DNA of 64,000 nt from Lentzea tibetensis (GTDB lineage Bacteria > Actinomycetota > Actinomycetes > Mycobacteriales > Pseudonocardiaceae): NCBI RefSeq assembly GCF_007845675.1, contig NZ_VOBR01000010.1:1-64000 (forward strand), written 5' to 3'. The stretch's first letter is position 1. Every line of letters starts with the position of its first letter. Made by a program: the position numbers and the translations under genes. Below are positions 1-64,000 of this stretch, piece after piece. Under the pieces are notes generated by a model. The model had not been told where the DNA came from and ran no database searches. It saw only the letters and a list, made by a program, of their open reading frames with translations.

Positions 1-215
1 ACGATCGACGGGATGTCCGCGTACGCCTCGGTCGTCACCTCACCCGCGACGTGGACCTGGCCCGTCGTCACCAGCGTCTCGACCGCCACCCGCGAACGCG
101 GATCCTTCGCCAGCAACGCGTCCAGGATCGAGTCGCTGATCGCGTCACAGATCTTGTCAGGGTGTCCCTCAGTCACCGACTCACTGGTGAACAGCCTGCT
201 GCTGTGCTGGCTCAC
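1..215 (-). CDS. metK: S-adenosylmethionine synthetase, N-terminal part (cut by window edge)
   Basis: Makes S-adenosylmethionine from methionine and ATP in the cytoplasm. Only the first 71 residues are visible; the gene runs leftward out of the window. They contain the family hallmark [15 protein letters not shown], with the catalytic His of the ATP site, followed by helix DSILDALL and the strand [15 protein letters not shown]. The GTG at 213-215 is chosen because GGAGGA lies six bases upstream; another GTG two codons earlier is too close to that site. It is the last visible gene of the minus-strand series mihF-gmk-rpoZ-coaBC-metK, an order common in actinobacteria. Confidence 0.96.
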
Positions 216-269
216 GGACACTCCTCCGGTTCAGAAATGATGCGACAAGTTTACGGACGCTCACTCGCA

Positions 270-311
270 AGTGTGTCCAGGAACGGTCAGTAGTGTGTCC
301 AGGGACGGTCA
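270..311. repeat. Two direct copies of a 20-base motif between metK and coaBC
   Basis: The motif AGTGTGTCCAGGRACGGTCA occurs at 270-289 and 292-311 with one mismatch. The copies start 22 bases apart, so they lie on nearly the same face of the helix two turns apart. The second copy ends on the coaBC stop codon. The arrangement suits a tandem operator upstream of metK, but no regulator can be named from the sequence. Confidence 0.6.
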
Positions 312-1544
312 TTTCAGGGTAACGGCGTCCCACACTGCGGCCGCCAGTTGCGCCTTCGAGCCGTGTGGGATAGGCGTCTCGTGACCGTCGGCGGTCAGCA
401 GCCAGCCCGCGTTGTCCTCGACCTCGAACGCCTTGCCGTCGCCGACGGCGTTCACCACGAGCAGGTCGCAGCCCTTGCGCTTGAGCTTGGCGCGCCCGTA
501 GCTGAGCACGTCGTTCTCCGCGTCGCCGGTCTCGGCCGCGAAACCCACGATGAACTGGCCTTCTCGCCGCGCGGCGACGAGCTCGGCCAGCACGTCCGGG
601 TTCTTCGTCAGCGCGACGGGCTCCGGGTCGGCGTCGGACTTCTTGATCTTGTGGGTGACCAGCGACACCGGGCGGAAGTCCGCGACGGCCGCGGCCATCA
701 CGATGACGTCCGCCTCGGCGGCGGCCGCGTGCATCGCGTCGCGCAGCTCGAGAGCCGAGCCGACACGCTGCACATTTACCCCTGCGGGGTTAGCGAGGTC
801 GGCGACGTGGGCAGCGACCAACGTCACAGTCGCACCGCGCTGAGCGGCCACGCGGGCCAGCGCGTAGCCCTGCTTGCCGGACGAGCGGTTCCCGATGAAG
901 CGGACCGGGTCGAGCGGCTCGCGCGTCCCGCCCGCGGAGATGACGACCCGCACGCCCTCCATCGACCGCGGCAGCGCGTCCGGGCGGGCCAGCAGCAGCT
1001 TGGCGACGTCGAAGATCTCGGCGGGCTCGGGCAGGCGGCCCTTGCCGGTGTCCTTGCCGGTCAGGCGGCCCGAAGCGGGTTCCATGACGATCACACCGCG
1101 GGACCGCAGCAGGGCCACGTTGTGCTGGGTGGCCGGGTGCTCCCACATCTCGGTGTGCATCGCGGGCACCAGCAGCACCGGGCAGTGCGCGGTGAGCAGC
1201 GTGTTCGTCAGCAGGTCGTCGGCGAGGCCGTGCGCGGCCTTCGCGATGAGGTTCGCGGTCGCCGGGGCCACCACGACCAGGTCCGCGTTCTGCCCGAGCT
1301 TGACGTGCGGCACCTCGTGCACCGCGTCGAACGGGTCGGCGGAGACGGGTTCGCCGGACAAGGCCTCGAACGTGGCGGCGCCGACGAACTTCAGTGCGCC
1401 CTCGGTCGGCACCACGCGGACGGAATGACCGGACTCGGTCAGCCGTCGCAGCAGCTCACAGGCCTTGTACGCGGCGATGCCCCCGCCCACCCCGAGAATG
1501 ACTCGGGGGCGTACGGGGGCATCGACGGAAGACGAAATGCTCAT
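309..1544 (-). CDS. coaBC: Bifunctional phosphopantothenoylcysteine decarboxylase / phosphopantothenate-cysteine ligase
   Basis: Performs two successive steps of coenzyme A synthesis: CoaB joins cysteine to phosphopantothenate and CoaC decarboxylates the product with FMN. The 411-residue length is normal for the fused enzyme. The N-terminal CoaC flavoprotein domain starts with VILGVGGGIAAYKACEL and has the PAMHTEMW signature near residue 130. The C-terminal CoaB Rossmann domain has SAGGTREPLDPVRFIGNRSS, AAAVADFRP and the lysine cluster KIKKSD. The ATG at 1542-1544 gives the expected N-terminus, although the ribosome binding site is weak. It lies between rpoZ and metK, a usual order in actinobacteria. 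Confidence 0.97.
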   Translation of the reverse strand: MSISSSVDAPVRPRVILGVGGGIAAYKACELLRRLTESGHSVRVVPTEGALKFVGAATFEALSGEPVSADPFDAVHEVPHVKLGQNADLVVVAPATANLIAKAAHGLADDLLTNTLLTAHCPVLLVPAMHTEMWEHPATQHNVALLRSRGVIVMEPASGRLTGKDTGKGRLPEPAEIFDVAKLLLARPDALPRSMEGVRVVISAGGTREPLDPVRFIGNRSSGKQGYALARVAAQRGATVTLVAAHVADLANPAGVNVQRVGSALELRDAMHAAAAEADVIVMAAAVADFRPVSLVTHKIKKSDADPEPVALTKNPDVLAELVAARREGQFIVGFAAETGDAENDVLSYGRAKLKRKGCDLLVVNAVGDGKAFEVEDNAGWLLTADGHETPIPHGSKAQLAAAVWDAVTLK

Positions 1545-1589
1545 GCACCGCAGCTTTCCGCCTCAGACAAGCCAACGCCCGCTAGGGGT

Positions 1590-1635
1590 CCGGGGGCTTG
1601 CCCCCGGCGCGGGGTGTGGGGGCTCGGCCCCCACA
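1590..1635. terminator. Two adjacent GC hairpins downstream of rpoZ
   Basis: CCGGGGGC-TT-GCCCCCGG at 1590-1607 has a perfect 8-base-pair stem. TGTGGGGGC-TCG-GCCCCCACA at 1615-1635 has a perfect 9-base-pair stem. They fill the gap between the rpoZ stop and the coaBC start. Neither has a U-run on the minus strand, so they may be attenuating or mRNA-stabilising hairpins and not a full terminator. Confidence 0.5.
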
Positions 1636-1701
1636 AAACACGGGTCCACGACCTGGTCCGCGCTTTCCGCGGACAGACCGCTGCCCGAGTGGACCCCTCG
1701 C

Positions 1702-1980
1702 TCACTCGCCCTCGGTGTGCTCGAGGAGACCGGCGTGGATCTCTCGGAGCGCGATGGAGAGCGGCTTCTCACGGGGGCCCGGCTCAACGAGCGGGCCGAC
1801 GTACTCGAGCAGGCCCTCGCCGAGCTGCGCGTAGTAGTCGTTGATCTGGCGGGCACGCTTCGCTGCGTAGATCACCAACGCGTACTTCGAGCTCACCTGC
1901 TCAAGCAGGTCGTCGATCGGCGGGTTGGTGATGCCCTCCGGGGAACCGGTCAGGTGACCGAGCTCGGTGTGGGTGATCAC
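1702..1980 (-). CDS. rpoZ: DNA-directed RNA polymerase omega subunit
   Basis: Small subunit that wraps the beta-prime C-terminus and helps RNA polymerase assembly. The 92 residues contain the actinobacterial omega core: [20 protein letters not shown], then [18 protein letters not shown] and [11 protein letters not shown]. The GTG start at 1978-1980 overlaps the gmk stop in a GTGA junction, so translation is probably coupled to gmk. The next gene is coaBC after a hairpin-rich gap of 157 bases. Confidence 0.97.
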
Positions 1981-2585
1981 TCGTCAAACTCCTGAGATTG
2001 TGGTCCGACCATCAAGGATAGCAAGTGCGCGGCCGCCGCTCGCACGTCGCCGTTCACAACGACCTCGTCGAACTCCTTCTCGGCCGCCAGTTCTTCCCTG
2101 GCGATCTCCAGCCTGCGCTCGACGACGGCTGGATCCTCGGTGCCGCGACCGGTCAACCTGACGACCAGGTCGTCCCACGACGGCGGGGCCAGCATGACGA
2201 GCTGGGCCTCCGGCATCGCGATCCGGACCTGCCTGGCGCCCTGGAGCTCGATCTCGAGCAGTGCGGGCTTGCCGGCCGCGAGGGCCTGGAGAACCGGGGT
2301 GCGCGGGGTGCCGTAGCAGTTGCCCGCGAACTCGGCGTGCTCCAGGAACTCGCCGTCCGCGATCATGCGCTGGAACTTCTCCGGTGCGACGAAGTGGTAG
2401 TGCACCCCGTCGACCTCTCCCGGCCGAGGCTTTCGCGTCGTGGCCGAGACACTGAAGTAGATCTCCGGCTGCTGCCTGCGCAGTTCCGCCAGGACGCTGG
2501 ACTTGCCAACACCTGACGGCCCGGACAAGACGGTGAGGCGGGGCCGGACGCGAAAAGCGCCCGTCCCCGCCTCGGTGTCATTCAC
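1977..2585 (-). CDS. gmk: Guanylate kinase
   Basis: Phosphorylates GMP to GDP with ATP in the cytoplasm. The 202-residue protein shows the P-loop GPSGVGKSS near residue 22, the GMP-binding segment [21 protein letters not shown], and the lid and C-terminal elements RLTGRGTED and [10 protein letters not shown]. The GTG start at 2583-2585 forms a GTGA overlap with the mihF stop, and the gene's own stop overlaps the rpoZ start. The three genes are therefore likely translated as a coupled unit. Confidence 0.97.
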
Positions 2586-2899
2586 TCTCCGCTGAACTCG
2601 GAGAGCAGGGCCTTGCGCTGGCGGTCGCCCAGGCCACGCAGACGACGGCTCGGAGCGATCTCGAGGCGCTCCATGATCTGCTGCGCGCGAACCTTGCCGA
2701 CGCCCGGAAGGGCCTCGAGCAGCGCGGACACCTTCATCTTGCCCAGGACCTCGTCGCTCTCGGCGGCCTTGAGCACGTCCGTAAGGGTCGTGCCGCCGCG
2801 CTTGAGGCGCTCCTTGAGCTCAGCCCGAGCGCGACGAGCGGCAGCAGCCTTCTCCAGCGCTGCGGCCCGCTGCTCCTCGGTAAGCTGGGGAAGGGCCAC
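2582..2899 (-). CDS. mihF: Integration host factor of the actinobacterial type (mIHF)
   Basis: Nucleoid-associated DNA-bending protein, unrelated in fold to proteobacterial IHF. The 105 residues are the usual size. They contain [17 protein letters not shown] at the N-terminus, the helix-turn region [20 protein letters not shown] resembling an S13/HhH DNA-binding motif, and the end [15 protein letters not shown]. An open frame continues upstream, but the GTG at 2897-2899 is preceded by GGAGGA with good spacing and begins where the family begins. The stop overlaps the gmk start (GTGA). Confidence 0.96.
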
Positions 2900-3205
2900 G
2901 ATTTCCTCCGTGGTGTGGATTCTTTTCGGATCGGTGCCGCGACGGTACCGACCGCAATTGCCTGGGTACAACGCGACCCAGTCAAGTAAATCTTCCAGCG
3001 GCCGTTCGTAGCGGCGGGTGGTAGTAGTACCAGCACCCTCCGACAGCCTGATCACCGCCACCGGTGACGCAACGCCCACAACCTGCGTGGTATGCGCCCG
3101 ATGACCAGCGGGGCTACCGGTGGCAGGGACCCTACCAACACAAGTTTCCCCAGGTGAGCGCGCCACACCCTTAAATTTGCGGTGCAGGGCGCGGCGCGCT
3201 CCTCC
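2900..3205. other. Noncoding gap between pyrF and mihF
   Basis: 306 bases separate the pyrF stop from the mihF start, the longest break within this minus-strand series. It presumably carries the mihF promoter. On the minus strand a TAGGGT that could be a -10 box is at 3129-3134, without a good -35. I see no strong hairpin terminator after pyrF and no convincing gene here. Confidence 0.5.
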
Positions 3206-4014
3206 TCAGAGGCTGTTCTGGACCCGTTCCACGGCGCTGACCAGCGACGATACGTCCGGTCCATGCTTGAGCACATCCCTGGACGATGTGGGCAGAACGT
3301 GTCGAAGTTCCTCACCGAACAAGGTCTTTAGATCCGCCGCGGTGGCTCCCTGGGCCCCGAAACCGGGCGCGAGGACGGGCCCGTTGAGCTTCGTCAGGTC
3401 GACACCGGTTTCCCCGATCGTGGCGCCGACGACCAGTCCGACATCACCCACGGGGGAAATGCCGGAATTCCTGTCGGCGGCGAAATCCACGATCGACTGA
3501 GCCACAGTTCGCCCGTCCGGCCCAACGGTCCGCTGGACCGAAGCGCCCTCCGGGTTGGACGTCAGCGCGAGCACGAACACGCCCCGCCCGCTCGCCCGCG
3601 CCGCGTCCAGCGCGGGGTCGAGCGAGCCGAAACCGAGGTACGGCGACAGCGTCACCGCGTCCCCGGCGAGCGGCGAGCCGTCGGTGCAGTACGCCGCCGC
3701 GTACGCGGCCATGGTGGAGCCGATGTCGCCGCGCTTGGCGTCCACCAGCACGAGCGTCCCGGAGTCGCGCAGCTCGGCGATGACCCGCTCCAGCACGGCC
3801 ACGCCACGCGAGCCCCGTGCCTCGAAGAACGCCGACTGGGGTTTCACCACGGACACCCGGCCGCCGAACGCCTCGACGCACGTCAGCGCGAAGCGTTCGA
3901 GCCCCGCGGCGTCCTGCGGCAGGCCCCAGGCGTCCAGCAGGCCCGGATGCGGGTCGATGCCGACGCAGAGCGGCCCGTGCGCGTTGACGGCCTTCGTGAG
4001 CCGTTCCCCGAACG

Positions 4015-4018
<4 letters not shown>
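3206..4018 (-). CDS. pyrF: Orotidine 5'-phosphate decarboxylase, group 2
   Basis: Last step of UMP synthesis: decarboxylates orotidine monophosphate. The 270-residue protein belongs to the longer mycobacterial-type subfamily. It shows [17 protein letters not shown] at the N-terminus, the catalytic motif [15 protein letters not shown] (Lys and Asp of the active-site network), [11 protein letters not shown], and [10 protein letters not shown] in the phosphate-binding loop. A long open frame continues upstream through carB, but the GTG at 4016-4018 overlaps the carB stop in a GTGA junction and starts at the family N-terminus. Confidence 0.97.
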
Positions 4019-7317
<3,299 letters not shown>

Positions 7318-7318
7318 G

Positions 7319-8431
7319 TCAGTTGCCCCCGTTCATCAGGGTCACGAACTCGTCGAACAGGGGTGCCGCGTCGTGCGGGCCAGCGGCGGCCTCGGGGTGG
7401 TACTGCACGGAGAACGCCGGGGTGTCGAGCAGCCGCACGCCCTCGACGGTGCCGTCGTTCGGGCAGTAGTGGGACAGCTGCACGCGGCCGAAGTCGGAGC
7501 CGAACTCCTCGCCCGGCTCGCCCTCGATGGCGAACCCGTGGTTCTGCGCGGTGATCGCGACCTTGCCGGTGGCGACGTCGATCACCGGGATGTTGATGCC
7601 GCGGTGGCCGTAGCGCATCTTGTACGTCCCCCGGCCGACCGCGCGGCCGAGGATCTGGTTGCCGAAGCAGATGCCGAACAGCGGCAGCTTGCGCTGCAGC
7701 ACCTCCTTCGTCAGCCCGATCGCGTGGTCCTGCGTGGCCGGGTCGCCCGGACCGTTGCTGAGGAACACGCCGTTCGGGCTGATCTTCAGGATGTCGTCGA
7801 TCGTGCTGGTGAGCGGCAGGACGTGCACCTCGATGCCGCGCGCCGCCATCATCCGCGGGGTGTTCGACTTGATGCCCAGGTCGAGCGCCGCGACGGTGAA
7901 CTTCTTCTCGCCGATGGCTTCCACGACGTAGGGCTGGTCGGTCGTGACGTCGCCCGCGAGGTTCGCGCCCAGCATCTCCGCGCTCGTGCGGACCTGCTCC
8001 AGCATCGTCTCGTCGTCGCTGAGCTCGGCACCGGAGAAGACTCCGGCGCGCATCGCGCCCTGCTCGCGGATGTGCCGCGTGAGGGTGCGGGTGTCGATGC
8101 CCGCGATGCCGACGATCCCCTGCCGGACGAGCTCGTCGTCGAGGCTCCTGGTGGAGCGCCAGTTCGACGGCACCCGCGCGGGGTCGCGCACGACGTAGCC
8201 CGCGACCCAGATGCGCGACGACTCGTCGTCCTCGTCGTTCCACCCGGTGTTGCCGATCTGCGGCGCCGTCTGCACCACGATCTGGCGGTGGTAGGACGGG
8301 TCGGTCAGCGTCTCCTGGTAGCCGGTCATGGCCGTGGAGAACACGACCTCGCCCAGCGAGCGCCCCTCGGCGCCGAACTTCTCGCCGCGGAACACGCGAC
8401 CGTCTTCCAGAACCAAAGCCGCGTTGGTCAC
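7319..8431 (-). CDS. carA: Carbamoyl-phosphate synthase small (glutaminase) subunit
   Basis: Hydrolyses glutamine and channels ammonia to CarB. The 370 residues include the N-terminal CPSase_sm domain ([20 protein letters not shown]) and a class I glutamine amidotransferase domain with the nucleophile motif FGICFGNQI and the catalytic pair in [14 protein letters not shown]. The GTG at 8429-8431 overlaps the preceding stop (GTGA). carB follows after one base, matching the fixed stoichiometry of the two subunits. Confidence 0.98.
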
Positions 8432-8937
8432 GCCTTACCTCCGGCCGAATTTTCCTCTTGGCTGAGGGCAACTACCCACTGCTCGTAAACGCTCTTGTCG
8501 TCACCGCGGAAACCGGTGTCGAACAGGCGGTCCTCGAGTTCCCACTGGAAGACCAGCAGGCCATCGCCGAACATCACCTTGCCCGCGAGTCCCTTGTCCG
8601 TGCGGACGTCCTTGATCGCCGTTTTGGGGATGAACAGGTCCTCGGCGCCGATGCGCTCGATGGACAGTCCTTCCGGGACCAGGCGCAGCGTCGCCTCGGC
8701 GCGGTGGCCGATGTCGCCGGCCTGGATGCGGTCCTGCCAGTTGCCCGCGTTCGTCGTGCCGACGTACACACCGGTCGTGCTCGGGATCAGGTCGTCGCCG
8801 AGCGTCGCGGGCTTCTTCGGGAACTCGGGCAGCGTCGCCGCCTGCTGCCTGGCGCGTCGTTGCCAGCCGTGCCACATGCCGTAGACGCACAGCGCGAAGA
8901 AGGCGAACACCGCCAAAGCGAGCAATACCCTGGTCAT
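8428..8937 (-). CDS. Conserved membrane-anchored protein of the pyr operon
   Basis: 169 residues with one N-terminal membrane segment (about residues 4-22) followed by a basic stretch and a soluble domain with a PH-like beta pattern. I recognise it as the protein usually encoded between pyrC and carA in actinobacteria (Rv1382-like); its function is unknown to me. Its start overlaps the pyrC stop (ATGA) and its stop overlaps the carA start (GTGA). Such tight coupling suggests a role connected to pyrimidine synthesis, but this is inference from position only. Confidence 0.85.
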
Positions 8938-10247
8938 GCGTCAATCCTTCCCCGCGAGGCGGTGACGCGGCCACGCAAGATGGTCGCCGTCACCACGCCG
9001 GGCAGTTCCATGCCCTCGAACGGGGTGTTGCCCGCCACGCTCGCCAGCTCGGCGCCGCGCACGACCCACTTGGCTCCGGGGTCGATCAGCGTGAGGTTGG
9101 CGGGTTCGCCCACTTCGACGGGACGGCCGTGGTCGGTCAGTCCGGCGATCTCGGCGGGCTTCTCGCTCATGACCCTGGCGACACCGCGCCAGTCCAGCAG
9201 GCCCGTCTCGACCATGGTCTTGACGACGACGCTGAGTGCGGTCTGCAGGCCGAGCATGCCCGGCCGTGCGGCGGACCACTCGCAGTCCTTGTCCTGCACG
9301 GCGTGCGGGGCGTGGTCCGTGGCGACGCAGTCGATCGTGCCGTCGGCGAGCGCCCGGCGGAGCGCGTCGACGTCGGTCTGCGTGCGCAGCGGCGGGTTGA
9401 CCTTGTTGATCGGGTCGTAGGTCTCCAGCCGCTCATCGGTGAGCAGCAGGTGGTGGGGGGTGACCTCGGCGGAGATCCCCGGCCTGCCGGCCTGAGGCAC
9501 ATTTGCAGCGCCGCGCGCCTTCGCCCACTTCAGGATCTCCGCCGTGCCGGCGGTGCTGACGTGGCAGACGTGCAGACGCGCGCCGACCTGCTGCGCGAGG
9601 ATGCAGTCACGGGCGACGATCGACTCCTCCGCCGCCGCGGGCCAGCCCTGCAGGCCGAGCCGTGCGGCGTTCTCGCCCTCGTGCGCCTGCGCGCCGACGG
9701 TGAGCCGCGGCTCCTCCGCGTGCTGCGCGATGACCGCGCCCAGCGACTTGCTGTACTCCAGCGCCCTGCGCATGATCAGCGGGTCGTGCACGCAGTGGCC
9801 GTCGTCCGAGAAGACGCGGACGTTCGCGCTGGACTTGGCCATCGTGCCCAGTTCGGCGAGCATCTCGCCCTTCAGGCCGACCGTGACCGCGCCGACCGGG
9901 TGGACGTCGACCAGGCCGACCTCCCTGCCGCGGCGGGCGACGTGCTCGACGATCACCGCGTTGTCCGCGACCGGGTCCGTGTTGGCCATGGCGAAGACGG
10001 CCGTGTACCCGCCCAGCGCTGCCGCTTTGCTACCGGTCGCGATCGTCTCGGTGTCCTCGCGGCCCGGTTCGCGCAGGTGGGTGTGGAGATCGACGAAACC
10101 GGGCAGCAGGATGCCGCCTTCGATGACGTCCCCGTCGTGTTCTCCGTCGTGTTCGAGGTCGTTCCCGATTTCTGCGATCACGCCGTCGCGGATCAGCACG
10201 TCTACCGGGTCACCCTCGCCGTAGGGCCTGACTCCCTTGAGCAGCAA
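8934..10247 (-). CDS. pyrC: Dihydroorotase
   Basis: Cyclises carbamoyl aspartate to dihydroorotate. The 437-residue amidohydrolase shows the metal-binding [42 protein letters not shown] and the catalytic ATDHAPH. The start is unusual: no ATG or GTG fits, and the TTG at 10245-10247 is chosen because GGAG lies seven bases upstream and the protein then begins [13 protein letters not shown] as expected for the family. It follows pyrB after five bases and its stop overlaps the next gene (ATGA). Confidence 0.96.
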
Positions 10248-10252
10248 AGGGT

Positions 10253-11185
10253 TTACTCCGTTTCTTCTTCGTGCGCGAGCAAGTGGTACAGGACCGCCAT
10301 GCGCACGTGGACGCCGTTGCGGACCTGGTCGGTGATGGCGGCCCGCGGGCTGTCCGCGACGACGGACGCGATCTCCATGCCGCGCAGCATCGGGCCGGGG
10401 TGCAGCACGACCGCGTGCTCCGGGAGCAGCTTGAGGCGGTTCTCGTTGAGGCCGTAGGCGATCGAGTACTCGCGGGCGCTCGGGAAGAAGCCGCCGTGCA
10501 TGCGCTCGGCCTGGACGCGCAGCAGCATCACCGCGTCCTGGCTCGGCAGCTCCGCGTCGATCTCGTGCGACACGGTGACCGGCCAGTTCTCCACGCCGGT
10601 CGGCAGCAGCGTCGGCGGGGCGACGAGCGTGACGTCCGCGCCCAGTGCGGTGAGCAGGTGGACGTTGCTCCGCGCGACCCGGCTGTGCAGGACGTCGCCG
10701 ACGATCGCGATGCGGCGATCCTTGAGCGAGCCGAGGCGTTCGCGCAGCGTGGCGGCGTCGAGCAGCGCCTGGGTGGGGTGCTCGTGCATGCCATCGCCCG
10801 CGTTCACGACGGACGTGTTCGTGTGCTTGAGCCAGCCCGCGAGGTTGTGGGCGGCGCCGGACGCCGGGTGGCGGACGATGATGCAGTCCGCGCCCGCGCT
10901 CTGCAGGGTCAGCGCCGTGTCGCGGAGGCTCTCGCCCTTGCTGACGCTGGAGCCGCTGCTGCTGACGTTGATCACGTCGGCGCTCATCCACTTGCCCGCG
11001 ATCTCGAAGCTGACGCGGGTGCGGGTGGAGTTCTCGTAGAACATCGTGATGACGGTGCGGCCGCGCAGCGTGGGGAGCTTGCGGACCTCGCGGCCCAGCA
11101 GCGCCTGCTTGAGGCGGTCGGCCGTGTCGAGGATCGCCGTGGCGGCGTCCGGGCTGATGCCTTCGGTGGAGAGCAGGTGTTTCAC
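10253..11185 (-). CDS. pyrB: Aspartate carbamoyltransferase catalytic subunit
   Basis: Condenses aspartate with carbamoyl phosphate, the committed step of pyrimidine synthesis. The 310 residues contain the carbamoyl-phosphate loop [13 protein letters not shown], the [12 protein letters not shown] loop, [24 protein letters not shown] and the aspartate-binding [10 protein letters not shown]. No regulatory PyrI gene is present nearby, as usual for actinobacteria. The GTG start at 11183-11185 overlaps the pyrR stop (GTGA). Confidence 0.98.
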
Positions 11186-11754
11186 CTGATCAGCACTCCG
11201 TCGCGGTCGTCGAACTCCTCGAGCAGCACGACGATGTCCTCGCTCTTCGCGGTGGGCACGTTCTTGCCCACGTAGTCCGCGCGGATCGGCAGCTCGCGGT
11301 GGCCCCGGTCGACCAGCACGGCGAGCTGCACCGCGCGCGGACGGCCGTGGTCGCGCAGCGCGTCGAGCGCGGAGCGGATCGTGCGGCCGGAGAAGAGGAC
11401 GTCGTCGACGAGGATGACGAGCTTGTCGTCGATGCCGCCGTCGGGGAGCGCGGTCGTCTCCAGCGGGCGGGTCGGCCCGCGGCGGAGATCGTCGCGGTAG
11501 AGGGTGACGTCGAGGGTGCCGGTCTGGACGGCGTTCCCGGCGAACTCGGCGATCTTGGCGGCGAGCCGCCGTGCGAGTGGTGCACCCCTGCTGGGGATAC
11601 CCATCAAGACGACGTCGGGTGCGCTCGGTGCATCGAGAGCGGTCTTCTCGATGATCTGATGGGCCATTCGGGCGACGGTGCGCGCGACATCACCGGCCGA
11701 CAAGATCTCGCGATCTCCAGCCGGATCCGTCGCACCACGTTGACGTGGCGCCAC
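11182..11754 (-). CDS. pyrR: Pyrimidine operon RNA-binding regulator PyrR / uracil phosphoribosyltransferase
   Basis: Binds UMP/UTP and the pyr mRNA to lower pyr expression; the family also has uracil phosphoribosyltransferase activity. The 190-residue protein has [27 protein letters not shown], the PRPP loop [19 protein letters not shown] and [18 protein letters not shown]. The GTG at 11752-11754 is preceded by AGGAGG at normal spacing. It is the first gene of the pyr operon. A matching PyrR-binding hairpin lies immediately upstream of its ribosome binding site, pointing to translational autoregulation. Confidence 0.97.
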
Positions 11755-11769
11755 GGCTGGACCTCCTTC

Positions 11770-11787
11770 CCCGCCTCACTGGACGGG
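11770..11787 (-). promoter_or_regulatory. Predicted PyrR-binding hairpin in the pyr leader
   Basis: The minus-strand RNA CCCGUCCAGUGAGGCGGG forms a CCCG/CGGG stem whose interior carries UCCAGUGAGG. This matches the conserved PyrR-binding core UCCNGNGAGG known from pyr leaders. It ends two bases before the AGGAGG of pyrR, so PyrR bound here would block ribosome entry. The upstream leader holds another perfect hairpin (11808-11823) and a GUCCUU/AAGGAC inverted repeat (11787-11799). Confidence 0.75.
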
Positions 11788-11827
11788 TCCTTAAAGGACG
11801 TCGGACACCCGGTTGCGACCGGGCTGA

Positions 11828-11856
11828 CCTGCACCGTATCAGGTACGCACTGTCAA
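11828..11856 (-). promoter_or_regulatory. Candidate promoter of the pyr operon
   Basis: On the minus strand TTGACA (plus coordinates 11851-11856) is followed after 17 bases by TGCAGG (11828-11833). The -35 is perfect and the -10 is weak. Transcription from here would give a leader of roughly 65 bases that contains both hairpins ahead of pyrR. Confidence 0.4.
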
Positions 11857-12010
11857 CCTTCCGGGTGGTCTGACGTTGTCCGCTCGCCTGTCTCAGCGAG
11901 ATCAGCTTGACCTTATGACCACGGAGAGCAATCATTACTCTGCGTATCGATCTAAGCCTCCCCGCAGCCGCCCGTACTGCTGACGGGGCGAATGAACGGA
12001 GAACCGCCAC

Positions 12011-12499
12011 ATGGGCGACTACGCCAAGGCGCTGGGGGCAAAGCTCCGCGCTATCCGCCAGCAGCAGGGCCTGTCCCTGCACGGCGTCGAGCAGAAGTCC
12101 GGCGGTCGCTGGAAGGCCGTGGTCGTCGGCTCGTACGAGCGCGGCGATCGTGCGGTGACCGTGCAGAAGCTGGCCGAGCTGGCCGACTTCTACGGGGTTC
12201 CCGTGGCCGAGCTTCTTCCCGAGGGCCGCGTCCCGTCCGGCGCCGAGCCGGCAACGAAGATCGTGATAAACCTCGAGCGGCTGCAGCAGCTGCCGGTCGA
12301 GAAGGTGGGCCCGCTGGCCCGCTACGCCGCGACCATCCAGTCCCAGCGCGGCGACTACAACGGCAAGGTCCTCTCCATCCGCACCGAGGACCTGCGTTCA
12401 CTCGCCATCATCTACGACATGACGCCTGGTGAGCTGACCGAACAGCTCATCGACTGGGGCGTCCTTCCCCCCGAGGCCCGCCCGGCCAAGGAGGACTGA
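12011..12499 (+). CDS. bldD: BldD, c-di-GMP-dependent developmental repressor
   Basis: Master repressor that holds sporulation genes off during vegetative growth when bound to cyclic di-GMP. The 162 residues have an N-terminal HTH_3/XRE domain (about 8-65) and a C-terminal domain carrying the full c-di-GMP signature RGD-x8-RxxD as R113-G-D115 and R124-T-E-D127. Conservation of every signature residue indicates that ligand-dependent dimerisation is retained. The gene diverges from pyrR across a 256-base gap. The ATG has GGAG upstream. Confidence 0.96.
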   Translation: MGDYAKALGAKLRAIRQQQGLSLHGVEQKSGGRWKAVVVGSYERGDRAVTVQKLAELADFYGVPVAELLPEGRVPSGAEPATKIVINLERLQQLPVEKVGPLARYAATIQSQRGDYNGKVLSIRTEDLRSLAIIYDMTPGELTEQLIDWGVLPPEARPAKED

Positions 12500-12511
12500 T
12501 TTCGGAGGTTT

Positions 12512-12558
12512 GTGTCCCCTTGATGCGCTGTCCCTGACGGAGCGCGTCAAGGGGGCAC
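12512..12558 (+). terminator. Long inverted repeat downstream of bldD
   Basis: GTGTCCCCTTGATGCGCT at 12512-12529 pairs with AGCGCGTCAAGGGGGCAC at 12541-12558, 18 positions with two G-U pairs, across an 11-base loop. It begins 12 bases after the bldD stop and is the likely bldD terminator, although it has no U-run. Confidence 0.6.
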
Positions 12559-12584
12559 AAGCTCGTCGCGAACGCGGAGCGGGG

Positions 12585-12669
12585 GTCCCCGCCGGGGGAA
12601 CCCCTGATTCCATTGTCCCGCGTGACACCGACAATTCTTGCGGCTCAACGGCGCGAACGGGCCGTTCAC
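12585..12669. repeat. Dispersed intergenic repeat, copy A
   Basis: Bases 12585-12637 align without gaps to 21585-21637 (41 of 53 identical, both ends conserved: GTCCCCGCC at one end and CACCGACAATTC at the other). Next to it, 12653-12669 is a GCGAACGG-G-CCGTTCAC palindrome that matches a palindrome beside copy B. The copy lies between the convergent bldD and nusB genes. Confidence 0.65.
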
Positions 12670-12675
12670 AACGCG

Positions 12676-12708
12676 AAAGGGGCTGCCCGCGCCGCGGGCA
12701 GCCCCTTT
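12676..12708. terminator. Perfect bidirectional hairpin terminator between bldD and nusB
   Basis: Two 16-base arms, AAAGGGGCTGCCCGCG and its exact complement, are separated by a single base. The arms begin and end with A/T triplets, so each strand ends in UUU. It lies 10 bases beyond the nusB stop and serves the minus-strand efp-nusB transcript, and possibly bldD read-through. Confidence 0.85.
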
Positions 12709-12718
12709 GTCGCAGGTC

Positions 12719-13138
12719 CTACAGCACGGCGCGGATCTGGTCCGCGATGACCGCGATGCGGCCGAGCACGCCGTTGACGAAGCGCGGCGAGTCGTCGGTC
12801 GACAGGCCCTTGGCCAGCTCGACCGCCTCGTCGATCGCGACGGCGTCCGGCACGTCGGTGGCCCACAGCAGCTCGTACAGGCCGAGGCGCAGCACGGCCC
12901 GGTCGACCGCGGGCATGCGCTGCAGCGTCCAGCCCTCGGAGTGCTCCGAGATGAGGTCGTCGATGCGCGCCTTGTGGGCGGTGACCCCCTCGACGAGGGT
13001 CACGGTGTAGTCGTTCACCGGCGGGACGTCCGGCGAGCCGACGCGTTCCGCGAGCAGCGTCACCGCGTTGGTCCCCAGCAGGTCGGCTTCGTAGAGGAAG
13101 TCGACCGCGCGTTTGCGCGCCTTGCTCCGTGCACCCAT
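12719..13138 (-). CDS. nusB: Transcription antitermination factor NusB
   Basis: RNA-binding partner of NusE/S10 in antitermination of rRNA operons. The 139 residues start MGARSKARKRAVDFLYEADL, typical of NusB, and continue through the all-helical core to AIDEAVELAKGLSTDDSPRF and VNGVLGRIA. The ATG at 13136-13138 follows the efp stop after one base. The gene ends just before a strong terminator, so it closes the Xaa-Pro peptidase-efp-nusB transcript. Confidence 0.96.
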   Translation of the reverse strand: MGARSKARKRAVDFLYEADLLGTNAVTLLAERVGSPDVPPVNDYTVTLVEGVTAHKARIDDLISEHSEGWTLQRMPAVDRAVLRLGLYELLWATDVPDAVAIDEAVELAKGLSTDDSPRFVNGVLGRIAVIADQIRAVL

Positions 13139-13139
13139 G

Positions 13140-13703
13140 TCAGGAGCTGACGCGACCGAGGTAACGACCGTCGCGGGTGTCCACCTTGATCTTCTCGCCG
13201 GTGGTGACGAACAGCGGGACCTGGACCTCGGCGCCCGTCTCGAGCTTCGCCGGCTTGGTGCCACCGGTGGAGCGGTCGCCCTGCAGGCCGGGGTCGGTGT
13301 GCTCGATCACGAGCTCGACCGAGGTCGGCAGCTCGATGAAGAGCGCCACGCCCTCGTGCATCGCGACGACGGCTTCCTGGTTCTCCAGCAGGTAGTTCGC
13401 CGCGTCACCGACGGTCTCGCCGGGGATCGGGATCTGGTCGTAGGTGTCGCCGTCCATGAAGACGAAGTCGGAGCCGTCCTTGTAGAGGAACGTCATGCCG
13501 CGCTTGTCCACGGTGGCGGTCTCGACCTTGGTGCCCGCGTTGAAGGTCTTGTCGACGACCTTTCCGGTCAGCACGTGCTTCAGGGTGGTGCGCACGAATG
13601 CGCCGCCCTTGCCCGGCTTGACGTGCTGGAACGCGGTGACGGTCCACAGCTGGCCGTCGAGGTTCAGCACCAGGCCGTTCTTGAGGTCGTTCGTGGTGGC
13701 CAC
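13140..13703 (-). CDS. efp: Translation elongation factor P
   Basis: Relieves ribosome stalling at polyproline stretches. The 187 residues show three beta-barrel domains: KOW-like N-terminal domain with the functional loop, then the OB domains ending [17 protein letters not shown] and [12 protein letters not shown]. The tip of the loop reads KPGKGGAF with Lys32 at the apex. Mycobacterial EF-P has KPGKGPAF, so Pro34 is replaced by Gly here. GTG at 13701-13703 is the start, with AGGAG upstream. Confidence 0.97.
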
Positions 13704-13732
13704 GGTGGAAATTCTCCTGTAACTCGCAGACG

Positions 13733-14809
13733 TCAGACGACCACGAGTTCCTTCGTGGTCAGGGTGAGGAGCTCCGGTGCGCTGTCGCGCACGACGAGAG
13801 TGTCCTCGATGCGGACCCCGCCCTTCCCCGGCAGATAGACGCCGGGCTCGACGGTGACCGCCATACCGGCGGAAAGTGTACCGTCACCGACTTTCGACAG
13901 CGCCGGAGCCTCGTGGATCTCCAGGCCGACGCCGTGCCCGAGGCCGTGCAGGAAGTGCTCGCCGTGGCCGGCGTTCTCGATCACGTCGCGGGACGCCTTG
14001 TCGACGTTCTTCAGCTCGGTCCCCGGCTTGAGGGCGCCGCGCCCGGCCGCCTGCGAGCGCGCGACCAGGTCGTACAGGTCGCGCTGCCAGTCCGCGGGCT
14101 TGCCGAGCACCAGCGTGCGGGTCATGTCCGAGTGGTAGCCGTCGACCAGCGCGCCGAAGTCGAGCTTGATGAAGTCGCCGGTGTGCAGCTGGGCGTCGGT
14201 GGGCCGGTGGTGCGGCACCGCGCTGTTCGCGCCGAACGCCACGATGCTCTCGAAGGACGGGCCTGCGGCACCGTGGTCGAGCATGCGGCTCTCCAGCTCG
14301 CGCGCGACCTCCTTCTCCGTGCGCCCAGGCCGCAGCCCACCGTGTCCGATGAGCGCGGCGAGCGCCCGGTCGGCCGCCGCGCACGCCATGCGCAGCGCCT
14401 CGATCTCGACCTCGTCCTTGACCAGCCGCAGCTGCTCGACCAGTCCGGGCGACCGCACCAGGTCCGCGTCCGAGATCTTGGTCAGCGCGTCGAGCCCGTC
14501 GACCGTGACGTGGTGGCTCTCGTAGCCCGTCCGCCCCTTCGCCTTCGCGGCGAGCGCCAGGTCGCAGGGTCGTTCGATGATCCGCTCCAGGTCGGGCACC
14601 TGCTGCGCGGACTGCGTCAGGTACCGGCCGTCGGTGCAGAACACGGTGCTCTCGTCGCCGTCGGCGTCGACGAGCACGGCGCCGTTCGAGCCGGTGAACC
14701 CGGTCAGGTAGCGCAGGTTGAGCAGATCGGTGACCAGCAGTGCGTCCAGCTCCAGGTCACGGAGCTTGGCGCGCAGGGCGGCGCGGCGGTGGGCGTACGA
14801 CTCCGACAT
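13733..14809 (-). CDS. Xaa-Pro aminopeptidase / prolidase (M24 family)
   Basis: Metallopeptidase that removes residues next to proline in peptides. The 358 residues have a creatinase-type N-terminal domain (about 1-130, with [14 protein letters not shown]) and a pita-bread M24 domain. The metal ligands are visible: [16 protein letters not shown] (two Asp), [13 protein letters not shown] (His), VEPGVYLPG (Glu) and GVRIEDT (Glu). The ATG at 14807-14809 gives [12 protein letters not shown]; an open frame extends upstream without family similarity. It precedes efp, the usual actinobacterial order. Confidence 0.94.
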
Positions 14810-14925
14810 GCCTCGCAGCCTACGGCCGACGGGCCTCGCGCGGGGGGCCGTGAACCCGATCGGAGGTGCCGGCCTGACCTCGTGCGCCGTTCGTGCGTGG
14901 ACGAAGCGCGGATTAGGGTGTGGAC

Positions 14926-15345
14926 ATGCGGCCGTGGTTCGTGCGAGCACTGTGGATGGGGTTGCTGCACGGTGCCGTGCAGACGGGCGTGGCCGCCGTG
15001 AGCGTGCGCAGCCCGGAGGCCACGTCGATCCGCCCGATCGCGCTCGGCCTGCTCATCGTGGCCGCGGCGCTGTGGGGCGTCGTCGACGGGTGGCGCCAGC
15101 TGCCCGACCGGGGCATGCAGTGGTTCATCGCCGCGCTGATCGCGGGACCGTTCGCCGGCGCGCTCGGCGTCATCGGCTCCGCGCTGCTCGTCGACCAGAC
15201 CGGCCAGGAAGCGCTCTGGGTCGCGCTGACCGGCGGCGCCGCGTTCACCGCGCTGCTCGTGCTCGCGCCCGCCGGGCTCGGGCTGCTGCTCGGCGGCTCG
15301 CTTCCTGCTGACGATCAGCGGAACGCCGCCAAGTCACCGCACTAG
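14926..15345 (+). CDS. Small four-helix membrane protein (B-4DMT transporter-like)
   Basis: 139 residues with four hydrophobic segments (about 8-25, 39-55, 66-88, 96-120) and a polar C-terminal tail. It resembles the small conserved actinobacterial membrane proteins annotated as B-4DMT family transporters; the substrate is unknown. The ATG at 14926 gives MRPWFVRALWMG; a GTG two codons earlier (14920) is also possible. It diverges from the peptidase gene. Its TAG stop lies inside the first copy of a duplicated junction sequence (see 15319-15855). Confidence 0.75.
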   Translation: MRPWFVRALWMGLLHGAVQTGVAAVSVRSPEATSIRPIALGLLIVAAALWGVVDGWRQLPDRGMQWFIAALIAGPFAGALGVIGSALLVDQTGQEALWVALTGGAAFTALLVLAPAGLGLLLGGSLPADDQRNAAKSPH

Positions 15346-15855
15346 CGACGCACGGTGAGGTCGCCGCGCCGGCGGCGCCCCGTCTGCTGCACTCGGGCAA
15401 CACCGCCAGGTCGCTGCACTCGCGGCACACGGCCACGCCGCCGCACACGCGGCACACAGCCAGGCCGCCGCGCCAGCGGCATGCCGTCCGCCCCACACGC
15501 GCAACACCGCCACGTCGCCGCACAAGGGGCGCACCGTCAGCCACACTCACGGCATAGGGCCAGTTCACTGTGCCCGCGGAGCACCATCCGCCGCACTCGC
15601 AACACACCGACGAGTCAGCTCACCGCACTCGCGGCACATCGTCTGTCGCCCTCGCGGGACAGGACCAGGTCACTGCGCCAGCGGCGCACCACCACACTCA
15701 CGCAACACCCCCAGGTCACCGCCCCCGCGACACACGTCAAGCCGGCGCACCCGCGGCACACGGCCAGGCCGTCGCGCCAGCGACACACCATCCGCCGCAC
15801 ACGCGCAACACCGGCGAGTCACCGCGCTAGCGACGCACGGTCAGGTCACCGCGCC
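15319..15855. repeat. Degenerate minisatellite bounded by two copies of a gene-end sequence
   Basis: The 481 bases between the stops of the membrane protein and the lipoprotein gene consist of imperfect units of about 27 bases, in the style CACNCGCGGCACACNGCCAG followed by GTCACCG. The outer parts match each other closely: 15332-15370 and 15817-15855 share 36 of 39 bases, and similarity continues to 15319 and 15804 (22 of 27 over the adjoining stretch). Each copy holds a CTAG that provides the stop codon of its neighbour. Open frames inside are low-complexity and not credible genes. Confidence 0.8.
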
Positions 15856-17305
15856 GCTCATACCGATTCCACTCGTCCTTGCCGATGCCCGTGATGGTCG
15901 ACGAGTTGAGCGCCGCCACCTCCTCGGCCCCCACGATCCACAACTTGCCGTCCAGCACCAGCCCCACCTGCCCGTCCGGCCCGCGCACGGCCTGCGCCCC
16001 GGCGGGCACCCGAGCCACGACCGGCAGCGAGTCGACGAACGCGGGACGTACAGCGATCACGCCGCGCGCGAACTTCTCGGCCACCGAGCGGCGTTCGAAG
16101 CGGATGACCTTGCCGCCCAGCACCAGGTCGACGGTGCGTTCCGGTGACGGCAGGGCCAGGCCGTCCAGTGCGGTCGCCGAGTGGATGTCGAAGCAGCCGG
16201 CCATCCCGACGGCGTCGAGGCCGAAGTGGCTGATGGCCGTCGGCGCGCCTGCGGCACCGGTGGTGGTGGCGCGCAGCACGTCCAGCGACACCCGGCCGCA
16301 CGGGTCGGCCGGGTCGATCGGCGCGTGGCCCTCGGCGGTGCGCACCAGGCCCGGGCCCTCGCGCCAGACGCCGGGGATGAGCACCGGGTCATAAGGGGTT
16401 CGGGTGAAGTCCTTGTCCCAGAACGTGATCGTGGTGCCCGCGTCGGTCTCGTGGGCGATGGCGAACGCGTGTGCCGCGTCGACCCACATCCAGTCCGCGC
16501 TGAACGCCTGCACGATCGAACGGGTGCGCGGGGTGTTCGTGGCGGTGACCGGCGCCATGCCGGACTCCCCCAGCGCCTCGACGCCTTCGGTGAACAGCGG
16601 GCTCTTCGACCGCAGCACGAACTGGCCCGCGCCGTTGTGCTCGGTCGCGCGGCCCGTGGTGTCGGTGAACATGAGGTAGTACCAGCCGTCGACGTGCGTG
16701 ACGGACGGCTGGCCCGCGCCGTAGGTGTTCTCGCGCATCGCGTCGTACGCCGGGCCGACGATGGGGGCGCCGTTGTTCGCGCGCGTCCAGTTCATGCCGT
16801 CCGGGCTGGTCGCGACGCCGATGGCGTTGCCGTTCGCGTGATCACCGGCCGCACCCGTGTAGTACATGTAGTAGGTGTCGCCGACGCGCAGCACGGACGG
16901 GTCGCACACGTGCATGCCGTCGAAGCCCGTCGAACTGCCCGCGAAGACGGCTGACGCCGGGCCGAACGGGCCGGACGCCGACGGGCCCTCGCTCATCAGG
17001 ACGTCGTCGCCCGGTGGCACCGCGGCCTGCATCTGGCTGCACCACCACGCGCGGATCCGGCCGCCTTCGCTGAGCACGGTCGGGGCGTAGTTGTACGGCG
17101 CGTTCCCGCCGCCCTCCACCACGACGCCGCCGCTCTGCCGGGGCTTCTCCACGGCGAGCGTGAGCTTCTCCGGGGCTGGTGGAGGCGCCGAACTGGTGGT
17201 GGAGCTGGGCTTTTCCACCGGCGGGGCGATCGCGACCGGCTCGTCGTCGCACGCCGTCAGTCCGCAGACGAGCGCCATGGCGACAACGAGCCGGATCGGG
17301 GACAT
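15827..17305 (-). CDS. Secreted lipoprotein with GH43-like five-bladed propeller
   Basis: 492 residues beginning with a lipoprotein signal: MSPIRLVVAMALVCGLTAC places the lipobox cysteine at residue 19. A Pro/Ser/Thr linker follows (about 30-50), then a domain with glycosyl hydrolase 43/62/arabinanase-like repeats: MHVCDPSVLRVGDTYYMYYT, SPDGMNW, GQPSVTHVDGWYYLMFTD. The protein is therefore probably a surface-attached carbohydrate-active or binding protein; the substrate cannot be told. The ATG at 17303-17305 is preferred; a TTG seven codons upstream would add two arginines. Its TAG stop lies in the second duplicated junction. Confidence 0.75.
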   Translation of the reverse strand: MSPIRLVVAMALVCGLTACDDEPVAIAPPVEKPSSTTSSAPPPAPEKLTLAVEKPRQSGGVVVEGGGNAPYNYAPTVLSEGGRIRAWWCSQMQAAVPPGDDVLMSEGPSASGPFGPASAVFAGSSTGFDGMHVCDPSVLRVGDTYYMYYTGAAGDHANGNAIGVATSPDGMNWTRANNGAPIVGPAYDAMRENTYGAGQPSVTHVDGWYYLMFTDTTGRATEHNGAGQFVLRSKSPLFTEGVEALGESGMAPVTATNTPRTRSIVQAFSADWMWVDAAHAFAIAHETDAGTTITFWDKDFTRTPYDPVLIPGVWREGPGLVRTAEGHAPIDPADPCGRVSLDVLRATTTGAAGAPTAISHFGLDAVGMAGCFDIHSATALDGLALPSPERTVDLVLGGKVIRFERRSVAEKFARGVIAVRPAFVDSLPVVARVPAGAQAVRGPDGQVGLVLDGKLWIVGAEEVAALNSSTITGIGKDEWNRYERRGDLTVRR

Positions 17306-17353
17306 GCGAACAAGTCTAGTGATCAACTCACCCGAGTGGGCGATAACCCGGTG

Positions 17354-17730
17354 TCATGCGGCGACGAGCTCGACCTCGAAACCGTCGCTGTTCTCCAGGT
17401 ATGCGGCGTAGTGATCGTCGCCACCCGCGTGCGGGTGCCGGTCCGCGAACATCAGCGTCCACCCGTGCGACAACGCCTGCTCCGTCACCGCGTCGACCTC
17501 GGCGCGGGTGCCGGCGTGCAGGGCGAGGTGGTTGAGTCCCGCCCGCATGCGGTCATGTCCCCCGGTCATGGCCGGTGACTGCTCGACCACGACGTACGTG
17601 CGGTCCATCTTCCAGCTCACACCCGCTGACCAGCGCTGGTACTCGGTCCAGCCCAACGCGGTGAGCAGCCACCCCAGCGTCGACTCGGCCCGAGCCATGT
17701 CCGGCACCCATAGCTCGACGTGGTGCAGCG

Positions 17731-17734
<4 letters not shown>
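17354..17734 (-). CDS. VOC (glyoxalase/bleomycin-resistance fold) protein
   Basis: 126 residues forming the paired beta-alpha-beta-beta-beta modules of the vicinal oxygen chelate fold. [10 protein letters not shown] opens the first module, [16 protein letters not shown] opens the second, and [12 protein letters not shown] closes it, with His and Glu in metal-ligand positions. The GTG start at 17732-17734 overlaps the aroQ stop (GTGA), so it is translated with the shikimate genes. Substrate unknown. It could be a dioxygenase, isomerase or binding protein. Confidence 0.85.
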
Positions 17735-19773
<2,039 letters not shown>

Positions 19774-19777
<4 letters not shown>

Positions 19778-20970
19778 AGCCCCTCCCAACGGGCTTCGAG
19801 CGCCTTCAGGTACGCGTGGGCGTTGCGGCGCGTCTCGTCGAGCGAGTCGCCGCCGAACTTCTCCAGCGCGGCCTCGGCGAGCACCAGCGCCATGACGGAC
19901 TCCAGCACCACACCCGCGCGGGGCACGGCGCACACGTCCGAACGCTGGTGGATCGCCGTCGCGGCCTCGCCGGTGCGAACGTCCACAGTGGCCAGTGCGC
20001 GCGGGACGGTCGAGATGGGCTTCATCGCGACACGGGCGCGCAGCGGCTCGCCGTTGGTGATGCCGCCTTCGAGCCCACCGGCCCGGTTGGACCGCCGGGT
20101 CACGCCGACCGGCCCGCTGCCGCGGTCGATCTCGTCGTGCGCCTGGCTGCCCCACCGCTCGGCGGTGGTGAACCCGTCGCCGATCTCGACGCCCTTCATC
20201 GCCTGCACGCCCATGAGCGCGGCGGCGAGCCGCGCGTCGAGGCGCCGGTCCCAGTGCACGTGCGAGCCGAGGCCCGGCGGCAGCCCGAACGCAAGTACCT
20301 CGATGACGCCGCCGACCGTGTCACCGGCCTTCTGCACGGCCTCGACCTCGGCCATCATCGCCTCGGTGCCCGCGGGGTCGAAGCACCGCACCGGGCTCTC
20401 GTCGATGGCGGCCAGGTCGTCCGGGCCGGGGTGCACGGTCTCCGGGCTCTTCGCCGTGCCGATGGACACGACGTGGCTGACGATCTCGACGCCGAGCAGC
20501 TGCCGCAGGAACTCCTTCGCGACCGTGCCGAGCGCCGTGCGCGCCGCCGTCTCGCGGGCGCTGGCGCGTTCGAGCACGGGCCGGGCCTCGTCGAACCCGA
20601 ACTTCTGCATGCCGGGCAGGTCGGCGTGGCCGGGCCGGGGCCTGGTCAGCGCCTCGTTGCGGCCGGTCGGCTTGAGCTCGCTCGGATCGACCGGGTCGGG
20701 CGACATGACCTTCTGCCACTTGGGCCACTCGGTGTTGCCGATGCGCACGGCGATCGGGCCGCCCTGCGTCCGGCCGTGGCGCACGCCGCCGAGGATCTCG
20801 ATGTCGTCGACCTCGAAGCTCATCCGCGGACTGCGCCCGAACCCGAGCCTGCGACGGCCCAGTTGCTCGGTCAGCACGGCGGTCGTGACCTCGACCCCGG
20901 CGGGCATGCCCTCCAGCACGGCGACCAGTGCGGGCCCGTGAGACTCTCCAGCGGTAATCCAACGCAGCAC
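19774..20970 (-). CDS. aroC: Chorismate synthase
   Basis: Final shikimate-pathway enzyme; eliminates phosphate from EPSP using reduced FMN. The 398 residues show signature segments [51 protein letters not shown] and [20 protein letters not shown]. The GTG at 20968-20970 begins [12 protein letters not shown]. It lies 13 bases downstream of the prepilin peptidase gene and heads aroC-aroK-aroB-aroQ. Confidence 0.98.
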
Positions 20971-20983
20971 GTGGGCAATCCTT

Positions 20984-21496
20984 TCACAGCGCGGTCACCC
21001 ACCAGGTGACAGCCAGCAGGCCGGGCCCGTGCGGCGCCTCGCGCCTGCGCGTGACGACACTGATCGCGAGCGTGACCGCACTCGCGAGCCCGGTCGCCCA
21101 CACCAGGGCGAACCAGTCGTGCACGGCCAGAGCGGCGCCCAGTGCGCCCGCCAGCTTGACGTCACCGCCGCCCATCGCGCGCGGGTTCACCAGGCGTGTC
21201 ACCAGGTGGACGCCGCCGAACGCGGCACAGCCGATGAGCGCCTTGCGCCACTCGTGCGCGCACAGGACCGCGACGACCGGGTACAGCGGGAGGGTCAGGA
21301 CGTCCGGGAGGCGGCGGTGCTCCAGGTCGATGGCGGCGAGCAGGACGCCGAACCAGGCGAGCGCCATCGGCAGCGGACGCGGCGCGACCGTCCACAGGAG
21401 ACCCACGAGAGCGCCGGACCACAGTGGACTGACGCCCCAGCGCCGGAACGCCGAGCCGCCCACCGCTCCCGCCACCCACCCGCACAGTTCGACCAC
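20984..21496 (-). CDS. A24-type prepilin peptidase-like membrane protein
   Basis: 170 residues, mostly hydrophobic helices. It carries the two aspartates of type IV prepilin peptidases: the first in [12 protein letters not shown], the second in [17 protein letters not shown] (GxGDVK signature). No pilin or secretion ATPase gene is in the window, so its substrates are elsewhere. Position upstream of aroC is the same as in mycobacteria (Rv2551c-like). The GTG at 21494-21496 is my choice; a TTG at 21530-21532 would add 12 residues, and neither has a clear ribosome binding site. Confidence 0.85.
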
Positions 21497-21544
21497 ACGT
21501 CCACGGTCGCGGCCGGTGGTGCGGCGAGGCAATCAGGTGGTGCC

Positions 21545-21637
21545 GTGAACGGCCCGTTCACGCGGCGAGTTCGCTCACGCAGGCGTCCCCGCCTGGGGGA
21601 CCCCTGCTTTCATTCTCTCAGCCAGCACCGACAATTC
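21545..21637. repeat. Dispersed intergenic repeat, copy B, with palindrome
   Basis: 21545-21561 is the perfect palindrome GTGAACGG-C-CCGTTCAC. 21585-21637 aligns flush with 12585-12637 (41 of 53 bases). Between them both copies have a related GCG-rich stretch. This copy lies downstream of the PTS EIIA gene, at one edge of the accessory block that interrupts the aro region. Confidence 0.65.
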
Positions 21638-21646
21638 CGGCGCCGT

Positions 21647-21674
21647 GGGGCTCCCCGCGGCTGCGAGGAGCCCC
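21647..21674 (-). terminator. Hairpin terminator after the PTS EIIA gene
   Basis: GGGGCTCC at 21647-21654 pairs with GGAGCCCC at 21667-21674 across a 12-base loop. It begins eight bases beyond the EIIA stop in the minus-strand direction. There is no clear U-run. Confidence 0.6.
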
Positions 21675-21681
21675 GATCGTG

Positions 21682-22137
21682 TCAGCGGGACCAGGTGAAG
21701 AGCGCGTCGCCCGCCTTGACGTCCACATCGGTCGCCAGGTCGGCCAGCACCTCGGCGGACGCGTCCAGCGCGATGACGGGGCAGATGGGCGCGAACCCGG
21801 CGGCCTCGACCTCGGCCGGGTCCCAGGTGACGACCGGCTGACCGGCGCGCACGCTCTCGCCCTTCACGACGTGCAGCGTGAAGCCCTCGCCCTTGCGCTT
21901 CACGGTGTCGATCCCGAGGTGCACGAGCACCGCGGCCCCGTCACCGGTGGCGACGACGAACGCGTGCGGGTGCAGCGTGACGATGGTGCCGTCGACGGGC
22001 GACACGACGTCCGACGGACCGCGCGACGGCTCGACGGCCACGCCGGGCCCGACCATCGCCTGCGAGAACACCGGGTCCGGGACCGCTGAGAGCGATACCA
22101 CGCGCCCGGCCACGGGGCTGCCGACGCGGAGGCTCAC
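21682..22137 (-). CDS. crr: PTS glucose-type EIIA component
   Basis: Soluble phosphocarrier that passes phosphate from HPr to EIIB. The 151 residues form a glucose-family EIIA: opening SPVAGRVVSLSAVPDPVFSQ, the conserved LHPHAFVV (His58) and the phosphorylation site VLVHLGIDTV (His73), then VKGESVRAGQPVVTWD. GTG at 22135-22137 overlaps the EIIB stop (GTGA). With EIIB, EIIC and HPr close by, the window holds all the sugar-specific parts of one system; enzyme I is not here. Confidence 0.95.
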   Translation of the reverse strand: MSLRVGSPVAGRVVSLSAVPDPVFSQAMVGPGVAVEPSRGPSDVVSPVDGTIVTLHPHAFVVATGDGAAVLVHLGIDTVKRKGEGFTLHVVKGESVRAGQPVVTWDPAEVEAAGFAPICPVIALDASAEVLADLATDVDVKAGDALFTWSR

Positions 22138-22367
22138 AGGAGGTCCTCGATGTCCGACGCGATCGTGTCCGCCTCAGGTCCGACGACGACCTGGACGACG
22201 TTGCCGGAACGCATGACACCGTGCGCTCCCAGCGCCTTCAGGGCCTTCTCGTCCACGACCGACCCGTCCTCGAGCTCGCAGCGGAGGCGGGTGATGCAGG
22301 GTTCGATCTCGACGATGTTGTCGGCACCGCCCAGCGCCTCAATGATCTTCTTCGCGTCGTAGGCCAC
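22134..22367 (-). CDS. PTS glucose/N-acetylglucosamine-type EIIB component
   Basis: 77-residue EIIB domain encoded as a separate protein. The phosphorylated cysteine is C24 in EPCITRLRCEL, the family signature. The rest, LGAHGVMRSGNVVQVVVGPEAD, completes the small alpha/beta fold. GTG at 22365-22367 is chosen for its fit to the family N-terminus (AYDAKKIIEALGG); AGAGG lies upstream. Separate EIIB and EIIC genes are typical of streptomycete GlcNAc systems (NagF/NagE2). It diverges from the regulator gene across a dre-type operator. Confidence 0.95.
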   Translation of the reverse strand: MAYDAKKIIEALGGADNIVEIEPCITRLRCELEDGSVVDEKALKALGAHGVMRSGNVVQVVVGPEADTIASDIEDLL

Positions 22368-22397
22368 CTGAAGTACCTCTCGTTCCCGTAACAGCGG

Positions 22398-22452
22398 TTG
22401 ACACCCGCGATGTGCGGGGAGCATTCTCCCGCACCAACTGGTCTAGACCGGA
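22398..22452 (+). promoter_or_regulatory. Promoter and dre-type operator of the dasR-like gene
   Basis: TTGACA at 22398-22403 is followed after 18 bases by CATTCT at 22422-22427. Ten bases later, 22437-22452 reads ACTGGTCTAGACCGGA, containing the palindrome CTGGTCTAGACCGG. This matches the dre operator (TGGTCTAGACCA) bound by DasR in Streptomyces. Placement at the expected start point suits repression of the regulator gene. The site also faces the divergent EIIB-EIIA genes. Confidence 0.8.
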
Positions 22453-22475
22453 AAGTACCACTGAGGCGGTGACGG

Positions 22476-23237
22476 ATGAGCGAGATCGTGGACGGGCCCA
22501 AGCCCAAGCACGCACAACTCCGCGAAATCCTCCGCCGTCTCGCCGAGGACGAGCTCGCTCCCGGCTCGCCCATCCCGTCCGAGCGCGACCTGGCCGAGCG
22601 GTACGGCGTCAGCCGCATCACGGTGCGCGCCGCGGTCGGCCAGCTCGTCGCTGAAGGACTCCTGACCAGGGCGAAGGGGCGCGGAACGTTCACCGCGCGC
22701 CGCAGGCTGGACGCCCAGCTGTACCTGGAGTCGTTCACGGACGACATGGTGCACCGGGGACTCACCCCGAGCACAGACCTGATCGGTTGCACACGCGCGG
22801 TGCCGGGCACGGCGACCGCGGCCGCACTCGATCTGGGACCGCAGGAGCCCGCGTTCCGCCTGACCAGGCTGAGGAGGGCGGACGGCGTACCGCTCGCCGT
22901 CGAACGCGGCTGGTACAGCCCGCGGATGCTGCCGAACCTCGACCGGCACGACCTCGCGGTCTCGCTCTACACGCTGATCGCCGACAGCTACGGCGTCCAG
23001 CTCGACCACGCTCACCAAACCGTCTGGGCCGAAGCCGCGGACCCGGACACCGCGAAGCTGCTCGAGGTTCGCAAGAGCAGCCCGCTCCTCGTCTTCCGCC
23101 GCGTCGCCAGCAGTGCCGGCCGCGCGGTGGAGGACATGACTTCCTGGTACCGGGGCGATCTCTACCAGGTGACCATGCAGCTGGACCGGACCGTCCCGGG
23201 TTCCGGACCGTTCTCCGCCAAGGGAGGTACCCGATGA
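22476..23237 (+). CDS. dasR: GntR/HutC-family regulator, DasR-like
   Basis: Probable repressor of amino-sugar uptake that releases DNA on binding glucosamine 6-phosphate. The 253 residues have a winged HTH of GntR type (about 10-78: GSPIPSERDLAERYGVSRIT followed by VRAAVGQL) and a UTRA/HutC effector domain (about 95-245). A dre-type operator lies 24 bases upstream and the next gene is the PTS EIIC, both as expected for DasR. The gene symbol rests on these facts, not on a sequence search. Its TGA overlaps the EIIC ATG. Confidence 0.85.
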   Translation: MSEIVDGPKPKHAQLREILRRLAEDELAPGSPIPSERDLAERYGVSRITVRAAVGQLVAEGLLTRAKGRGTFTARRRLDAQLYLESFTDDMVHRGLTPSTDLIGCTRAVPGTATAAALDLGPQEPAFRLTRLRRADGVPLAVERGWYSPRMLPNLDRHDLAVSLYTLIADSYGVQLDHAHQTVWAEAADPDTAKLLEVRKSSPLLVFRRVASSAGRAVEDMTSWYRGDLYQVTMQLDRTVPGSGPFSAKGGTR

Positions 23238-24526
23238 GCGCCAGCGCCCCACAGGCCACCGGCGGTCGCGAGTTCAAGGGCCTAGCCGCGTTGCAGCGCC
23301 TGGGTCGCAGCCTCATGTTGCCGATCGCGGCTCTGCCCGCAGCCGGTCTTCTGCTCCGACTGGGTCAGGACGACCTGCTCGGGAGGTGGAAGACCACGTT
23401 CGGGCAGGACCTCGCGGCCGTCGTCGGCGGTGCCGGCGGCGTGTTGTTCGACTACCTGCCGCTGCTGTTCGCCGTCGGTGTCGCCGTCGGTTTCGCACGC
23501 AAGGCTGACGGCTCGACCGCGCTCGCCGCGGTCGTCGGTTACCTGGTGTTCAGCCGGGTCGTCCAGGTGCTGAACAAGAAGCCCAACCCGCTTCACGAGT
23601 TCAACGACAAAGCACCAGCCACACTGACTCCCGACCAGCTCGGCACCATGCCGATGTCCTGGCCGTACGGAGTGCTGGCCGGCATCATGGTCGGCGTCAT
23701 CAGCGCGTTGCTGTGGCAGAAGTACTACCGCATCAAGCTGCCTCCGTACCTCGCGTTCTTCGGTGGCCGCCGGTTCGTGCCGATCATCACCGCCGGTGTC
23801 ATGGTGCTGCTGGGCGTCGTCTTCGCGCTCATCTTCCCGATCTTCGACTCGGGTCTGACCAAGTTCGGCAACGCCATCGCCGGCAGCACGGTCGTCGGCG
23901 CGGGTGTCTACGGCATCGCGAACCGGCTGCTGATCCCGTTCGGTCTGCACCACATCATCAACACGTTCATGTGGTTCGTGTTCGGCAAGACCAACGACGT
24001 GACCGGTGACCTCAACCGGTTCTTCGCCAAGGACCCGACGGCCGGCACGTTCATGACGGGCTTCTTCCCGATCTTCATGTTCGCGCTGCCCGCCGCGGCT
24101 CTGGCGATCTGGCACACCGCGCGTCCCGACCAGCGCAAGCTCGTCGGCGGCATCATGCTGGCCGGTGCGCTCACGTCGTTCATCACCGGTGTGACCGAGC
24201 CGCTCGAGTTCGCCTTCATGTTCGTGGCGTGGCCGCTGTACCTGATCCACGCGTTCCTCACGGGTACCGCGCTGGCGATCACGAACGCGCTGGACATCCA
24301 CATGGGCTTCTCGTTCTCCGCGGGTGCCATCGACTACATCCTCAACTTCGGCATCGGCCAGAAGGCGTGGATGCTCATCCCGATCGGCCTCGTCTACGCG
24401 GCGATCTACTACTTCCTGTTCCGCTTCGTGATCACGAAGTGGAACCTGAAGACGCCGGGTCGCGAGGACGACGAGTCGCCCGAGACCGATGAGAGCGTCA
24501 GCACCTCGGCGCGGAACGAAAAGTAG
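23234..24526 (+). CDS. PTS glucose/N-acetylglucosamine EIIC permease
   Basis: 430-residue membrane permease that carries the sugar and presents it to EIIB. About ten hydrophobic segments are visible. Family motifs include LMLPIAALPAAGLLLRLG, FGLHHIINTFMWF, the sugar-binding GVTEPLEFAFMF and LDIHMGFSFSAGAIDY. It is EIIC only, without fused EIIB, like NagE of streptomycetes. ATG at 23234 overlaps the dasR stop; GGGAGG lies just upstream. N-acetylglucosamine is the most likely substrate given the DasR context; glucose is the alternative. Confidence 0.93.
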   Translation: MSASAPQATGGREFKGLAALQRLGRSLMLPIAALPAAGLLLRLGQDDLLGRWKTTFGQDLAAVVGGAGGVLFDYLPLLFAVGVAVGFARKADGSTALAAVVGYLVFSRVVQVLNKKPNPLHEFNDKAPATLTPDQLGTMPMSWPYGVLAGIMVGVISALLWQKYYRIKLPPYLAFFGGRRFVPIITAGVMVLLGVVFALIFPIFDSGLTKFGNAIAGSTVVGAGVYGIANRLLIPFGLHHIINTFMWFVFGKTNDVTGDLNRFFAKDPTAGTFMTGFFPIFMFALPAAALAIWHTARPDQRKLVGGIMLAGALTSFITGVTEPLEFAFMFVAWPLYLIHAFLTGTALAITNALDIHMGFSFSAGAIDYILNFGIGQKAWMLIPIGLVYAAIYYFLFRFVITKWNLKTPGREDDESPETDESVSTSARNEK

Positions 24527-25519
24527 CTAGCGAGAACGAGAAGAGGACGGATCATGCCGGAGCGACGGGTCACCGTGGCCAGCAAGGTCGGACTGCACGC
24601 CCGACCGGCCGCACTGCTGGCGAAGGCCGCCGCCGACCAGCCGGTGCAGGTCACCATCAGGAAGGACGGCGGCGACCCCGTGGAAGCCGCGAGTGTGCTC
24701 GGACTGATGACGCTCGGGGCAATGCACGGTGACGAGGTGGTGCTCACCGCCGACGGAGACGGCGCTGACACCGCTCTCGAAGCGATCGCCGCGATCATCG
24801 CGACCGACCTCGACGACTGATCCGCTCGTCGTCAGGGCCACATCCGCGGCAGTGGATGTGGCCCTGACGACAACCACGCAGTAGGTGCACAGAGCGAACA
24901 CCGAGGCCGCGGCCAGCCAGGTCGACGGCACCGAGCTGAACACCATCAGGTAGATGCCGAGCGCGGCGATCACGACCGGGACCAGCGCACCGCGCGTCCA
25001 GGCCCGCAGCACCAGGCAGCACACCACGGACACGAGCAGTGCGGCGCCGAGCGCGTCGCTGAACCGGTGCCAGCCCAGCGCCAGGGTCTCGTAGGCCACG
25101 TAGGCGGGGAAGCCGGCCAGCGGCACGGCCAGCCACACCACGCGCCGAGGCAGCACCATCGCGATCGCCACCACGGCGGCGGCAGCGGCCGTCACGTGCC
25201 CGCTGGGGAAGCTGTTGTGGACGACCACCGCGTTGTCGTCCAGCAGCGGACGCTCCAGCACGGACAGCTTCAGCACCTGCGACAACGCGATCGAACCACC
25301 CAGGACGGCCAGCGCGGGCAGACATCGCCGCCGTCCGAGCAGCACGACCGCGACGCCGGCGACGACCACGGCGGTCTCCAGCCAGCCCAGTGAGCTGACC
25401 AGCGAGATCTCCTGCAGTGCGGTGTTCTCGACGCGCTGACCGAACGACGTCAGCACGAGCGCGTAGTAGGCGAACAGGAACGCGGCGACACAACCGATCA
25501 TGTCTCCGACTGTCCGCAC
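24527..25519 (-). CDS. PAP2-family membrane phosphatase with C-terminal extension antisense to ptsH
   Basis: Membrane phosphatase or phosphotransferase of the PAP2 superfamily. Motifs are complete: KLSVLERP (K84...R90-P91), NSFPSGH (S106-G-H108) and GWHRFSD (H151...D155). About six membrane helices end near residue 219. The reading frame then stays open for another 110 residues, crossing the ptsH terminator and the entire ptsH gene on the other strand. That tail has no family likeness, so either the protein is really extended or an earlier stop was lost. GTG at 25517-25519 is the likely start. Confidence 0.75.
   Translation of the reverse strand: MRTVGDMIGCVAAFLFAYYALVLTSFGQRVENTALQEISLVSSLGWLETAVVVAGVAVVLLGRRRCLPALAVLGGSIALSQVLKLSVLERPLLDDNAVVVHNSFPSGHVTAAAAAVVAIAMVLPRRVVWLAVPLAGFPAYVAYETLALGWHRFSDALGAALLVSVVCCLVLRAWTRGALVPVVIAALGIYLMVFSSVPSTWLAAASVFALCTYCVVVVRATSTAADVALTTSGSVVEVGRDDRGDRFESGVSAVSVGGEHHLVTVHCPERHQSEHTRGFHGVAAVLPDGDLHRLVGGGLRQQCGRSGVQSDLAGHGDPSLRHDPSSSRSR
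24554..24820 (+). CDS. ptsH: Phosphocarrier protein HPr
   Basis: 88-residue HPr that carries phosphate from enzyme I to EIIA. The active-site GLHARPAALLAK places the phosphorylated histidine at residue 15. The region equivalent to the HPr-kinase site reads AASVLGLMTLGA with Ser47. It follows EIIC after 27 bases with AAGAGG ahead of the ATG. The whole gene lies on the opposite strand within the long open frame of the PAP2 phosphatase gene. Confidence 0.96.
   Translation: MPERRVTVASKVGLHARPAALLAKAAADQPVQVTIRKDGGDPVEAASVLGLMTLGAMHGDEVVLTADGDGADTALEAIAAIIATDLDD
24828..24871 (+). terminator. Perfect 18-base-pair hairpin after ptsH
   Basis: GTCGTCAGGGCCACATCC at 24828-24845 is the exact complement of 24854-24871, with an 8-base loop. 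It starts seven bases after the ptsH stop and is its probable terminator. It also lies inside the open frame of the PAP2 gene on the minus strand. Confidence 0.85.
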
Positions 25520-25609
25520 CGGACTTCCCGGCCTGGTCCGCGCGATGTCATGGTTCTGCTACAGACCGGGCGAGATCACCCGGCCGTGCGAATAATGGGC
25601 CGGGTGGTG

Positions 25610-26281
25610 ATGGTTCTACTGGTCGAGGACGACCCGGCGGTGCGCGAAGGACTGCAGCTCGCACTGCGCCGCCAGGGTCACGACGTGCAGGCGGCGGGTT
25701 CCGGCGAAGAGGGCGTCGAGCAGCTGCGCACGAGACGACCGGACATCGTGGTGCTGGACCTGATGCTGCCCGGCATCGACGGCTTCGAGACGTGCCGCCG
25801 CATGCGGACGATCGCCGAGGTGCCGATCATCATGCTCACCGCGCGCGGGGACGACTTCGACGTCGTCGCCGGGCTGGAGGCGGGCGCGGACGACTACGTG
25901 ATCAAGCCGACCGAGCCGCGGGTGCTGGACGCGCGCATCCGCGCGGTGCTGCGCCGCACGTCGACGACCGAGCCGTCGAACAGCGAGCGGCACGGCGAGC
26001 TGGTGATCGACCGCGCGGGCTTCGAGGTCACCAAGAACGACGAGAAGGTCGGCCTCACGCCGACCGAGCTGAAGCTGCTGCTGGAGCTGTCCCGCACGCC
26101 CGGCCGCGTGCTGAGCCGCCAGCAGATACTCGAGGCGGTGTGGGAGCACGACTACCTCGGCGACTCGCGGCTCGTCGACGCGTGCGTGCAACGGCTGCGC
26201 GCCAAGATCGAGGACGTCCCCGCCGACCCGAAGTACGTGCACACCGTCCGCGGGTTCGGGTACCGGTTCGGCCCGAGATGA
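25610..26281 (+). CDS. Two-component response regulator, OmpR/CseB-like
   Basis: 223 residues: receiver domain (about 1-118) with acidic pocket VEDD, phospho-acceptor D50 in VVLDLMLPG, the Thr of MLTARG and K99 in DYVIKP; then a winged-helix DNA-binding domain ending VHTVRGFGYRFGP. The linker EPRVLDARIRAVLRR resembles CseB of the cell-envelope stress system. ATG at 25610 is chosen; GTG at 25604 or 25607 and ATG at 25595 are alternatives without a better ribosome site. The stop overlaps the kinase ATG. Confidence 0.92.
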   Translation: MVLLVEDDPAVREGLQLALRRQGHDVQAAGSGEEGVEQLRTRRPDIVVLDLMLPGIDGFETCRRMRTIAEVPIIMLTARGDDFDVVAGLEAGADDYVIKPTEPRVLDARIRAVLRRTSTTEPSNSERHGELVIDRAGFEVTKNDEKVGLTPTELKLLLELSRTPGRVLSRQQILEAVWEHDYLGDSRLVDACVQRLRAKIEDVPADPKYVHTVRGFGYRFGPR

Positions 26282-27645
26282 TCCACCGCCTGGCGTTCTG
26301 GCGCGGCCTGCGGCCGAGGCTCATGGCCGCGTTCACCGTCGTCACGCTGCTCGGCGCGGTCGCGGCGAGCGGCGCCAGCTACGCCACCGCCCGCAACACG
26401 CTGCTCGACGACGCGCAGAACGAGGTGATGAACCCGCTCAAGGACGAGGTCACCGCGTACGCGAACCGGCTGGAACTGCCGCCGACCCAGCAGACGCTCA
26501 ACGACTTCGCCACCTCGCTGCAGTCCTACGTCGTGGTCGTCTACCAGGACGAGCGCTCGCAGACCGGCCCCGACCTGGCGAGCATCCCGGCGGAGCTGCG
26601 CACCGAGATGCGCACCAGCAGCACCGTGTTGTTCCAGCGCGTCGTCGCCGACGGCCAGCCCTCGCTCGTCGTCGGCATCCCGGTGCTCAAGCCCGGCGAG
26701 AACGGCGCGGCGAGCCCCAGCGGTGTCGAGGTGTACACGATCTCCCCGCTGGTCGGCCCGGAACGCGCCATCACGAACCTCGCGCAGTGGGCGTGGATCG
26801 CCGTGGCGCTCGTGCTGCCGCTCGCGCTGGCGCTGGCCCTGCTCGCGGCACGCGGCGTGCTGCGGCCGGTGCGCAGGCTCGGCACCGCCGCCCGCGCACT
26901 GGGTGACGGCAAGCTGCACACCCGCATCGAACCGATCGGCTCGGACGAGCTGGCCGAGCTCGCGCGGACGTTCAACAGCGCGGCCGAGGCGCTGGAGGCG
27001 AGCCAGGCCGCGTCACGGAGGTTCGTCGCGGACGTGTCGCACGAGCTGCGCACCCCGCTCACCGCGATGAACGCCGTCACCGCGGTGCTCGACGAGGACG
27101 CGCAGCACCTGCCGCCGGACACGGCCGTCGCGGCACGGCTGGTGTCCGAGGAGACCCGCAAGCTCACCCGGCTCGTGCAGGATCTCATCGAGATCTCGCG
27201 CTTCGACGAGGCGCGCAACGAGCTGGTGCTCGACGAGTGGGACATCGGCACCGCGGTCGCGGACAGCCTCGCCGCGCGCGGCTGGACCGGCGTCGTCGAG
27301 ACCCACCTGCCGACGGGCGTCACGGGCCGGGTCGACCGGCGCAGGCTGGACGTGATCGTGGCGAACCTCGTCGGCAACGCGCTGCGCCACGGCGGGCCGC
27401 CGGTCCGCGTGGTGCTGCGCCCCGACCGGCTGGAGGTGAGCGACCGCGGGCCCGGCATCTCGCCCGAGGTGCTCCCCCACGTCTTCGACAGGTTCTACAA
27501 GGCGGACACGGCCCGCACCCGATCAGAGGGCAGCGGGCTGGGATTGGCGATCGCATGGGAGAACGCGCGCCTGCACGGCGGCACGATCGAAGCGGCCAAC
27601 CGACCGGAGGGAGGCGCGCTGTTCGTGTTGCGCTTGCCCTGGTAG
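26278..27645 (+). CDS. Sensor histidine kinase, partner of the preceding regulator
   Basis: 455-residue membrane kinase. Membrane segments at about 15-37 and 170-193 flank an extracytoplasmic sensor region of about 130 residues. A HAMP linker follows, then the dimerisation helix with H255 in DVSHELRTPLTAM, the N box NLVGNALRHGG, the G1 box SDRGPGISP, the F box DRFYKAD and the G2 box GSGLGLAIAW. Start and stop are coupled to the regulator by ATGA. It probably senses an envelope signal together with the downstream lipoprotein. Confidence 0.94.
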   Translation: MIHRLAFWRGLRPRLMAAFTVVTLLGAVAASGASYATARNTLLDDAQNEVMNPLKDEVTAYANRLELPPTQQTLNDFATSLQSYVVVVYQDERSQTGPDLASIPAELRTEMRTSSTVLFQRVVADGQPSLVVGIPVLKPGENGAASPSGVEVYTISPLVGPERAITNLAQWAWIAVALVLPLALALALLAARGVLRPVRRLGTAARALGDGKLHTRIEPIGSDELAELARTFNSAAEALEASQAASRRFVADVSHELRTPLTAMNAVTAVLDEDAQHLPPDTAVAARLVSEETRKLTRLVQDLIEISRFDEARNELVLDEWDIGTAVADSLAARGWTGVVETHLPTGVTGRVDRRRLDVIVANLVGNALRHGGPPVRVVLRPDRLEVSDRGPGISPEVLPHVFDRFYKADTARTRSEGSGLGLAIAWENARLHGGTIEAANRPEGGALFVLRLPW

Positions 27646-28034
27646 CCCTTCTCGTCACCGCGTGCGGCGTGCGTCCGACCGGCGTGCTGACCGGTGGCCC
27701 CGCGCCGACCGTCAGGTCGAACGAGGTGACGCTCTACTTCCTGTCCGCCGACGGCGCGCTGGTGCGGCGCACCCGCGTGATCACCGGCGAGTTCACCGTC
27801 GCCTCACCGCTGCAGGCGCTGCTGACCGGGCCGAACGAGCAGGAGCGGGCCGACGGGCTGACGACCGACCTGCCGATCACGACCGCCCCGGTGGAGTTCC
27901 GCGACACCGTGGTCGTCGTGCCGATCGAGGTCGGCTCGCTCACCGGTTCCGGCTACGCCCAGCTCAGCTGCACCGCGACGAGCGCGGGACTGCGCGTCGC
28001 GGGCACGAAGCCGGGCTTCGCCTGCGACGGCTAG
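27555..28034 (+). CDS. GerMN-domain lipoprotein downstream of the sensor kinase
   Basis: The frame encodes a hydrophobic signal with lipobox LLVTAC and then a GerMN-like domain (EVTLYFLSADGALVRRTRVI, SPLQALLTGPNEQE, AQLSCTA). Such lipoproteins often accompany actinobacterial two-component systems as accessory sensors. The start is a problem: a fine GGAGGGAGG lies at 27606-27614, but no ATG, GTG or TTG follows it in this frame. The nearest is the ATG at 27555, giving a 22-residue arginine-rich lead, the cysteine at residue 37, and a 91-base overlap with the kinase gene. Confidence 0.75.
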   Translation: MGERAPARRHDRSGQPTGGRRAVRVALALVALLVTACGVRPTGVLTGGPAPTVRSNEVTLYFLSADGALVRRTRVITGEFTVASPLQALLTGPNEQERADGLTTDLPITTAPVEFRDTVVVVPIEVGSLTGSGYAQLSCTATSAGLRVAGTKPGFACDG

Positions 28035-28041
28035 TGGTGTT

Positions 28042-28977
28042 CTAGACGCCCGACTCGGGGTAGCCGATGTACGGCGCGGACACGTGGTCCAGCCGCCCGC
28101 GGATCTCGGGCGTCAGCACGACGTCGAGCACGGACAGCGTCTCGAGCAGCTGGTCGACGTTGCGCGCGCCGACGATCGGCGCCACCACACCCGGCCGGTC
28201 GCGCACCCACGCCAGCGACACGCCGAGCGCGGTCGTCTCGAGCAGCTCCGCCGCGGCCGACACGGCCTCGACGATCAGCGCGGTGCGGTCGGCGCGCAGG
28301 TGGTGGCCGACGTACCAGCGGAAGAAGTCGCTGTTCTCCCTGGCCGCGGGCACGCCCTTGCGGTACTTGCCGGTGAGCACGCCGCGCCCGAGCGGCGCCC
28401 ACGGGAGCACGCCCATGCCGAGCTCGGTGACCGCGGGCACGACCTCGCGCTCGATGCCGCGTTCCAGCAACGAGTACTCGACCTGCGTCGTCACCAGCGG
28501 CACCGGGCCGAGCGCGGCGCGGACGGTCTGCCAGCCCGCGTAGTTGCACACGCCCACGTTGCGCACGCGACCACTTGAGACGGCCGTCTCGAGAGCGCTC
28601 AGCGTCTCCTCGACGGGCGTCTTGTGGTCCCACACGTGCAGCTGCCACAGGTCGACGTGGTCGGTGCGCAACCTGCTCAGTGAGGTGTCCAAAGAGGACA
28701 GCAAGTGTGCGCGGGTGGCGTTCGCCTCGCCCGGCCGCACGCCGGCGGCCTTGGTGGCGAGCACCACGTCCGAGCGCGCGATCCCGTTGTCCCACAACTG
28801 TCCTACGACGGTCTCGCAGCGGCCGCCGAGGTAGATGTCGGCGGTGTCGATCAGCGAGCCGCCCGCCTCGATGAAGGCGTGCGCCTGTTTCGTCGCGTCG
28901 GCGACGTCCGTCCACGTCGCGGTCCCGAGTCCGAGCGGGTGCACTTCGACGTCCGGTGCGAGCTTCCTGCGGTCCAC
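28042..28977 (-). CDS. Aldo/keto reductase
   Basis: 311-residue NAD(P)H-dependent (beta/alpha)8 barrel. The catalytic tetrad is complete: D44 and Y49 in SLIDTADIYLG, K76 in VLATKAAG and H114 in WQLHVWDHKT. The C-terminal cofactor segment reads PIVGARNVDQL. Closest in style to the YajO/Tas group acting on unknown carbonyls. GTG at 28975-28977. It diverges from the first P450 gene across 63 bases and is convergent with the GerMN lipoprotein gene. A role in the neighbouring aromatic cluster is possible but only by position. Confidence 0.92.
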   Translation of the reverse strand: MDRRKLAPDVEVHPLGLGTATWTDVADATKQAHAFIEAGGSLIDTADIYLGGRCETVVGQLWDNGIARSDVVLATKAAGVRPGEANATRAHLLSSLDTSLSRLRTDHVDLWQLHVWDHKTPVEETLSALETAVSSGRVRNVGVCNYAGWQTVRAALGPVPLVTTQVEYSLLERGIEREVVPAVTELGMGVLPWAPLGRGVLTGKYRKGVPAARENSDFFRWYVGHHLRADRTALIVEAVSAAAELLETTALGVSLAWVRDRPGVVAPIVGARNVDQLLETLSVLDVVLTPEIRGRLDHVSAPYIGYPESGV

Positions 28978-29040
28978 CAGCGCACGCTAACTGCGAGAGA
29001 TGTGGACTTTAGTCGAGCTTGTCGTCCCTAGCATCAACAG

Positions 29041-30153
29041 ATGAGCTCCGTCGATCCGATCGCACTGCCCGACGGTCGCAAGGTGTGGCTGGTCTCCCGC
29101 TACGACGAGGCCAGGCAGGTGCTCACCGATCCGCGGCTGTCCAACGACACGAGGAAGATGGGCGACCAGGCGCCGCTCGCGGCACTGCCGGAGTCGGTGC
29201 AGGCCGCGGTGGCGAGCGACATGCTCAACTGCGACCCGCCCGCGCACACCAGGCTGCGCAGGCTGGTCGCGCCGACGTTCACCGTGCGGCGCATCGCCGA
29301 GCACCGGCCGCGGATCGAGCGCATCGCCCACGAGCTGCTGGACGCGTGCGGCGCCGAGGCGGACCTCGTCGAGGACTTCGCGGGACCGCTCGCCACGCGG
29401 GTGCTCGGTGAGCTGATCGGCATGGATCCCGAGGACGCGCCGGACGTGCGGCGGTGGTCCGACATGTTCGTCATGGAGCTGCTCACGCTCAGCGAGGAGG
29501 TCATGGCGGCCACCGCGAGCCTGTCCGAGTACGCGGCGGACCTGGTGCGGCGGCGCCGCGACGAGCCGCGCGACGACATGGTCACGCGACTGATCTCGTT
29601 GCGCGACAGCGGGGACCGGCTCAGCGACGACGAGCTCAGCTCGATGGTGTTCATCCTGATGATCGCCGGCCAGACGGCCACCGCGCAGCTGCTGGCCAAG
29701 GGTCTGCACCTGCTGCTGACCAACCCGGACCAGCTGACCGCGCTGCGCGAAAAGCCGGACCTGGTGCCGTCCGCGGTGCAGGAGACGCTGCGGATCGACC
29801 CGTCGCTGCAGATGTCGGCGTTCCGGATGGCGACCGAGCCCGTCGAGGTCGACGGCATCACGATCCCGCGCGGCGACATCGTGCTGTGCTCGCTGCTGGC
29901 CGCGAACCACGACGCGGAGCGCTTTCCCGAGCCGGAGCGGTTCGACGTCCGGCGCCGCGACAACCAGCACCTGGCGTTCAGCCACGGCATCCACCGCTGT
30001 CTCGGCGCGAACCTGGCCGAGCTGCAGGCGCAGGTGGGCATCGCCGTCTTCGCGGAACGGTTCCCGCACGCCCTTCTGCGCGCGGAAGACGTGTCCTGGC
30101 GCCAGACCCCGCTCGTCAACGTGCTGACAACACTTCCCGTGGAGCTCTCATGA
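29041..30153 (+). CDS. Cytochrome P450 (short N-terminus, altered I-helix motif)
   Basis: 370-residue bacterial class I P450. The haem-ligand loop is FSHGIHRCLG with Cys320 and the K-helix motif is ETLR (248-251). Two oddities: the protein begins directly at the first beta sheet, lacking the roughly 35 residues before it in most bacterial P450s, and an in-frame TAG four codons upstream of the ATG rules out a longer start. The I helix reads AGQTAT (209-214) where AGx(D/E)T is expected, so both the acid and the oxygen-activating Thr are shifted or missing. Coupled to the second P450 by ATGA. Confidence 0.95.
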   Translation: MSSVDPIALPDGRKVWLVSRYDEARQVLTDPRLSNDTRKMGDQAPLAALPESVQAAVASDMLNCDPPAHTRLRRLVAPTFTVRRIAEHRPRIERIAHELLDACGAEADLVEDFAGPLATRVLGELIGMDPEDAPDVRRWSDMFVMELLTLSEEVMAATASLSEYAADLVRRRRDEPRDDMVTRLISLRDSGDRLSDDELSSMVFILMIAGQTATAQLLAKGLHLLLTNPDQLTALREKPDLVPSAVQETLRIDPSLQMSAFRMATEPVEVDGITIPRGDIVLCSLLAANHDAERFPEPERFDVRRRDNQHLAFSHGIHRCLGANLAELQAQVGIAVFAERFPHALLRAEDVSWRQTPLVNVLTTLPVELS

Positions 30154-31340
30154 AACTGCTCAACCGCGCGTTCATGCACGACCCGTACCCGTCGCTCGCG
30201 GAGATGCGGGAGTCGTGCGCGGCGGTGCCGGTCGAGAACGGCGGCTTCCGCATGTGGGTGCTCACCCGCTACGAGGACGCACGGGCGGTGCTCGCCGACC
30301 CGTCGCTGCACCGGGACCTGGTGAAGCACCGGCACGAGGTGGTGAAGCAGAACCTCGTCAACGGCGAGCGCAAACCCAAGCTGCCGAGGGAACTGCGGCG
30401 CAGCATGCTCGACCAGGACGGTGAGGACCACCGCCGGTTGCGCGGACTGGTGAGCGGGTTCTTCAGCCCCAGCAGGCTGAAAGCGGCACGGCCCCGCGTC
30501 GAGGAGGTGGCGCGCGGGCTGCTCGACGCCATCCCGTCCGGCGAGGTCGACCTGATCGAGGCCTACGCACGGCCGCTCCCGGTGATCCTCCAGTCGGAGC
30601 TGCTCGGCGTGCCCGTGGACGCCCAGGACCGCTTTCCGTTGTGGGAGACCGCGATTCTCACCGCGCCGACCAAGGAGGAGGTCGAGGACGCGGGCCGCCA
30701 GCTGCACGCGTTCGCCAGGGAGATCATCGAGCTCAAGCGCGCCGAGCCCGCCGACGACCTGTTCACCACGCTGGTGCGGGCGGGCGACGAGGGTGTGCTC
30801 GCCGAGATGGAGGTGATCTCGATGATCACCCTGCTGCTGATCGCCGGACTCGAACCGACCAGCGTCATCGGCAGCGGCGTGCTGACGCTGGTGCAGCACC
30901 CGGAGCAGCTGGCTCGCCTGCGCGCCGACCGGTCACTGCTGCCGGGCACCATCGACGAGGTCCTGCGCTACGAGACGCCGTTCCGCATGCTGACCCCGCG
31001 CTACCTCGACCACCCGCTCGAGCTCGCGGACGTCACGATCCCCGCGGGCGAACTGATCCTGGTGTCCACCGGCGCGGCGAACCGCGATCCCGCCAAGTAC
31101 GCCGAGCCGGACCGGTTCGACGTGGCCCGCTGTCCCAAGGGACACCTGGGTTTCAGCCACGGCAACCACCGCTGCCTCGGCGCCGAGCTCGGCCGGATGC
31201 AGACGACCGTCGCGCTCGACGTGCTGCTGGACACCTTCCCCAGCATCGAGCTCGCCGTCGCGGCGGAGGACGTCCGGTGGCGTCCAGGCATGTTCATGCG
31301 CCGCCTGGACACCCTCCCGGTCAAGCTCAGCAGGGACTAA
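30150..31340 (+). CDS. Cytochrome P450 (proline in place of the I-helix threonine)
   Basis: 396-residue P450 of normal length. Haem loop FSHGNHRCLG with Cys342, K-helix EVLR (270-273), and an N-terminal region beginning HDPYPSLAEMRE as in CYP107-like enzymes. The I helix is AGLEPT (232-237): the acid Glu235 is kept but the usual Thr is Pro236. Its start overlaps the first P450's stop. Its TAA shares bases with the TAG of the convergent MoaF-like gene. Redox partners are not encoded nearby. Substrate unknown; an aromatic acid or amino acid derivative is a guess from the neighbours. Confidence 0.95.
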   Translation: MKLLNRAFMHDPYPSLAEMRESCAAVPVENGGFRMWVLTRYEDARAVLADPSLHRDLVKHRHEVVKQNLVNGERKPKLPRELRRSMLDQDGEDHRRLRGLVSGFFSPSRLKAARPRVEEVARGLLDAIPSGEVDLIEAYARPLPVILQSELLGVPVDAQDRFPLWETAILTAPTKEEVEDAGRQLHAFAREIIELKRAEPADDLFTTLVRAGDEGVLAEMEVISMITLLLIAGLEPTSVIGSGVLTLVQHPEQLARLRADRSLLPGTIDEVLRYETPFRMLTPRYLDHPLELADVTIPAGELILVSTGAANRDPAKYAEPDRFDVARCPKGHLGFSHGNHRCLGAELGRMQTTVALDVLLDTFPSIELAVAAEDVRWRPGMFMRRLDTLPVKLSRD

Positions 31341-31645
31341 GCGGGAATCAGCTCACCCGTCATGTGCACCAACGAGTTGTCGGCGACGAGGGTCAACCAC
31401 GTGTTGACCACTCGCCGTCCGAAGTCCTGCACCGACACGATCGACGCGCTCGGCTCGGTGAAGCTCACCACGAACACCTCGGACGCCACCGGGACCACCG
31501 ACACGTCCACCGTCTCGTCGACGTGACGGACGGCCTCGGTGGCGCCGGTGTAGCTCAGCTTCCCCGGCACGCTGAGGTCGTAGTCGAAGGCCCAGTCGCC
31601 GTAGTCGACGCGGTAGTTGAGCGGGTGGGACAAGGGAGTTCTCAT
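31337..31645 (-). CDS. Small MoaF/lipocalin-like protein
   Basis: 102 residues with an alternating beta-strand pattern and the segment EVFVVSFTEPSASIVSVQDF that I associate with MoaF-related calycin-fold proteins, a fold group that also includes phenolic acid decarboxylases. It could bind or act on a small aromatic molecule; this is inference. ATG at 31643-31645 overlaps the methyltransferase stop, so it is the third gene of the ammonia-lyase operon. Its stop overlaps that of the convergent P450 by the shared CTAA. Confidence 0.65.
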   Translation of the reverse strand: MRTPLSHPLNYRVDYGDWAFDYDLSVPGKLSYTGATEAVRHVDETVDVSVVPVASEVFVVSFTEPSASIVSVQDFGRRVVNTWLTLVADNSLVHMTGELIPA

Positions 31646-32328
31646 TTCTTCCTGGCGACAGTGAGCCCATCGGAGATCGGGAGGATCACGACGTCCATCG
31701 ACTCGTCGGCGGCGAGCACGCTGTTGAACGCCGCGAGCGCGTGCGCGCTGTCCCGCATCACGCCGGGGTCCGCGTAGTCCGGTGCCATGACGTAGCCGTT
31801 GAACAGGACGTTGTCCACGAGCAGCAGGCCACCGGAGCGCAGCCTGGGGTGCAGCAGCCGGTAGTAGTTCTCGTAGTTGTCCTTGTCCGCGTCGAGGAAC
31901 GCGATGTCGACCACGAGGTCGGCAGGCAGCGACCGCAACGTCTCCAGCGCCGGGCCGACGCGGAAGTCGATGACGTCGGTGAGGCCTGCCTTCTCCCAGT
32001 GCTCCCGCGCGATCCCCCAGTCGTCGGTGACGTCGCAGGTGATCACCCGGCCGCCCGGCGCGAGGCCGCGGGCCATCGAGAGCGCGGAGAGACCGGTGAA
32101 CGTGCCGACGTCGATCGCGACGGTGGCGCCGGTCAGCGACGTGAGCAGGGTCAGCAGGGTGGCCTGCTCGGCCGGGACCTGCATGAGCGCCGGGTGACCG
32201 AGCTCGGCCGTGCGGTCGAGCAGGCTCGCCGTCACCGGGTCCAGCGGCGACGAGTGGCGCACCATGTAGTCCCGCAGCGCCTGGGTGACCGGCAGGTGCT
32301 TGACCTCGCCGAACCGCGGCGGCGTCAC
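31642..32328 (-). CDS. Class I SAM-dependent O-methyltransferase, CCoAOMT-like
   Basis: 228-residue catechol-type methyltransferase. SAM-binding motif I is AIDVGTFTGLSALSMA (about 71-86), the metal-binding motif is FLDADKDNYENY (about 144-155), and VDNVLFNGYV completes the divalent-metal site. Enzymes of this family methylate a hydroxyl next to another, for example caffeate or caffeoyl-CoA. GTG at 32326-32328 overlaps the ammonia-lyase stop. This pairing suggests that the lyase product, after hydroxylation, is O-methylated. Confidence 0.94.
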   Translation of the reverse strand: MTPPRFGEVKHLPVTQALRDYMVRHSSPLDPVTASLLDRTAELGHPALMQVPAEQATLLTLLTSLTGATVAIDVGTFTGLSALSMARGLAPGGRVITCDVTDDWGIAREHWEKAGLTDVIDFRVGPALETLRSLPADLVVDIAFLDADKDNYENYYRLLHPRLRSGGLLLVDNVLFNGYVMAPDYADPGVMRDSAHALAAFNSVLAADESMDVVILPISDGLTVARKK

Positions 32329-33908
32329 GCGGTCGCCGCCCGGACCGCGCCGGAGCGGATGAGCTCGACGACCTCGGCGATGTCGCCGTCCAGCCTGCGG
32401 TCCCGGTCGAGGAACGTGACCTTCGAGCGCACCAGCGAGTGCACCGCGCGGGTGCCGTCGGCCAGGCCCTCCGCGCCGCGCAGGTCGATCGCCTGGCAGT
32501 GCGCCATCAGCACGATCGCCGCGACCTCGCGGACCAGCTCCACGACCGTCCTGGCGTCGCGGGCCGCGATCGTGCCCATGCTGACCTTGTCCTGGTTGTG
32601 CGCCTCGGTCGAGCGGGAGAACGACGTCGCGGGCATGGTGAGCTTCAGCGCCTCGGCGGTGTACGCGGAGGCGGCCAGCTGGGTGCCCTTGAAGCCGTGG
32701 TGCAGGCCGGTCTCGTCGTCGTCGGCGAGGAACGGGATGAGGTTCGGCGTCAGCCCGTTGTTGAACTTCTCGTCCACCACCAGTGCCAGCTGACGGTCGA
32801 GCAGGTCGCCGACGCTCGCCACCGCCGTCTTCAGCGAGTCCATCGCCTGACCGATGTGACCGCCGTAGAAGTTGCCGCCGTTGCGCACCGCGCCCGCGTC
32901 CACGTCGAACAGCGGGTTGTCGTTCGTCGAGTTGATCTCCACCTCGACCATGCCGCGCGCCCAGTCCAGGGTGTCGTGCAGGACTCCGACGACGTGCGGC
33001 GCGCAGCGCAGCGAGTAGCGGTTCTGGATCGGGTGCTCCAGCTTGAGGAACCTGTTGTCCCCCAAGGCCGTGTTCGCCCGCAGCACGTGGTGGTCGTCGC
33101 GGGTGAGCGTGGATCCCTCCAGCAGCGACCGGATCGTCCCCGCGCTGCGCACCTGACCCGCGTGCGCCTTCTGCGCGTGGATGAACGGGTCGAAATGGCC
33201 GCGGTTGCCGAGCAGCGCCTCCATGCCCAGCGCGGTGCACACGTCCGCCACGTGCGCGATCTCGGCCGCGTCGGCGCACGCCAGCGTGGCGAAGCCGGAC
33301 ATGAACGACGTGCCGTTGATGAGCGCGAGGCCTTCCTTGGGCCCCAGCACCAGCGGGTCCAGCCCGCACTCGCGCAGCGCGTCCGCCGCGTCGACGACCG
33401 AGCCGCGGAACCACACGTCGCCCTCGCCGGTCAGCGCGGACGCCAGGTAGCACAGGGGAACCAGGTCACCGCTCGCGCCGACGGAGCCGCGTTCCGGGAT
33501 GACCGGCACGATGTCGTGGCGGAGGAAGTCCAGCAGCTGCCGCACGACCTCGGGGCGCACGCCGGAGTACCCGCGCGCCAGGCAGTTCGCGCGCACGAGC
33601 ATCGTCGCGCGCACCACGTCCCGCGCGGCACCGGGGCCGCTGCCGTTGAGGTGGTAGCGGATCAGGTTGCGCTGCAGCGCCACGACCTTGTCCGGGCTGA
33701 TCTGCCTCGTGCAGCTGTCACCGAAGCCGGTGGTGATGCCGTACATCGGCTGCCCGGTCGCGATCAGGTCGCGCATGAGCTTGACGGACTCGTTCATGCG
33801 CAGCTCAGCGCTCGGGTCCACGGCGACGTCCAGTACGCCGGGTTCACGGGCCACAACGGCGGTGGCCGTGACAGTCAGATCATCGGAACCAACGTGAAGT
33901 GACGGCAC
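32325..33908 (-). CDS. Aromatic amino acid ammonia-lyase (MIO enzyme, tyrosine/phenylalanine/histidine type)
   Basis: 527-residue lyase forming an unsaturated acid and ammonia from an aromatic amino acid. The prosthetic MIO group arises from A145-S146-G147 in GSVGASGDLVPL. The catalytic Tyr is Y56 in MYGITTGFGD; later motifs are INGTSFMSG, NRYSLRCAPHVVG and INSTNDNPLF. The selectivity loop reads NLIRYHLNGSG with His86-Leu87, the pair that in Rhodobacter TAL favours tyrosine, while bacterial HutH has Ser-His. An aminomutase cannot be excluded. GTG at 33906-33908 is my choice among several starts. No other histidine-degradation gene is near. Confidence 0.88.
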   Translation of the reverse strand: MPSLHVGSDDLTVTATAVVAREPGVLDVAVDPSAELRMNESVKLMRDLIATGQPMYGITTGFGDSCTRQISPDKVVALQRNLIRYHLNGSGPGAARDVVRATMLVRANCLARGYSGVRPEVVRQLLDFLRHDIVPVIPERGSVGASGDLVPLCYLASALTGEGDVWFRGSVVDAADALRECGLDPLVLGPKEGLALINGTSFMSGFATLACADAAEIAHVADVCTALGMEALLGNRGHFDPFIHAQKAHAGQVRSAGTIRSLLEGSTLTRDDHHVLRANTALGDNRFLKLEHPIQNRYSLRCAPHVVGVLHDTLDWARGMVEVEINSTNDNPLFDVDAGAVRNGGNFYGGHIGQAMDSLKTAVASVGDLLDRQLALVVDEKFNNGLTPNLIPFLADDDETGLHHGFKGTQLAASAYTAEALKLTMPATSFSRSTEAHNQDKVSMGTIAARDARTVVELVREVAAIVLMAHCQAIDLRGAEGLADGTRAVHSLVRSKVTFLDRDRRLDGDIAEVVELIRSGAVRAATA

Positions 33909-34227
33909 GGCGGCAGGCAACCACAGCGCACGCGAATCGCATCGCCTCCGCACCCCGTTCTGGCCGAAGGATGCCCGACGTCTCAGCCGGGCGCACCGAA
34001 AGAGGCGGGCCGTGCGGGCGGACGGTCCCTCACCGGAAACCCCCGCGCCCACGCGGAGTCCCGGCCCACCGCATCGACCCGCACGGCCCCGCCCACCGGC
34101 GCAGCCGCAGCGCCGGCATGATGGGTCCAGCGGGCTCGTCCGGACCCAAACGACTTTGTTCGGGCGCAGAGTAACCACGTGAGACGATCGGTGGGAAGCG
34201 AAACAGCCCCCGGTGTGGCCGAAAGTT
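33909..34227. other. Noncoding gap between aroE and the ammonia-lyase operon
   Basis: About 320 bases with no credible gene. It must hold the promoter of the minus-strand ammonia-lyase operon and the 3' end of the aroE transcript. I find no strong hairpin terminator and no clear -35/-10 pair. It marks the right edge of the accessory block. Confidence 0.5.
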
Positions 34228-35037
34228 TCAGCCGAGGGCTTCGCGCAGGGCCACCCGCATCACGTCGCGCGGGGCCGAATGGCCGGTGAACTGCTCCACC
34301 TGGCCGAAAGCCTGGTGCAGCAACATGTCCAGCCCGGTCGCGAGCTTGCTCCCGGTGCGCTCGACCGCGGTCGCGACCGGCGTCGGCCACGGGTGGTAGA
34401 TCACGTCCAGCACGAACGGGGCCCGCGCCAGCGCGTCCGCGACCGTCGCGGTCGCCTCCGCAGGAACGGTGCTCACGAGAACGTCCGAAGTGGACGCGAG
34501 CTCACCCAGGTCCACATCGGACAGCCGCAGCACGGAGACCTCGACGCCGACGCGCGCGGCGCACTCGACGGCCTCCTCGGCACGCGAAGGTTCGCGCACC
34601 ACGAGGGAAACGTCCTTCACGCCCAGCTCGGCGAACCCGGCCAGCGTCGCCGTCGCGGTGCCGCCCGCGCCGAGCAGCACGCCGCGGCCACCACCGGAGA
34701 AGCCGACCGAGCGCAACGCACCCACGACACCGTCCACATCGGTGCAGTCAGCGCGCCAGCCGTTCTCCGTGCGCACCAAGGTGTTCGCGGCACCGACGGC
34801 AGCGGCGCGGGCGGTCACCTCGGTGGCGACCGCCAGCGCCGCGCGCTTGTTCGGCATCGTGCACGACAGGCCGACCCACTCGGGGCCGAGTCCCGCCAGC
34901 AACGCGGGCACTTCCTCAGCCACGCACTCGATGCGCTCGTACGTCCAGCCGGACAGCCCGAGCGCCGCGTACGCGGCGTTGTGCAGCACCGGGGAAAGCG
35001 AGTGAGCGACCGGCGAACCGATCACCGCTGCCCTCAC
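34228..35037 (-). CDS. aroE: Shikimate dehydrogenase
   Basis: Reduces dehydroshikimate with NADPH. The 269 residues show the substrate motif IGSPVAHSLSPVLHNAAY, VGLSCTMPNKRAA with the catalytic Lys, the dinucleotide loop LLGAGGTATATLAGF and the C-terminal ATGLDMLLHQAFGQVE. The usual motif is NVTxPxK; here it is SCTMPNK, with Ser for Asn. GTG at 35035-35037 shares one base with the mltG stop. Its position after alaS-ruvX-mltG is the standard actinobacterial order; aroC, normally close by, is 13 kb away here. Confidence 0.95.
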   Translation of the reverse strand: MRAAVIGSPVAHSLSPVLHNAAYAALGLSGWTYERIECVAEEVPALLAGLGPEWVGLSCTMPNKRAALAVATEVTARAAAVGAANTLVRTENGWRADCTDVDGVVGALRSVGFSGGGRGVLLGAGGTATATLAGFAELGVKDVSLVVREPSRAEEAVECAARVGVEVSVLRLSDVDLGELASTSDVLVSTVPAEATATVADALARAPFVLDVIYHPWPTPVATAVERTGSKLATGLDMLLHQAFGQVEQFTGHSAPRDVMRVALREALG

Positions 35038-36263
35038 TAGAAAACGCCCTCCGCCCGTGCCTTCGCGTCGTAGATGTCGTGCTGTTCCTGGTTGTCCGAG
35101 AAGCAGGACGTGCCGTCCTTCTGACACTTCACGAAGTAGATCATGTTGCCGTCCGCCGGCTTCAGCGCGGCCTCGATGGCCTTGATGCTCGGCGAGCCGA
35201 TCGGCGTCGGCGGCAGACCACCCGTGCTGTAGGTGTTGTACGCACCGGCGGCCTGGCGGTTCGCGTCGGACGTGCGGATGTGCGGCTGGTTCAGCTTGTA
35301 GTTGACCGTGGAGTCGAACTGCAGCTTCATCGGCAGCTTCAACCGGTTGTAGATGACCCGCGAGACGCTGCCGAAGTCCTTCTCGATGCCTTCCTTCTCG
35401 ATCAGGGAAGCCATGACCAGCACCTCGTACGGCCGGAAGCCCGTGTCACCGGTGTTGCTCGGGATGCCGTAGCCCTGCAGCTTCTGCGCGGACGCCGTGA
35501 TCACACCGCGGAGCATCTCCACCGCCGAGACACCGGGGTTGACCTGGTACACGCCGCGCATGATCAGGCCTTCGAGCCGGAACTCCGGCGGCGCGGCCTT
35601 CACGTCCGCGATCGCCCAGTCCGGCACGCCCAGCGCGCCGGGGTCCGCCGTCTCGGCCGCGGCCTTGATCTCCTCGACCGGCACGCAGACCTTCTGGCCG
35701 CCGCGTTCCGTGCAGCTCGCCTCGGACAGCTGGGTGTAGATGCCCTTCACGACCTTGCCGTCGCCACCGGTCAGGTCGCGCAGGATCACGCCGCCCACGA
35801 CCTGCAGCGCGCCGACCTTCGTCTTCGGGTCGATCATGCGCGCGACCGCCGACGCACCGGACATGCGCGTCTTCATGACGTAGAAGCCGGGCTGGATCGC
35901 GGTGACCCGCTGGTCGGTCTTGCTGGCCTCGGTGAACGCGCGGGGACTCGCCACCACGCCGTTCTTCTGCAGCGTCGACGCGATCTCGCTCACCGGGTCG
36001 CCGTCCTTGACCTCGATGATGACGTCGCTCTCACCGGTGCCGGAGTAGTCGTCCCACGAACCGATGCCGCGCAGCTCGCGGTAGCCGTAGTAGGCGCCGC
36101 CGGCACCCAGTGCCAGCACCATCGCCACGACGATCCACAGGACCGTCTTCTTCTGCTTGCGCTTCTTGCGGGCCGCCGCCGCACGTGCCTTGCTCTTGGT
36201 GCTGGGGCGACGCTCACGCTCAACATCAACGTCGGGGTCGAACAACCCGAGATCGTCGCTCAA
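35037..36263 (-). CDS. mltG: Endolytic transglycosylase MltG
   Basis: Membrane-bound lytic transglycosylase that cleaves nascent glycan strands. The 408 residues have a basic cytoplasmic head (to about 38), one membrane segment (40-60), a LysM-like subdomain and the YceG catalytic domain. The catalytic Glu is E289 in MASLIEKEG; LEGLIMRGVYQV and GGLPPTPIGSPS are further family motifs. TTG at 36261-36263 is accepted as start because AAGGA lies seven bases upstream and no better codon exists. It follows ruvX after three bases. Confidence 0.95.
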   Translation of the reverse strand: MSDDLGLFDPDVDVERERRPSTKSKARAAAARKKRKQKKTVLWIVVAMVLALGAGGAYYGYRELRGIGSWDDYSGTGESDVIIEVKDGDPVSEIASTLQKNGVVASPRAFTEASKTDQRVTAIQPGFYVMKTRMSGASAVARMIDPKTKVGALQVVGGVILRDLTGGDGKVVKGIYTQLSEASCTERGGQKVCVPVEEIKAAAETADPGALGVPDWAIADVKAAPPEFRLEGLIMRGVYQVNPGVSAVEMLRGVITASAQKLQGYGIPSNTGDTGFRPYEVLVMASLIEKEGIEKDFGSVSRVIYNRLKLPMKLQFDSTVNYKLNQPHIRTSDANRQAAGAYNTYSTGGLPPTPIGSPSIKAIEAALKPADGNMIYFVKCQKDGTSCFSDNQEQHDIYDAKARAEGVF

Positions 36264-36266
36264 GGC

Positions 36267-36732
36267 TCATTCCTTTCGGGCAACCGCTCGCGCTCGCGCA
36301 TCCAACCAGGACTGCAGGATCTCCACTGCAGCGGCCTGGTCGACCACGGCGCGCTGTTTCTTGCCCTTCACGCCCCGCTGCGCCAGCACCCGGCTCACGA
36401 CGACGGTCGTCAGGCGCTCGTCACTGAGCCGAACCGGCACGGGGGCGACCCGATCGGCCAAGGCGGCAGCGTACGCCGTCGCCACCTCAGCCGCTGGTCC
36501 GTGTCGCCCGGCCAGGGTCTTGGGCAAACCGACCACGATCTCGACAACGTCGTGCTCGGCCACGAGAGCGGTGAGCTCGGAAAGGTCCGAACCACCCTTC
36601 TCGTCTCGCTGCAGGGTAACCAGCGGCGTGGCCAGAAATGCTGTCGGATCGCTGAGAGATATTCCCACCCGCACGGAACCGACGTCGACGCCGAGCCGCT
36701 TTCCGGGGCCCGGATCGTCGACGAAGGGCGAA

Positions 36733-36746
<14 letters not shown>
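36267..36746 (-). CDS. ruvX: Holliday junction resolvase-like / pre-16S rRNA nuclease (YqgF family)
   Basis: 159-residue RNase H-fold protein. [17 protein letters not shown] holds the first catalytic Asp; [12 protein letters not shown] and [10 protein letters not shown] carry the others; [14 protein letters not shown] is the C-terminal signature. In E. coli the family processes 16S rRNA ends. TTG at 36744-36746 is the only reasonable start and makes a 14-base overlap with the end of alaS, so expression is tied to alaS. Confidence 0.93.
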
Positions 36747-39402
<2,656 letters not shown>

Positions 39403-39455
39403 GGAAGTTCCTCGGGTTCAGAAAAGTTGTCAGGGCGCGCGGAAGAGGCGAACGA

Positions 39456-39722
39456 CTACCTGTCGTTCGCCCTGGGCGCTCGGCGCCCCGGCGTCTGGCC
39501 CGTCTGACGTTCCACGGTCTCCTGCAACTCCTGCTCCCGTTCGGCCATCCCGGCGCGCACCTCGGCCCCGAAGGAACCGAGCGCGCCCGCGAGTTCACGC
39601 AGGCCTTCACCCACGTTAGCGCCGATGCCCGCGGGGGTCGCCTGCTTTGTGACCTCGGCGGCCTTGCGCGCGGCGATGATGCCCGCGGCGGCGCCGAGCC
39701 CGAACCAGAAGAGGCGGCTCAT
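39456..39722 (-). CDS. Small membrane-anchored protein (DUF6167-like)
   Basis: 88 residues: one N-terminal hydrophobic segment (FWFGLGAAAGIIAA), a helical amphipathic middle and a basic tail. I take it for the DUF6167 protein that actinobacteria encode next to alaS; its function is unknown. ATG at 39720-39722 overlaps the stop of the DUF948 gene (ATGA). alaS starts 54 bases downstream, so the three genes are likely one transcript. Confidence 0.8.
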   Translation of the reverse strand: MSRLFWFGLGAAAGIIAARKAAEVTKQATPAGIGANVGEGLRELAGALGSFGAEVRAGMAEREQELQETVERQTGQTPGRRAPRANDR

Positions 39723-40126
39723 CGCTTGCCTCCCTTGCGAGGACGGCGGCGGGCGTGCTTGTTCGGCTCCTGCGCGGCCTTCCTGCGGGCCTTGACGGCC
39801 TTGCTGACGCCGTAGGACAGCGCGGCGACCTTGACCAGCGGGCTGCCGAGCGTGGCGGTGAACAGGCTCGTGAGCGCGGAGACGTTGCCGGTGACGGCCT
39901 TGGCGTTGGCCGTGATGCCGTCGACCCGCTCGAGCTGCGTGTTGACGTGCGTCAGCGTCGTGTTGGCCTCGTCGAACAGCGGGTCGCTGTTCTGGTGCGC
40001 CTTGCGGATCGCGACGGTGGCTTCGTCGAGCGTGCGTCCCAGCTTGATCAACGGGATCGCCAGCAGGAGCACAAGCAGCACGAACGCACCGGCGGCGACC
40101 AGTGCGGCGATCTGCCCTGGCGACAC
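39719..40126 (-). CDS. DUF948 membrane protein
   Basis: 135 residues: N-terminal membrane helix (about 5-28), a coiled-coil-like region (LDEATVAIRKAHQNSDPLFD and following) and a Lys/Arg-rich C-terminus. DUF948 proteins commonly precede alaS in actinobacteria. GTG at 40124-40126 has AGGAGG four bases upstream. Function unknown; a general stress or envelope role is suggested for relatives in Firmicutes. Confidence 0.85.
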   Translation of the reverse strand: MSPGQIAALVAAGAFVLLVLLLAIPLIKLGRTLDEATVAIRKAHQNSDPLFDEANTTLTHVNTQLERVDGITANAKAVTGNVSALTSLFTATLGSPLVKVAALSYGVSKAVKARRKAAQEPNKHARRRPRKGGKR

Positions 40127-40209
40127 GGATCCTCCTGGTGGGAGCGACTGGCGGAAGTGCCGGTCAGATTACCGTGCGCCAGCTCACGACCCTGATCAGG
40201 TCTCCCTTT

Positions 40210-40252
40210 GCCGTGGAGGCCGCCGTCGCGTCGCGACGGCGGCCTCCACGGC
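40210..40252 (-). terminator. Perfect 20-base-pair hairpin after the C39-like gene
   Basis: Bases 40210-40229 (GCCGTGGAGGCCGCCGTCGC) are the exact complement of 40233-40252 with a three-base loop. It starts 12 bases beyond the minus-strand stop at 40265. It separates that gene from the DUF948-alaS transcript. Confidence 0.85.
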
Positions 40253-40264
40253 GATTCGGCGGCC

Positions 40265-40876
40265 TCAGGCCACGTAGGTCTTCGTGACGAGCTGCCGGAA
40301 CGACCACAGGGTCATGCTCCAGGTCGGCGAGCTGTTGAAGCCCGGACTCCCCGACGCCGGGTCGTGCACGTGGACGTAGTTGTTGGTCCCGTCGAACGAC
40401 CACCCCGTCACCACGACCCAGTGGTCGACGTTGGTGCTCGCCGCGTACCCCGGCGGCCGCACCCCTCCCGGCCTGGTGACGATGTTGACCGGCGTGGCCC
40501 AGTTGATCCCGACGTTGCGCTTGAACATCCCCCACATCGCGTCGAGCTGCGCGGGTGTCATCGGGTTGTTCACGTTGAACACCTGGTAGCGGCTGTTGAG
40601 GTAGCTGTTGATCCCGTCGCGCACCTGGTAGCGGTTCGTACCCGCGTCCGGTGTGGTGCCGACCCTGGCGGCGATGGCGGCCTGGGTCGGCAGCGAGGAC
40701 GTCCGCGCGGAGATCGCCATGCGGATGGCCGCGGGACCGCACCAGTAGCCGGTCTGCTGCTTCTGCCACGTGACGGACATCCAGTCACCGGCGGCGGCAG
40801 TCGCCGGCGCGGAGGGCGCGAGCGTCACAGCCATCGCCATCACCATCATCGCGGTGAGTTTCCTGAGAGTTCCCAT
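40265..40876 (-). CDS. Secreted C39-like cysteine peptidase domain protein
   Basis: 203 residues with a Sec signal peptide (residues 1-28, cleavage after ATAAA). The mature part is a C39_2-type papain-like domain: catalytic Cys46 in QTGYWCGPAAIRM, His152 in NVDHWVVVTGW and Asp172 in VHVHDPASG. Related secreted proteins are common in actinomycetes. Unlike bacteriocin-processing C39 enzymes there is no transporter, and no precursor peptide is visible nearby. It is monocistronic with its own strong terminator. Target unknown. Confidence 0.85.
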   Translation of the reverse strand: MGTLRKLTAMMVMAMAVTLAPSAPATAAAGDWMSVTWQKQQTGYWCGPAAIRMAISARTSSLPTQAAIAARVGTTPDAGTNRYQVRDGINSYLNSRYQVFNVNNPMTPAQLDAMWGMFKRNVGINWATPVNIVTRPGGVRPPGYAASTNVDHWVVVTGWSFDGTNNYVHVHDPASGSPGFNSSPTWSMTLWSFRQLVTKTYVA

Positions 40877-40984
40877 GGCGCGGGACGTTAGGAATCGCGG
40901 CTTTCAGTTCGCTTGCAGGTAGCTGCACGTCCAGTCACACGTCCCCCAATCGGCCCACCGAAACCACGTGTTTCAGCGACTAGC

Positions 40985-41063
40985 GTGGTCACCGACCGTG
41001 AAACGGTGATCACACGGGGCTTGACACACGCGACTCGGAGTAGATGAGGTAAGCCTACCCTTA
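40985..41063 (+). promoter_or_regulatory. Promoter region of the siderophore operon with iron box
   Basis: 41045-41063 reads TGAGGTAAGCCTACCCTTA and matches the DtxR/IdeR/DmdR1 iron box TTAGGTTAGGCTAACCTAA at 14 of 19 positions. TTGACA at 41021-41026 lies 18 bases upstream of TGAGGT, a possible -10 inside the box, so Fe-loaded repressor would cover the promoter. Further upstream, GTGGTCACCG and CGGTGATCAC (40985-40994, 41004-41013) form an inverted repeat of unknown role. Confidence 0.75.
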
Positions 41064-41085
41064 GTTGAATTCATGCGGAGGTGTC

Positions 41086-42459
41086 GTGCACCCCAGGTCC
41101 CTGCCCCCCGGACGGCCCGCGCACGTGCTGGCGGCCGCGGCCGGGTCGCTGGGCGACCAACTGCCGGAACACGGGATCGGCCAGGAGCAGGCACTGCGCA
41201 GGCTCGCCGACGTGCTCGAGACGTACGGCGTCGGCCTGCGGTCCCCGTACTCGGCAGCCCACCTGCAACCGCCACCGCTGGCCGTCGCGGTGCTCGCGGA
41301 CGCGCTGGCGAGCGCGTCGAACGCCTCGCTCGACACCTACGACTCCGGTCCGGCCGCGATCGCCGTCGAACGCTGGGTCGTCGCGCGGCTCGCCACGCTG
41401 GCCGGGTATCCGTCGGGCGACGGGGTGTTCACGCCCGGCGGCACGATCTCGAACCTCACCGCGCTGCTGCTGGCCCGCGACGCGGCCGCCGCGCGGCACG
41501 GCGTCGACGTGCGGCTCGACGGGGTCGCCGAGTTGGTCGAGCCGACCGTGTACTGCTCGGAGCTGGCGCACTTCTCTGTGCAGCGGGCGTGCGCGACGCT
41601 CGGGATCGGCGAGAACGCGGTGCGCCCGATCGAGGTCGACTCGTCGTTCCGGATGGAGCCGTCGTCGCTGGCCCGCGCGCTGCGGCACGCGTCGACGCCG
41701 GTCGCGGTCGTCGCGACCGCGGGCACGACCGACTTCGGCTCGATCGACCCGCTCCGCGAGGTCGCGGAGATCGCCGCGGCGCACGGCGCGTGGTTCCACG
41801 TCGACGCCGCGTACGGCTTCGGCGCGTTGTTCTCCACGCGGCTGGCGCCGTTGCTCGACGGGCTGGAGCTGGCCGACTCGATCACCGCGGACCTGCACAA
41901 GATCGGCTGGCAGCCCGCGGCCGCGTCGGCGTTGCTGGTGCGGTCGGCGGCGGCGTTCGAGCCGCTGAACCGCTCGGTGGCCTACCTGAACCCGGAGGAC
42001 GACCGGACGGCCGGGTACGACGGCCTGCTCGGCCGCTCGCTGCAGACGACCCGGCGGCCGGACGCGGTGAAGGTGGCCGCCACGCTGCTCGCGTTCGGCA
42101 GGGAGGGGCTGGGGCAGCTCGTCGACCACTGCCACTCGCTCGCGCAGCACGCCGCCGCGTTGCTGGCCGAGGACCCGGCGTTCGAGCTGATCGGCGGGGT
42201 GACCCTGACGACGGTCGTGTTCCGTTACACCGCATCGGATCCCGAGCTGACCGACGCGGTGAACGCCGAGCTGCGGCGGCACCTGATGCGCACCGGCGTC
42301 GCGCTGGTCGGGCGCACCGAGGTCGGCAAGGCGACATGCCTGAAGTTCACGCTGCTCAACCCGAAGACCACACCCGACGACCTCGTCCGGCTGCTGGGCC
42401 TGGTGCGCCACGCCGGTGCCGTGACCGAGGAGATGCTGCGACAGGAGGGCGTCGCATGA
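41086..42459 (+). CDS. PLP-dependent decarboxylase of siderophore biosynthesis (lysine or diaminobutyrate type)
   Basis: 457-residue group II decarboxylase making the diamine backbone. PLP features: GVFTPGGTISNLTALLLARD, HVDAAYGFGALFS with the cofactor Asp240, and K272 in DLHKIGWQPAAASALL. It corresponds in position to rhbB of rhizobactin 1021 (diaminobutyrate decarboxylase) and in type to DesA (lysine decarboxylase). No aminotransferase gene to supply diaminobutyrate is present, which mildly favours lysine as substrate. GTG at 41086 has GGAGG upstream; it is 23 bases downstream of the iron box. Confidence 0.9.
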   Translation: MHPRSLPPGRPAHVLAAAAGSLGDQLPEHGIGQEQALRRLADVLETYGVGLRSPYSAAHLQPPPLAVAVLADALASASNASLDTYDSGPAAIAVERWVVARLATLAGYPSGDGVFTPGGTISNLTALLLARDAAAARHGVDVRLDGVAELVEPTVYCSELAHFSVQRACATLGIGENAVRPIEVDSSFRMEPSSLARALRHASTPVAVVATAGTTDFGSIDPLREVAEIAAAHGAWFHVDAAYGFGALFSTRLAPLLDGLELADSITADLHKIGWQPAAASALLVRSAAAFEPLNRSVAYLNPEDDRTAGYDGLLGRSLQTTRRPDAVKVAATLLAFGREGLGQLVDHCHSLAQHAAALLAEDPAFELIGGVTLTTVVFRYTASDPELTDAVNAELRRHLMRTGVALVGRTEVGKATCLKFTLLNPKTTPDDLVRLLGLVRHAGAVTEEMLRQEGVA

Positions 42460-44048
42460 GCACACGCACGGACGCCGAGCACGCGCACCTGGAGGCCCTG
42501 TTGCGGGCTTGGGTGCGAGAGACCAACACAGCGGTTTCGCCCGGCCCGCTGACGGTTCCGCTGCCGTCGACCGGGCTCGCGCTGCACACCGAGGTGCGGC
42601 ACGCGTCGGCGACGGGCTGGCACACGTTCGGGCCGGTGACGATCGGAACGCTTCCGGCCGACCCGGTGCTGGCAGTCGCCTTGGTGGCGCAGGAGTTGGG
42701 CGGCGAGACGGCTGACCTCGTCGAGCGCACTGCCGAGTCGGTGCGCAGGGTCGCCGGGTTCCTGGAGCACCGCGGCCACTCCCCCACCCCCGCGGACGGG
42801 TTCCTGGACGCCGAGCAGTCGCTCCTGCTCGGGCACCTGCACCACCCGGCGCCGAAGTCGCGCGACGGGATCTCCGACCGGGACAACGCGCGGTTCGCAC
42901 CGGAGCTGCGCGGGTCGTTCCCGCTGCACTGGTTCGCGGCGGACCCGTCGGTGGTGTCGCACGCCGGCGGTGCGGACGTGCTGATGCAGGAGCTCGCCGG
43001 GCGGCACGTCGACGGGAAGCTGCTGATCCCCGCGCACCCGTGGCAGGCGCACGACCTGGTGCAGCGGCCGCGGATCAGGTCGTTGCTGGAACACGGTCTG
43101 CTCGAGTCGCTCGGCGAGTTCGGGCCCGAGTGGTTCCCGACGTCGTCGCTGCGCACCGTGTACCGGCCGGGCGCGCCGGTGATGCTGAAGCTGTCGCTGG
43201 GCCTGCGGATCACGAACTCGCGGCGCGAGTCGACGGCGACCGAGCTGCGCCGCGGCATGGAGATCAAGCAGCTGCTGGACACCGGGTACGCGGCCGAGAC
43301 GGTGCTGGCGCACCCCGAGTTCACGGTCGTGCGGGACCCGTCGTGGATCGCGGTCGACGAGCACGGTGACGTGACCGGGCTCGACGTGGCGGTGCGGGAC
43401 GTGCCGCCCGGACTCACCGACCTGCGCTGCCTCGCCGGTCTGGTGGCGCCGCGACCGGGGATCGGGCCCAGCAAGCTGATCTCGGTCGTGCCCGATCCGG
43501 CCGCGTGGGTCGCGTCGTACACCGACCACGTGCTGGTGCCGATGCTGAAGCTGTACGCGGAGACCGGGATCGGGCTGGAGGGGCACCAGCAGAACACGCT
43601 GGTGCGCGAGGACGCGTCCGGTGGTGCGTACCGGGACAACCAGGGCTATTACCTGGCGTCGTCGTACCTGCCGAAGCTGCTCGACCACCTGGGTGCCGAG
43701 CACTCGCGGCTGGCCGTGGTGGACGACGCGATCGTCGACGACCGGCTCACCTACTACCTGCTGCGCAACCAGGCGCTCGCGCCGATCGGCTGCTTCGGCG
43801 CGCACGGCGTCGCCGACGAGCGGGAGCTGCTGGGCGTGCTCGCCGGAAGACTCGAGGAAGCACTGCCCGCGCTGGCCAAGGCCGGTCCGGACGGCGACCG
43901 GCTGGCGCGCCGCTGGCTGACCGCACCCACGTTGCCGTGCAAGGGAAATCTGCTGACGCGGTTGCAGGGGATCGACGAGGTCCTGGCACCACTCGACGCG
44001 CAATCTGTGTACCTGGACACGCCGAACCCGTTGCTGGAGGCCAAGTGA
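42456..44048 (+). CDS. NRPS-independent siderophore synthetase, IucA/IucC family (first)
   Basis: 530-residue ATP-dependent ligase that joins a carboxylate, probably citrate, to a hydroxamated diamine. Motifs: GHLHHPAPKSRDG, IPAHPWQAHDL, SSLRTVYRPG, KLSLGLRITNSRR, EGHQQNTLV and YRDNQGYY, covering the IucA/C core and the FhuF-like C-terminal part. Position equals rhbC. ATG overlaps the decarboxylase stop (ATGA), and its stop overlaps the next start (GTGA). Confidence 0.94.
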   Translation: MSTRTDAEHAHLEALLRAWVRETNTAVSPGPLTVPLPSTGLALHTEVRHASATGWHTFGPVTIGTLPADPVLAVALVAQELGGETADLVERTAESVRRVAGFLEHRGHSPTPADGFLDAEQSLLLGHLHHPAPKSRDGISDRDNARFAPELRGSFPLHWFAADPSVVSHAGGADVLMQELAGRHVDGKLLIPAHPWQAHDLVQRPRIRSLLEHGLLESLGEFGPEWFPTSSLRTVYRPGAPVMLKLSLGLRITNSRRESTATELRRGMEIKQLLDTGYAAETVLAHPEFTVVRDPSWIAVDEHGDVTGLDVAVRDVPPGLTDLRCLAGLVAPRPGIGPSKLISVVPDPAAWVASYTDHVLVPMLKLYAETGIGLEGHQQNTLVREDASGGAYRDNQGYYLASSYLPKLLDHLGAEHSRLAVVDDAIVDDRLTYYLLRNQALAPIGCFGAHGVADERELLGVLAGRLEEALPALAKAGPDGDRLARRWLTAPTLPCKGNLLTRLQGIDEVLAPLDAQSVYLDTPNPLLEAK

Positions 44049-44629
44049 GGCCCGTGAGCCACCTCGACTCGTACCGGACGGCCGGGCACGTGGAGGCACC
44101 AGCGCCACCGTTACCGGTGCTGCCGCAGCCGTGGGACGCGCGGCTGGCCGACCCGGACGGGTTCCACCTCGACCTGATCCACCGGTGGATGCAGTCGCCG
44201 CACGTGGCGGCGTTCTGGCGGCAGGCGTGGCCGCGCGACCGGTGGGAGCTGGAGCTGCGCGACCACCTGGCCGGCAACGACATCCGGCCGGTGCTGGTGG
44301 CGCTGGAGGGCAGGCCGGTGATCTACCTGGAGGTGTACCGGGCGGCGCGCGACCGCGTCGCGAAGTGCTACCACGCCCGGCCGCACGACATCGGGCTGCA
44401 CATCGCCGTCGGTGAGCTGGCGATGACCGATCGCGGGCTGGTCCGGACGCTGCTGCCGGTGCTGACGCGGGCGCTGTTCGACGCGGACCCGCAGTGCACG
44501 CGGGTGATCCTGGAGCCGGACGTGCGCAACACGCGCGCCATCAAGTCGTTCCAGGCCGGTGGTTTCCAGCTCGCGGACGAGATCCTGCTGCCGGACAAGG
44601 TGGCCGCGCTGATGGTGTGCCCGCGATGA
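44045..44629 (+). CDS. GNAT acyltransferase of siderophore biosynthesis
   Basis: 194-residue acetyltransferase of the IucB/RhbD/DesC type that acylates the N-hydroxy-diamine to a hydroxamate. Recognisable segments are HRWMQSPHVAAFWRQAW, PVIYLEVYRAARD, IGLHIAVGE and ILEPDVRNTRAIKSFQAGGF. GTG at 44045 overlaps the synthetase stop. The acyl group is probably acetyl but cannot be read from the sequence. Confidence 0.92.
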   Translation: MRPVSHLDSYRTAGHVEAPAPPLPVLPQPWDARLADPDGFHLDLIHRWMQSPHVAAFWRQAWPRDRWELELRDHLAGNDIRPVLVALEGRPVIYLEVYRAARDRVAKCYHARPHDIGLHIAVGELAMTDRGLVRTLLPVLTRALFDADPQCTRVILEPDVRNTRAIKSFQAGGFQLADEILLPDKVAALMVCPR

Positions 44630-45930
44630 CTCCCAAGAAGGTCGTGGCCATCGGCTGCGGGCCGTTCAACCTGGGGCTGGCGGCACTGGCGTCCACTGTG
44701 GACGACCTCGACGTGGTGGTGCTGGAAGCGGAGCGCGAGCTGCGCTGGCATCCGGGCGTCATGTTCGACGACGCGGTGCTGCAGGTCAGCTTCCTGGCAG
44801 ACCTGGTGAGCATGGTGGCGCCGACGCACCCGCTGTCGTTCCTCGCCTACCTGCACGACGTGGACCGGCTGTACCCGTTCTACGTGCGCGAGCGGTTCCA
44901 CCCGACGCGCCGCGAGTACGAGGACTACCTGCGCTGGGCCGCGTCGCGGCTGCCGTCCGTGCGGTTCTCCCACCGCGTCGAGTCGGTGCGGTGGGACGGC
45001 GAGCGGTTCGCCGTGCAGGCGACCCGCGGCGACGGCAAGCGGATCACCGTGCACGGCGACGACCTGGTGCTCGGGGTGGGCACGGAGCCGTACGTGCCCG
45101 ACGCGCTGGCGAACCTGCCGTCCGAGCGGCTGATGCACAGCGCCGACTACCTCAACCGGGACGTCGACGTCGAGCACGTGACGGTCGTCGGCTCCGGCCA
45201 GTCGGGCGCGGAGGTGGTGCTGGACCTGTTGCGGCGCAACATGTCCGGCGGACCAGCGGTGAGCTGGCTGACCCGCACGCCGGTGTTCGCGCCGCTGGAC
45301 TACACGAAGCTCGTGCTGGAGATGACGACGCCGGGGTACGTGCGGCACTTCCACTCGCTGCCGCAGGACAAGCGCGACTCGCTGGTGGCCGAGCAGTGGC
45401 GGCACTACAAGGCGATCTCCGAGGGCACGATCGACGAGCTGCACGACCTGCTGTACCGGCGGGAGCTGCTGCACGGGCTGCGCGAGGTGGAGCTGCGGCC
45501 GGGCACGGCGATCCGCGAGTCGCGCGTGTCGTACTCCGGGCAGGCGGTGCTGACGTGCACGCACCGCGACACCGGCCGGGCGTTCGAGCACACCACCGAC
45601 CTGGTGATCGCCGCGACCGGGTACCGGCAGCGCAGGCCCGTGTTCCTGCAACCGCTCGAGCCGCTGGTCAAGCGCGACTCGCACGGCCGGTTCGTCGTCG
45701 GGCTCGACCACTCCGTCGAGCTGGCGCCCGTGGTGGCGGGCCGGGTGTTCGTGGCCAACGCGGACCTGCACAGCCACGGCGTCGCCGCGCCCGACCTCGG
45801 GATCGGCGCCGTCCGCAACGCGACGATCATCAACGCGGTCACCGGCCGCGAGGTGTACCCGCTGCCCAAGCGGACCGCGTTCACCAGCTTCACCGCACCG
45901 GGAGACTCTGTTGACCGACCTGTGGCGTGA
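44626..45930 (+). CDS. Lysine/ornithine/diamine N-monooxygenase
   Basis: 434-residue flavin-dependent N-hydroxylase. FAD motif AIGCGPFNLGLAALAS at the N-terminus, HPGVMFDDAVLQVSFLADLV, NADPH motif VVGSGQSGAEVVLDLL in the middle, and the C-terminal ATGYRQRRPVFL with DLHSHGVAAPDLGIGAVRNA. It hydroxylates the terminal amine of the diamine made by the first enzyme. Position equals rhbE/iucD. ATG at 44626 overlaps the acyltransferase stop. Confidence 0.94.
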   Translation: MTPKKVVAIGCGPFNLGLAALASTVDDLDVVVLEAERELRWHPGVMFDDAVLQVSFLADLVSMVAPTHPLSFLAYLHDVDRLYPFYVRERFHPTRREYEDYLRWAASRLPSVRFSHRVESVRWDGERFAVQATRGDGKRITVHGDDLVLGVGTEPYVPDALANLPSERLMHSADYLNRDVDVEHVTVVGSGQSGAEVVLDLLRRNMSGGPAVSWLTRTPVFAPLDYTKLVLEMTTPGYVRHFHSLPQDKRDSLVAEQWRHYKAISEGTIDELHDLLYRRELLHGLREVELRPGTAIRESRVSYSGQAVLTCTHRDTGRAFEHTTDLVIAATGYRQRRPVFLQPLEPLVKRDSHGRFVVGLDHSVELAPVVAGRVFVANADLHSHGVAAPDLGIGAVRNATIINAVTGREVYPLPKRTAFTSFTAPGDSVDRPVA

Positions 45931-47665
45931 GTGCTCGCGAAGGCTGCTCGCGAAGATCATCGGCGAGTTGTGCTTCGAGCAGCGGCTCACCCCCGAGCAG
46001 GGCTGCGTATTGCATTTCGCCGAGTCCGTCTACACGTTCGAAGCCGAGCGGACGGCGTTCGACGGCTGGGTCGTCACGCCCGGCTCGGTGCGCCGGGCCG
46101 CGTCCGGCATCCTCGGCGACGACGTGGTCGAGCCGTGCGAGGACGTGCAGCAGTTCCTCGTCGACGCGTGCCGCCACATGGGGGTCGACGGCTCGACGAC
46201 CGCGGGCCTGCTGTCCGAGACGACCTCGACGCTGGCGGCGGACGTGGCGCTCGCGTCGACCGCGCGCCCGGTCGCCGAGCTGACCTCGTTGCCGCACATC
46301 GAGCTGGACGGTCACCTCACCGGCCACCCGTGGCTGTTCGCGAACAAGGGCCGCGTCGGGTTCGCCGAGTCCGACCGCGAGCGCTACGCACCCGAGTCGC
46401 GCACCCCGGTGCGGCTGGCCTGGCTCGCCGCGCACCGCGGTCTCGCCGAGTTCCGGGCCACCTCGACGGTGTCCGAGTCGTCGCTGTTCGCCGACGAGCT
46501 GGACGCGGCGACGCGCGAGCGGTTCACCGAGGCGTTGAACGACCTGGGCCTCGACCCGGCCGCGTACGTGTGGCTGCCGGTCCACCCGTGGCAGCTGGAC
46601 CACGTGGTGCGCACGATGTGGGCACCCGAGCTGGCGACCGGCCGCCTGGTCGAGCTCGGCGAGGCGCCCGACTGGTACCTGCCGACGCAGTCCGTGCGCA
46701 CGATGTGCAACGTGGACAGTCCGGGCCGCGCGCAGGTGAAGCTGCCGCTGCGAATCCTCAACACCGCCGTGTACCGCGGCATCCCGCCGCACTGCACGGC
46801 CGCCGCGCCGATGACCACCCAGTGGCTGCAGGGTCTGTGGTCGCGCGACAAGCTGCTGTCCGAGTGGGGCACGGTGCTGCTGGGCGAGTTCGCGTCGGTG
46901 ACCGTGCGGCACCCGCACCTGACGCGCGCGGGCGACGTGCCGTACCAGTGGCTGGAGACGCTGGGGTGCATCTGGCGCGAGCCGCTCACCCCGCACGTCG
47001 GTCCCGGCGAGACCGCGTGGTCACTCGCGGCGGCGCTGCACGTCGACCCGTGGGGCACGCCGCTGGTCGGTGAGTTCGTTCGCCTGTCCGGACTTTCCGC
47101 CGCGGACTGGTTCGCCGCGCTGCTGCGCGTGCTGCTGCGGCCGTTGCTGCACGTGCTCTACACGTACGGCATCACGGTGAACCCGCACGGCGAGAACGTG
47201 GCGATCATCTGCTCCGGCGGTGTGCCGGTCCGCGCGGTGATCCACGACCTGGTCGACGACGTGAACGTGTCCGTGGAGCCGGTGCCCGAGCGCGGGCTCG
47301 AACCCGACTCGCACGACCGGGTGCTGCCGCGCAAGCACTGGAACGTGCTGCGGCAGTACCTGGTCGACGCGCTGCTGGTCGGTGTCTTCCGCCCGTTGCA
47401 GCTGCTCCTGCCGCTGACCGAGGCCCAGTTCTGGGGCATGGTGCGCGGCGAGGTCGAGTCCTACCGCAACCGCCACCCCGACCTCGCGTCGCGGATGGAC
47501 GCGGGAACGTTGCTGGGGCCCAGTTTCACGCGGTTCCCGTTGAACGGCTACCGGCTCACGCTCGGGTACCGGGACCTCGCCCAGCGTCCGCCGATCCCGT
47601 CGGCGGGCGAGGTCCCGAACCCGATGCACTCCGTGTCAGCGATCGCTCCCGTGGACGGCTGGTGA
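45911..47665 (+). CDS. NRPS-independent siderophore synthetase, IucA/IucC family (second)
   Basis: 584-residue ligase for the second amide bond, position equal to rhbF/iucC. Motifs: GHLTGHPWLFANKGRVGF, LPVHPWQLDHV, QSVRTMCNVDSPGRAQVKLP, ITVNPHGENVAII and VIHDLVDDVNVSVEP. TTG at 45911 with GGAG upstream overlaps the end of the monooxygenase gene by 20 bases. Its 3' end overlaps the convergent membrane protein gene by 30 bases. Two synthetases of this kind predict a citrate carrying two hydroxamate arms. Confidence 0.94.
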   Translation: MTDLWRECSRRLLAKIIGELCFEQRLTPEQGCVLHFAESVYTFEAERTAFDGWVVTPGSVRRAASGILGDDVVEPCEDVQQFLVDACRHMGVDGSTTAGLLSETTSTLAADVALASTARPVAELTSLPHIELDGHLTGHPWLFANKGRVGFAESDRERYAPESRTPVRLAWLAAHRGLAEFRATSTVSESSLFADELDAATRERFTEALNDLGLDPAAYVWLPVHPWQLDHVVRTMWAPELATGRLVELGEAPDWYLPTQSVRTMCNVDSPGRAQVKLPLRILNTAVYRGIPPHCTAAAPMTTQWLQGLWSRDKLLSEWGTVLLGEFASVTVRHPHLTRAGDVPYQWLETLGCIWREPLTPHVGPGETAWSLAAALHVDPWGTPLVGEFVRLSGLSAADWFAALLRVLLRPLLHVLYTYGITVNPHGENVAIICSGGVPVRAVIHDLVDDVNVSVEPVPERGLEPDSHDRVLPRKHWNVLRQYLVDALLVGVFRPLQLLLPLTEAQFWGMVRGEVESYRNRHPDLASRMDAGTLLGPSFTRFPLNGYRLTLGYRDLAQRPPIPSAGEVPNPMHSVSAIAPVDGW

Positions 47666-49093
47666 GCCCTCGCGGGTGTACTCGGCGCGTGCGAACCGCA
47701 GCAGCGCACCGTGCACCTGGTCGGCCTGCTCGTCGCCGAACGGCCCGATCTGCGCGAGCTCGCCGCCGACCGGCTGGATCGACACGACGTTGCCCCGCGA
47801 CAGGTGGACCCGTGAGATCTCCTGCCACGACAGCATTCCGCGCCGCCACGCCAGTCCCTCCGGCGACGCGGTGATCTCCGGCGCGAACTTCCACCTGCGC
47901 ACCCGGTCGCCCGCGATGACGAGCAGCACCGCCCAGCACACCAGGCCGTACGAGCTGGCCTTCGGGCTGCCGCCGACGATCTCGGTCGTGTAGAGGGTGG
48001 CACCAGAACCGGCGATCACGAGCACCATCACGAGCCATCCGCCGCGCAGCCACGGCTTGCGCCCGCCCGAGATGACCGACACCTCACCGCTCGGCAGCTC
48101 GTCCGCCACGGGTTCCGGCTCGGACAGCGCTTCGGGTGGTGCGGCCTGCCCTTCCCGCGTGTAGGGCACCGTCGCGAAGTGCCCCATTGCCACGTGGATG
48201 CGGGTGGCCTGCTCGTCCCCGAACCGCCTGATCCGCGTGGTCTCCCCCGTCCGGGGCTCGATGACCAGGGTGTTGGCCCTGGTCAGGTGCACCCGTCCGA
48301 TCTCGGCCCAGCCGAGCTTCGTTCTGCCCCACGCCATGCCCTCGGGCGAGATCGTGACCGACGGCATGAACACCGCGCGCCGCACCCAGTTGCCGACGAC
48401 CAGCAGCACCACCGCCCATCCGCCGACGGCCAGCGCGGTGTGGTTCGGGTAGTCCCCGAACGCCCACGGCGTCGACCGGACGGCCGGGACGACGGCGAGC
48501 ACCAGCACGATCAGGTGCCCTTTGAAGCCGAGCCACATCTTCCGCCCACCGCTGACGACGACGTCCCTGCTCGGTTCTTCGGTGGGCCGCTGGTAGCCGG
48601 CCGCGTCGTCGGCGTCGACCTCGGCCTTGATCTTCCGCAGCACCGGGCGTGCCGTGAGGTAGGTCAGGTACAGCCACCCGAGGGCGAACGGCAGCGCGAG
48701 CCAGCCCCACCACGCGAGCGGCTGGTCGGCGGCGCGGACGTGGTGCGACCGCCGCCCGGTCCCCTCCTTGACGACCGGCACGTGCTGACCGATGTCGGCG
48801 GGCGTCAGGAAGTTCACCGGCCTGCGCGCGAACGGCCCGTCGTGCTGCCCCAGGTCCGCCATGCACTGGTGCCAGAAGCCGAACCCGTGCGTGCTGACCG
48901 GACCGTGCCGGTCGCACTCCCGCGCGATGGCGAACGTCTGCCCCGGCCGCGGCGCGGGATCGGGACCGTACCTGTCGGTGAACGCGTTGATGATCGTCGC
49001 GCCCAGCAGCCAGCCGAGCAGCGGCATGACCAGGACCGCGAACACCAGCCGAAGCACCCTGCGCTTCAGCTCCCCCAGTTCTGTTTGCTCCAC
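47636..49093 (-). CDS. Membrane protein with two tandem PH-like modules (DUF6346-like)
   Basis: 485 residues. An N-terminal membrane helix is followed by an extracytoplasmic region and then two similar modules, each a pair of hydrophobic segments plus a PH-like domain. The modules align at SPEGMAWGRTKLGWAEIGRV and SPEGLAWRRGMLSWQEISRV, again at FGDEQATRIHVAM and FGDEQADQVHGAL, and both end YTREG. The protein arose by internal duplication. I associate it with DUF6346 proteins of Pseudonocardiaceae. GTG at 49091-49093 is the likely start. Function unknown; no evidence that it exports the siderophore. Confidence 0.75.
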   Translation of the reverse strand: MEQTELGELKRRVLRLVFAVLVMPLLGWLLGATIINAFTDRYGPDPAPRPGQTFAIARECDRHGPVSTHGFGFWHQCMADLGQHDGPFARRPVNFLTPADIGQHVPVVKEGTGRRSHHVRAADQPLAWWGWLALPFALGWLYLTYLTARPVLRKIKAEVDADDAAGYQRPTEEPSRDVVVSGGRKMWLGFKGHLIVLVLAVVPAVRSTPWAFGDYPNHTALAVGGWAVVLLVVGNWVRRAVFMPSVTISPEGMAWGRTKLGWAEIGRVHLTRANTLVIEPRTGETTRIRRFGDEQATRIHVAMGHFATVPYTREGQAAPPEALSEPEPVADELPSGEVSVISGGRKPWLRGGWLVMVLVIAGSGATLYTTEIVGGSPKASSYGLVCWAVLLVIAGDRVRRWKFAPEITASPEGLAWRRGMLSWQEISRVHLSRGNVVSIQPVGGELAQIGPFGDEQADQVHGALLRFARAEYTREGSPAVHGSDR

Positions 49094-49122
49094 ACGGCCG
49101 GAGAGTAACGCAGCCGAACGGG

Positions 49123-50472
49123 CTACTCGCCGCGGATCACCTTGCGCAGCTTGGGAAGCCGCTCGGACAGCGCCCGCTCGGCACCGCGCGGCGTGGGCGA
49201 GTAGTAGTCGCGGCCCACGAGGTCGTCCGGCGGGTACTGCTGCGTGAGCACGCCTTCCGGCACGTCGTGCGGGTAGTGGTAGCCCTGCGCGTTGCCGAGC
49301 TTCGCGGCGCCCGCGTAGTGCCCATCGCGCAAATGCGGCGGGACCGTGCCGACGAAGCCCTTCCGCACGTCCTCGATGGCGCCGTAGATGGCGGTGGTGA
49401 CGGCGTTGGACTTCGGCGCGGTCGCCAGGTGGATGGTGGCCTGCGCGAGGTTCAGCGCGCACTCCGGCAGCCCGATCAGCTGCACGGCCTGTGCCGCGGC
49501 GACGCACACCTGCAACGCCGTCGGGTCGGCCATGCCGACGTCCTCGGACGCGTGGATCACCAGGCGCCGCGCGATGAAGCGGGGGTCCTCGCCCGCCTCG
49601 ATCATGCGCGCCAGGTAGTGCAGCGCGGCGTCGACGTCCGAGCCGCGGATGGACTTGATGAACGCCGACGTCACGTCGTAGTGCTGGTCGCCCTGCCGGT
49701 CGTACCTGACCGCCGCCTTGTCCACAGTGGACTCCAGCACGGCGAGCGACACGACACCGTCGTTCGAGGCGACCGCCGAGTCGGCCGCGGCCTCCAGCGC
49801 GGTCAGCGCGCGCCGGGCGTCGCCACCGGCCAGCCGGACCAGGTGGTCGAGCGCGTCGGCGTCGACCGTCACGGAACCACCGAGTCCACGCGGATCGGAC
49901 ACGGCGCGCGAGACGACCGCCAGCACGCCCTCGTCGGTCAACGGCCGCAGCTGGAGCACCAGCGAGCGCGACAGCAGCGGTGACACGACCGAGAAGAACG
50001 GGTTCTCCGTGGTGGCGGCGACCAGCAGCACGATGCGGTCCTCGACGGCGCCGAGCAGCGCGTCCTGCTGGGTCTTCGAGAACCGGTGCACCTCGTCGAT
50101 GAACAGGACGGTCGACTCGCCGGAGCGCACGAGGCGGCGACGCGCCTCGTCGATGACCGCGCGCACCTCCTTCACGCCCGCCGACAACGCCGACAGCGCC
50201 ACGAACCGGCGGCCGGTCGCCCTGGACACCAGCGTGGCCAGCGTCGTCTTGCCGGTGCCCGGCGGGCCGTAGAGCATCACCGACGCCGGGGTGGCGCCCT
50301 CCACCAGCCTGCGCAGCGGCGCTCCTGGGCCGAGCAGGTGATCCTGCCCGACGACCTCGTCCAGCACCGCGGGCCGCATCCGGACGGCCAGCGGCGCGTT
50401 CGCGGCCAGACGCTCGGCTTTCTCCTCGTCGGTGGCGCCGAACAGGCCCTCGTCGAACAGACCTTCGCTCAT
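49123..50472 (-). CDS. rarA: Replication-associated recombination protein A (MgsA/RarA AAA ATPase)
   Basis: 449-residue AAA+ ATPase acting at stalled replication forks. Walker A is [13 protein letters not shown], Walker [13 protein letters not shown], sensor 1 [10 protein letters not shown], and the C-terminal domain contains [10 protein letters not shown]-like and [11 protein letters not shown] segments and [22 protein letters not shown] at 50470-50472 begins [12 protein letters not shown]; the upstream open frame shows no family likeness. In mycobacteria rarA lies near alaS; here the siderophore block lies between them. Confidence 0.95.
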
Positions 50473-50507
50473 GCGTTCGAGCCTAACCTGTGCGAAAATG
50501 CACGCTC

Positions 50508-51119
50508 GTGGCTGTTCCTCCCCGCGCCGTACTCCTCGCCGGCCCATCCGGTTCCGGCAAGTCCACCCTCGCCGCCCGCCTCGGCTGGCCGGTGCTGCGG
50601 CTGGACGACTTCTACCGCGAAGGCGACGACCCGCTGTTGCCCCGCGACGCGCACGGCAGGGCCGACTGGGACGCCGAGGGCTCCTGGAACGACGACGACG
50701 CGCTGGAGGCGGTCGTCACCCTCGCCCGCACGGGCTCGGTCGATGCCCCGGTGTACGCGCTCGGCGAGGACCGCAGGGTCGGCGCGCAGACCGTCAGCCT
50801 GGGCGACGCGCCCGCGTTCATCGCCGAGGGCTTGTTCGCGGACCTGCTGGTCGGCCGGGCCCGCGAGACGGGCGTGCTGAAGGACGCGATCGTGCTCGCG
50901 CCGAGCGCGCCCGTGACGTTCCTGCGGCGGTTCTTCCGCGACGTGTCCGAGGCCCGCAAGCCCGTGCCGGTGCTGCTCAGCAGGGGCTGGCGGCTGATGC
51001 GCGAGCAACCGGGCGTCGTCCGGCGCTGCGAGGCGGCGGGCATGCGGCGGCTCACCCCCGCGCGGGCACGCGAGGAACTCGCGAAGTCCGTGCACACCGC
51101 GGACAACGCGCCCGTGTAG
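50508..51119 (+). CDS. P-loop kinase, uridine kinase-like
   Basis: 203-residue nucleoside/nucleotide-kinase-fold protein. P-loop [18 protein letters not shown], then [19 protein letters not shown], which places an Asp-Asp-Phe-Tyr motif like uridine kinase, and [11 protein letters not shown]. Actual substrate uncertain. GTG at 50508 is chosen; GTG at 50490 would add six residues. TAACCT at 50484-50489 could be a -10 box, so the transcript may have a very short leader. It diverges from rarA. Confidence 0.85.
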
Positions 51120-51163
51120 CACGGCGGCCGTGGGGGTAACCGTGGGCACGAGAGGTGGTCGCC

Positions 51164-51964
51164 GTGGCACCTGCCCGCAGAGACCTGGTGGTCGTCGGTG
51201 CCTCGGCCGGAGGCGTCGAGGCGCTGACGAAGTTCGTCGCGAGCCTGCCCGCGAATCTGCCCGCCGCCGTCGCCGTTGTACTGCACATGCCTTCTCGCGG
51301 CCCGAGCGCGCTGCACTTCATCCTGTCCCGCAGCGGTCCGCTGCGCTGCGTCCCGGTGTCCGACGGCCAGCCGGTGCGGCCGGGCCGCGTGTACGTCGCG
51401 CCGCCGGACCGGCACCTGGTCGTGTCCGGTGAGCAGCTGCGCCTGTCCGACGAGCCGCCCGCGCTCGGCCACCGGCCGTCGGTCGACGTGCTCTTCTCCT
51501 CCGCCGCCCGCACGCGGGGCGCCCGCACGATCGGTGTGGTGCTGTCCGGCGCGCTCGCCGACGGCACCGCGGGCATGGTCGCGATCAAGTCGCGCGGTGG
51601 CGTCGCCCTGGTCCAGGACCCGGTGGAGGCGCGGTGCTCCGGCATGCCGCTCAGCGTGATCCGGCACGTGCGGGTCGACCACGTGCTGCCGGTCGGCGAG
51701 ATCGGCCACCAGCTCGCGCACCTCGTGGGACAGCAGGTGGACGCGGACGGGCCGGTGCGCGACGAGTTGAGCATGGAGCGGGCGTTGTGGACCGCGCTGC
51801 ACACGCTCGACGAGAAGGCCGAGCTGTCCCGGCGGATGCGGGCCAGCCCGCTGGCGCGCGCGCACTCCTATCTGGCGGAGCGGTACGCACGGGCGCACCA
51901 GGAGGCGGCCGAGGCCGCCGACGTCCTGCGCGCCCACCTGACGCGGAGGGGGCTGGAACAGTGA
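51164..51964 (+). CDS. CheB-type methylesterase without receiver domain
   Basis: 266 residues. The CheB catalytic domain (about 6-190) shows the triad motifs: Ser in VVGASAGGVEAL, His in VVLHMPSRG and Asp in LSGALADGTAGM. The last 70 residues are helical. There is no N-terminal receiver, so activity is not under ordinary CheA control. GTG at 51164 has GAGAGG eight bases upstream; GTG at 51155 is an alternative. Its stop overlaps the first of two mini-ORFs (GTGA). With the CheR-like gene downstream it probably forms a sensory module unrelated to motility. Confidence 0.9.
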   Translation: MAPARRDLVVVGASAGGVEALTKFVASLPANLPAAVAVVLHMPSRGPSALHFILSRSGPLRCVPVSDGQPVRPGRVYVAPPDRHLVVSGEQLRLSDEPPALGHRPSVDVLFSSAARTRGARTIGVVLSGALADGTAGMVAIKSRGGVALVQDPVEARCSGMPLSVIRHVRVDHVLPVGEIGHQLAHLVGQQVDADGPVRDELSMERALWTALHTLDEKAELSRRMRASPLARAHSYLAERYARAHQEAAEAADVLRAHLTRRGLEQ

Positions 51965-52053
51965 TCACCGGCAACGGCAGACCCGACCGGACACCCGCGA
52001 ACGACCGCACGGCACTCCGCGCACGCTCGACCAGAGCGGGAGCGGCACAGTGA
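51961..52053 (+). CDS. Mini-ORF 1 (30 codons) coupled to the CheB-like gene
   Basis: GTG at 51961 overlaps the CheB-like stop as GTGA and opens a 30-codon frame beginning MITGNGRPDR and ending RSTRAGAAQ. The stop overlaps the next GTG, again as GTGA. The same start (GTG ATC ACC) and a similar end recur in the next mini-ORF and, for the start, in the STAS-HATPase gene. It may be a coupled leader peptide or a relic of junction duplication. Confidence 0.4.
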   Translation: MITGNGRPDRTPANDRTALRARSTRAGAAQ

Positions 52054-52103
52054 TCACCGGCAACCACCGCGCCCGCTCCACCGAAGCGGGGGCAGCACCG
52101 TGA
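52050..52103 (+). CDS. Mini-ORF 2 (17 codons) coupled to the STAS-HATPase gene
   Basis: GTG at 52050 opens MITGNHRARSTEAGAAP and stops at 52101-52103, overlapping the GTG of the STAS-HATPase gene as GTGA. It is a shortened relative of mini-ORF 1: both share MITGN and RST-x-AGAA. The surrounding DNA is a tandem duplication with a period of 50 bases. Confidence 0.4.
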   Translation: MITGNHRARSTEAGAAP

Positions 52104-52831
52104 TCACCAGCGAGATGCAGTTCGGCGTCCACCGCCTCGGCGGCCTCGCTGTCGTCCGCCCGCGAGGCAGGCTCGACCTGTCCAGCTACGCCGCGTTCCG
52201 CGACGGCCTGCTCAAGCTCGCCGCCGAGGAACCCGCCGCGATCATCGTGTGCCTCAGCAGCGAGCTGAACGTCGCGACGCACACGATGCTGGCCGTCTTC
52301 ACGACGGTGTGGATGCGCGTGTCGGAGTGGCCGGGCGTGCCGGTGGTGCTCGTGCCGGAGACCGTCCAGCACCACGCGGACATGCGGCGCAGCGGCATCA
52401 CCCAGTTCGTCCCGGCGTACGCGAGCATGCGGGTCGCCGTGGAGTCGGTCCGCAGGCCACCCGCACACCGGCGGGACACGGTCGAGCTGCCGCTGGACCC
52501 GACGGCACCGCGGCTCGCACGCCGGTTCGTGCGGGCGACGTGCCGGCGCTGGGACGTGCCGTTGATCACCGGTGACGCGGTGCTCGTCGCGAGCGAGCTC
52601 ACCGAGAACGCGGTCCGGCACGCCGGGTCGCCGTCGGTGCTGCGGCTGGAGCTGCGGCCGTTCGCGCTCGCCATCGCGCTGCGCGACCTGGATCCGCGCC
52701 CGCCGGAGCGGCCGGTGCCGGGGCACGGCGTCGACATCGTGGACCGGGTGAGCCGCACCTGGGGCTGGTCGCCGTCATTCGATGGGGGCAAGGTCGTGTG
52801 GGCGGTACTCGCCGTTCCGCGAACCGAGTAA
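52100..52831 (+). CDS. STAS domain fused to RsbW-like HATPase (first of two paralogues)
   Basis: 243 residues: an N-terminal STAS domain (about 10-115, LAVVRPRGRLDLSSY...) and a C-terminal GHKL ATPase like anti-sigma kinases (about 130-240), with N box SELTENAVRHAG (E166, N170), G1 segment ALRDLDPRPP and GHGVDIVDRV. A fusion of antagonist-type and kinase-type domains suggests an internally wired partner-switching protein. A second copy is at 62073. GTG at 52100 overlaps mini-ORF 2. No sigma factor gene is in the window. Confidence 0.88.
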   Translation: MITSEMQFGVHRLGGLAVVRPRGRLDLSSYAAFRDGLLKLAAEEPAAIIVCLSSELNVATHTMLAVFTTVWMRVSEWPGVPVVLVPETVQHHADMRRSGITQFVPAYASMRVAVESVRRPPAHRRDTVELPLDPTAPRLARRFVRATCRRWDVPLITGDAVLVASELTENAVRHAGSPSVLRLELRPFALAIALRDLDPRPPERPVPGHGVDIVDRVSRTWGWSPSFDGGKVVWAVLAVPRTE

Positions 52832-52841
52832 TTTCCTGCCC

Positions 52842-54692
52842 GTGACCGACCACCTCCCCGCACCCGACGACGAGTTCGAGGACGTGCTGCAGCACCTCAA
52901 GGAGTCGCGCGGCTTCGACTTCACCGGGTACAAGCGCACGAGCCTCATGCGCCGCGTGCGGCACCGGATGGCGCAGGTCGGCATCGAGGCGTACCCGGAC
53001 TACATCGACCACCTCCAGGTCAACGCCGACGAGTTCGACGCGCTGTTCAACACCATCCTCATCAACGTCACGGGCTTCTTCCGCGACCCCGAGGCGTGGG
53101 AGCACCTGCGCGAGCACGTGGTGCCGCAACTGCTCGACGGGCACGGGCTGGAGGACCCGGTGCGGGTGTGGAGCGCGGGTTGCGCGTCCGGCGAGGAGGC
53201 CTACACCCTCGCGATGGTGCTGGCCGAGGCGCTGGGCACCGACCGCTTCCGCCAGCAGGTGAAGATCTACGCGACGGACGTCGACGACGAGGCGCTGGCG
53301 CACGCGCGGCACGCGAGCTACGTCGAACGCGACCTGCAGTCCGTGCCGCCGGAGCTGCAGACGAAGTACTTCGAGCAGCAGAACGGCCGCTACGTCTTCC
53401 GCAAGGACCTGCGCCGGTCGGTCATCTTCGGCCGCAACGACCTGGTGCAGGACGCGCCGATCTCGCGCATCGACCTGCTCCTGTGCCGCAACACCCTGAT
53501 GTACTTCAACCAGGAGACCCAGGCCAAGATCCTCGGCCGGTTCCACTTCGCGCTGGTGCCGCAGGGCGTGCTGTTCCTCGGCAAGGCCGAGATGCTGCTC
53601 AGCCACAGCCGGATCTTCGACCCGATCGACCTGAAGCGGCGCATCTTCCGCAAGGCGCCCAGCGGTCCCGGCACCACGACGCACTTCGTCACGCAGGCGT
53701 TCGCGCACGACCGCCGGGTCGAGGTCGGCCCGCTGGACCAGCTGCGCGAGCACGCGTTCTCGGCGAGCCCGGTCGCACAGGTCGTCGTGTCGGCCGAGGA
53801 CATCATCGCGCTGGTCAACAAGCAGGCGGAGACCGTGTTCGGCCTGTCGGCGAAGGACGTCGGCCGCCCGCTGCGCGACCTCGACCTGTCCTACCGGCCG
53901 GTCGAGCTGCGCGGCTACGTCGAGCAGGCGCGGGTCGAGCGCAAGTCGTTGCGCATCAAGGAGGTCGAGTGGCAGCGCAGCCCCGGTGAGTCGCTGTGGT
54001 TCGAGATCCACGTGAACCCGCTGATCGACCACGACAACGGCATACTCGGCGTGTCGATCGTGTTCCGCGACGTCACGTCCGCGCGCAGGCTGCTCGACGA
54101 CCTGGAGTACGCCAACCGGCAGCTCGAGTCGGCCTACGAGGAACTGCAGTCGACGAACGAGGAGCTCGAGACCACCAACGAGGAGCTCCAGTCCACCGTG
54201 GAGGAACTGGAGACCACGAACGAGGAGCTCCAGTCGACCAACGAGGAACTGGAGACGATGAACGAGGAGCTCCAGTCCACCAACGACGAGCTCCAGACGA
54301 TCAACGACGCGCTGCGCGACCGCAGCTCGGAACTGGACCAGGTCAACGAGTTCCTCGAGTCGATACTGACGTCCCTGCGCGCCGGCGTCATCGTGCTGGA
54401 CCTGGAGATGCGGGTGCTGGCGTGGAACCGCGGCGCCGAGGAGCTGTGGGGCGTGCGGCGCGACGAGGCCGAGGGCGAGCACCTGCTCAACATCGATGCC
54501 GGACTGCCGCTGGCCGAGCTGCGCCCGGTGGTGCGGCAGGCGCTCAGCGACCCGGCGTTCATGACCGACGTGCGGCTACCGGCGGTGAACCGGCGTGGCC
54601 GCGCGGTGACGATCCGGGCGGTGTGCAGCTCGTTGCGCGCCAACGACGGCAGCCCCAGCGGCGCGATACTCGTGATGGAGCAGCTGCCCTGA
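52842..54692 (+). CDS. CheR-type methyltransferase with two PAS domains and a repetitive coiled coil
   Basis: 616 residues. CheR N-terminal helical domain (about 10-65), CheR SAM-methyltransferase (about 75-270; SAM motif WSAGCASGEEAYTLAM, LLLCRNTLMYFN), PAS 1 (about 303-412), a long coiled coil (about 414-508) with repeated EELQSTNEELETTNEE units, and PAS 2 (about 505-614). Such CheB/CheR-PAS proteins are part of non-flagellar sensory systems. GTG at 52842 begins MTDHLPAPDDEF, ten bases after the STAS-HATPase stop. The target receptor to be methylated is not in the window. Confidence 0.93.
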   Translation: MTDHLPAPDDEFEDVLQHLKESRGFDFTGYKRTSLMRRVRHRMAQVGIEAYPDYIDHLQVNADEFDALFNTILINVTGFFRDPEAWEHLREHVVPQLLDGHGLEDPVRVWSAGCASGEEAYTLAMVLAEALGTDRFRQQVKIYATDVDDEALAHARHASYVERDLQSVPPELQTKYFEQQNGRYVFRKDLRRSVIFGRNDLVQDAPISRIDLLLCRNTLMYFNQETQAKILGRFHFALVPQGVLFLGKAEMLLSHSRIFDPIDLKRRIFRKAPSGPGTTTHFVTQAFAHDRRVEVGPLDQLREHAFSASPVAQVVVSAEDIIALVNKQAETVFGLSAKDVGRPLRDLDLSYRPVELRGYVEQARVERKSLRIKEVEWQRSPGESLWFEIHVNPLIDHDNGILGVSIVFRDVTSARRLLDDLEYANRQLESAYEELQSTNEELETTNEELQSTVEELETTNEELQSTNEELETMNEELQSTNDELQTINDALRDRSSELDQVNEFLESILTSLRAGVIVLDLEMRVLAWNRGAEELWGVRRDEAEGEHLLNIDAGLPLAELRPVVRQALSDPAFMTDVRLPAVNRRGRAVTIRAVCSSLRANDGSPSGAILVMEQLP

Positions 54693-54782
54693 CCGGTCAC
54701 TCCGACAGCCCGACTCCCGCGACAGCACAGCCGCACTGGCCGGTCTCGTCGGCAGCCGACACCGTGACGGTGCAGCTGCCCT
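54680..54782. repeat. Repeated gene-end segment after the CheR-like gene
   Basis: GCAGCTGCCCT-R-ACCGGTC occurs at 54680-54698 and 54772-54790, 92 bases apart. The first spans the CheR-like stop (TGA), the second spans a TAA in the same position. A related CTGGCCGGTCTCGTC is at 54736. The stretch between holds no credible gene. Confidence 0.55.
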
Positions 54783-55125
54783 AACCGGTCTCGGCGTCCC
54801 CGGCGCAGCGGAAGTAGGTGTCCAGGCCGGTCAGCTCCAGCGTCCGGCGCACGGCGGCCGAGCACTCGCTCAGCCGGAACGCCACGCGCTGCCGGGCGCA
54901 CTCGCTGTTCAACGTGATCAGCGCGATGACACCGGCCGAGCCGAAGAAGGTGACGCCGGCCAGGTCGAGCACCACCGCCCCGCCGCCGATCCGGGCGCGC
55001 ACGTACTCCTCGAGCTGGGGCGCGGTCACCATGTCGAGCTCACCCGCGACGTGGACGACCGTCGCCCCGCGAGACTCATCGGCGGTCAGCGACACCTGGT
55101 CGTCCGGCGGTTCGACTGCGTCCAC
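54781..55125 (-). CDS. STAS-domain anti-sigma factor antagonist
   Basis: 114 residues of a stand-alone STAS domain: ATVVHVAGELDMVTAPQLEE, AVVLDLAGVTFFGSAGVIAL with the phosphorylatable Ser (GSAG) and RTLELTGLDTYF. Typical of RsbV/SpoIIAA-type antagonists in partner switching. GTG at 55123-55125 is preferred for the GAGGG five bases upstream; GTG at 55128, 55137 or 55170 are alternatives. Converges on the CheR-like gene. The two STAS-HATPase fusions are possible partners. Confidence 0.88.
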   Translation of the reverse strand: MDAVEPPDDQVSLTADESRGATVVHVAGELDMVTAPQLEEYVRARIGGGAVVLDLAGVTFFGSAGVIALITLNSECARQRVAFRLSECSAAVRRTLELTGLDTYFRCAGDAETG

Positions 55126-55247
55126 CACGTCCCTCACTGCTTCGACCAGTTCACTGTATGCCCTCCGCACCGCGCAGGGCGTGGCCAGTCGGGTGTGATC
55201 GCCTCGTCTGGCAGGATGCCGGTCATTCCGACGAGCGGGGGCGCGCG

Positions 55248-56318
55248 ATGAGCGAGACACCGGAGTGGTCCTCTCCTGACCAGCGACCGCAGCAGGAGAA
55301 CAACCCGGCACCGCCTCCTCCCCCGCAGTACGGCCAGCAGCAGTACGGCCAGCCGTACCACCAGCCGCCGCAGGCGCCGAAGCCCGGCATCATCCCGCTG
55401 CGCCCGCTCGGCGTCGGCGAGGTGCTGGACGGCGCGATCACCACCATGCGGCGCTACCCGAAGGCCGTGCTCGGCGTGTCGGCGGTGGTCGTCGCGATCA
55501 CCCAGCTGATCACGGTTCTGGTGGTGTGGCCGCTGATCAACGACATCAACAACCTCGCGTCCGTCGACCCGAACGACCTCACGCCGTCGCAGGCGCGGGA
55601 GATGGCGATCGACGTCATCTACAGCGGGCTCGTCGGCGGCGGCGTCTCGCTGCTGGTGCAGCTGGTGGCGCAGACGTTCCTGTCCGGGTACGTCACGGTC
55701 GTCGTCGGGCGCGCGGTGCTCGGCCAGCCCATCTCGTTCCGCGAGGCGTGGGACGAGTTCCGCCCGCGGCTGCTGTCGCTGCTCGGCGCGACCGCGCTCA
55801 TCACCCTGATGCTCCTCACCGGCGTGGCGCTCTGCGTCCTGCTCGGCGTGCTGTTCGTCCCGCTGAGCATCCCGCTGTTCATCCTGTCGGCGCTGCTGGG
55901 TGTCGCGCTGATCATCTGGCTGATGGTGATGTTCAGCCTGGTCACCCCGGCGCTGGTGCTGGAGCGCGGCCCGATCGTCGAGTCGTTCCGCCGGTCGCGC
56001 CTGCTGGTGCAGGACGCGTGGTGGCGCACGTTCGGCATCCTGCTGCTGGCGCTGCTGATCGGCTCGATGATCAACAACATCATCGGCCTGCCGTTCAGCC
56101 TGCTCGGCACGGACTTCAGCGCGATCATGGCGGGCAAGCCGGCGACGACGTCGTTCGGCGCGCTGCTGCTGACCGCCGTCGGCGGCACGATCGCGGGCAC
56201 CATCACCTACCCGTTCAGCTCGGCGGTGACCGTGCTGCTGTACGTCGACCGCCGCATCCGCCGTGAGGGCATGGACATCGAACTCGCCCGCGCGGCCGGG
56301 CTCACCGGCGGACAGTAG
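55248..56318 (+). CDS. Membrane protein with GPDPase-type membrane domain
   Basis: 356 residues: a Pro/Gln-rich cytoplasmic head with repeated QYGQ and PPP (about 1-50), then PLGVGEVLDGAITTMRRYPK and about six membrane helices as in the glycerophosphodiester phosphodiesterase membrane domain. Such proteins usually precede DUF4129-MoxR-DUF58 operons in actinobacteria. ATG at 55248 is chosen with GAGCGGGGG upstream. The DUF4129 gene follows after two bases. Function unknown. Confidence 0.82.
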   Translation: MSETPEWSSPDQRPQQENNPAPPPPPQYGQQQYGQPYHQPPQAPKPGIIPLRPLGVGEVLDGAITTMRRYPKAVLGVSAVVVAITQLITVLVVWPLINDINNLASVDPNDLTPSQAREMAIDVIYSGLVGGGVSLLVQLVAQTFLSGYVTVVVGRAVLGQPISFREAWDEFRPRLLSLLGATALITLMLLTGVALCVLLGVLFVPLSIPLFILSALLGVALIIWLMVMFSLVTPALVLERGPIVESFRRSRLLVQDAWWRTFGILLLALLIGSMINNIIGLPFSLLGTDFSAIMAGKPATTSFGALLLTAVGGTIAGTITYPFSSAVTVLLYVDRRIRREGMDIELARAAGLTGGQ

Positions 56319-56320
56319 GC

Positions 56321-56902
56321 GTGGACGTCCCGGTCGACGTCGGGCCCGACGAGGCGCGCGACGCCGCCGTCCGCGAGCTGTCGGACCCGGCGTACGCGCA
56401 GGCGCGGCCCGGTGTGCTGGAGAAGGCGCTCGACTGGGTGCTCGACCGGCTGGACGAGCTGTTCGGCGCGGGCAGCGGTGCGGGCGGCGTCGCGTTGCTG
56501 CTGCTGGTCGTCGTGATCGCACTGGCCGTCGTCATCCGGCTGTTCACCGGGCGCGTGACTCGGGCGGCGCGGACGGGTGCGGTGTTCGGCGACGCGACCA
56601 GGTCGGCGAAGGACCACCGCGCCGCCGCGCAGGAGGCGTTCGCGCGCGGTGAGTTCGCCGAGGCGGTGCGCGAGCGGTTCCGCGCGCTGGTGCGGGAACT
56701 GGAACAGCGCGGCGTGCTCGACGAACGGGCGGGGCGCACGGTCGACGAGGTCGCGGCCGATGCCGGGCGCGAGCTGCCCGCGCACGCGCGGGACCTCCGC
56801 GTGGCGGCCGTGCTGTTCGACGACATCTGGTACGGCGGCCGCACCGCGACCGAAGAGGCCTACCGCTCCATCGCGTCGCTCGACGACCGGGTGCGCGGAT
56901 GA
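56321..56902 (+). CDS. DUF4129 membrane protein
   Basis: 193 residues with an N-terminal soluble part (DVGPDEARDAAVRELSDPAY), one membrane helix (about 55-75) and a C-terminal helical DUF4129 domain (EAFARGEFAEAVRERFRALV, FDDIWYGGRTATEEAYRSI). The same domain ends many bacterial transglutaminase-like membrane proteins. GTG at 56321; its stop overlaps the next ATG. It belongs to the MoxR/DUF58 group of genes. Confidence 0.88.
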   Translation: MDVPVDVGPDEARDAAVRELSDPAYAQARPGVLEKALDWVLDRLDELFGAGSGAGGVALLLLVVVIALAVVIRLFTGRVTRAARTGAVFGDATRSAKDHRAAAQEAFARGEFAEAVRERFRALVRELEQRGVLDERAGRTVDEVAADAGRELPAHARDLRVAAVLFDDIWYGGRTATEEAYRSIASLDDRVRG

Positions 56903-57972
56903 GCGCGCCGACCTCGCCGGACGCGCGGCGGATCTGGGCCGCCGCCAAGGGACCCGTGCTCGTCGGGCTCGTGATCCTGGTGTCCAGCATCATCCTGGTG
57001 CTCGTCAGCTCGCCCAGCGAGGGCGGCTCGCTCGACCCGCGCTCGGTGACCCAACCGGGCAGCCGCGCGCTGGCGAAACTGCTGGAGGGCCAAGGCGTCA
57101 CGGTCGAGTACACCGAGACCGCACCGTCCTCGGTGGACGGCGCGACGCTGCTCGTGACCCGCCCCGACCTCATCGACCCGGCCCGGCTGTCACCGCTGAT
57201 CGCGAGCGCGCGGGACGCGGTGCTCGTGCAGCCGCAGCGCTGGCTCCCCGACGGGATCGGCGTCGCCGACCGCGCCAGGGTGGACGACCTGCCGCCCGGC
57301 TGCGTGCTGGCCGCGCGGTTCGGCCGCGCCACCATGGGCGGCGCCACGTACGCCGCGGCCGACGGCGAGTCGTGCTACGAGTCGTCGTTGGTGCACAAGG
57401 GAAACGTGATCGTGCTCGGCACCGGCGCGCCGATGACCAACGACAAGCTGGACGAGGTCGGCAACGCCGCGTTGATGATGACCCTGCTCGGCCGCAACGA
57501 CCGGCTCGTGTGGTGGGTGCCCGCGGTCGCCGACCCCGGCCGCGAGCAGTCGGTGTTCGACCTGCTGCCGGACGGCTGGAAGTTCGGCGGAGTTCAGCTC
57601 GTCGTCGCGGTCGCGCTGTTCGCGCTGTGGCGCGCGCGACGGCTCGGACCCGTTGTCACCGAACGCCTTCCGGTCGTGGTGCGCGCGGCCGAGACCGTCG
57701 AGGGACGGGCGCGGCTCTACCGGCGGACGCGGGCCACCGGGCACGCGGCGGCCACGTTGCGGCGCGCGGCGCTGGACCGGATGACACCAGCACTAGGACT
57801 GCCGCACGACGCGCCACCCGCCGCGGTGGCGACGGAGGTCGCGGCGCGCGGGTCGCGTTCCGCCGACCAGGTGCTCTCACTGCTCTACGGACCCCAGCCC
57901 GCGGACGACCGCGCGCTGGTCCGGCTCGCCGACGAACTGGACGTACTGGAGAACGAGGTGTGCGGGGGATGA
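56899..57972 (+). CDS. DUF4350 membrane protein
   Basis: 357 residues. A membrane helix at about 20-40, an extracytoplasmic DUF4350 domain (SLDPRSVTQPGSRALAKLLE, VIVLGTGAPMTNDKLDEVGN) and a second helix near 233-248, then a basic cytoplasmic tail. Usually found between DUF4129 and MoxR genes in actinobacteria, as here. Starts and stops are both coupled (ATGA). Biochemical role unknown. Confidence 0.88.
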   Translation: MSAPTSPDARRIWAAAKGPVLVGLVILVSSIILVLVSSPSEGGSLDPRSVTQPGSRALAKLLEGQGVTVEYTETAPSSVDGATLLVTRPDLIDPARLSPLIASARDAVLVQPQRWLPDGIGVADRARVDDLPPGCVLAARFGRATMGGATYAAADGESCYESSLVHKGNVIVLGTGAPMTNDKLDEVGNAALMMTLLGRNDRLVWWVPAVADPGREQSVFDLLPDGWKFGGVQLVVAVALFALWRARRLGPVVTERLPVVVRAAETVEGRARLYRRTRATGHAAATLRRAALDRMTPALGLPHDAPPAAVATEVAARGSRSADQVLSLLYGPQPADDRALVRLADELDVLENEVCGG

Positions 57973-58937
57973 CGCAGGAGATGACTGCGACTACCGAAGA
58001 GGCGCGTTCCGCATTGCTCGCGCTGCGCGCCGAGATCGGCAAGGCCGTCGTCGGCAACGACGCCGCGGTGACCAGCCTGATCCTCGCGCTGCTGTGCCGG
58101 GGCCACGTGCTGCTCGAAGGCGTGCCGGGCGTCGCGAAGACGCTGCTGGTGCGGGCGCTCGCGACGGCGCTGGATCTGACGTACAAACGGGTGCAGTTCA
58201 CGCCGGACCTGATGCCGGGCGACCTGACCGGGTCGCTGGTGTACGACGCGCACTCGGCGGAGTTCTCGTTCCGCGAGGGCCCGGTGTTCACGCACCTGCT
58301 GCTCGCCGACGAGATCAACCGGACGCCGCCGAAGACGCAGTCCGCGCTGCTGGAGGCGATGGAGGAACGGCAGGTCTCGGTCGACGGGCGGGCGCGTCCG
58401 GTGCCGTCGCCGTTCATCGTGGTGGCGACGCAGAACCCCGTCGAGTACGAGGGCACCTACCCGCTGCCCGAGGCGCAGCTGGACCGGTTCCTGTTCAAGC
58501 TGACGATGCCGATCCCGCCGCGCGACCAGGAGATCGACATCCTGACGCGGCACGCGTCCGGCTTCGACCCGCGCGACCTGTCGTCGCTGCGGCCGGTCGC
58601 GGGTGCCGAGCACCTCGACGCCGGCGCGCTGGCGGTGCGGTCGGTGACCGTCGCCCCGGAGGTCGTCGGGTACGTCGTGGACGTGTGCCGCGCGACCCGC
58701 CAGTCGCCGTCGGTGCGGCTCGGCGTCTCACCGCGCGGCGCGACGGCGTTGCTCGCGGCGGCACGGGCGTGGGCGTGGCTGTCCGGCCGCGCGTACGTGA
58801 CACCGGACGACGTGAAGGCGTTGGCGCGCCCCGCGTTGCGGCACCGGCTGGACCTGCGTCCGGAGGCCGCGCTGGAGGGTGCGACCGCGGACGGGATCCT
58901 GGACGGCGTGCTCGCCGCGGTCCAGGTCCCGCGCTGA
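57969..58937 (+). CDS. MoxR-family AAA+ ATPase
   Basis: 322-residue AAA+ chaperone-like ATPase. Walker A LLEGVPGVAKTLLVRALA, Walker B HLLLADEINRTPPKTQSALL, sensor 1 VVATQNPVEYEGTYPLPEAQ and the arginine-finger/sensor 2 part SVRLGVSPRGATALL. MoxR proteins work with DUF58/VWA partners in maturation of other proteins. ATG at 57969 overlaps the DUF4350 stop; ATG at 57981 is another possible start. DUF58 follows directly. Confidence 0.95.
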   Translation: MTQEMTATTEEARSALLALRAEIGKAVVGNDAAVTSLILALLCRGHVLLEGVPGVAKTLLVRALATALDLTYKRVQFTPDLMPGDLTGSLVYDAHSAEFSFREGPVFTHLLLADEINRTPPKTQSALLEAMEERQVSVDGRARPVPSPFIVVATQNPVEYEGTYPLPEAQLDRFLFKLTMPIPPRDQEIDILTRHASGFDPRDLSSLRPVAGAEHLDAGALAVRSVTVAPEVVGYVVDVCRATRQSPSVRLGVSPRGATALLAAARAWAWLSGRAYVTPDDVKALARPALRHRLDLRPEAALEGATADGILDGVLAAVQVPR

Positions 58938-58938
58938 C

Positions 58939-60234
58939 GTGGCGCTGACCGGCCGGGCGGGCCTGCTGGCGCTGCTCGGCGTCCTGGTCGTCGGGACCGT
59001 GCTGCCGTCGTGGACGGGCGTGCTGGGCGTCGGTGCTCTCGTGGTGCTGTGCGTGCTGATCGACCTCGCGCTGGCCGGTGGGGTGCGCGGGCTCGAGCTG
59101 TCCCGTTCCGGCGCGGTGAAGGTGCGGCTCGGCGAGTCGGTCGGGGTCGAGCTGACCGTCCGCAACCCCGGTCCGCGCTGGGTGCGCGGCGTGCTGCGCG
59201 ACGCCTGGTCCCCGTCGGCCGGTGTCGTGTCCGACCGGTTCTCCGTCGACGTGCCCGCCGGGGCGTCGCGCAAGATCTCCGTTGCGCTGCAACCGGTTCG
59301 CCGCGGTGACCGGCGGGCGTACCGGGTGACCGTGCGCTCGCTCGGCCCGCTCGGTGTGGCGGCGCGGCAGGGTGCGCACGACGTGCCGTGGACGGTGCGC
59401 GCGCTGCCTCCGTTCCACAGCCGCAAGCACCTGCCGCCGCTGCTGGACCGGCTGCGCGAGCTGGACGGCAGGCGCGCGGCGCTGGTGCGCGGCCAGGGCA
59501 CCGAGTTCGACTCGTTGCGCGAGTACGTGATCGGTGACGACGTGCGCTCGATCGACTGGCGGGCAACGGCTCGCTCGTCGGACGTGATGGTGCGGACGTG
59601 GCGCCCCGAACGGGACCGGCACGTGCTGATCGTGCTCGACACCGCTCGTACGGCGGCCGGCCGGGTCGCGGGTGAGCTGGGCGGACTCCCCCGGCTGGAC
59701 ACCGCGCTCGACTCAGCGCTGCTGCTGTCCGCACTGGCGTTGCACGCGGGTGACCGGGTGGATCTCATCGCCTACAGCCACGTCGTGCGCGCGTCGGTGC
59801 CGCGGGCCGACCTGCCGTCGCTGGTGTCCGCGATGGCGCCGCTGGAGGCCGAGCTGGTCGAGTTCGACGCGCGCGGCATGGTCGCCGAGGTGCTGCGCCG
59901 ATCCCGGCAGCGCTCGCTCGTGGTGCTGCTGACCGGACTGGACTCCGCCGCGCTGGAGGAGGGCCTGGTGCCGGTGCTGCCCGCGCTGACGTCCCGGCAC
60001 CGGCTGCTCGTCGCGTCCGTGACGGACCCCGCGGTCACGGCGATGGCGCGCGGACGTGGTGACGCCGAAGCCGTGTTCGGCGCGGCGGCCGCGGAACGCA
60101 CGCTGTCAGAACGCCGGCACGCCAAGGCTTTGCTGACCCGCCACGGCGTCGAGGTCGTCGACGCCGAACCCGACGCCCTCCCACCCGCACTCGCCGACCG
60201 CTACCTGACCCTCAAAGCAGCGGGCAAGCTCTAG
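58939..60234 (+). CDS. DUF58 (VWA-like) protein, MoxR partner
   Basis: 431 residues: two membrane helices at the N-terminus (about 5-45), a beta-rich region, the DUF58 signature GQGTEFDSLREYVIGDDVRS with RSIDWRATARS, and a VWA-like fold with VLIVLDTARTA as the metal-site loop. GTG at 58939 lies one base after the MoxR stop. The stop TAG shares a CTAG with the stop of the convergent SpoIIM-like gene. Confidence 0.92.
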   Translation: MALTGRAGLLALLGVLVVGTVLPSWTGVLGVGALVVLCVLIDLALAGGVRGLELSRSGAVKVRLGESVGVELTVRNPGPRWVRGVLRDAWSPSAGVVSDRFSVDVPAGASRKISVALQPVRRGDRRAYRVTVRSLGPLGVAARQGAHDVPWTVRALPPFHSRKHLPPLLDRLRELDGRRAALVRGQGTEFDSLREYVIGDDVRSIDWRATARSSDVMVRTWRPERDRHVLIVLDTARTAAGRVAGELGGLPRLDTALDSALLLSALALHAGDRVDLIAYSHVVRASVPRADLPSLVSAMAPLEAELVEFDARGMVAEVLRRSRQRSLVVLLTGLDSAALEEGLVPVLPALTSRHRLLVASVTDPAVTAMARGRGDAEAVFGAAAAERTLSERRHAKALLTRHGVEVVDAEPDALPPALADRYLTLKAAGKL

Positions 60235-61238
60235 GCGGCGACCGGAGCCTCGTCGCCCGCGTACTGCTGGTCCAGGTCACCGGTCTCGCCCTCGCGCGCG
60301 GCCCGGCGTCCGACGACGAAGACGTAGGCCAGGAAAGCGATCTCGGCCGCGACACCGATCGCGATGCGCGCCCAGGTGGGCAGTCCGGACGGCGTCACGA
60401 ACGCCTCGATGACACCGGACACGAACAGCACGCAGGTGAGCCCGAGCGCCATCAGCACGACGGTGCGGCCCTGCCGGGCGAGTGCCTGCCCGCGCGGCAG
60501 GCCGCCGGGGTCGATCACGGTCCAGCCGAGCTTCAACCCGGTGCCCGCGGCGACGAACAACGCGGTGAGCTCGAGGAGTCCGTGCGGCGCGATGAGACCC
60601 AGGAACACGTCGCCGCGCCCGGCGGCGAACATCAGGCCGCCGCTGATGCCGACGTTGATGGCGTTGACGCCGAGCATGATCACGACCGGGATGCCCAGCA
60701 GCACACCGAGGAGCAGGCAGCCCGCGGCGACCCACGCGTTGTTCGTCCACACGCGTGCGGCGAACGAACTGGCGGGCGAGCTGGAGTAGTAGGACTCGAA
60801 GTCACCACCGGACCGGGTGAGCTCGCGGACCTCGTCCGGCGCGGCGATCGTCGCCTGCACCTGCGGGTCGCGCGCGACCCACGCCGCGAGCAGTCCGGTG
60901 AGGAGCAGGAACACCGCGCTCGTCGGCACCCACCAGCGCCACGTCCGGTACATCGCGGCGGGCAGTCCGCGGGTGAAGAACAGGCCGAACTCGCGCCACG
61001 CGGGCGCGTGCGTGCCGGTGACGGCGCTGCGGGCCTGCGCGGTGAGCGCGGACAGCCGTTCGACGACCACGGGGTCCGGCGCCTTGCTGCGGACGACGGA
61101 CAGGTGCGTGGCGACCCGCTGGTAGAGCGTGATCAGTTCGTCGGCCTCGGCGCCGCTGAGCGAGTTCTGCCTGCGCACCAACTCCGCGAGCCGGTCCCAT
61201 TCCGGGCGGTGCGCGGCGATGAACACGTCCAAGTCCAC
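60231..61238 (-). CDS. Stage II sporulation protein M-like membrane protein
   Basis: 335 residues: a cytoplasmic N-terminal helical part starting MDLDVFIAAHRPEWDRLAEL, then about six membrane helices with the family segment VNAINVGISGGLMFA and GLIAPHGLLELTALFVAAGTG. In non-endospore formers the SpoIIM/DUF95 protein is paired with RDD and DUF58-MoxR genes, as here. GTG at 61236-61238; the upstream open frame shows no likeness. It diverges from the RDD gene across 25 bases. Confidence 0.9.
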   Translation of the reverse strand: MDLDVFIAAHRPEWDRLAELVRRQNSLSGAEADELITLYQRVATHLSVVRSKAPDPVVVERLSALTAQARSAVTGTHAPAWREFGLFFTRGLPAAMYRTWRWWVPTSAVFLLLTGLLAAWVARDPQVQATIAAPDEVRELTRSGGDFESYYSSSPASSFAARVWTNNAWVAAGCLLLGVLLGIPVVIMLGVNAINVGISGGLMFAAGRGDVFLGLIAPHGLLELTALFVAAGTGLKLGWTVIDPGGLPRGQALARQGRTVVLMALGLTCVLFVSGVIEAFVTPSGLPTWARIAIGVAAEIAFLAYVFVVGRRAAREGETGDLDQQYAGDEAPVAA

Positions 61239-61263
61239 GCGGGAGACACTACGGTGTACGGCT

Positions 61264-62031
61264 GTGGGGGACCTGGTCACCGGTGAAGCCGTCGTCGTCT
61301 CGCTCCGCACCGCGCGGCTGGCGAGCCGGGCGCTCGCGTTCGCGCTCGACGTGGTGCTGCAAGCGATCGTGCTCTTCGTCGTCTACCTGGCACGGCCATC
61401 GGCGGACGACGAGGCGCTGCTCAGCGCCACGACGCTCGTGCTGACCGTGGCGGTGCTCGTCGGATATCCGGTGCTGTGCGAGACGCTGACCCGCGGCCGC
61501 ACGCTGGGCAAGGTCGCGTGCGGGCTGCGCGTGGTGCGCGACGACGGCGGGCCGATCCGGTTCCGGCACGCGCTGGTGCGCGGGCTCGCCGGGTTCTTCG
61601 TGGACTTCTGGGCGCTCGGGCTCGGCGGTGCGGTCGCGTTGTTCGTGTCGCTCGTGTCGCCGCAGGGCAAGCGCGTCGGTGACTACCTGGCGGGCACGGT
61701 GGTGATCCGGGTGCGCGTGCCGCAGACCGAGCCACCGCAGATCGCCATGCCTCCCGAGCTCGCCGCGTGGGCCGCGACGCTCGACCTGTCGCGGCTGCCG
61801 GACGACCTGGCGCTGGCCGTCCGGCAGTACCTGGGGCGGTTCGGCCAGCTCAGCCCGGACGCGCGTGCGTCACTGGGCGGGCGGCTCGCGGGCGAGGTGG
61901 CCGGGTGGATCGCCGCGCCACCGCCGCCCGGTGTGCACGTGCACGCCTACCTGTCTGCGGTGCTGGCCGAGCGCCGCAACCGCGCGCTGAGAGGCCCGGA
62001 CAACCCGTTCGCACCACCGCGTACGGAGTAG
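61264..62031 (+). CDS. RDD-family membrane protein
   Basis: 255 residues. The RDD domain (about 15-145) shows the Arg in TARLASRALAFALDVVLQ, RGRTLGKVACGLRVVRDDGG and the final Asp-containing QGKRVGDYLAGTVVIRVR across three membrane helices. The C-terminal 100 residues are soluble and helical. GTG at 61264 has no ribosome site; TACGGT at 61250-61255 could be a -10, so the mRNA may be leaderless. It diverges from the SpoIIM-like gene. Function uncertain; some RDD proteins are ion antiporters. Confidence 0.88.
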   Translation: MGDLVTGEAVVVSLRTARLASRALAFALDVVLQAIVLFVVYLARPSADDEALLSATTLVLTVAVLVGYPVLCETLTRGRTLGKVACGLRVVRDDGGPIRFRHALVRGLAGFFVDFWALGLGGAVALFVSLVSPQGKRVGDYLAGTVVIRVRVPQTEPPQIAMPPELAAWAATLDLSRLPDDLALAVRQYLGRFGQLSPDARASLGGRLAGEVAGWIAAPPPPGVHVHAYLSAVLAERRNRALRGPDNPFAPPRTE

Positions 62032-62072
62032 GCCACTGGCACGCGTGGCCGCCAACCGGTACGAGTGGAGTC

Positions 62073-62758
62073 ATGGACCTCGCGACCAGGTGCGAGGACG
62101 ACGTCGTCCTGGTCTCCCCGGTGGGACGGCTGGACCTGTCGACCTACGTCGCACTGCGGGACGGGCTGCTCAAGCAGGTGGCCGAGCAGCCGCCTGCCGT
62201 CGTCGTGGAGCTGACCGCGGCCTTCGAGATCGGCAGCGACACGCTGGCCAGCGTGTTCGCGACGGTGTGGCTGCGCATCGCGCCGTGGTCCGGGGTGCGC
62301 CTGGCGCTCGTGCCCGCGACGGTGCGGCACCAGCGGATGCTCGCCCGCACCGGCGTCGCCCGGTTCGTGCCGACCTACCGCTCGGTCGCCGACGCACTCT
62401 CGTCGCCGCGGGAGCGGTGCCGCGACGAGATCCAACTGCCCCGCGACCACACCGCCGCCGGGATGGCGCGGCAGTTCGTGCTGCGGGCGTGCGACAACTG
62501 GAGCGTGCAGCCGGCCGCGGTGCGCGCCGTGCTGATCGCCGGTGAGCTGGTCGAGAACGTCATGAAGCACACCCGGTCCGCGCCCACGCTGCGGATCGAG
62601 CGGTTCCCGCGGCACCTCGCGGTGGCGGTGCGCGACGGCGAACCGTGGCGCGACGGGCCGCCGGCCCGCGGGGCGGCGCTGTTCGACCGGCTGGCCGGCG
62701 CGTGGGGGCACAACACCACGCTCAACGGCGGCAAGCTCGTGTGGGCGACAGTCGCGCT

Positions 62759-62762
<4 letters not shown>
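62073..62762 (+). CDS. STAS domain fused to RsbW-like HATPase (second paralogue)
   Basis: 229 residues with the same build as the protein at 52100: STAS domain (about 8-110, VSPVGRLDLSTYVALRDGLL) and GHKL ATPase (about 125-229) with N box GELVENVMKHT (E158, N162) and AVRDGEPW. The two share VFATVW/VFTTVW, GRLDLS and the final GGKLVWATVA/GGKVVWAVLA. Here the STAS loop has GSDTLASVF, keeping a Ser where the first copy has Thr. ATG at 62073, GGAG upstream. Stop shares CTAG with the convergent transporter gene. Confidence 0.87.

Positions 62763-64000
<1,238 letters not shown>

Follow-up and report, generated by a model that had tools for sequence, protein, structure and literature searches.

Six neighbouring genes lie at positions 28042 to 33908 of the window, by which we mean the whole 64-kb stretch of DNA analysed here. 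They look like a small pathway leading from tyrosine to a decorated plant-like aromatic acid. Two cytochrome P450 genes on the plus strand, P450A (29041..30153; 370 aa with a short N-terminus) and P450B (30150..31340; 396 aa), overlap by ATGA. They account for two matches to the Pfam p450 model, at 114 and 94 bits. The P450B stop (31338-31340) overlaps the stop (31337-31339) of a minus-strand gene for a MoaF-like small beta-barrel protein of 102 aa (31337..31645; MoaF_like PF22036, 48.9 bits, cut-off 27). This gene is coupled through ATGA (31642-31645) to a class I O-methyltransferase (OMT) of the catechol/CCoAOMT type (31642..32328, minus strand; 228 aa; Methyltransf_3 PF01596, 159 bits), and the OMT through GTGA (32325-32328) to a 527-aa MIO ammonia-lyase, probably a tyrosine ammonia-lyase (TAL) (32325..33908, minus strand; Lyase_aromatic PF00221, 568 bits). 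The first-pass annotation had described these five genes as coupled, which the shared start and stop bases bear out, and all five are intact. Its list omitted a sixth gene that belongs to the set, a Kv-beta-like aldo-keto reductase (AKR; 28042..28977, minus strand; Pfam Aldo_ket_red, 200.5 bits), the partner of P450B. The AKR gene points away from P450A, and 63 bases separate the two. A scan of 27900-34300 gave no promoter-like consensus. The shikimate dehydrogenase gene aroE (34228..35040, minus strand; 374 bits, cut-off 235) is conserved next to the set and marks the insertion site; it is not one of the pathway genes. It had also been stated that no CoA ligase, NRPS or PKS is near, and this holds throughout the window, where none of the 123 AMP-binding and none of the 49 ketosynthase matches of the genome falls.

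With its GTG start at 33908, the lyase carries the MIO-forming motif Ala-Ser-Gly at 145-147, as first reported. The His-Leu pair assigned to its selectivity position was placed one column off. In an ungapped alignment chained to the R. sphaeroides TAL, and in comparison with Phe-Leu relatives, Tyr85-His86 occupies those columns, so motif 1 lacks the His(-Leu) of TALs and His-Leu had to be rejected as proof of a TAL. The Tyr-His pair is not decisive against a TAL, because passages of PMC3992019 describe FlxA, itself a TAL, as having a HAL-like motif 1. In motif 2, where the same passages set Gln against Glu in recognizing TALs, the window lyase reads HNQDKV, with the TAL/PAL-type Gln, against MQEDHV in the HAL-type lyase of the same genome. 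The best NCBIfam model is BagA_FevW (NF041222) at 736.1 bits, below its cut-off of 1000, and this TAL model outscores the histidine ammonia-lyase models. FevV/BagA is credited with deaminating tyrosine to trans-coumaric acid in the text drawn from PMC6692506. The earlier assignment to the tyrosine type is upheld by the score and by the Gln, and from sequence a TAL is most likely, with Phe a possible substrate; according to parts of PMC3992019, the specificity of such lyases is not predictable from sequence alone. A second TAL of the genome (TAL2, contig C24) adjoins an AMP-ligase and an acyl-CoA dehydrogenase-like gene.

Both P450s have the haem-ligand Cys motif (FSHGIHRCLG and FSHGNHRCLG) and ExxR (ETLR and EVLR). 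Neither has the acid-Thr pair of canonical hydroxylases. P450A reads AGQTAT in the I helix and lacks both residues; P450B reads AGLEPT, keeping Glu with Thr replaced by Pro. These changes recur in every ortholog looked at (in the P450B group the replacement is mostly Pro). Of 46 P450s found in this genome, 28 others were compared, and 21 of these have the acid-Thr pattern. The earlier view of the pair as plainly ordinary ring hydroxylases is hard to keep. The closest solved relative of P450B is PDB 8w6z. AKRs use an Asp-Tyr-Lys-His catalytic tetrad, which is complete in the window protein. Across its group Asp is present in 12 of 13 and Tyr, Lys and His in all 13, with an unrelated 14th row (G253_1573) set aside. 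The OMT was correctly called catechol-type. It has the metal-site motifs of catechol/CCoA-type enzymes, DADKDNY at 146 and DNVLFNG at 172, with Asp and Asp-Asn at what we take to be the metal-ligand positions, and its PDB relatives are 5lhm, 3tr6 and the CCoAOMTs 5kva and 1sui.

The MoaF-like protein was modelled with a pLDDT of 89.6. Its fold matches include 5hal (E 5e-6) and MoaF itself (4q51, E 0.018), so that family and fold are those of MoaF_like PF22036, for which we know of no tested function. A search of solved structures with the sequence gave only ASF1 matches, at E 0.2 and above. The profile also matches phenolic acid decarboxylases (PADs, PF05870; 96.1%), and PADs are absent from the best 50 of its 1312 fold matches. 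The catalytic residues of a PAD are Tyr, Tyr, Arg and Glu. In the window protein, about 60 residues shorter than a PAD, the Glu in the SW/FTEP strand is conserved and aligned, whereas the alignment of Tyr and Arg depends on register and is not clear; both MoaF-like copies of Amycolatopsis decaplanina have Asp in place of the Glu. As a query, the protein matched only the window genome among 298 family genomes; the PF22036 model has matches in 83 of 391 genomes. Among the neighbourhoods examined, PF22036 lies near a TAL only in the window, A. decaplanina (two genes) and G267, a member of the same genus in which a genuine PAD accompanies a TAL relative, and it was rejected as a cluster marker. 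The two PF22036 matches of G006 are unrelated to the gene set.

P450B is found at 67-70% identity in 3 of 390 other family genomes (A. decaplanina, G112 and G285), and all three have lyase, AKR, P450A and OMT nearby, with P450A orthologs at 49-54% (two copies in A. decaplanina). The first-pass annotation had offered to abandon its reading if the genes never co-occur elsewhere; since they form a conserved set, present in three other genomes, that objection falls. The MoaF-like gene is common to the window and one of the three, A. decaplanina, whose cluster also has a LuxR-type regulator, an MFS exporter and a berberine-bridge-type oxidase; the regulator and exporter were not seen among the window genes at 28042-33908. 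A class-wide search for P450B gave no match in 393 other genomes at E <= 1e-105, a limit that misses members as distant as G253. The genome scan for TAL loci yielded 27, including the short stretches L018 and L029. The set is present at just one of them, L013; the remaining loci have a lyase but lack the set. Six of the loci (L010, L020, L022, L024, L025 and L028) have a distant OMT, P450 or AKR, and the idea that other TAL loci are clusters of the window kind was rejected. In a sister species (L065) the place of the 4.3-kb block AKR-P450A-P450B-MoaF-OMT (28035..32327) is empty. The lyase is kept there, its stop overlapping that of an upstream lipoprotein gene, and blastn blocks on both sides align at 82%. 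The P450A and P450B trees place the window, A. decaplanina and G112/G285 in the same order. An AU test rejects a single clade for the lyases from all three types of cluster (p = 3.5e-5; the group was defined only once the tree had been inspected), and with it the notion that lyase and P450s are always inherited together. The lyase has therefore been exchanged, and its substrate may differ.

The most widespread part of the set is the P450B-AKR pair. Among 13 further loci of the P450B clade, 12 have an AKR (50-59%, tblastn), which is the next gene in 11, and 6 have a lyase. At the same cut-off, no AKR, lyase or OMT turned up in 18 control regions, each 20 kb long and surrounding a P450 from outside the clade. 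The P450 on contig C2 of G019 (47%, L204) likewise lies outside the clade and, as a control, has no AKR. The pairing is 12/13 and not 12/12 because the P450 of G182 (L118; L207) falls inside the clade in the larger tree (97 SH-aLRT with G019), and neither AKR nor lyase occurs within the 13.4 kb examined there. In G051 the pair occurs with neither lyase nor synthase. AMP-ligases adjoin three lyase loci, and a PapA acyltransferase is found at four other loci with the pair, one of which also has a KS-AT-DH-KR-ACP synthase. In related bacteria the pair turns up again next to different enzymes, which are likewise probable makers of aromatic acids.

We suggest that the locus is probably a compact biosynthetic cluster with a P450B-AKR core acting on aryl-acyl building blocks, plugged in behind a TAL. 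The lyase would convert tyrosine to p-coumarate. P450A and P450B would then oxidise this hydroxycinnamate or a derivative, the AKR would reduce an intermediate, carbonyl or quinonoid, that P450B supplies, and the OMT would methylate a resulting catechol-type hydroxyl. The MoaF-like barrel may be an optional accessory that binds, isomerises or decarboxylates an intermediate. It is a tentative possibility that P450B and AKR form an undescribed two-enzyme module, in which the P450 product, perhaps dearomatised or quinonoid, is reduced by a dedicated AKR, and which actinomycetes plug in behind different aromatic-acid suppliers (two lyase types and an aromatic-type polyketide synthase). Against the cluster reading stand the sub-cut-off lyase score and the poor predictability of lyase specificity, the exchange of the lyase between cluster types, the lack of a CoA ligase beside the set, the G182 and G051 loci, and the AKR reduction, for which a plain sequence of coumarate, caffeate and ferulate offers no obvious step.

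The first-pass annotation had read the locus as a plain phenylpropanoid-like route in which a P450 turns p-coumarate into caffeate, the OMT makes ferulate, and the MoaF-like protein decarboxylates to a vinylphenol. The conserved set, the TAL-type lyase and the OMT type survive from that reading; His-Leu, ordinary P450 hydroxylases and a needed MoaF step do not, and the AKR was missing from it. Precedents exist for caffeate formation by a bacterial P450, the CYP199A2 mutant F185L (in the text available from PMC7011507), and for a TAL followed by decarboxylation, in bagremycin (in that of PMC6692506), and the PAD profile match and G267 point the same way. We nevertheless consider this route unlikely, as it gives no role to the AKR or to a second P450. 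The altered I helices also speak against it, as does the MoaF-like gene, present at only 2 of 7 lyase-linked loci, with PADs missing from its best fold matches.

One or both of the P450s, whose I helices are altered, could alternatively couple phenols, joining a hydroxycinnamate to another or to a different phenol in a lignan-like dimer, with the AKR or MoaF-like protein handling a quinone methide. The berberine-bridge-type oxidase of A. decaplanina would suit this chemistry. PAD chemistry runs through a quinone methide. Nucleophile addition by PADs across hydroxystyrenes is described in PMC5488193. This reading is quite unlikely in our view, since the P450B-AKR pair is also found beside a polyketide synthase and no dimer is known. 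Altered I helices occur in ordinary hydroxylases too, for example P450eryF. It is doubtful, though compatible with the cluster reading rather than opposed to it, that an unlinked ligase activates the acid for attachment as a decorating group to a peptide, polyketide or sugar assembled elsewhere. The AMP-binding and ketosynthase matches outside the window and the linked AMP-ligases of related clusters would fit; a search by position alone found no link to such a locus. The empty site in the sister species, and the regulator and exporter of the A. decaplanina cluster, not seen at 28042-33908, might instead mark a decaying remnant of a larger cluster with no present function. Six intact frames, conserved catalytic residues and tight overlaps make that very improbable.

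To our knowledge, few bacterial phenylpropanoid-type clusters have been described. Among the titles and abstract openings listed from the open-access literature, where absence is weak evidence, we found none on this gene combination. The favoured cluster offers a defined six-gene set, for which a sister species supplies a naturally empty site, and the steady P450-AKR partnership beside changing aromatic-acid suppliers predicts one shared, testable reaction. The OMT shares family and metal-site motifs with CCoAOMT and catechol O-methyltransferase (PF01596), and its predicted substrate is a catechol-type hydroxyl. The bagremycin and ferroverdin pathways (BagA/FevV) use the same lyase family, with coumarate the likely first product. 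Bagremycin has a UbiX/UbiD decarboxylase system, 3,4-AHBA synthesis and a condensing ligase (described in parts of PMC6692506), none of which lies beside the window lyase, and those parts name no P450-AKR pair such as the window has. The saccharomicin hydroxycinnamate genes of Saccharothrix espanaensis, among them Sam5, likewise have a Pseudonocardiaceae TAL (Sam8) feeding ring hydroxylation, by a flavin-dependent HpaBC-type hydroxylase in the account given in portions of PMC7011507, whereas the window has P450s, an OMT and an AKR.

The five genes of the first-pass annotation are present, intact and translationally coupled. These are P450A (29041-30153) and P450B (30150-31340) on the plus strand, and a MoaF-like gene (31337-31645), an O-methyltransferase gene (OMT, 31642-32328) and an MIO ammonia-lyase gene (32325-33908) on the minus strand. 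In the bases of the window, the overlaps are ATGA for P450A-P450B and OMT-MoaF and GTGA for lyase-OMT, and the stop codons of P450B and the MoaF-like gene overlap tail to tail. By Pfam and NCBIfam models, the products are two P450s, a MoaF_like protein, a Methyltransf_3 O-methyltransferase and an aromatic amino acid lyase. A sixth gene that had not been listed encodes an aldo-keto reductase (AKR, 28042-28977), divergent from P450A across a 63-base gap. Because the AKR, about 59% identical in Amycolatopsis decaplanina (G309) and in two genomes of one genus (G112 and G285), is kept together with the rest of the set, the set spans 28042 to 33908. As had been claimed, there is no CoA ligase or PKS nearby: the window holds none of the genome's 123 AMP-binding and 49 ketosynthase matches.

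Among 391 family genomes, 48, including the window genome, have some P450B match at E <= 1e-90, and identity reaches 67-70% in three others, namely G112, G285 and A. decaplanina (cluster L013). A class-wide sample of 394 genomes gave no further match at E <= 1e-105. The proposed co-occurrence of the five genes stands in part: lyase, AKR, P450A, P450B and OMT are found together in all three genomes, and the MoaF-like gene in A. decaplanina alone of these. It was not found in the G112 and G285 clusters by tblastn, nor in these genomes by the family model. Both have the row lyase-AKR-P450B-P450A with the OMT a few kb off; an AMP-ligase adjoins the OMT in G112, and an ORF of similar size takes the matching position in G285, judged by place and size. 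Upstream of that ORF, G285 has a long ORF (L136, 10772-14623) whose start resembles an NRPS condensation domain by eye, with no counterpart at that place in G112. L013 holds the lyase, OMT, AKR, P450B, two P450A relatives and two MoaF-like genes, together with a further P450, a berberine-bridge-type oxidase, a LuxR-type regulator and an MFS exporter. A second A. decaplanina cluster (L138, 6340-14178, contig C68) has a lyase of another type, a P450, a P450B relative, an AKR and a KedN5-family B12 radical SAM C-methyltransferase (1018 bits, cut-off 700).

P450B groups in a clade with more distant family members (support 100/100; 91 SH-aLRT in a larger, quick tree). Apart from the window, this clade comprises 13 loci (G112, G285, three in G309, G051, G015, G231, G333, G322, G019 on contig C1, G253 and G182), for each of which 13-40 kb was examined. 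An AKR of 50-59% identity occurs at 12 of the 13, and it is the next gene to P450B in 11 and about 2 kb away in L013; in the window, P450A sits between the two. No AKR was seen in G182 within the 13.4 kb examined, up to the contig end. With the same cut-off (E <= 1e-12), 18 control regions (17 plus L204), each 20 kb of sequence surrounding a non-clade P450, gave no AKR, lyase or OMT, and no AKR was present at 18 outgroup loci with 1.5-kb flanks (L131 shorter). An MIO lyase lies within the examined stretch of six of the 13 clade loci (G112, G285, two in G309, G322 and G019), and AMP-ligases adjoin three lyase loci (G112, G322 and G019). The pair has another setting, SDR-AKR-P450B with a PapA-type acyltransferase, in G015, G231, G333 and the third G309 locus (L199, L200, L202 and L206). 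A KS-AT-DH-KR-ACP synthase is whole in G231 (L200), and DH/KR domains occur in one frame of G253; the domain order of the G231 synthase suggests that its product would be an aromatic acid. In G051 the pair is present, with neither lyase nor synthase in the stretch examined.

At the I-helix position that is Glu/Asp-Thr in most P450s, 11 of the 13 P450B relatives have Glu-Pro, G019 has Glu-Ala and G182 has Glu-Val; P450A and its four close orthologs have AGQTA. The haem Cys is kept in all 17 aligned P450 rows. By a simple pattern search, which can miss some, the usual motif is found in 21 of 28 other P450s sampled in this genome (of 46 matches) and in 18 of 26 P450B relatives sampled, all eight without it being members of the P450B clade. 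The OMT has both metal-site motifs and the AKR all four catalytic residues. P450A is some 23-30 N-terminal residues shorter than solved P450s, judged by alignment starts; an in-frame stop lies just upstream of its start, and the alignments with its orthologs in G112 and G285 and one in L013 begin at residue 1, where those orthologs start too.

The best model for the lyase is the BagA/FevW tyrosine ammonia-lyase (TAL; 736 bits, below the model cut-off). Read from GTG at 33908, the protein is 527 residues long, and residues 145-147 are Ala-Ser-Gly, as claimed. The His-Leu pair read at the selectivity position does not hold in an ungapped alignment: the aligned column is Tyr85-His86, and bringing His86-Leu87, one column off, into register would take a gap. 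The selectivity pair of R. sphaeroides TAL precedes the Gly of ASG by four and three residues, and a second record has Phe in place of this His; Phe-Leu relatives align at that position without gaps. Two lyase types occur at P450B-clade loci. In the second type (second G309 cluster, G322 and G019), which shares 33-36% with the window lyase, His-Leu occupies the position of the R. sphaeroides TAL pair. A second motif has Gln in TAL and phenylalanine ammonia-lyase and Glu in histidine ammonia-lyase (HAL), according to PMC3992019; it is Gln in the window lyase and Glu in the HAL-type lyase of the same genome. Judged from sequence, tyrosine would be the likeliest substrate, and phenylalanine is a possible one.

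The MoaF-like protein is predicted to be an 8-stranded barrel (pLDDT 89.6), and its best fold matches among solved structures are 5hal (E 5e-6) and MoaF 4q51 (E 0.018). It could be read as a decarboxylase, since at profile level it matches true phenolic acid decarboxylases (PADs; 96.1%, E 3e-9, 85 columns) and since in G267 a TAL relative is separated from a true PAD by one gene, for a GCS2/YbdK-type carboxylate-amine ligase, in a different small TAL operon (L069, 9572-12854). However, PAD is absent from the 50 fold matches listed of 1312, Glu alone is surely aligned with PAD, and the gene is found at two of seven lyase-linked loci. We take the protein as an optional accessory of the cluster.

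The neighbouring aroE gene (34228-35040, minus strand) is found in all 25 genus genomes, with the lyase beside it only in the window and its sister species (G193). A lipoprotein gene lies 3' of aroE in the examined flank of 21 of the remaining 23, and none was seen in two. G193 lacks the entire AKR-to-OMT block, with 82% identity on either side of it, and there the stop codons of the lyase and lipoprotein genes overlap; either insertion into the window's line or loss in G193 would account for this. In the lyase tree, the window lyase groups with a G193 lyase, next to the second-TAL pair of both genomes, and the A. decaplanina lyase groups with a Streptantibioticus lyase. Since the P450A and P450B trees agree and a single clade for all cluster lyases was rejected (AU p = 3.5e-5, the group being named after the tree was seen), the tailoring P450s seem to have travelled together, with the lyase exchanged.

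The window genome carries a second TAL (74%; L064, 9357-15602, and L066) in a like locus common to G193, along with AMP-ligase and acyl-CoA dehydrogenase-like genes, and a third TAL of G193 adjoins a LigXa/VanA-type Rieske oxygenase (L067, 9693-12631). On Pseudonocardia plasmid pLS2-2 (L133, 10409-25545), a lyase relative (52.6%) lies among carboxyltransferase, biotin carrier, KS, ACP and P450 genes.

A literature search limited to open-access papers found no description of this gene combination. Its best-supported reading, in which we infer the chemistry and product, is a hydroxycinnamate cluster that starts from tyrosine and centres on the P450B-AKR pair, plus a second P450 and an OMT.
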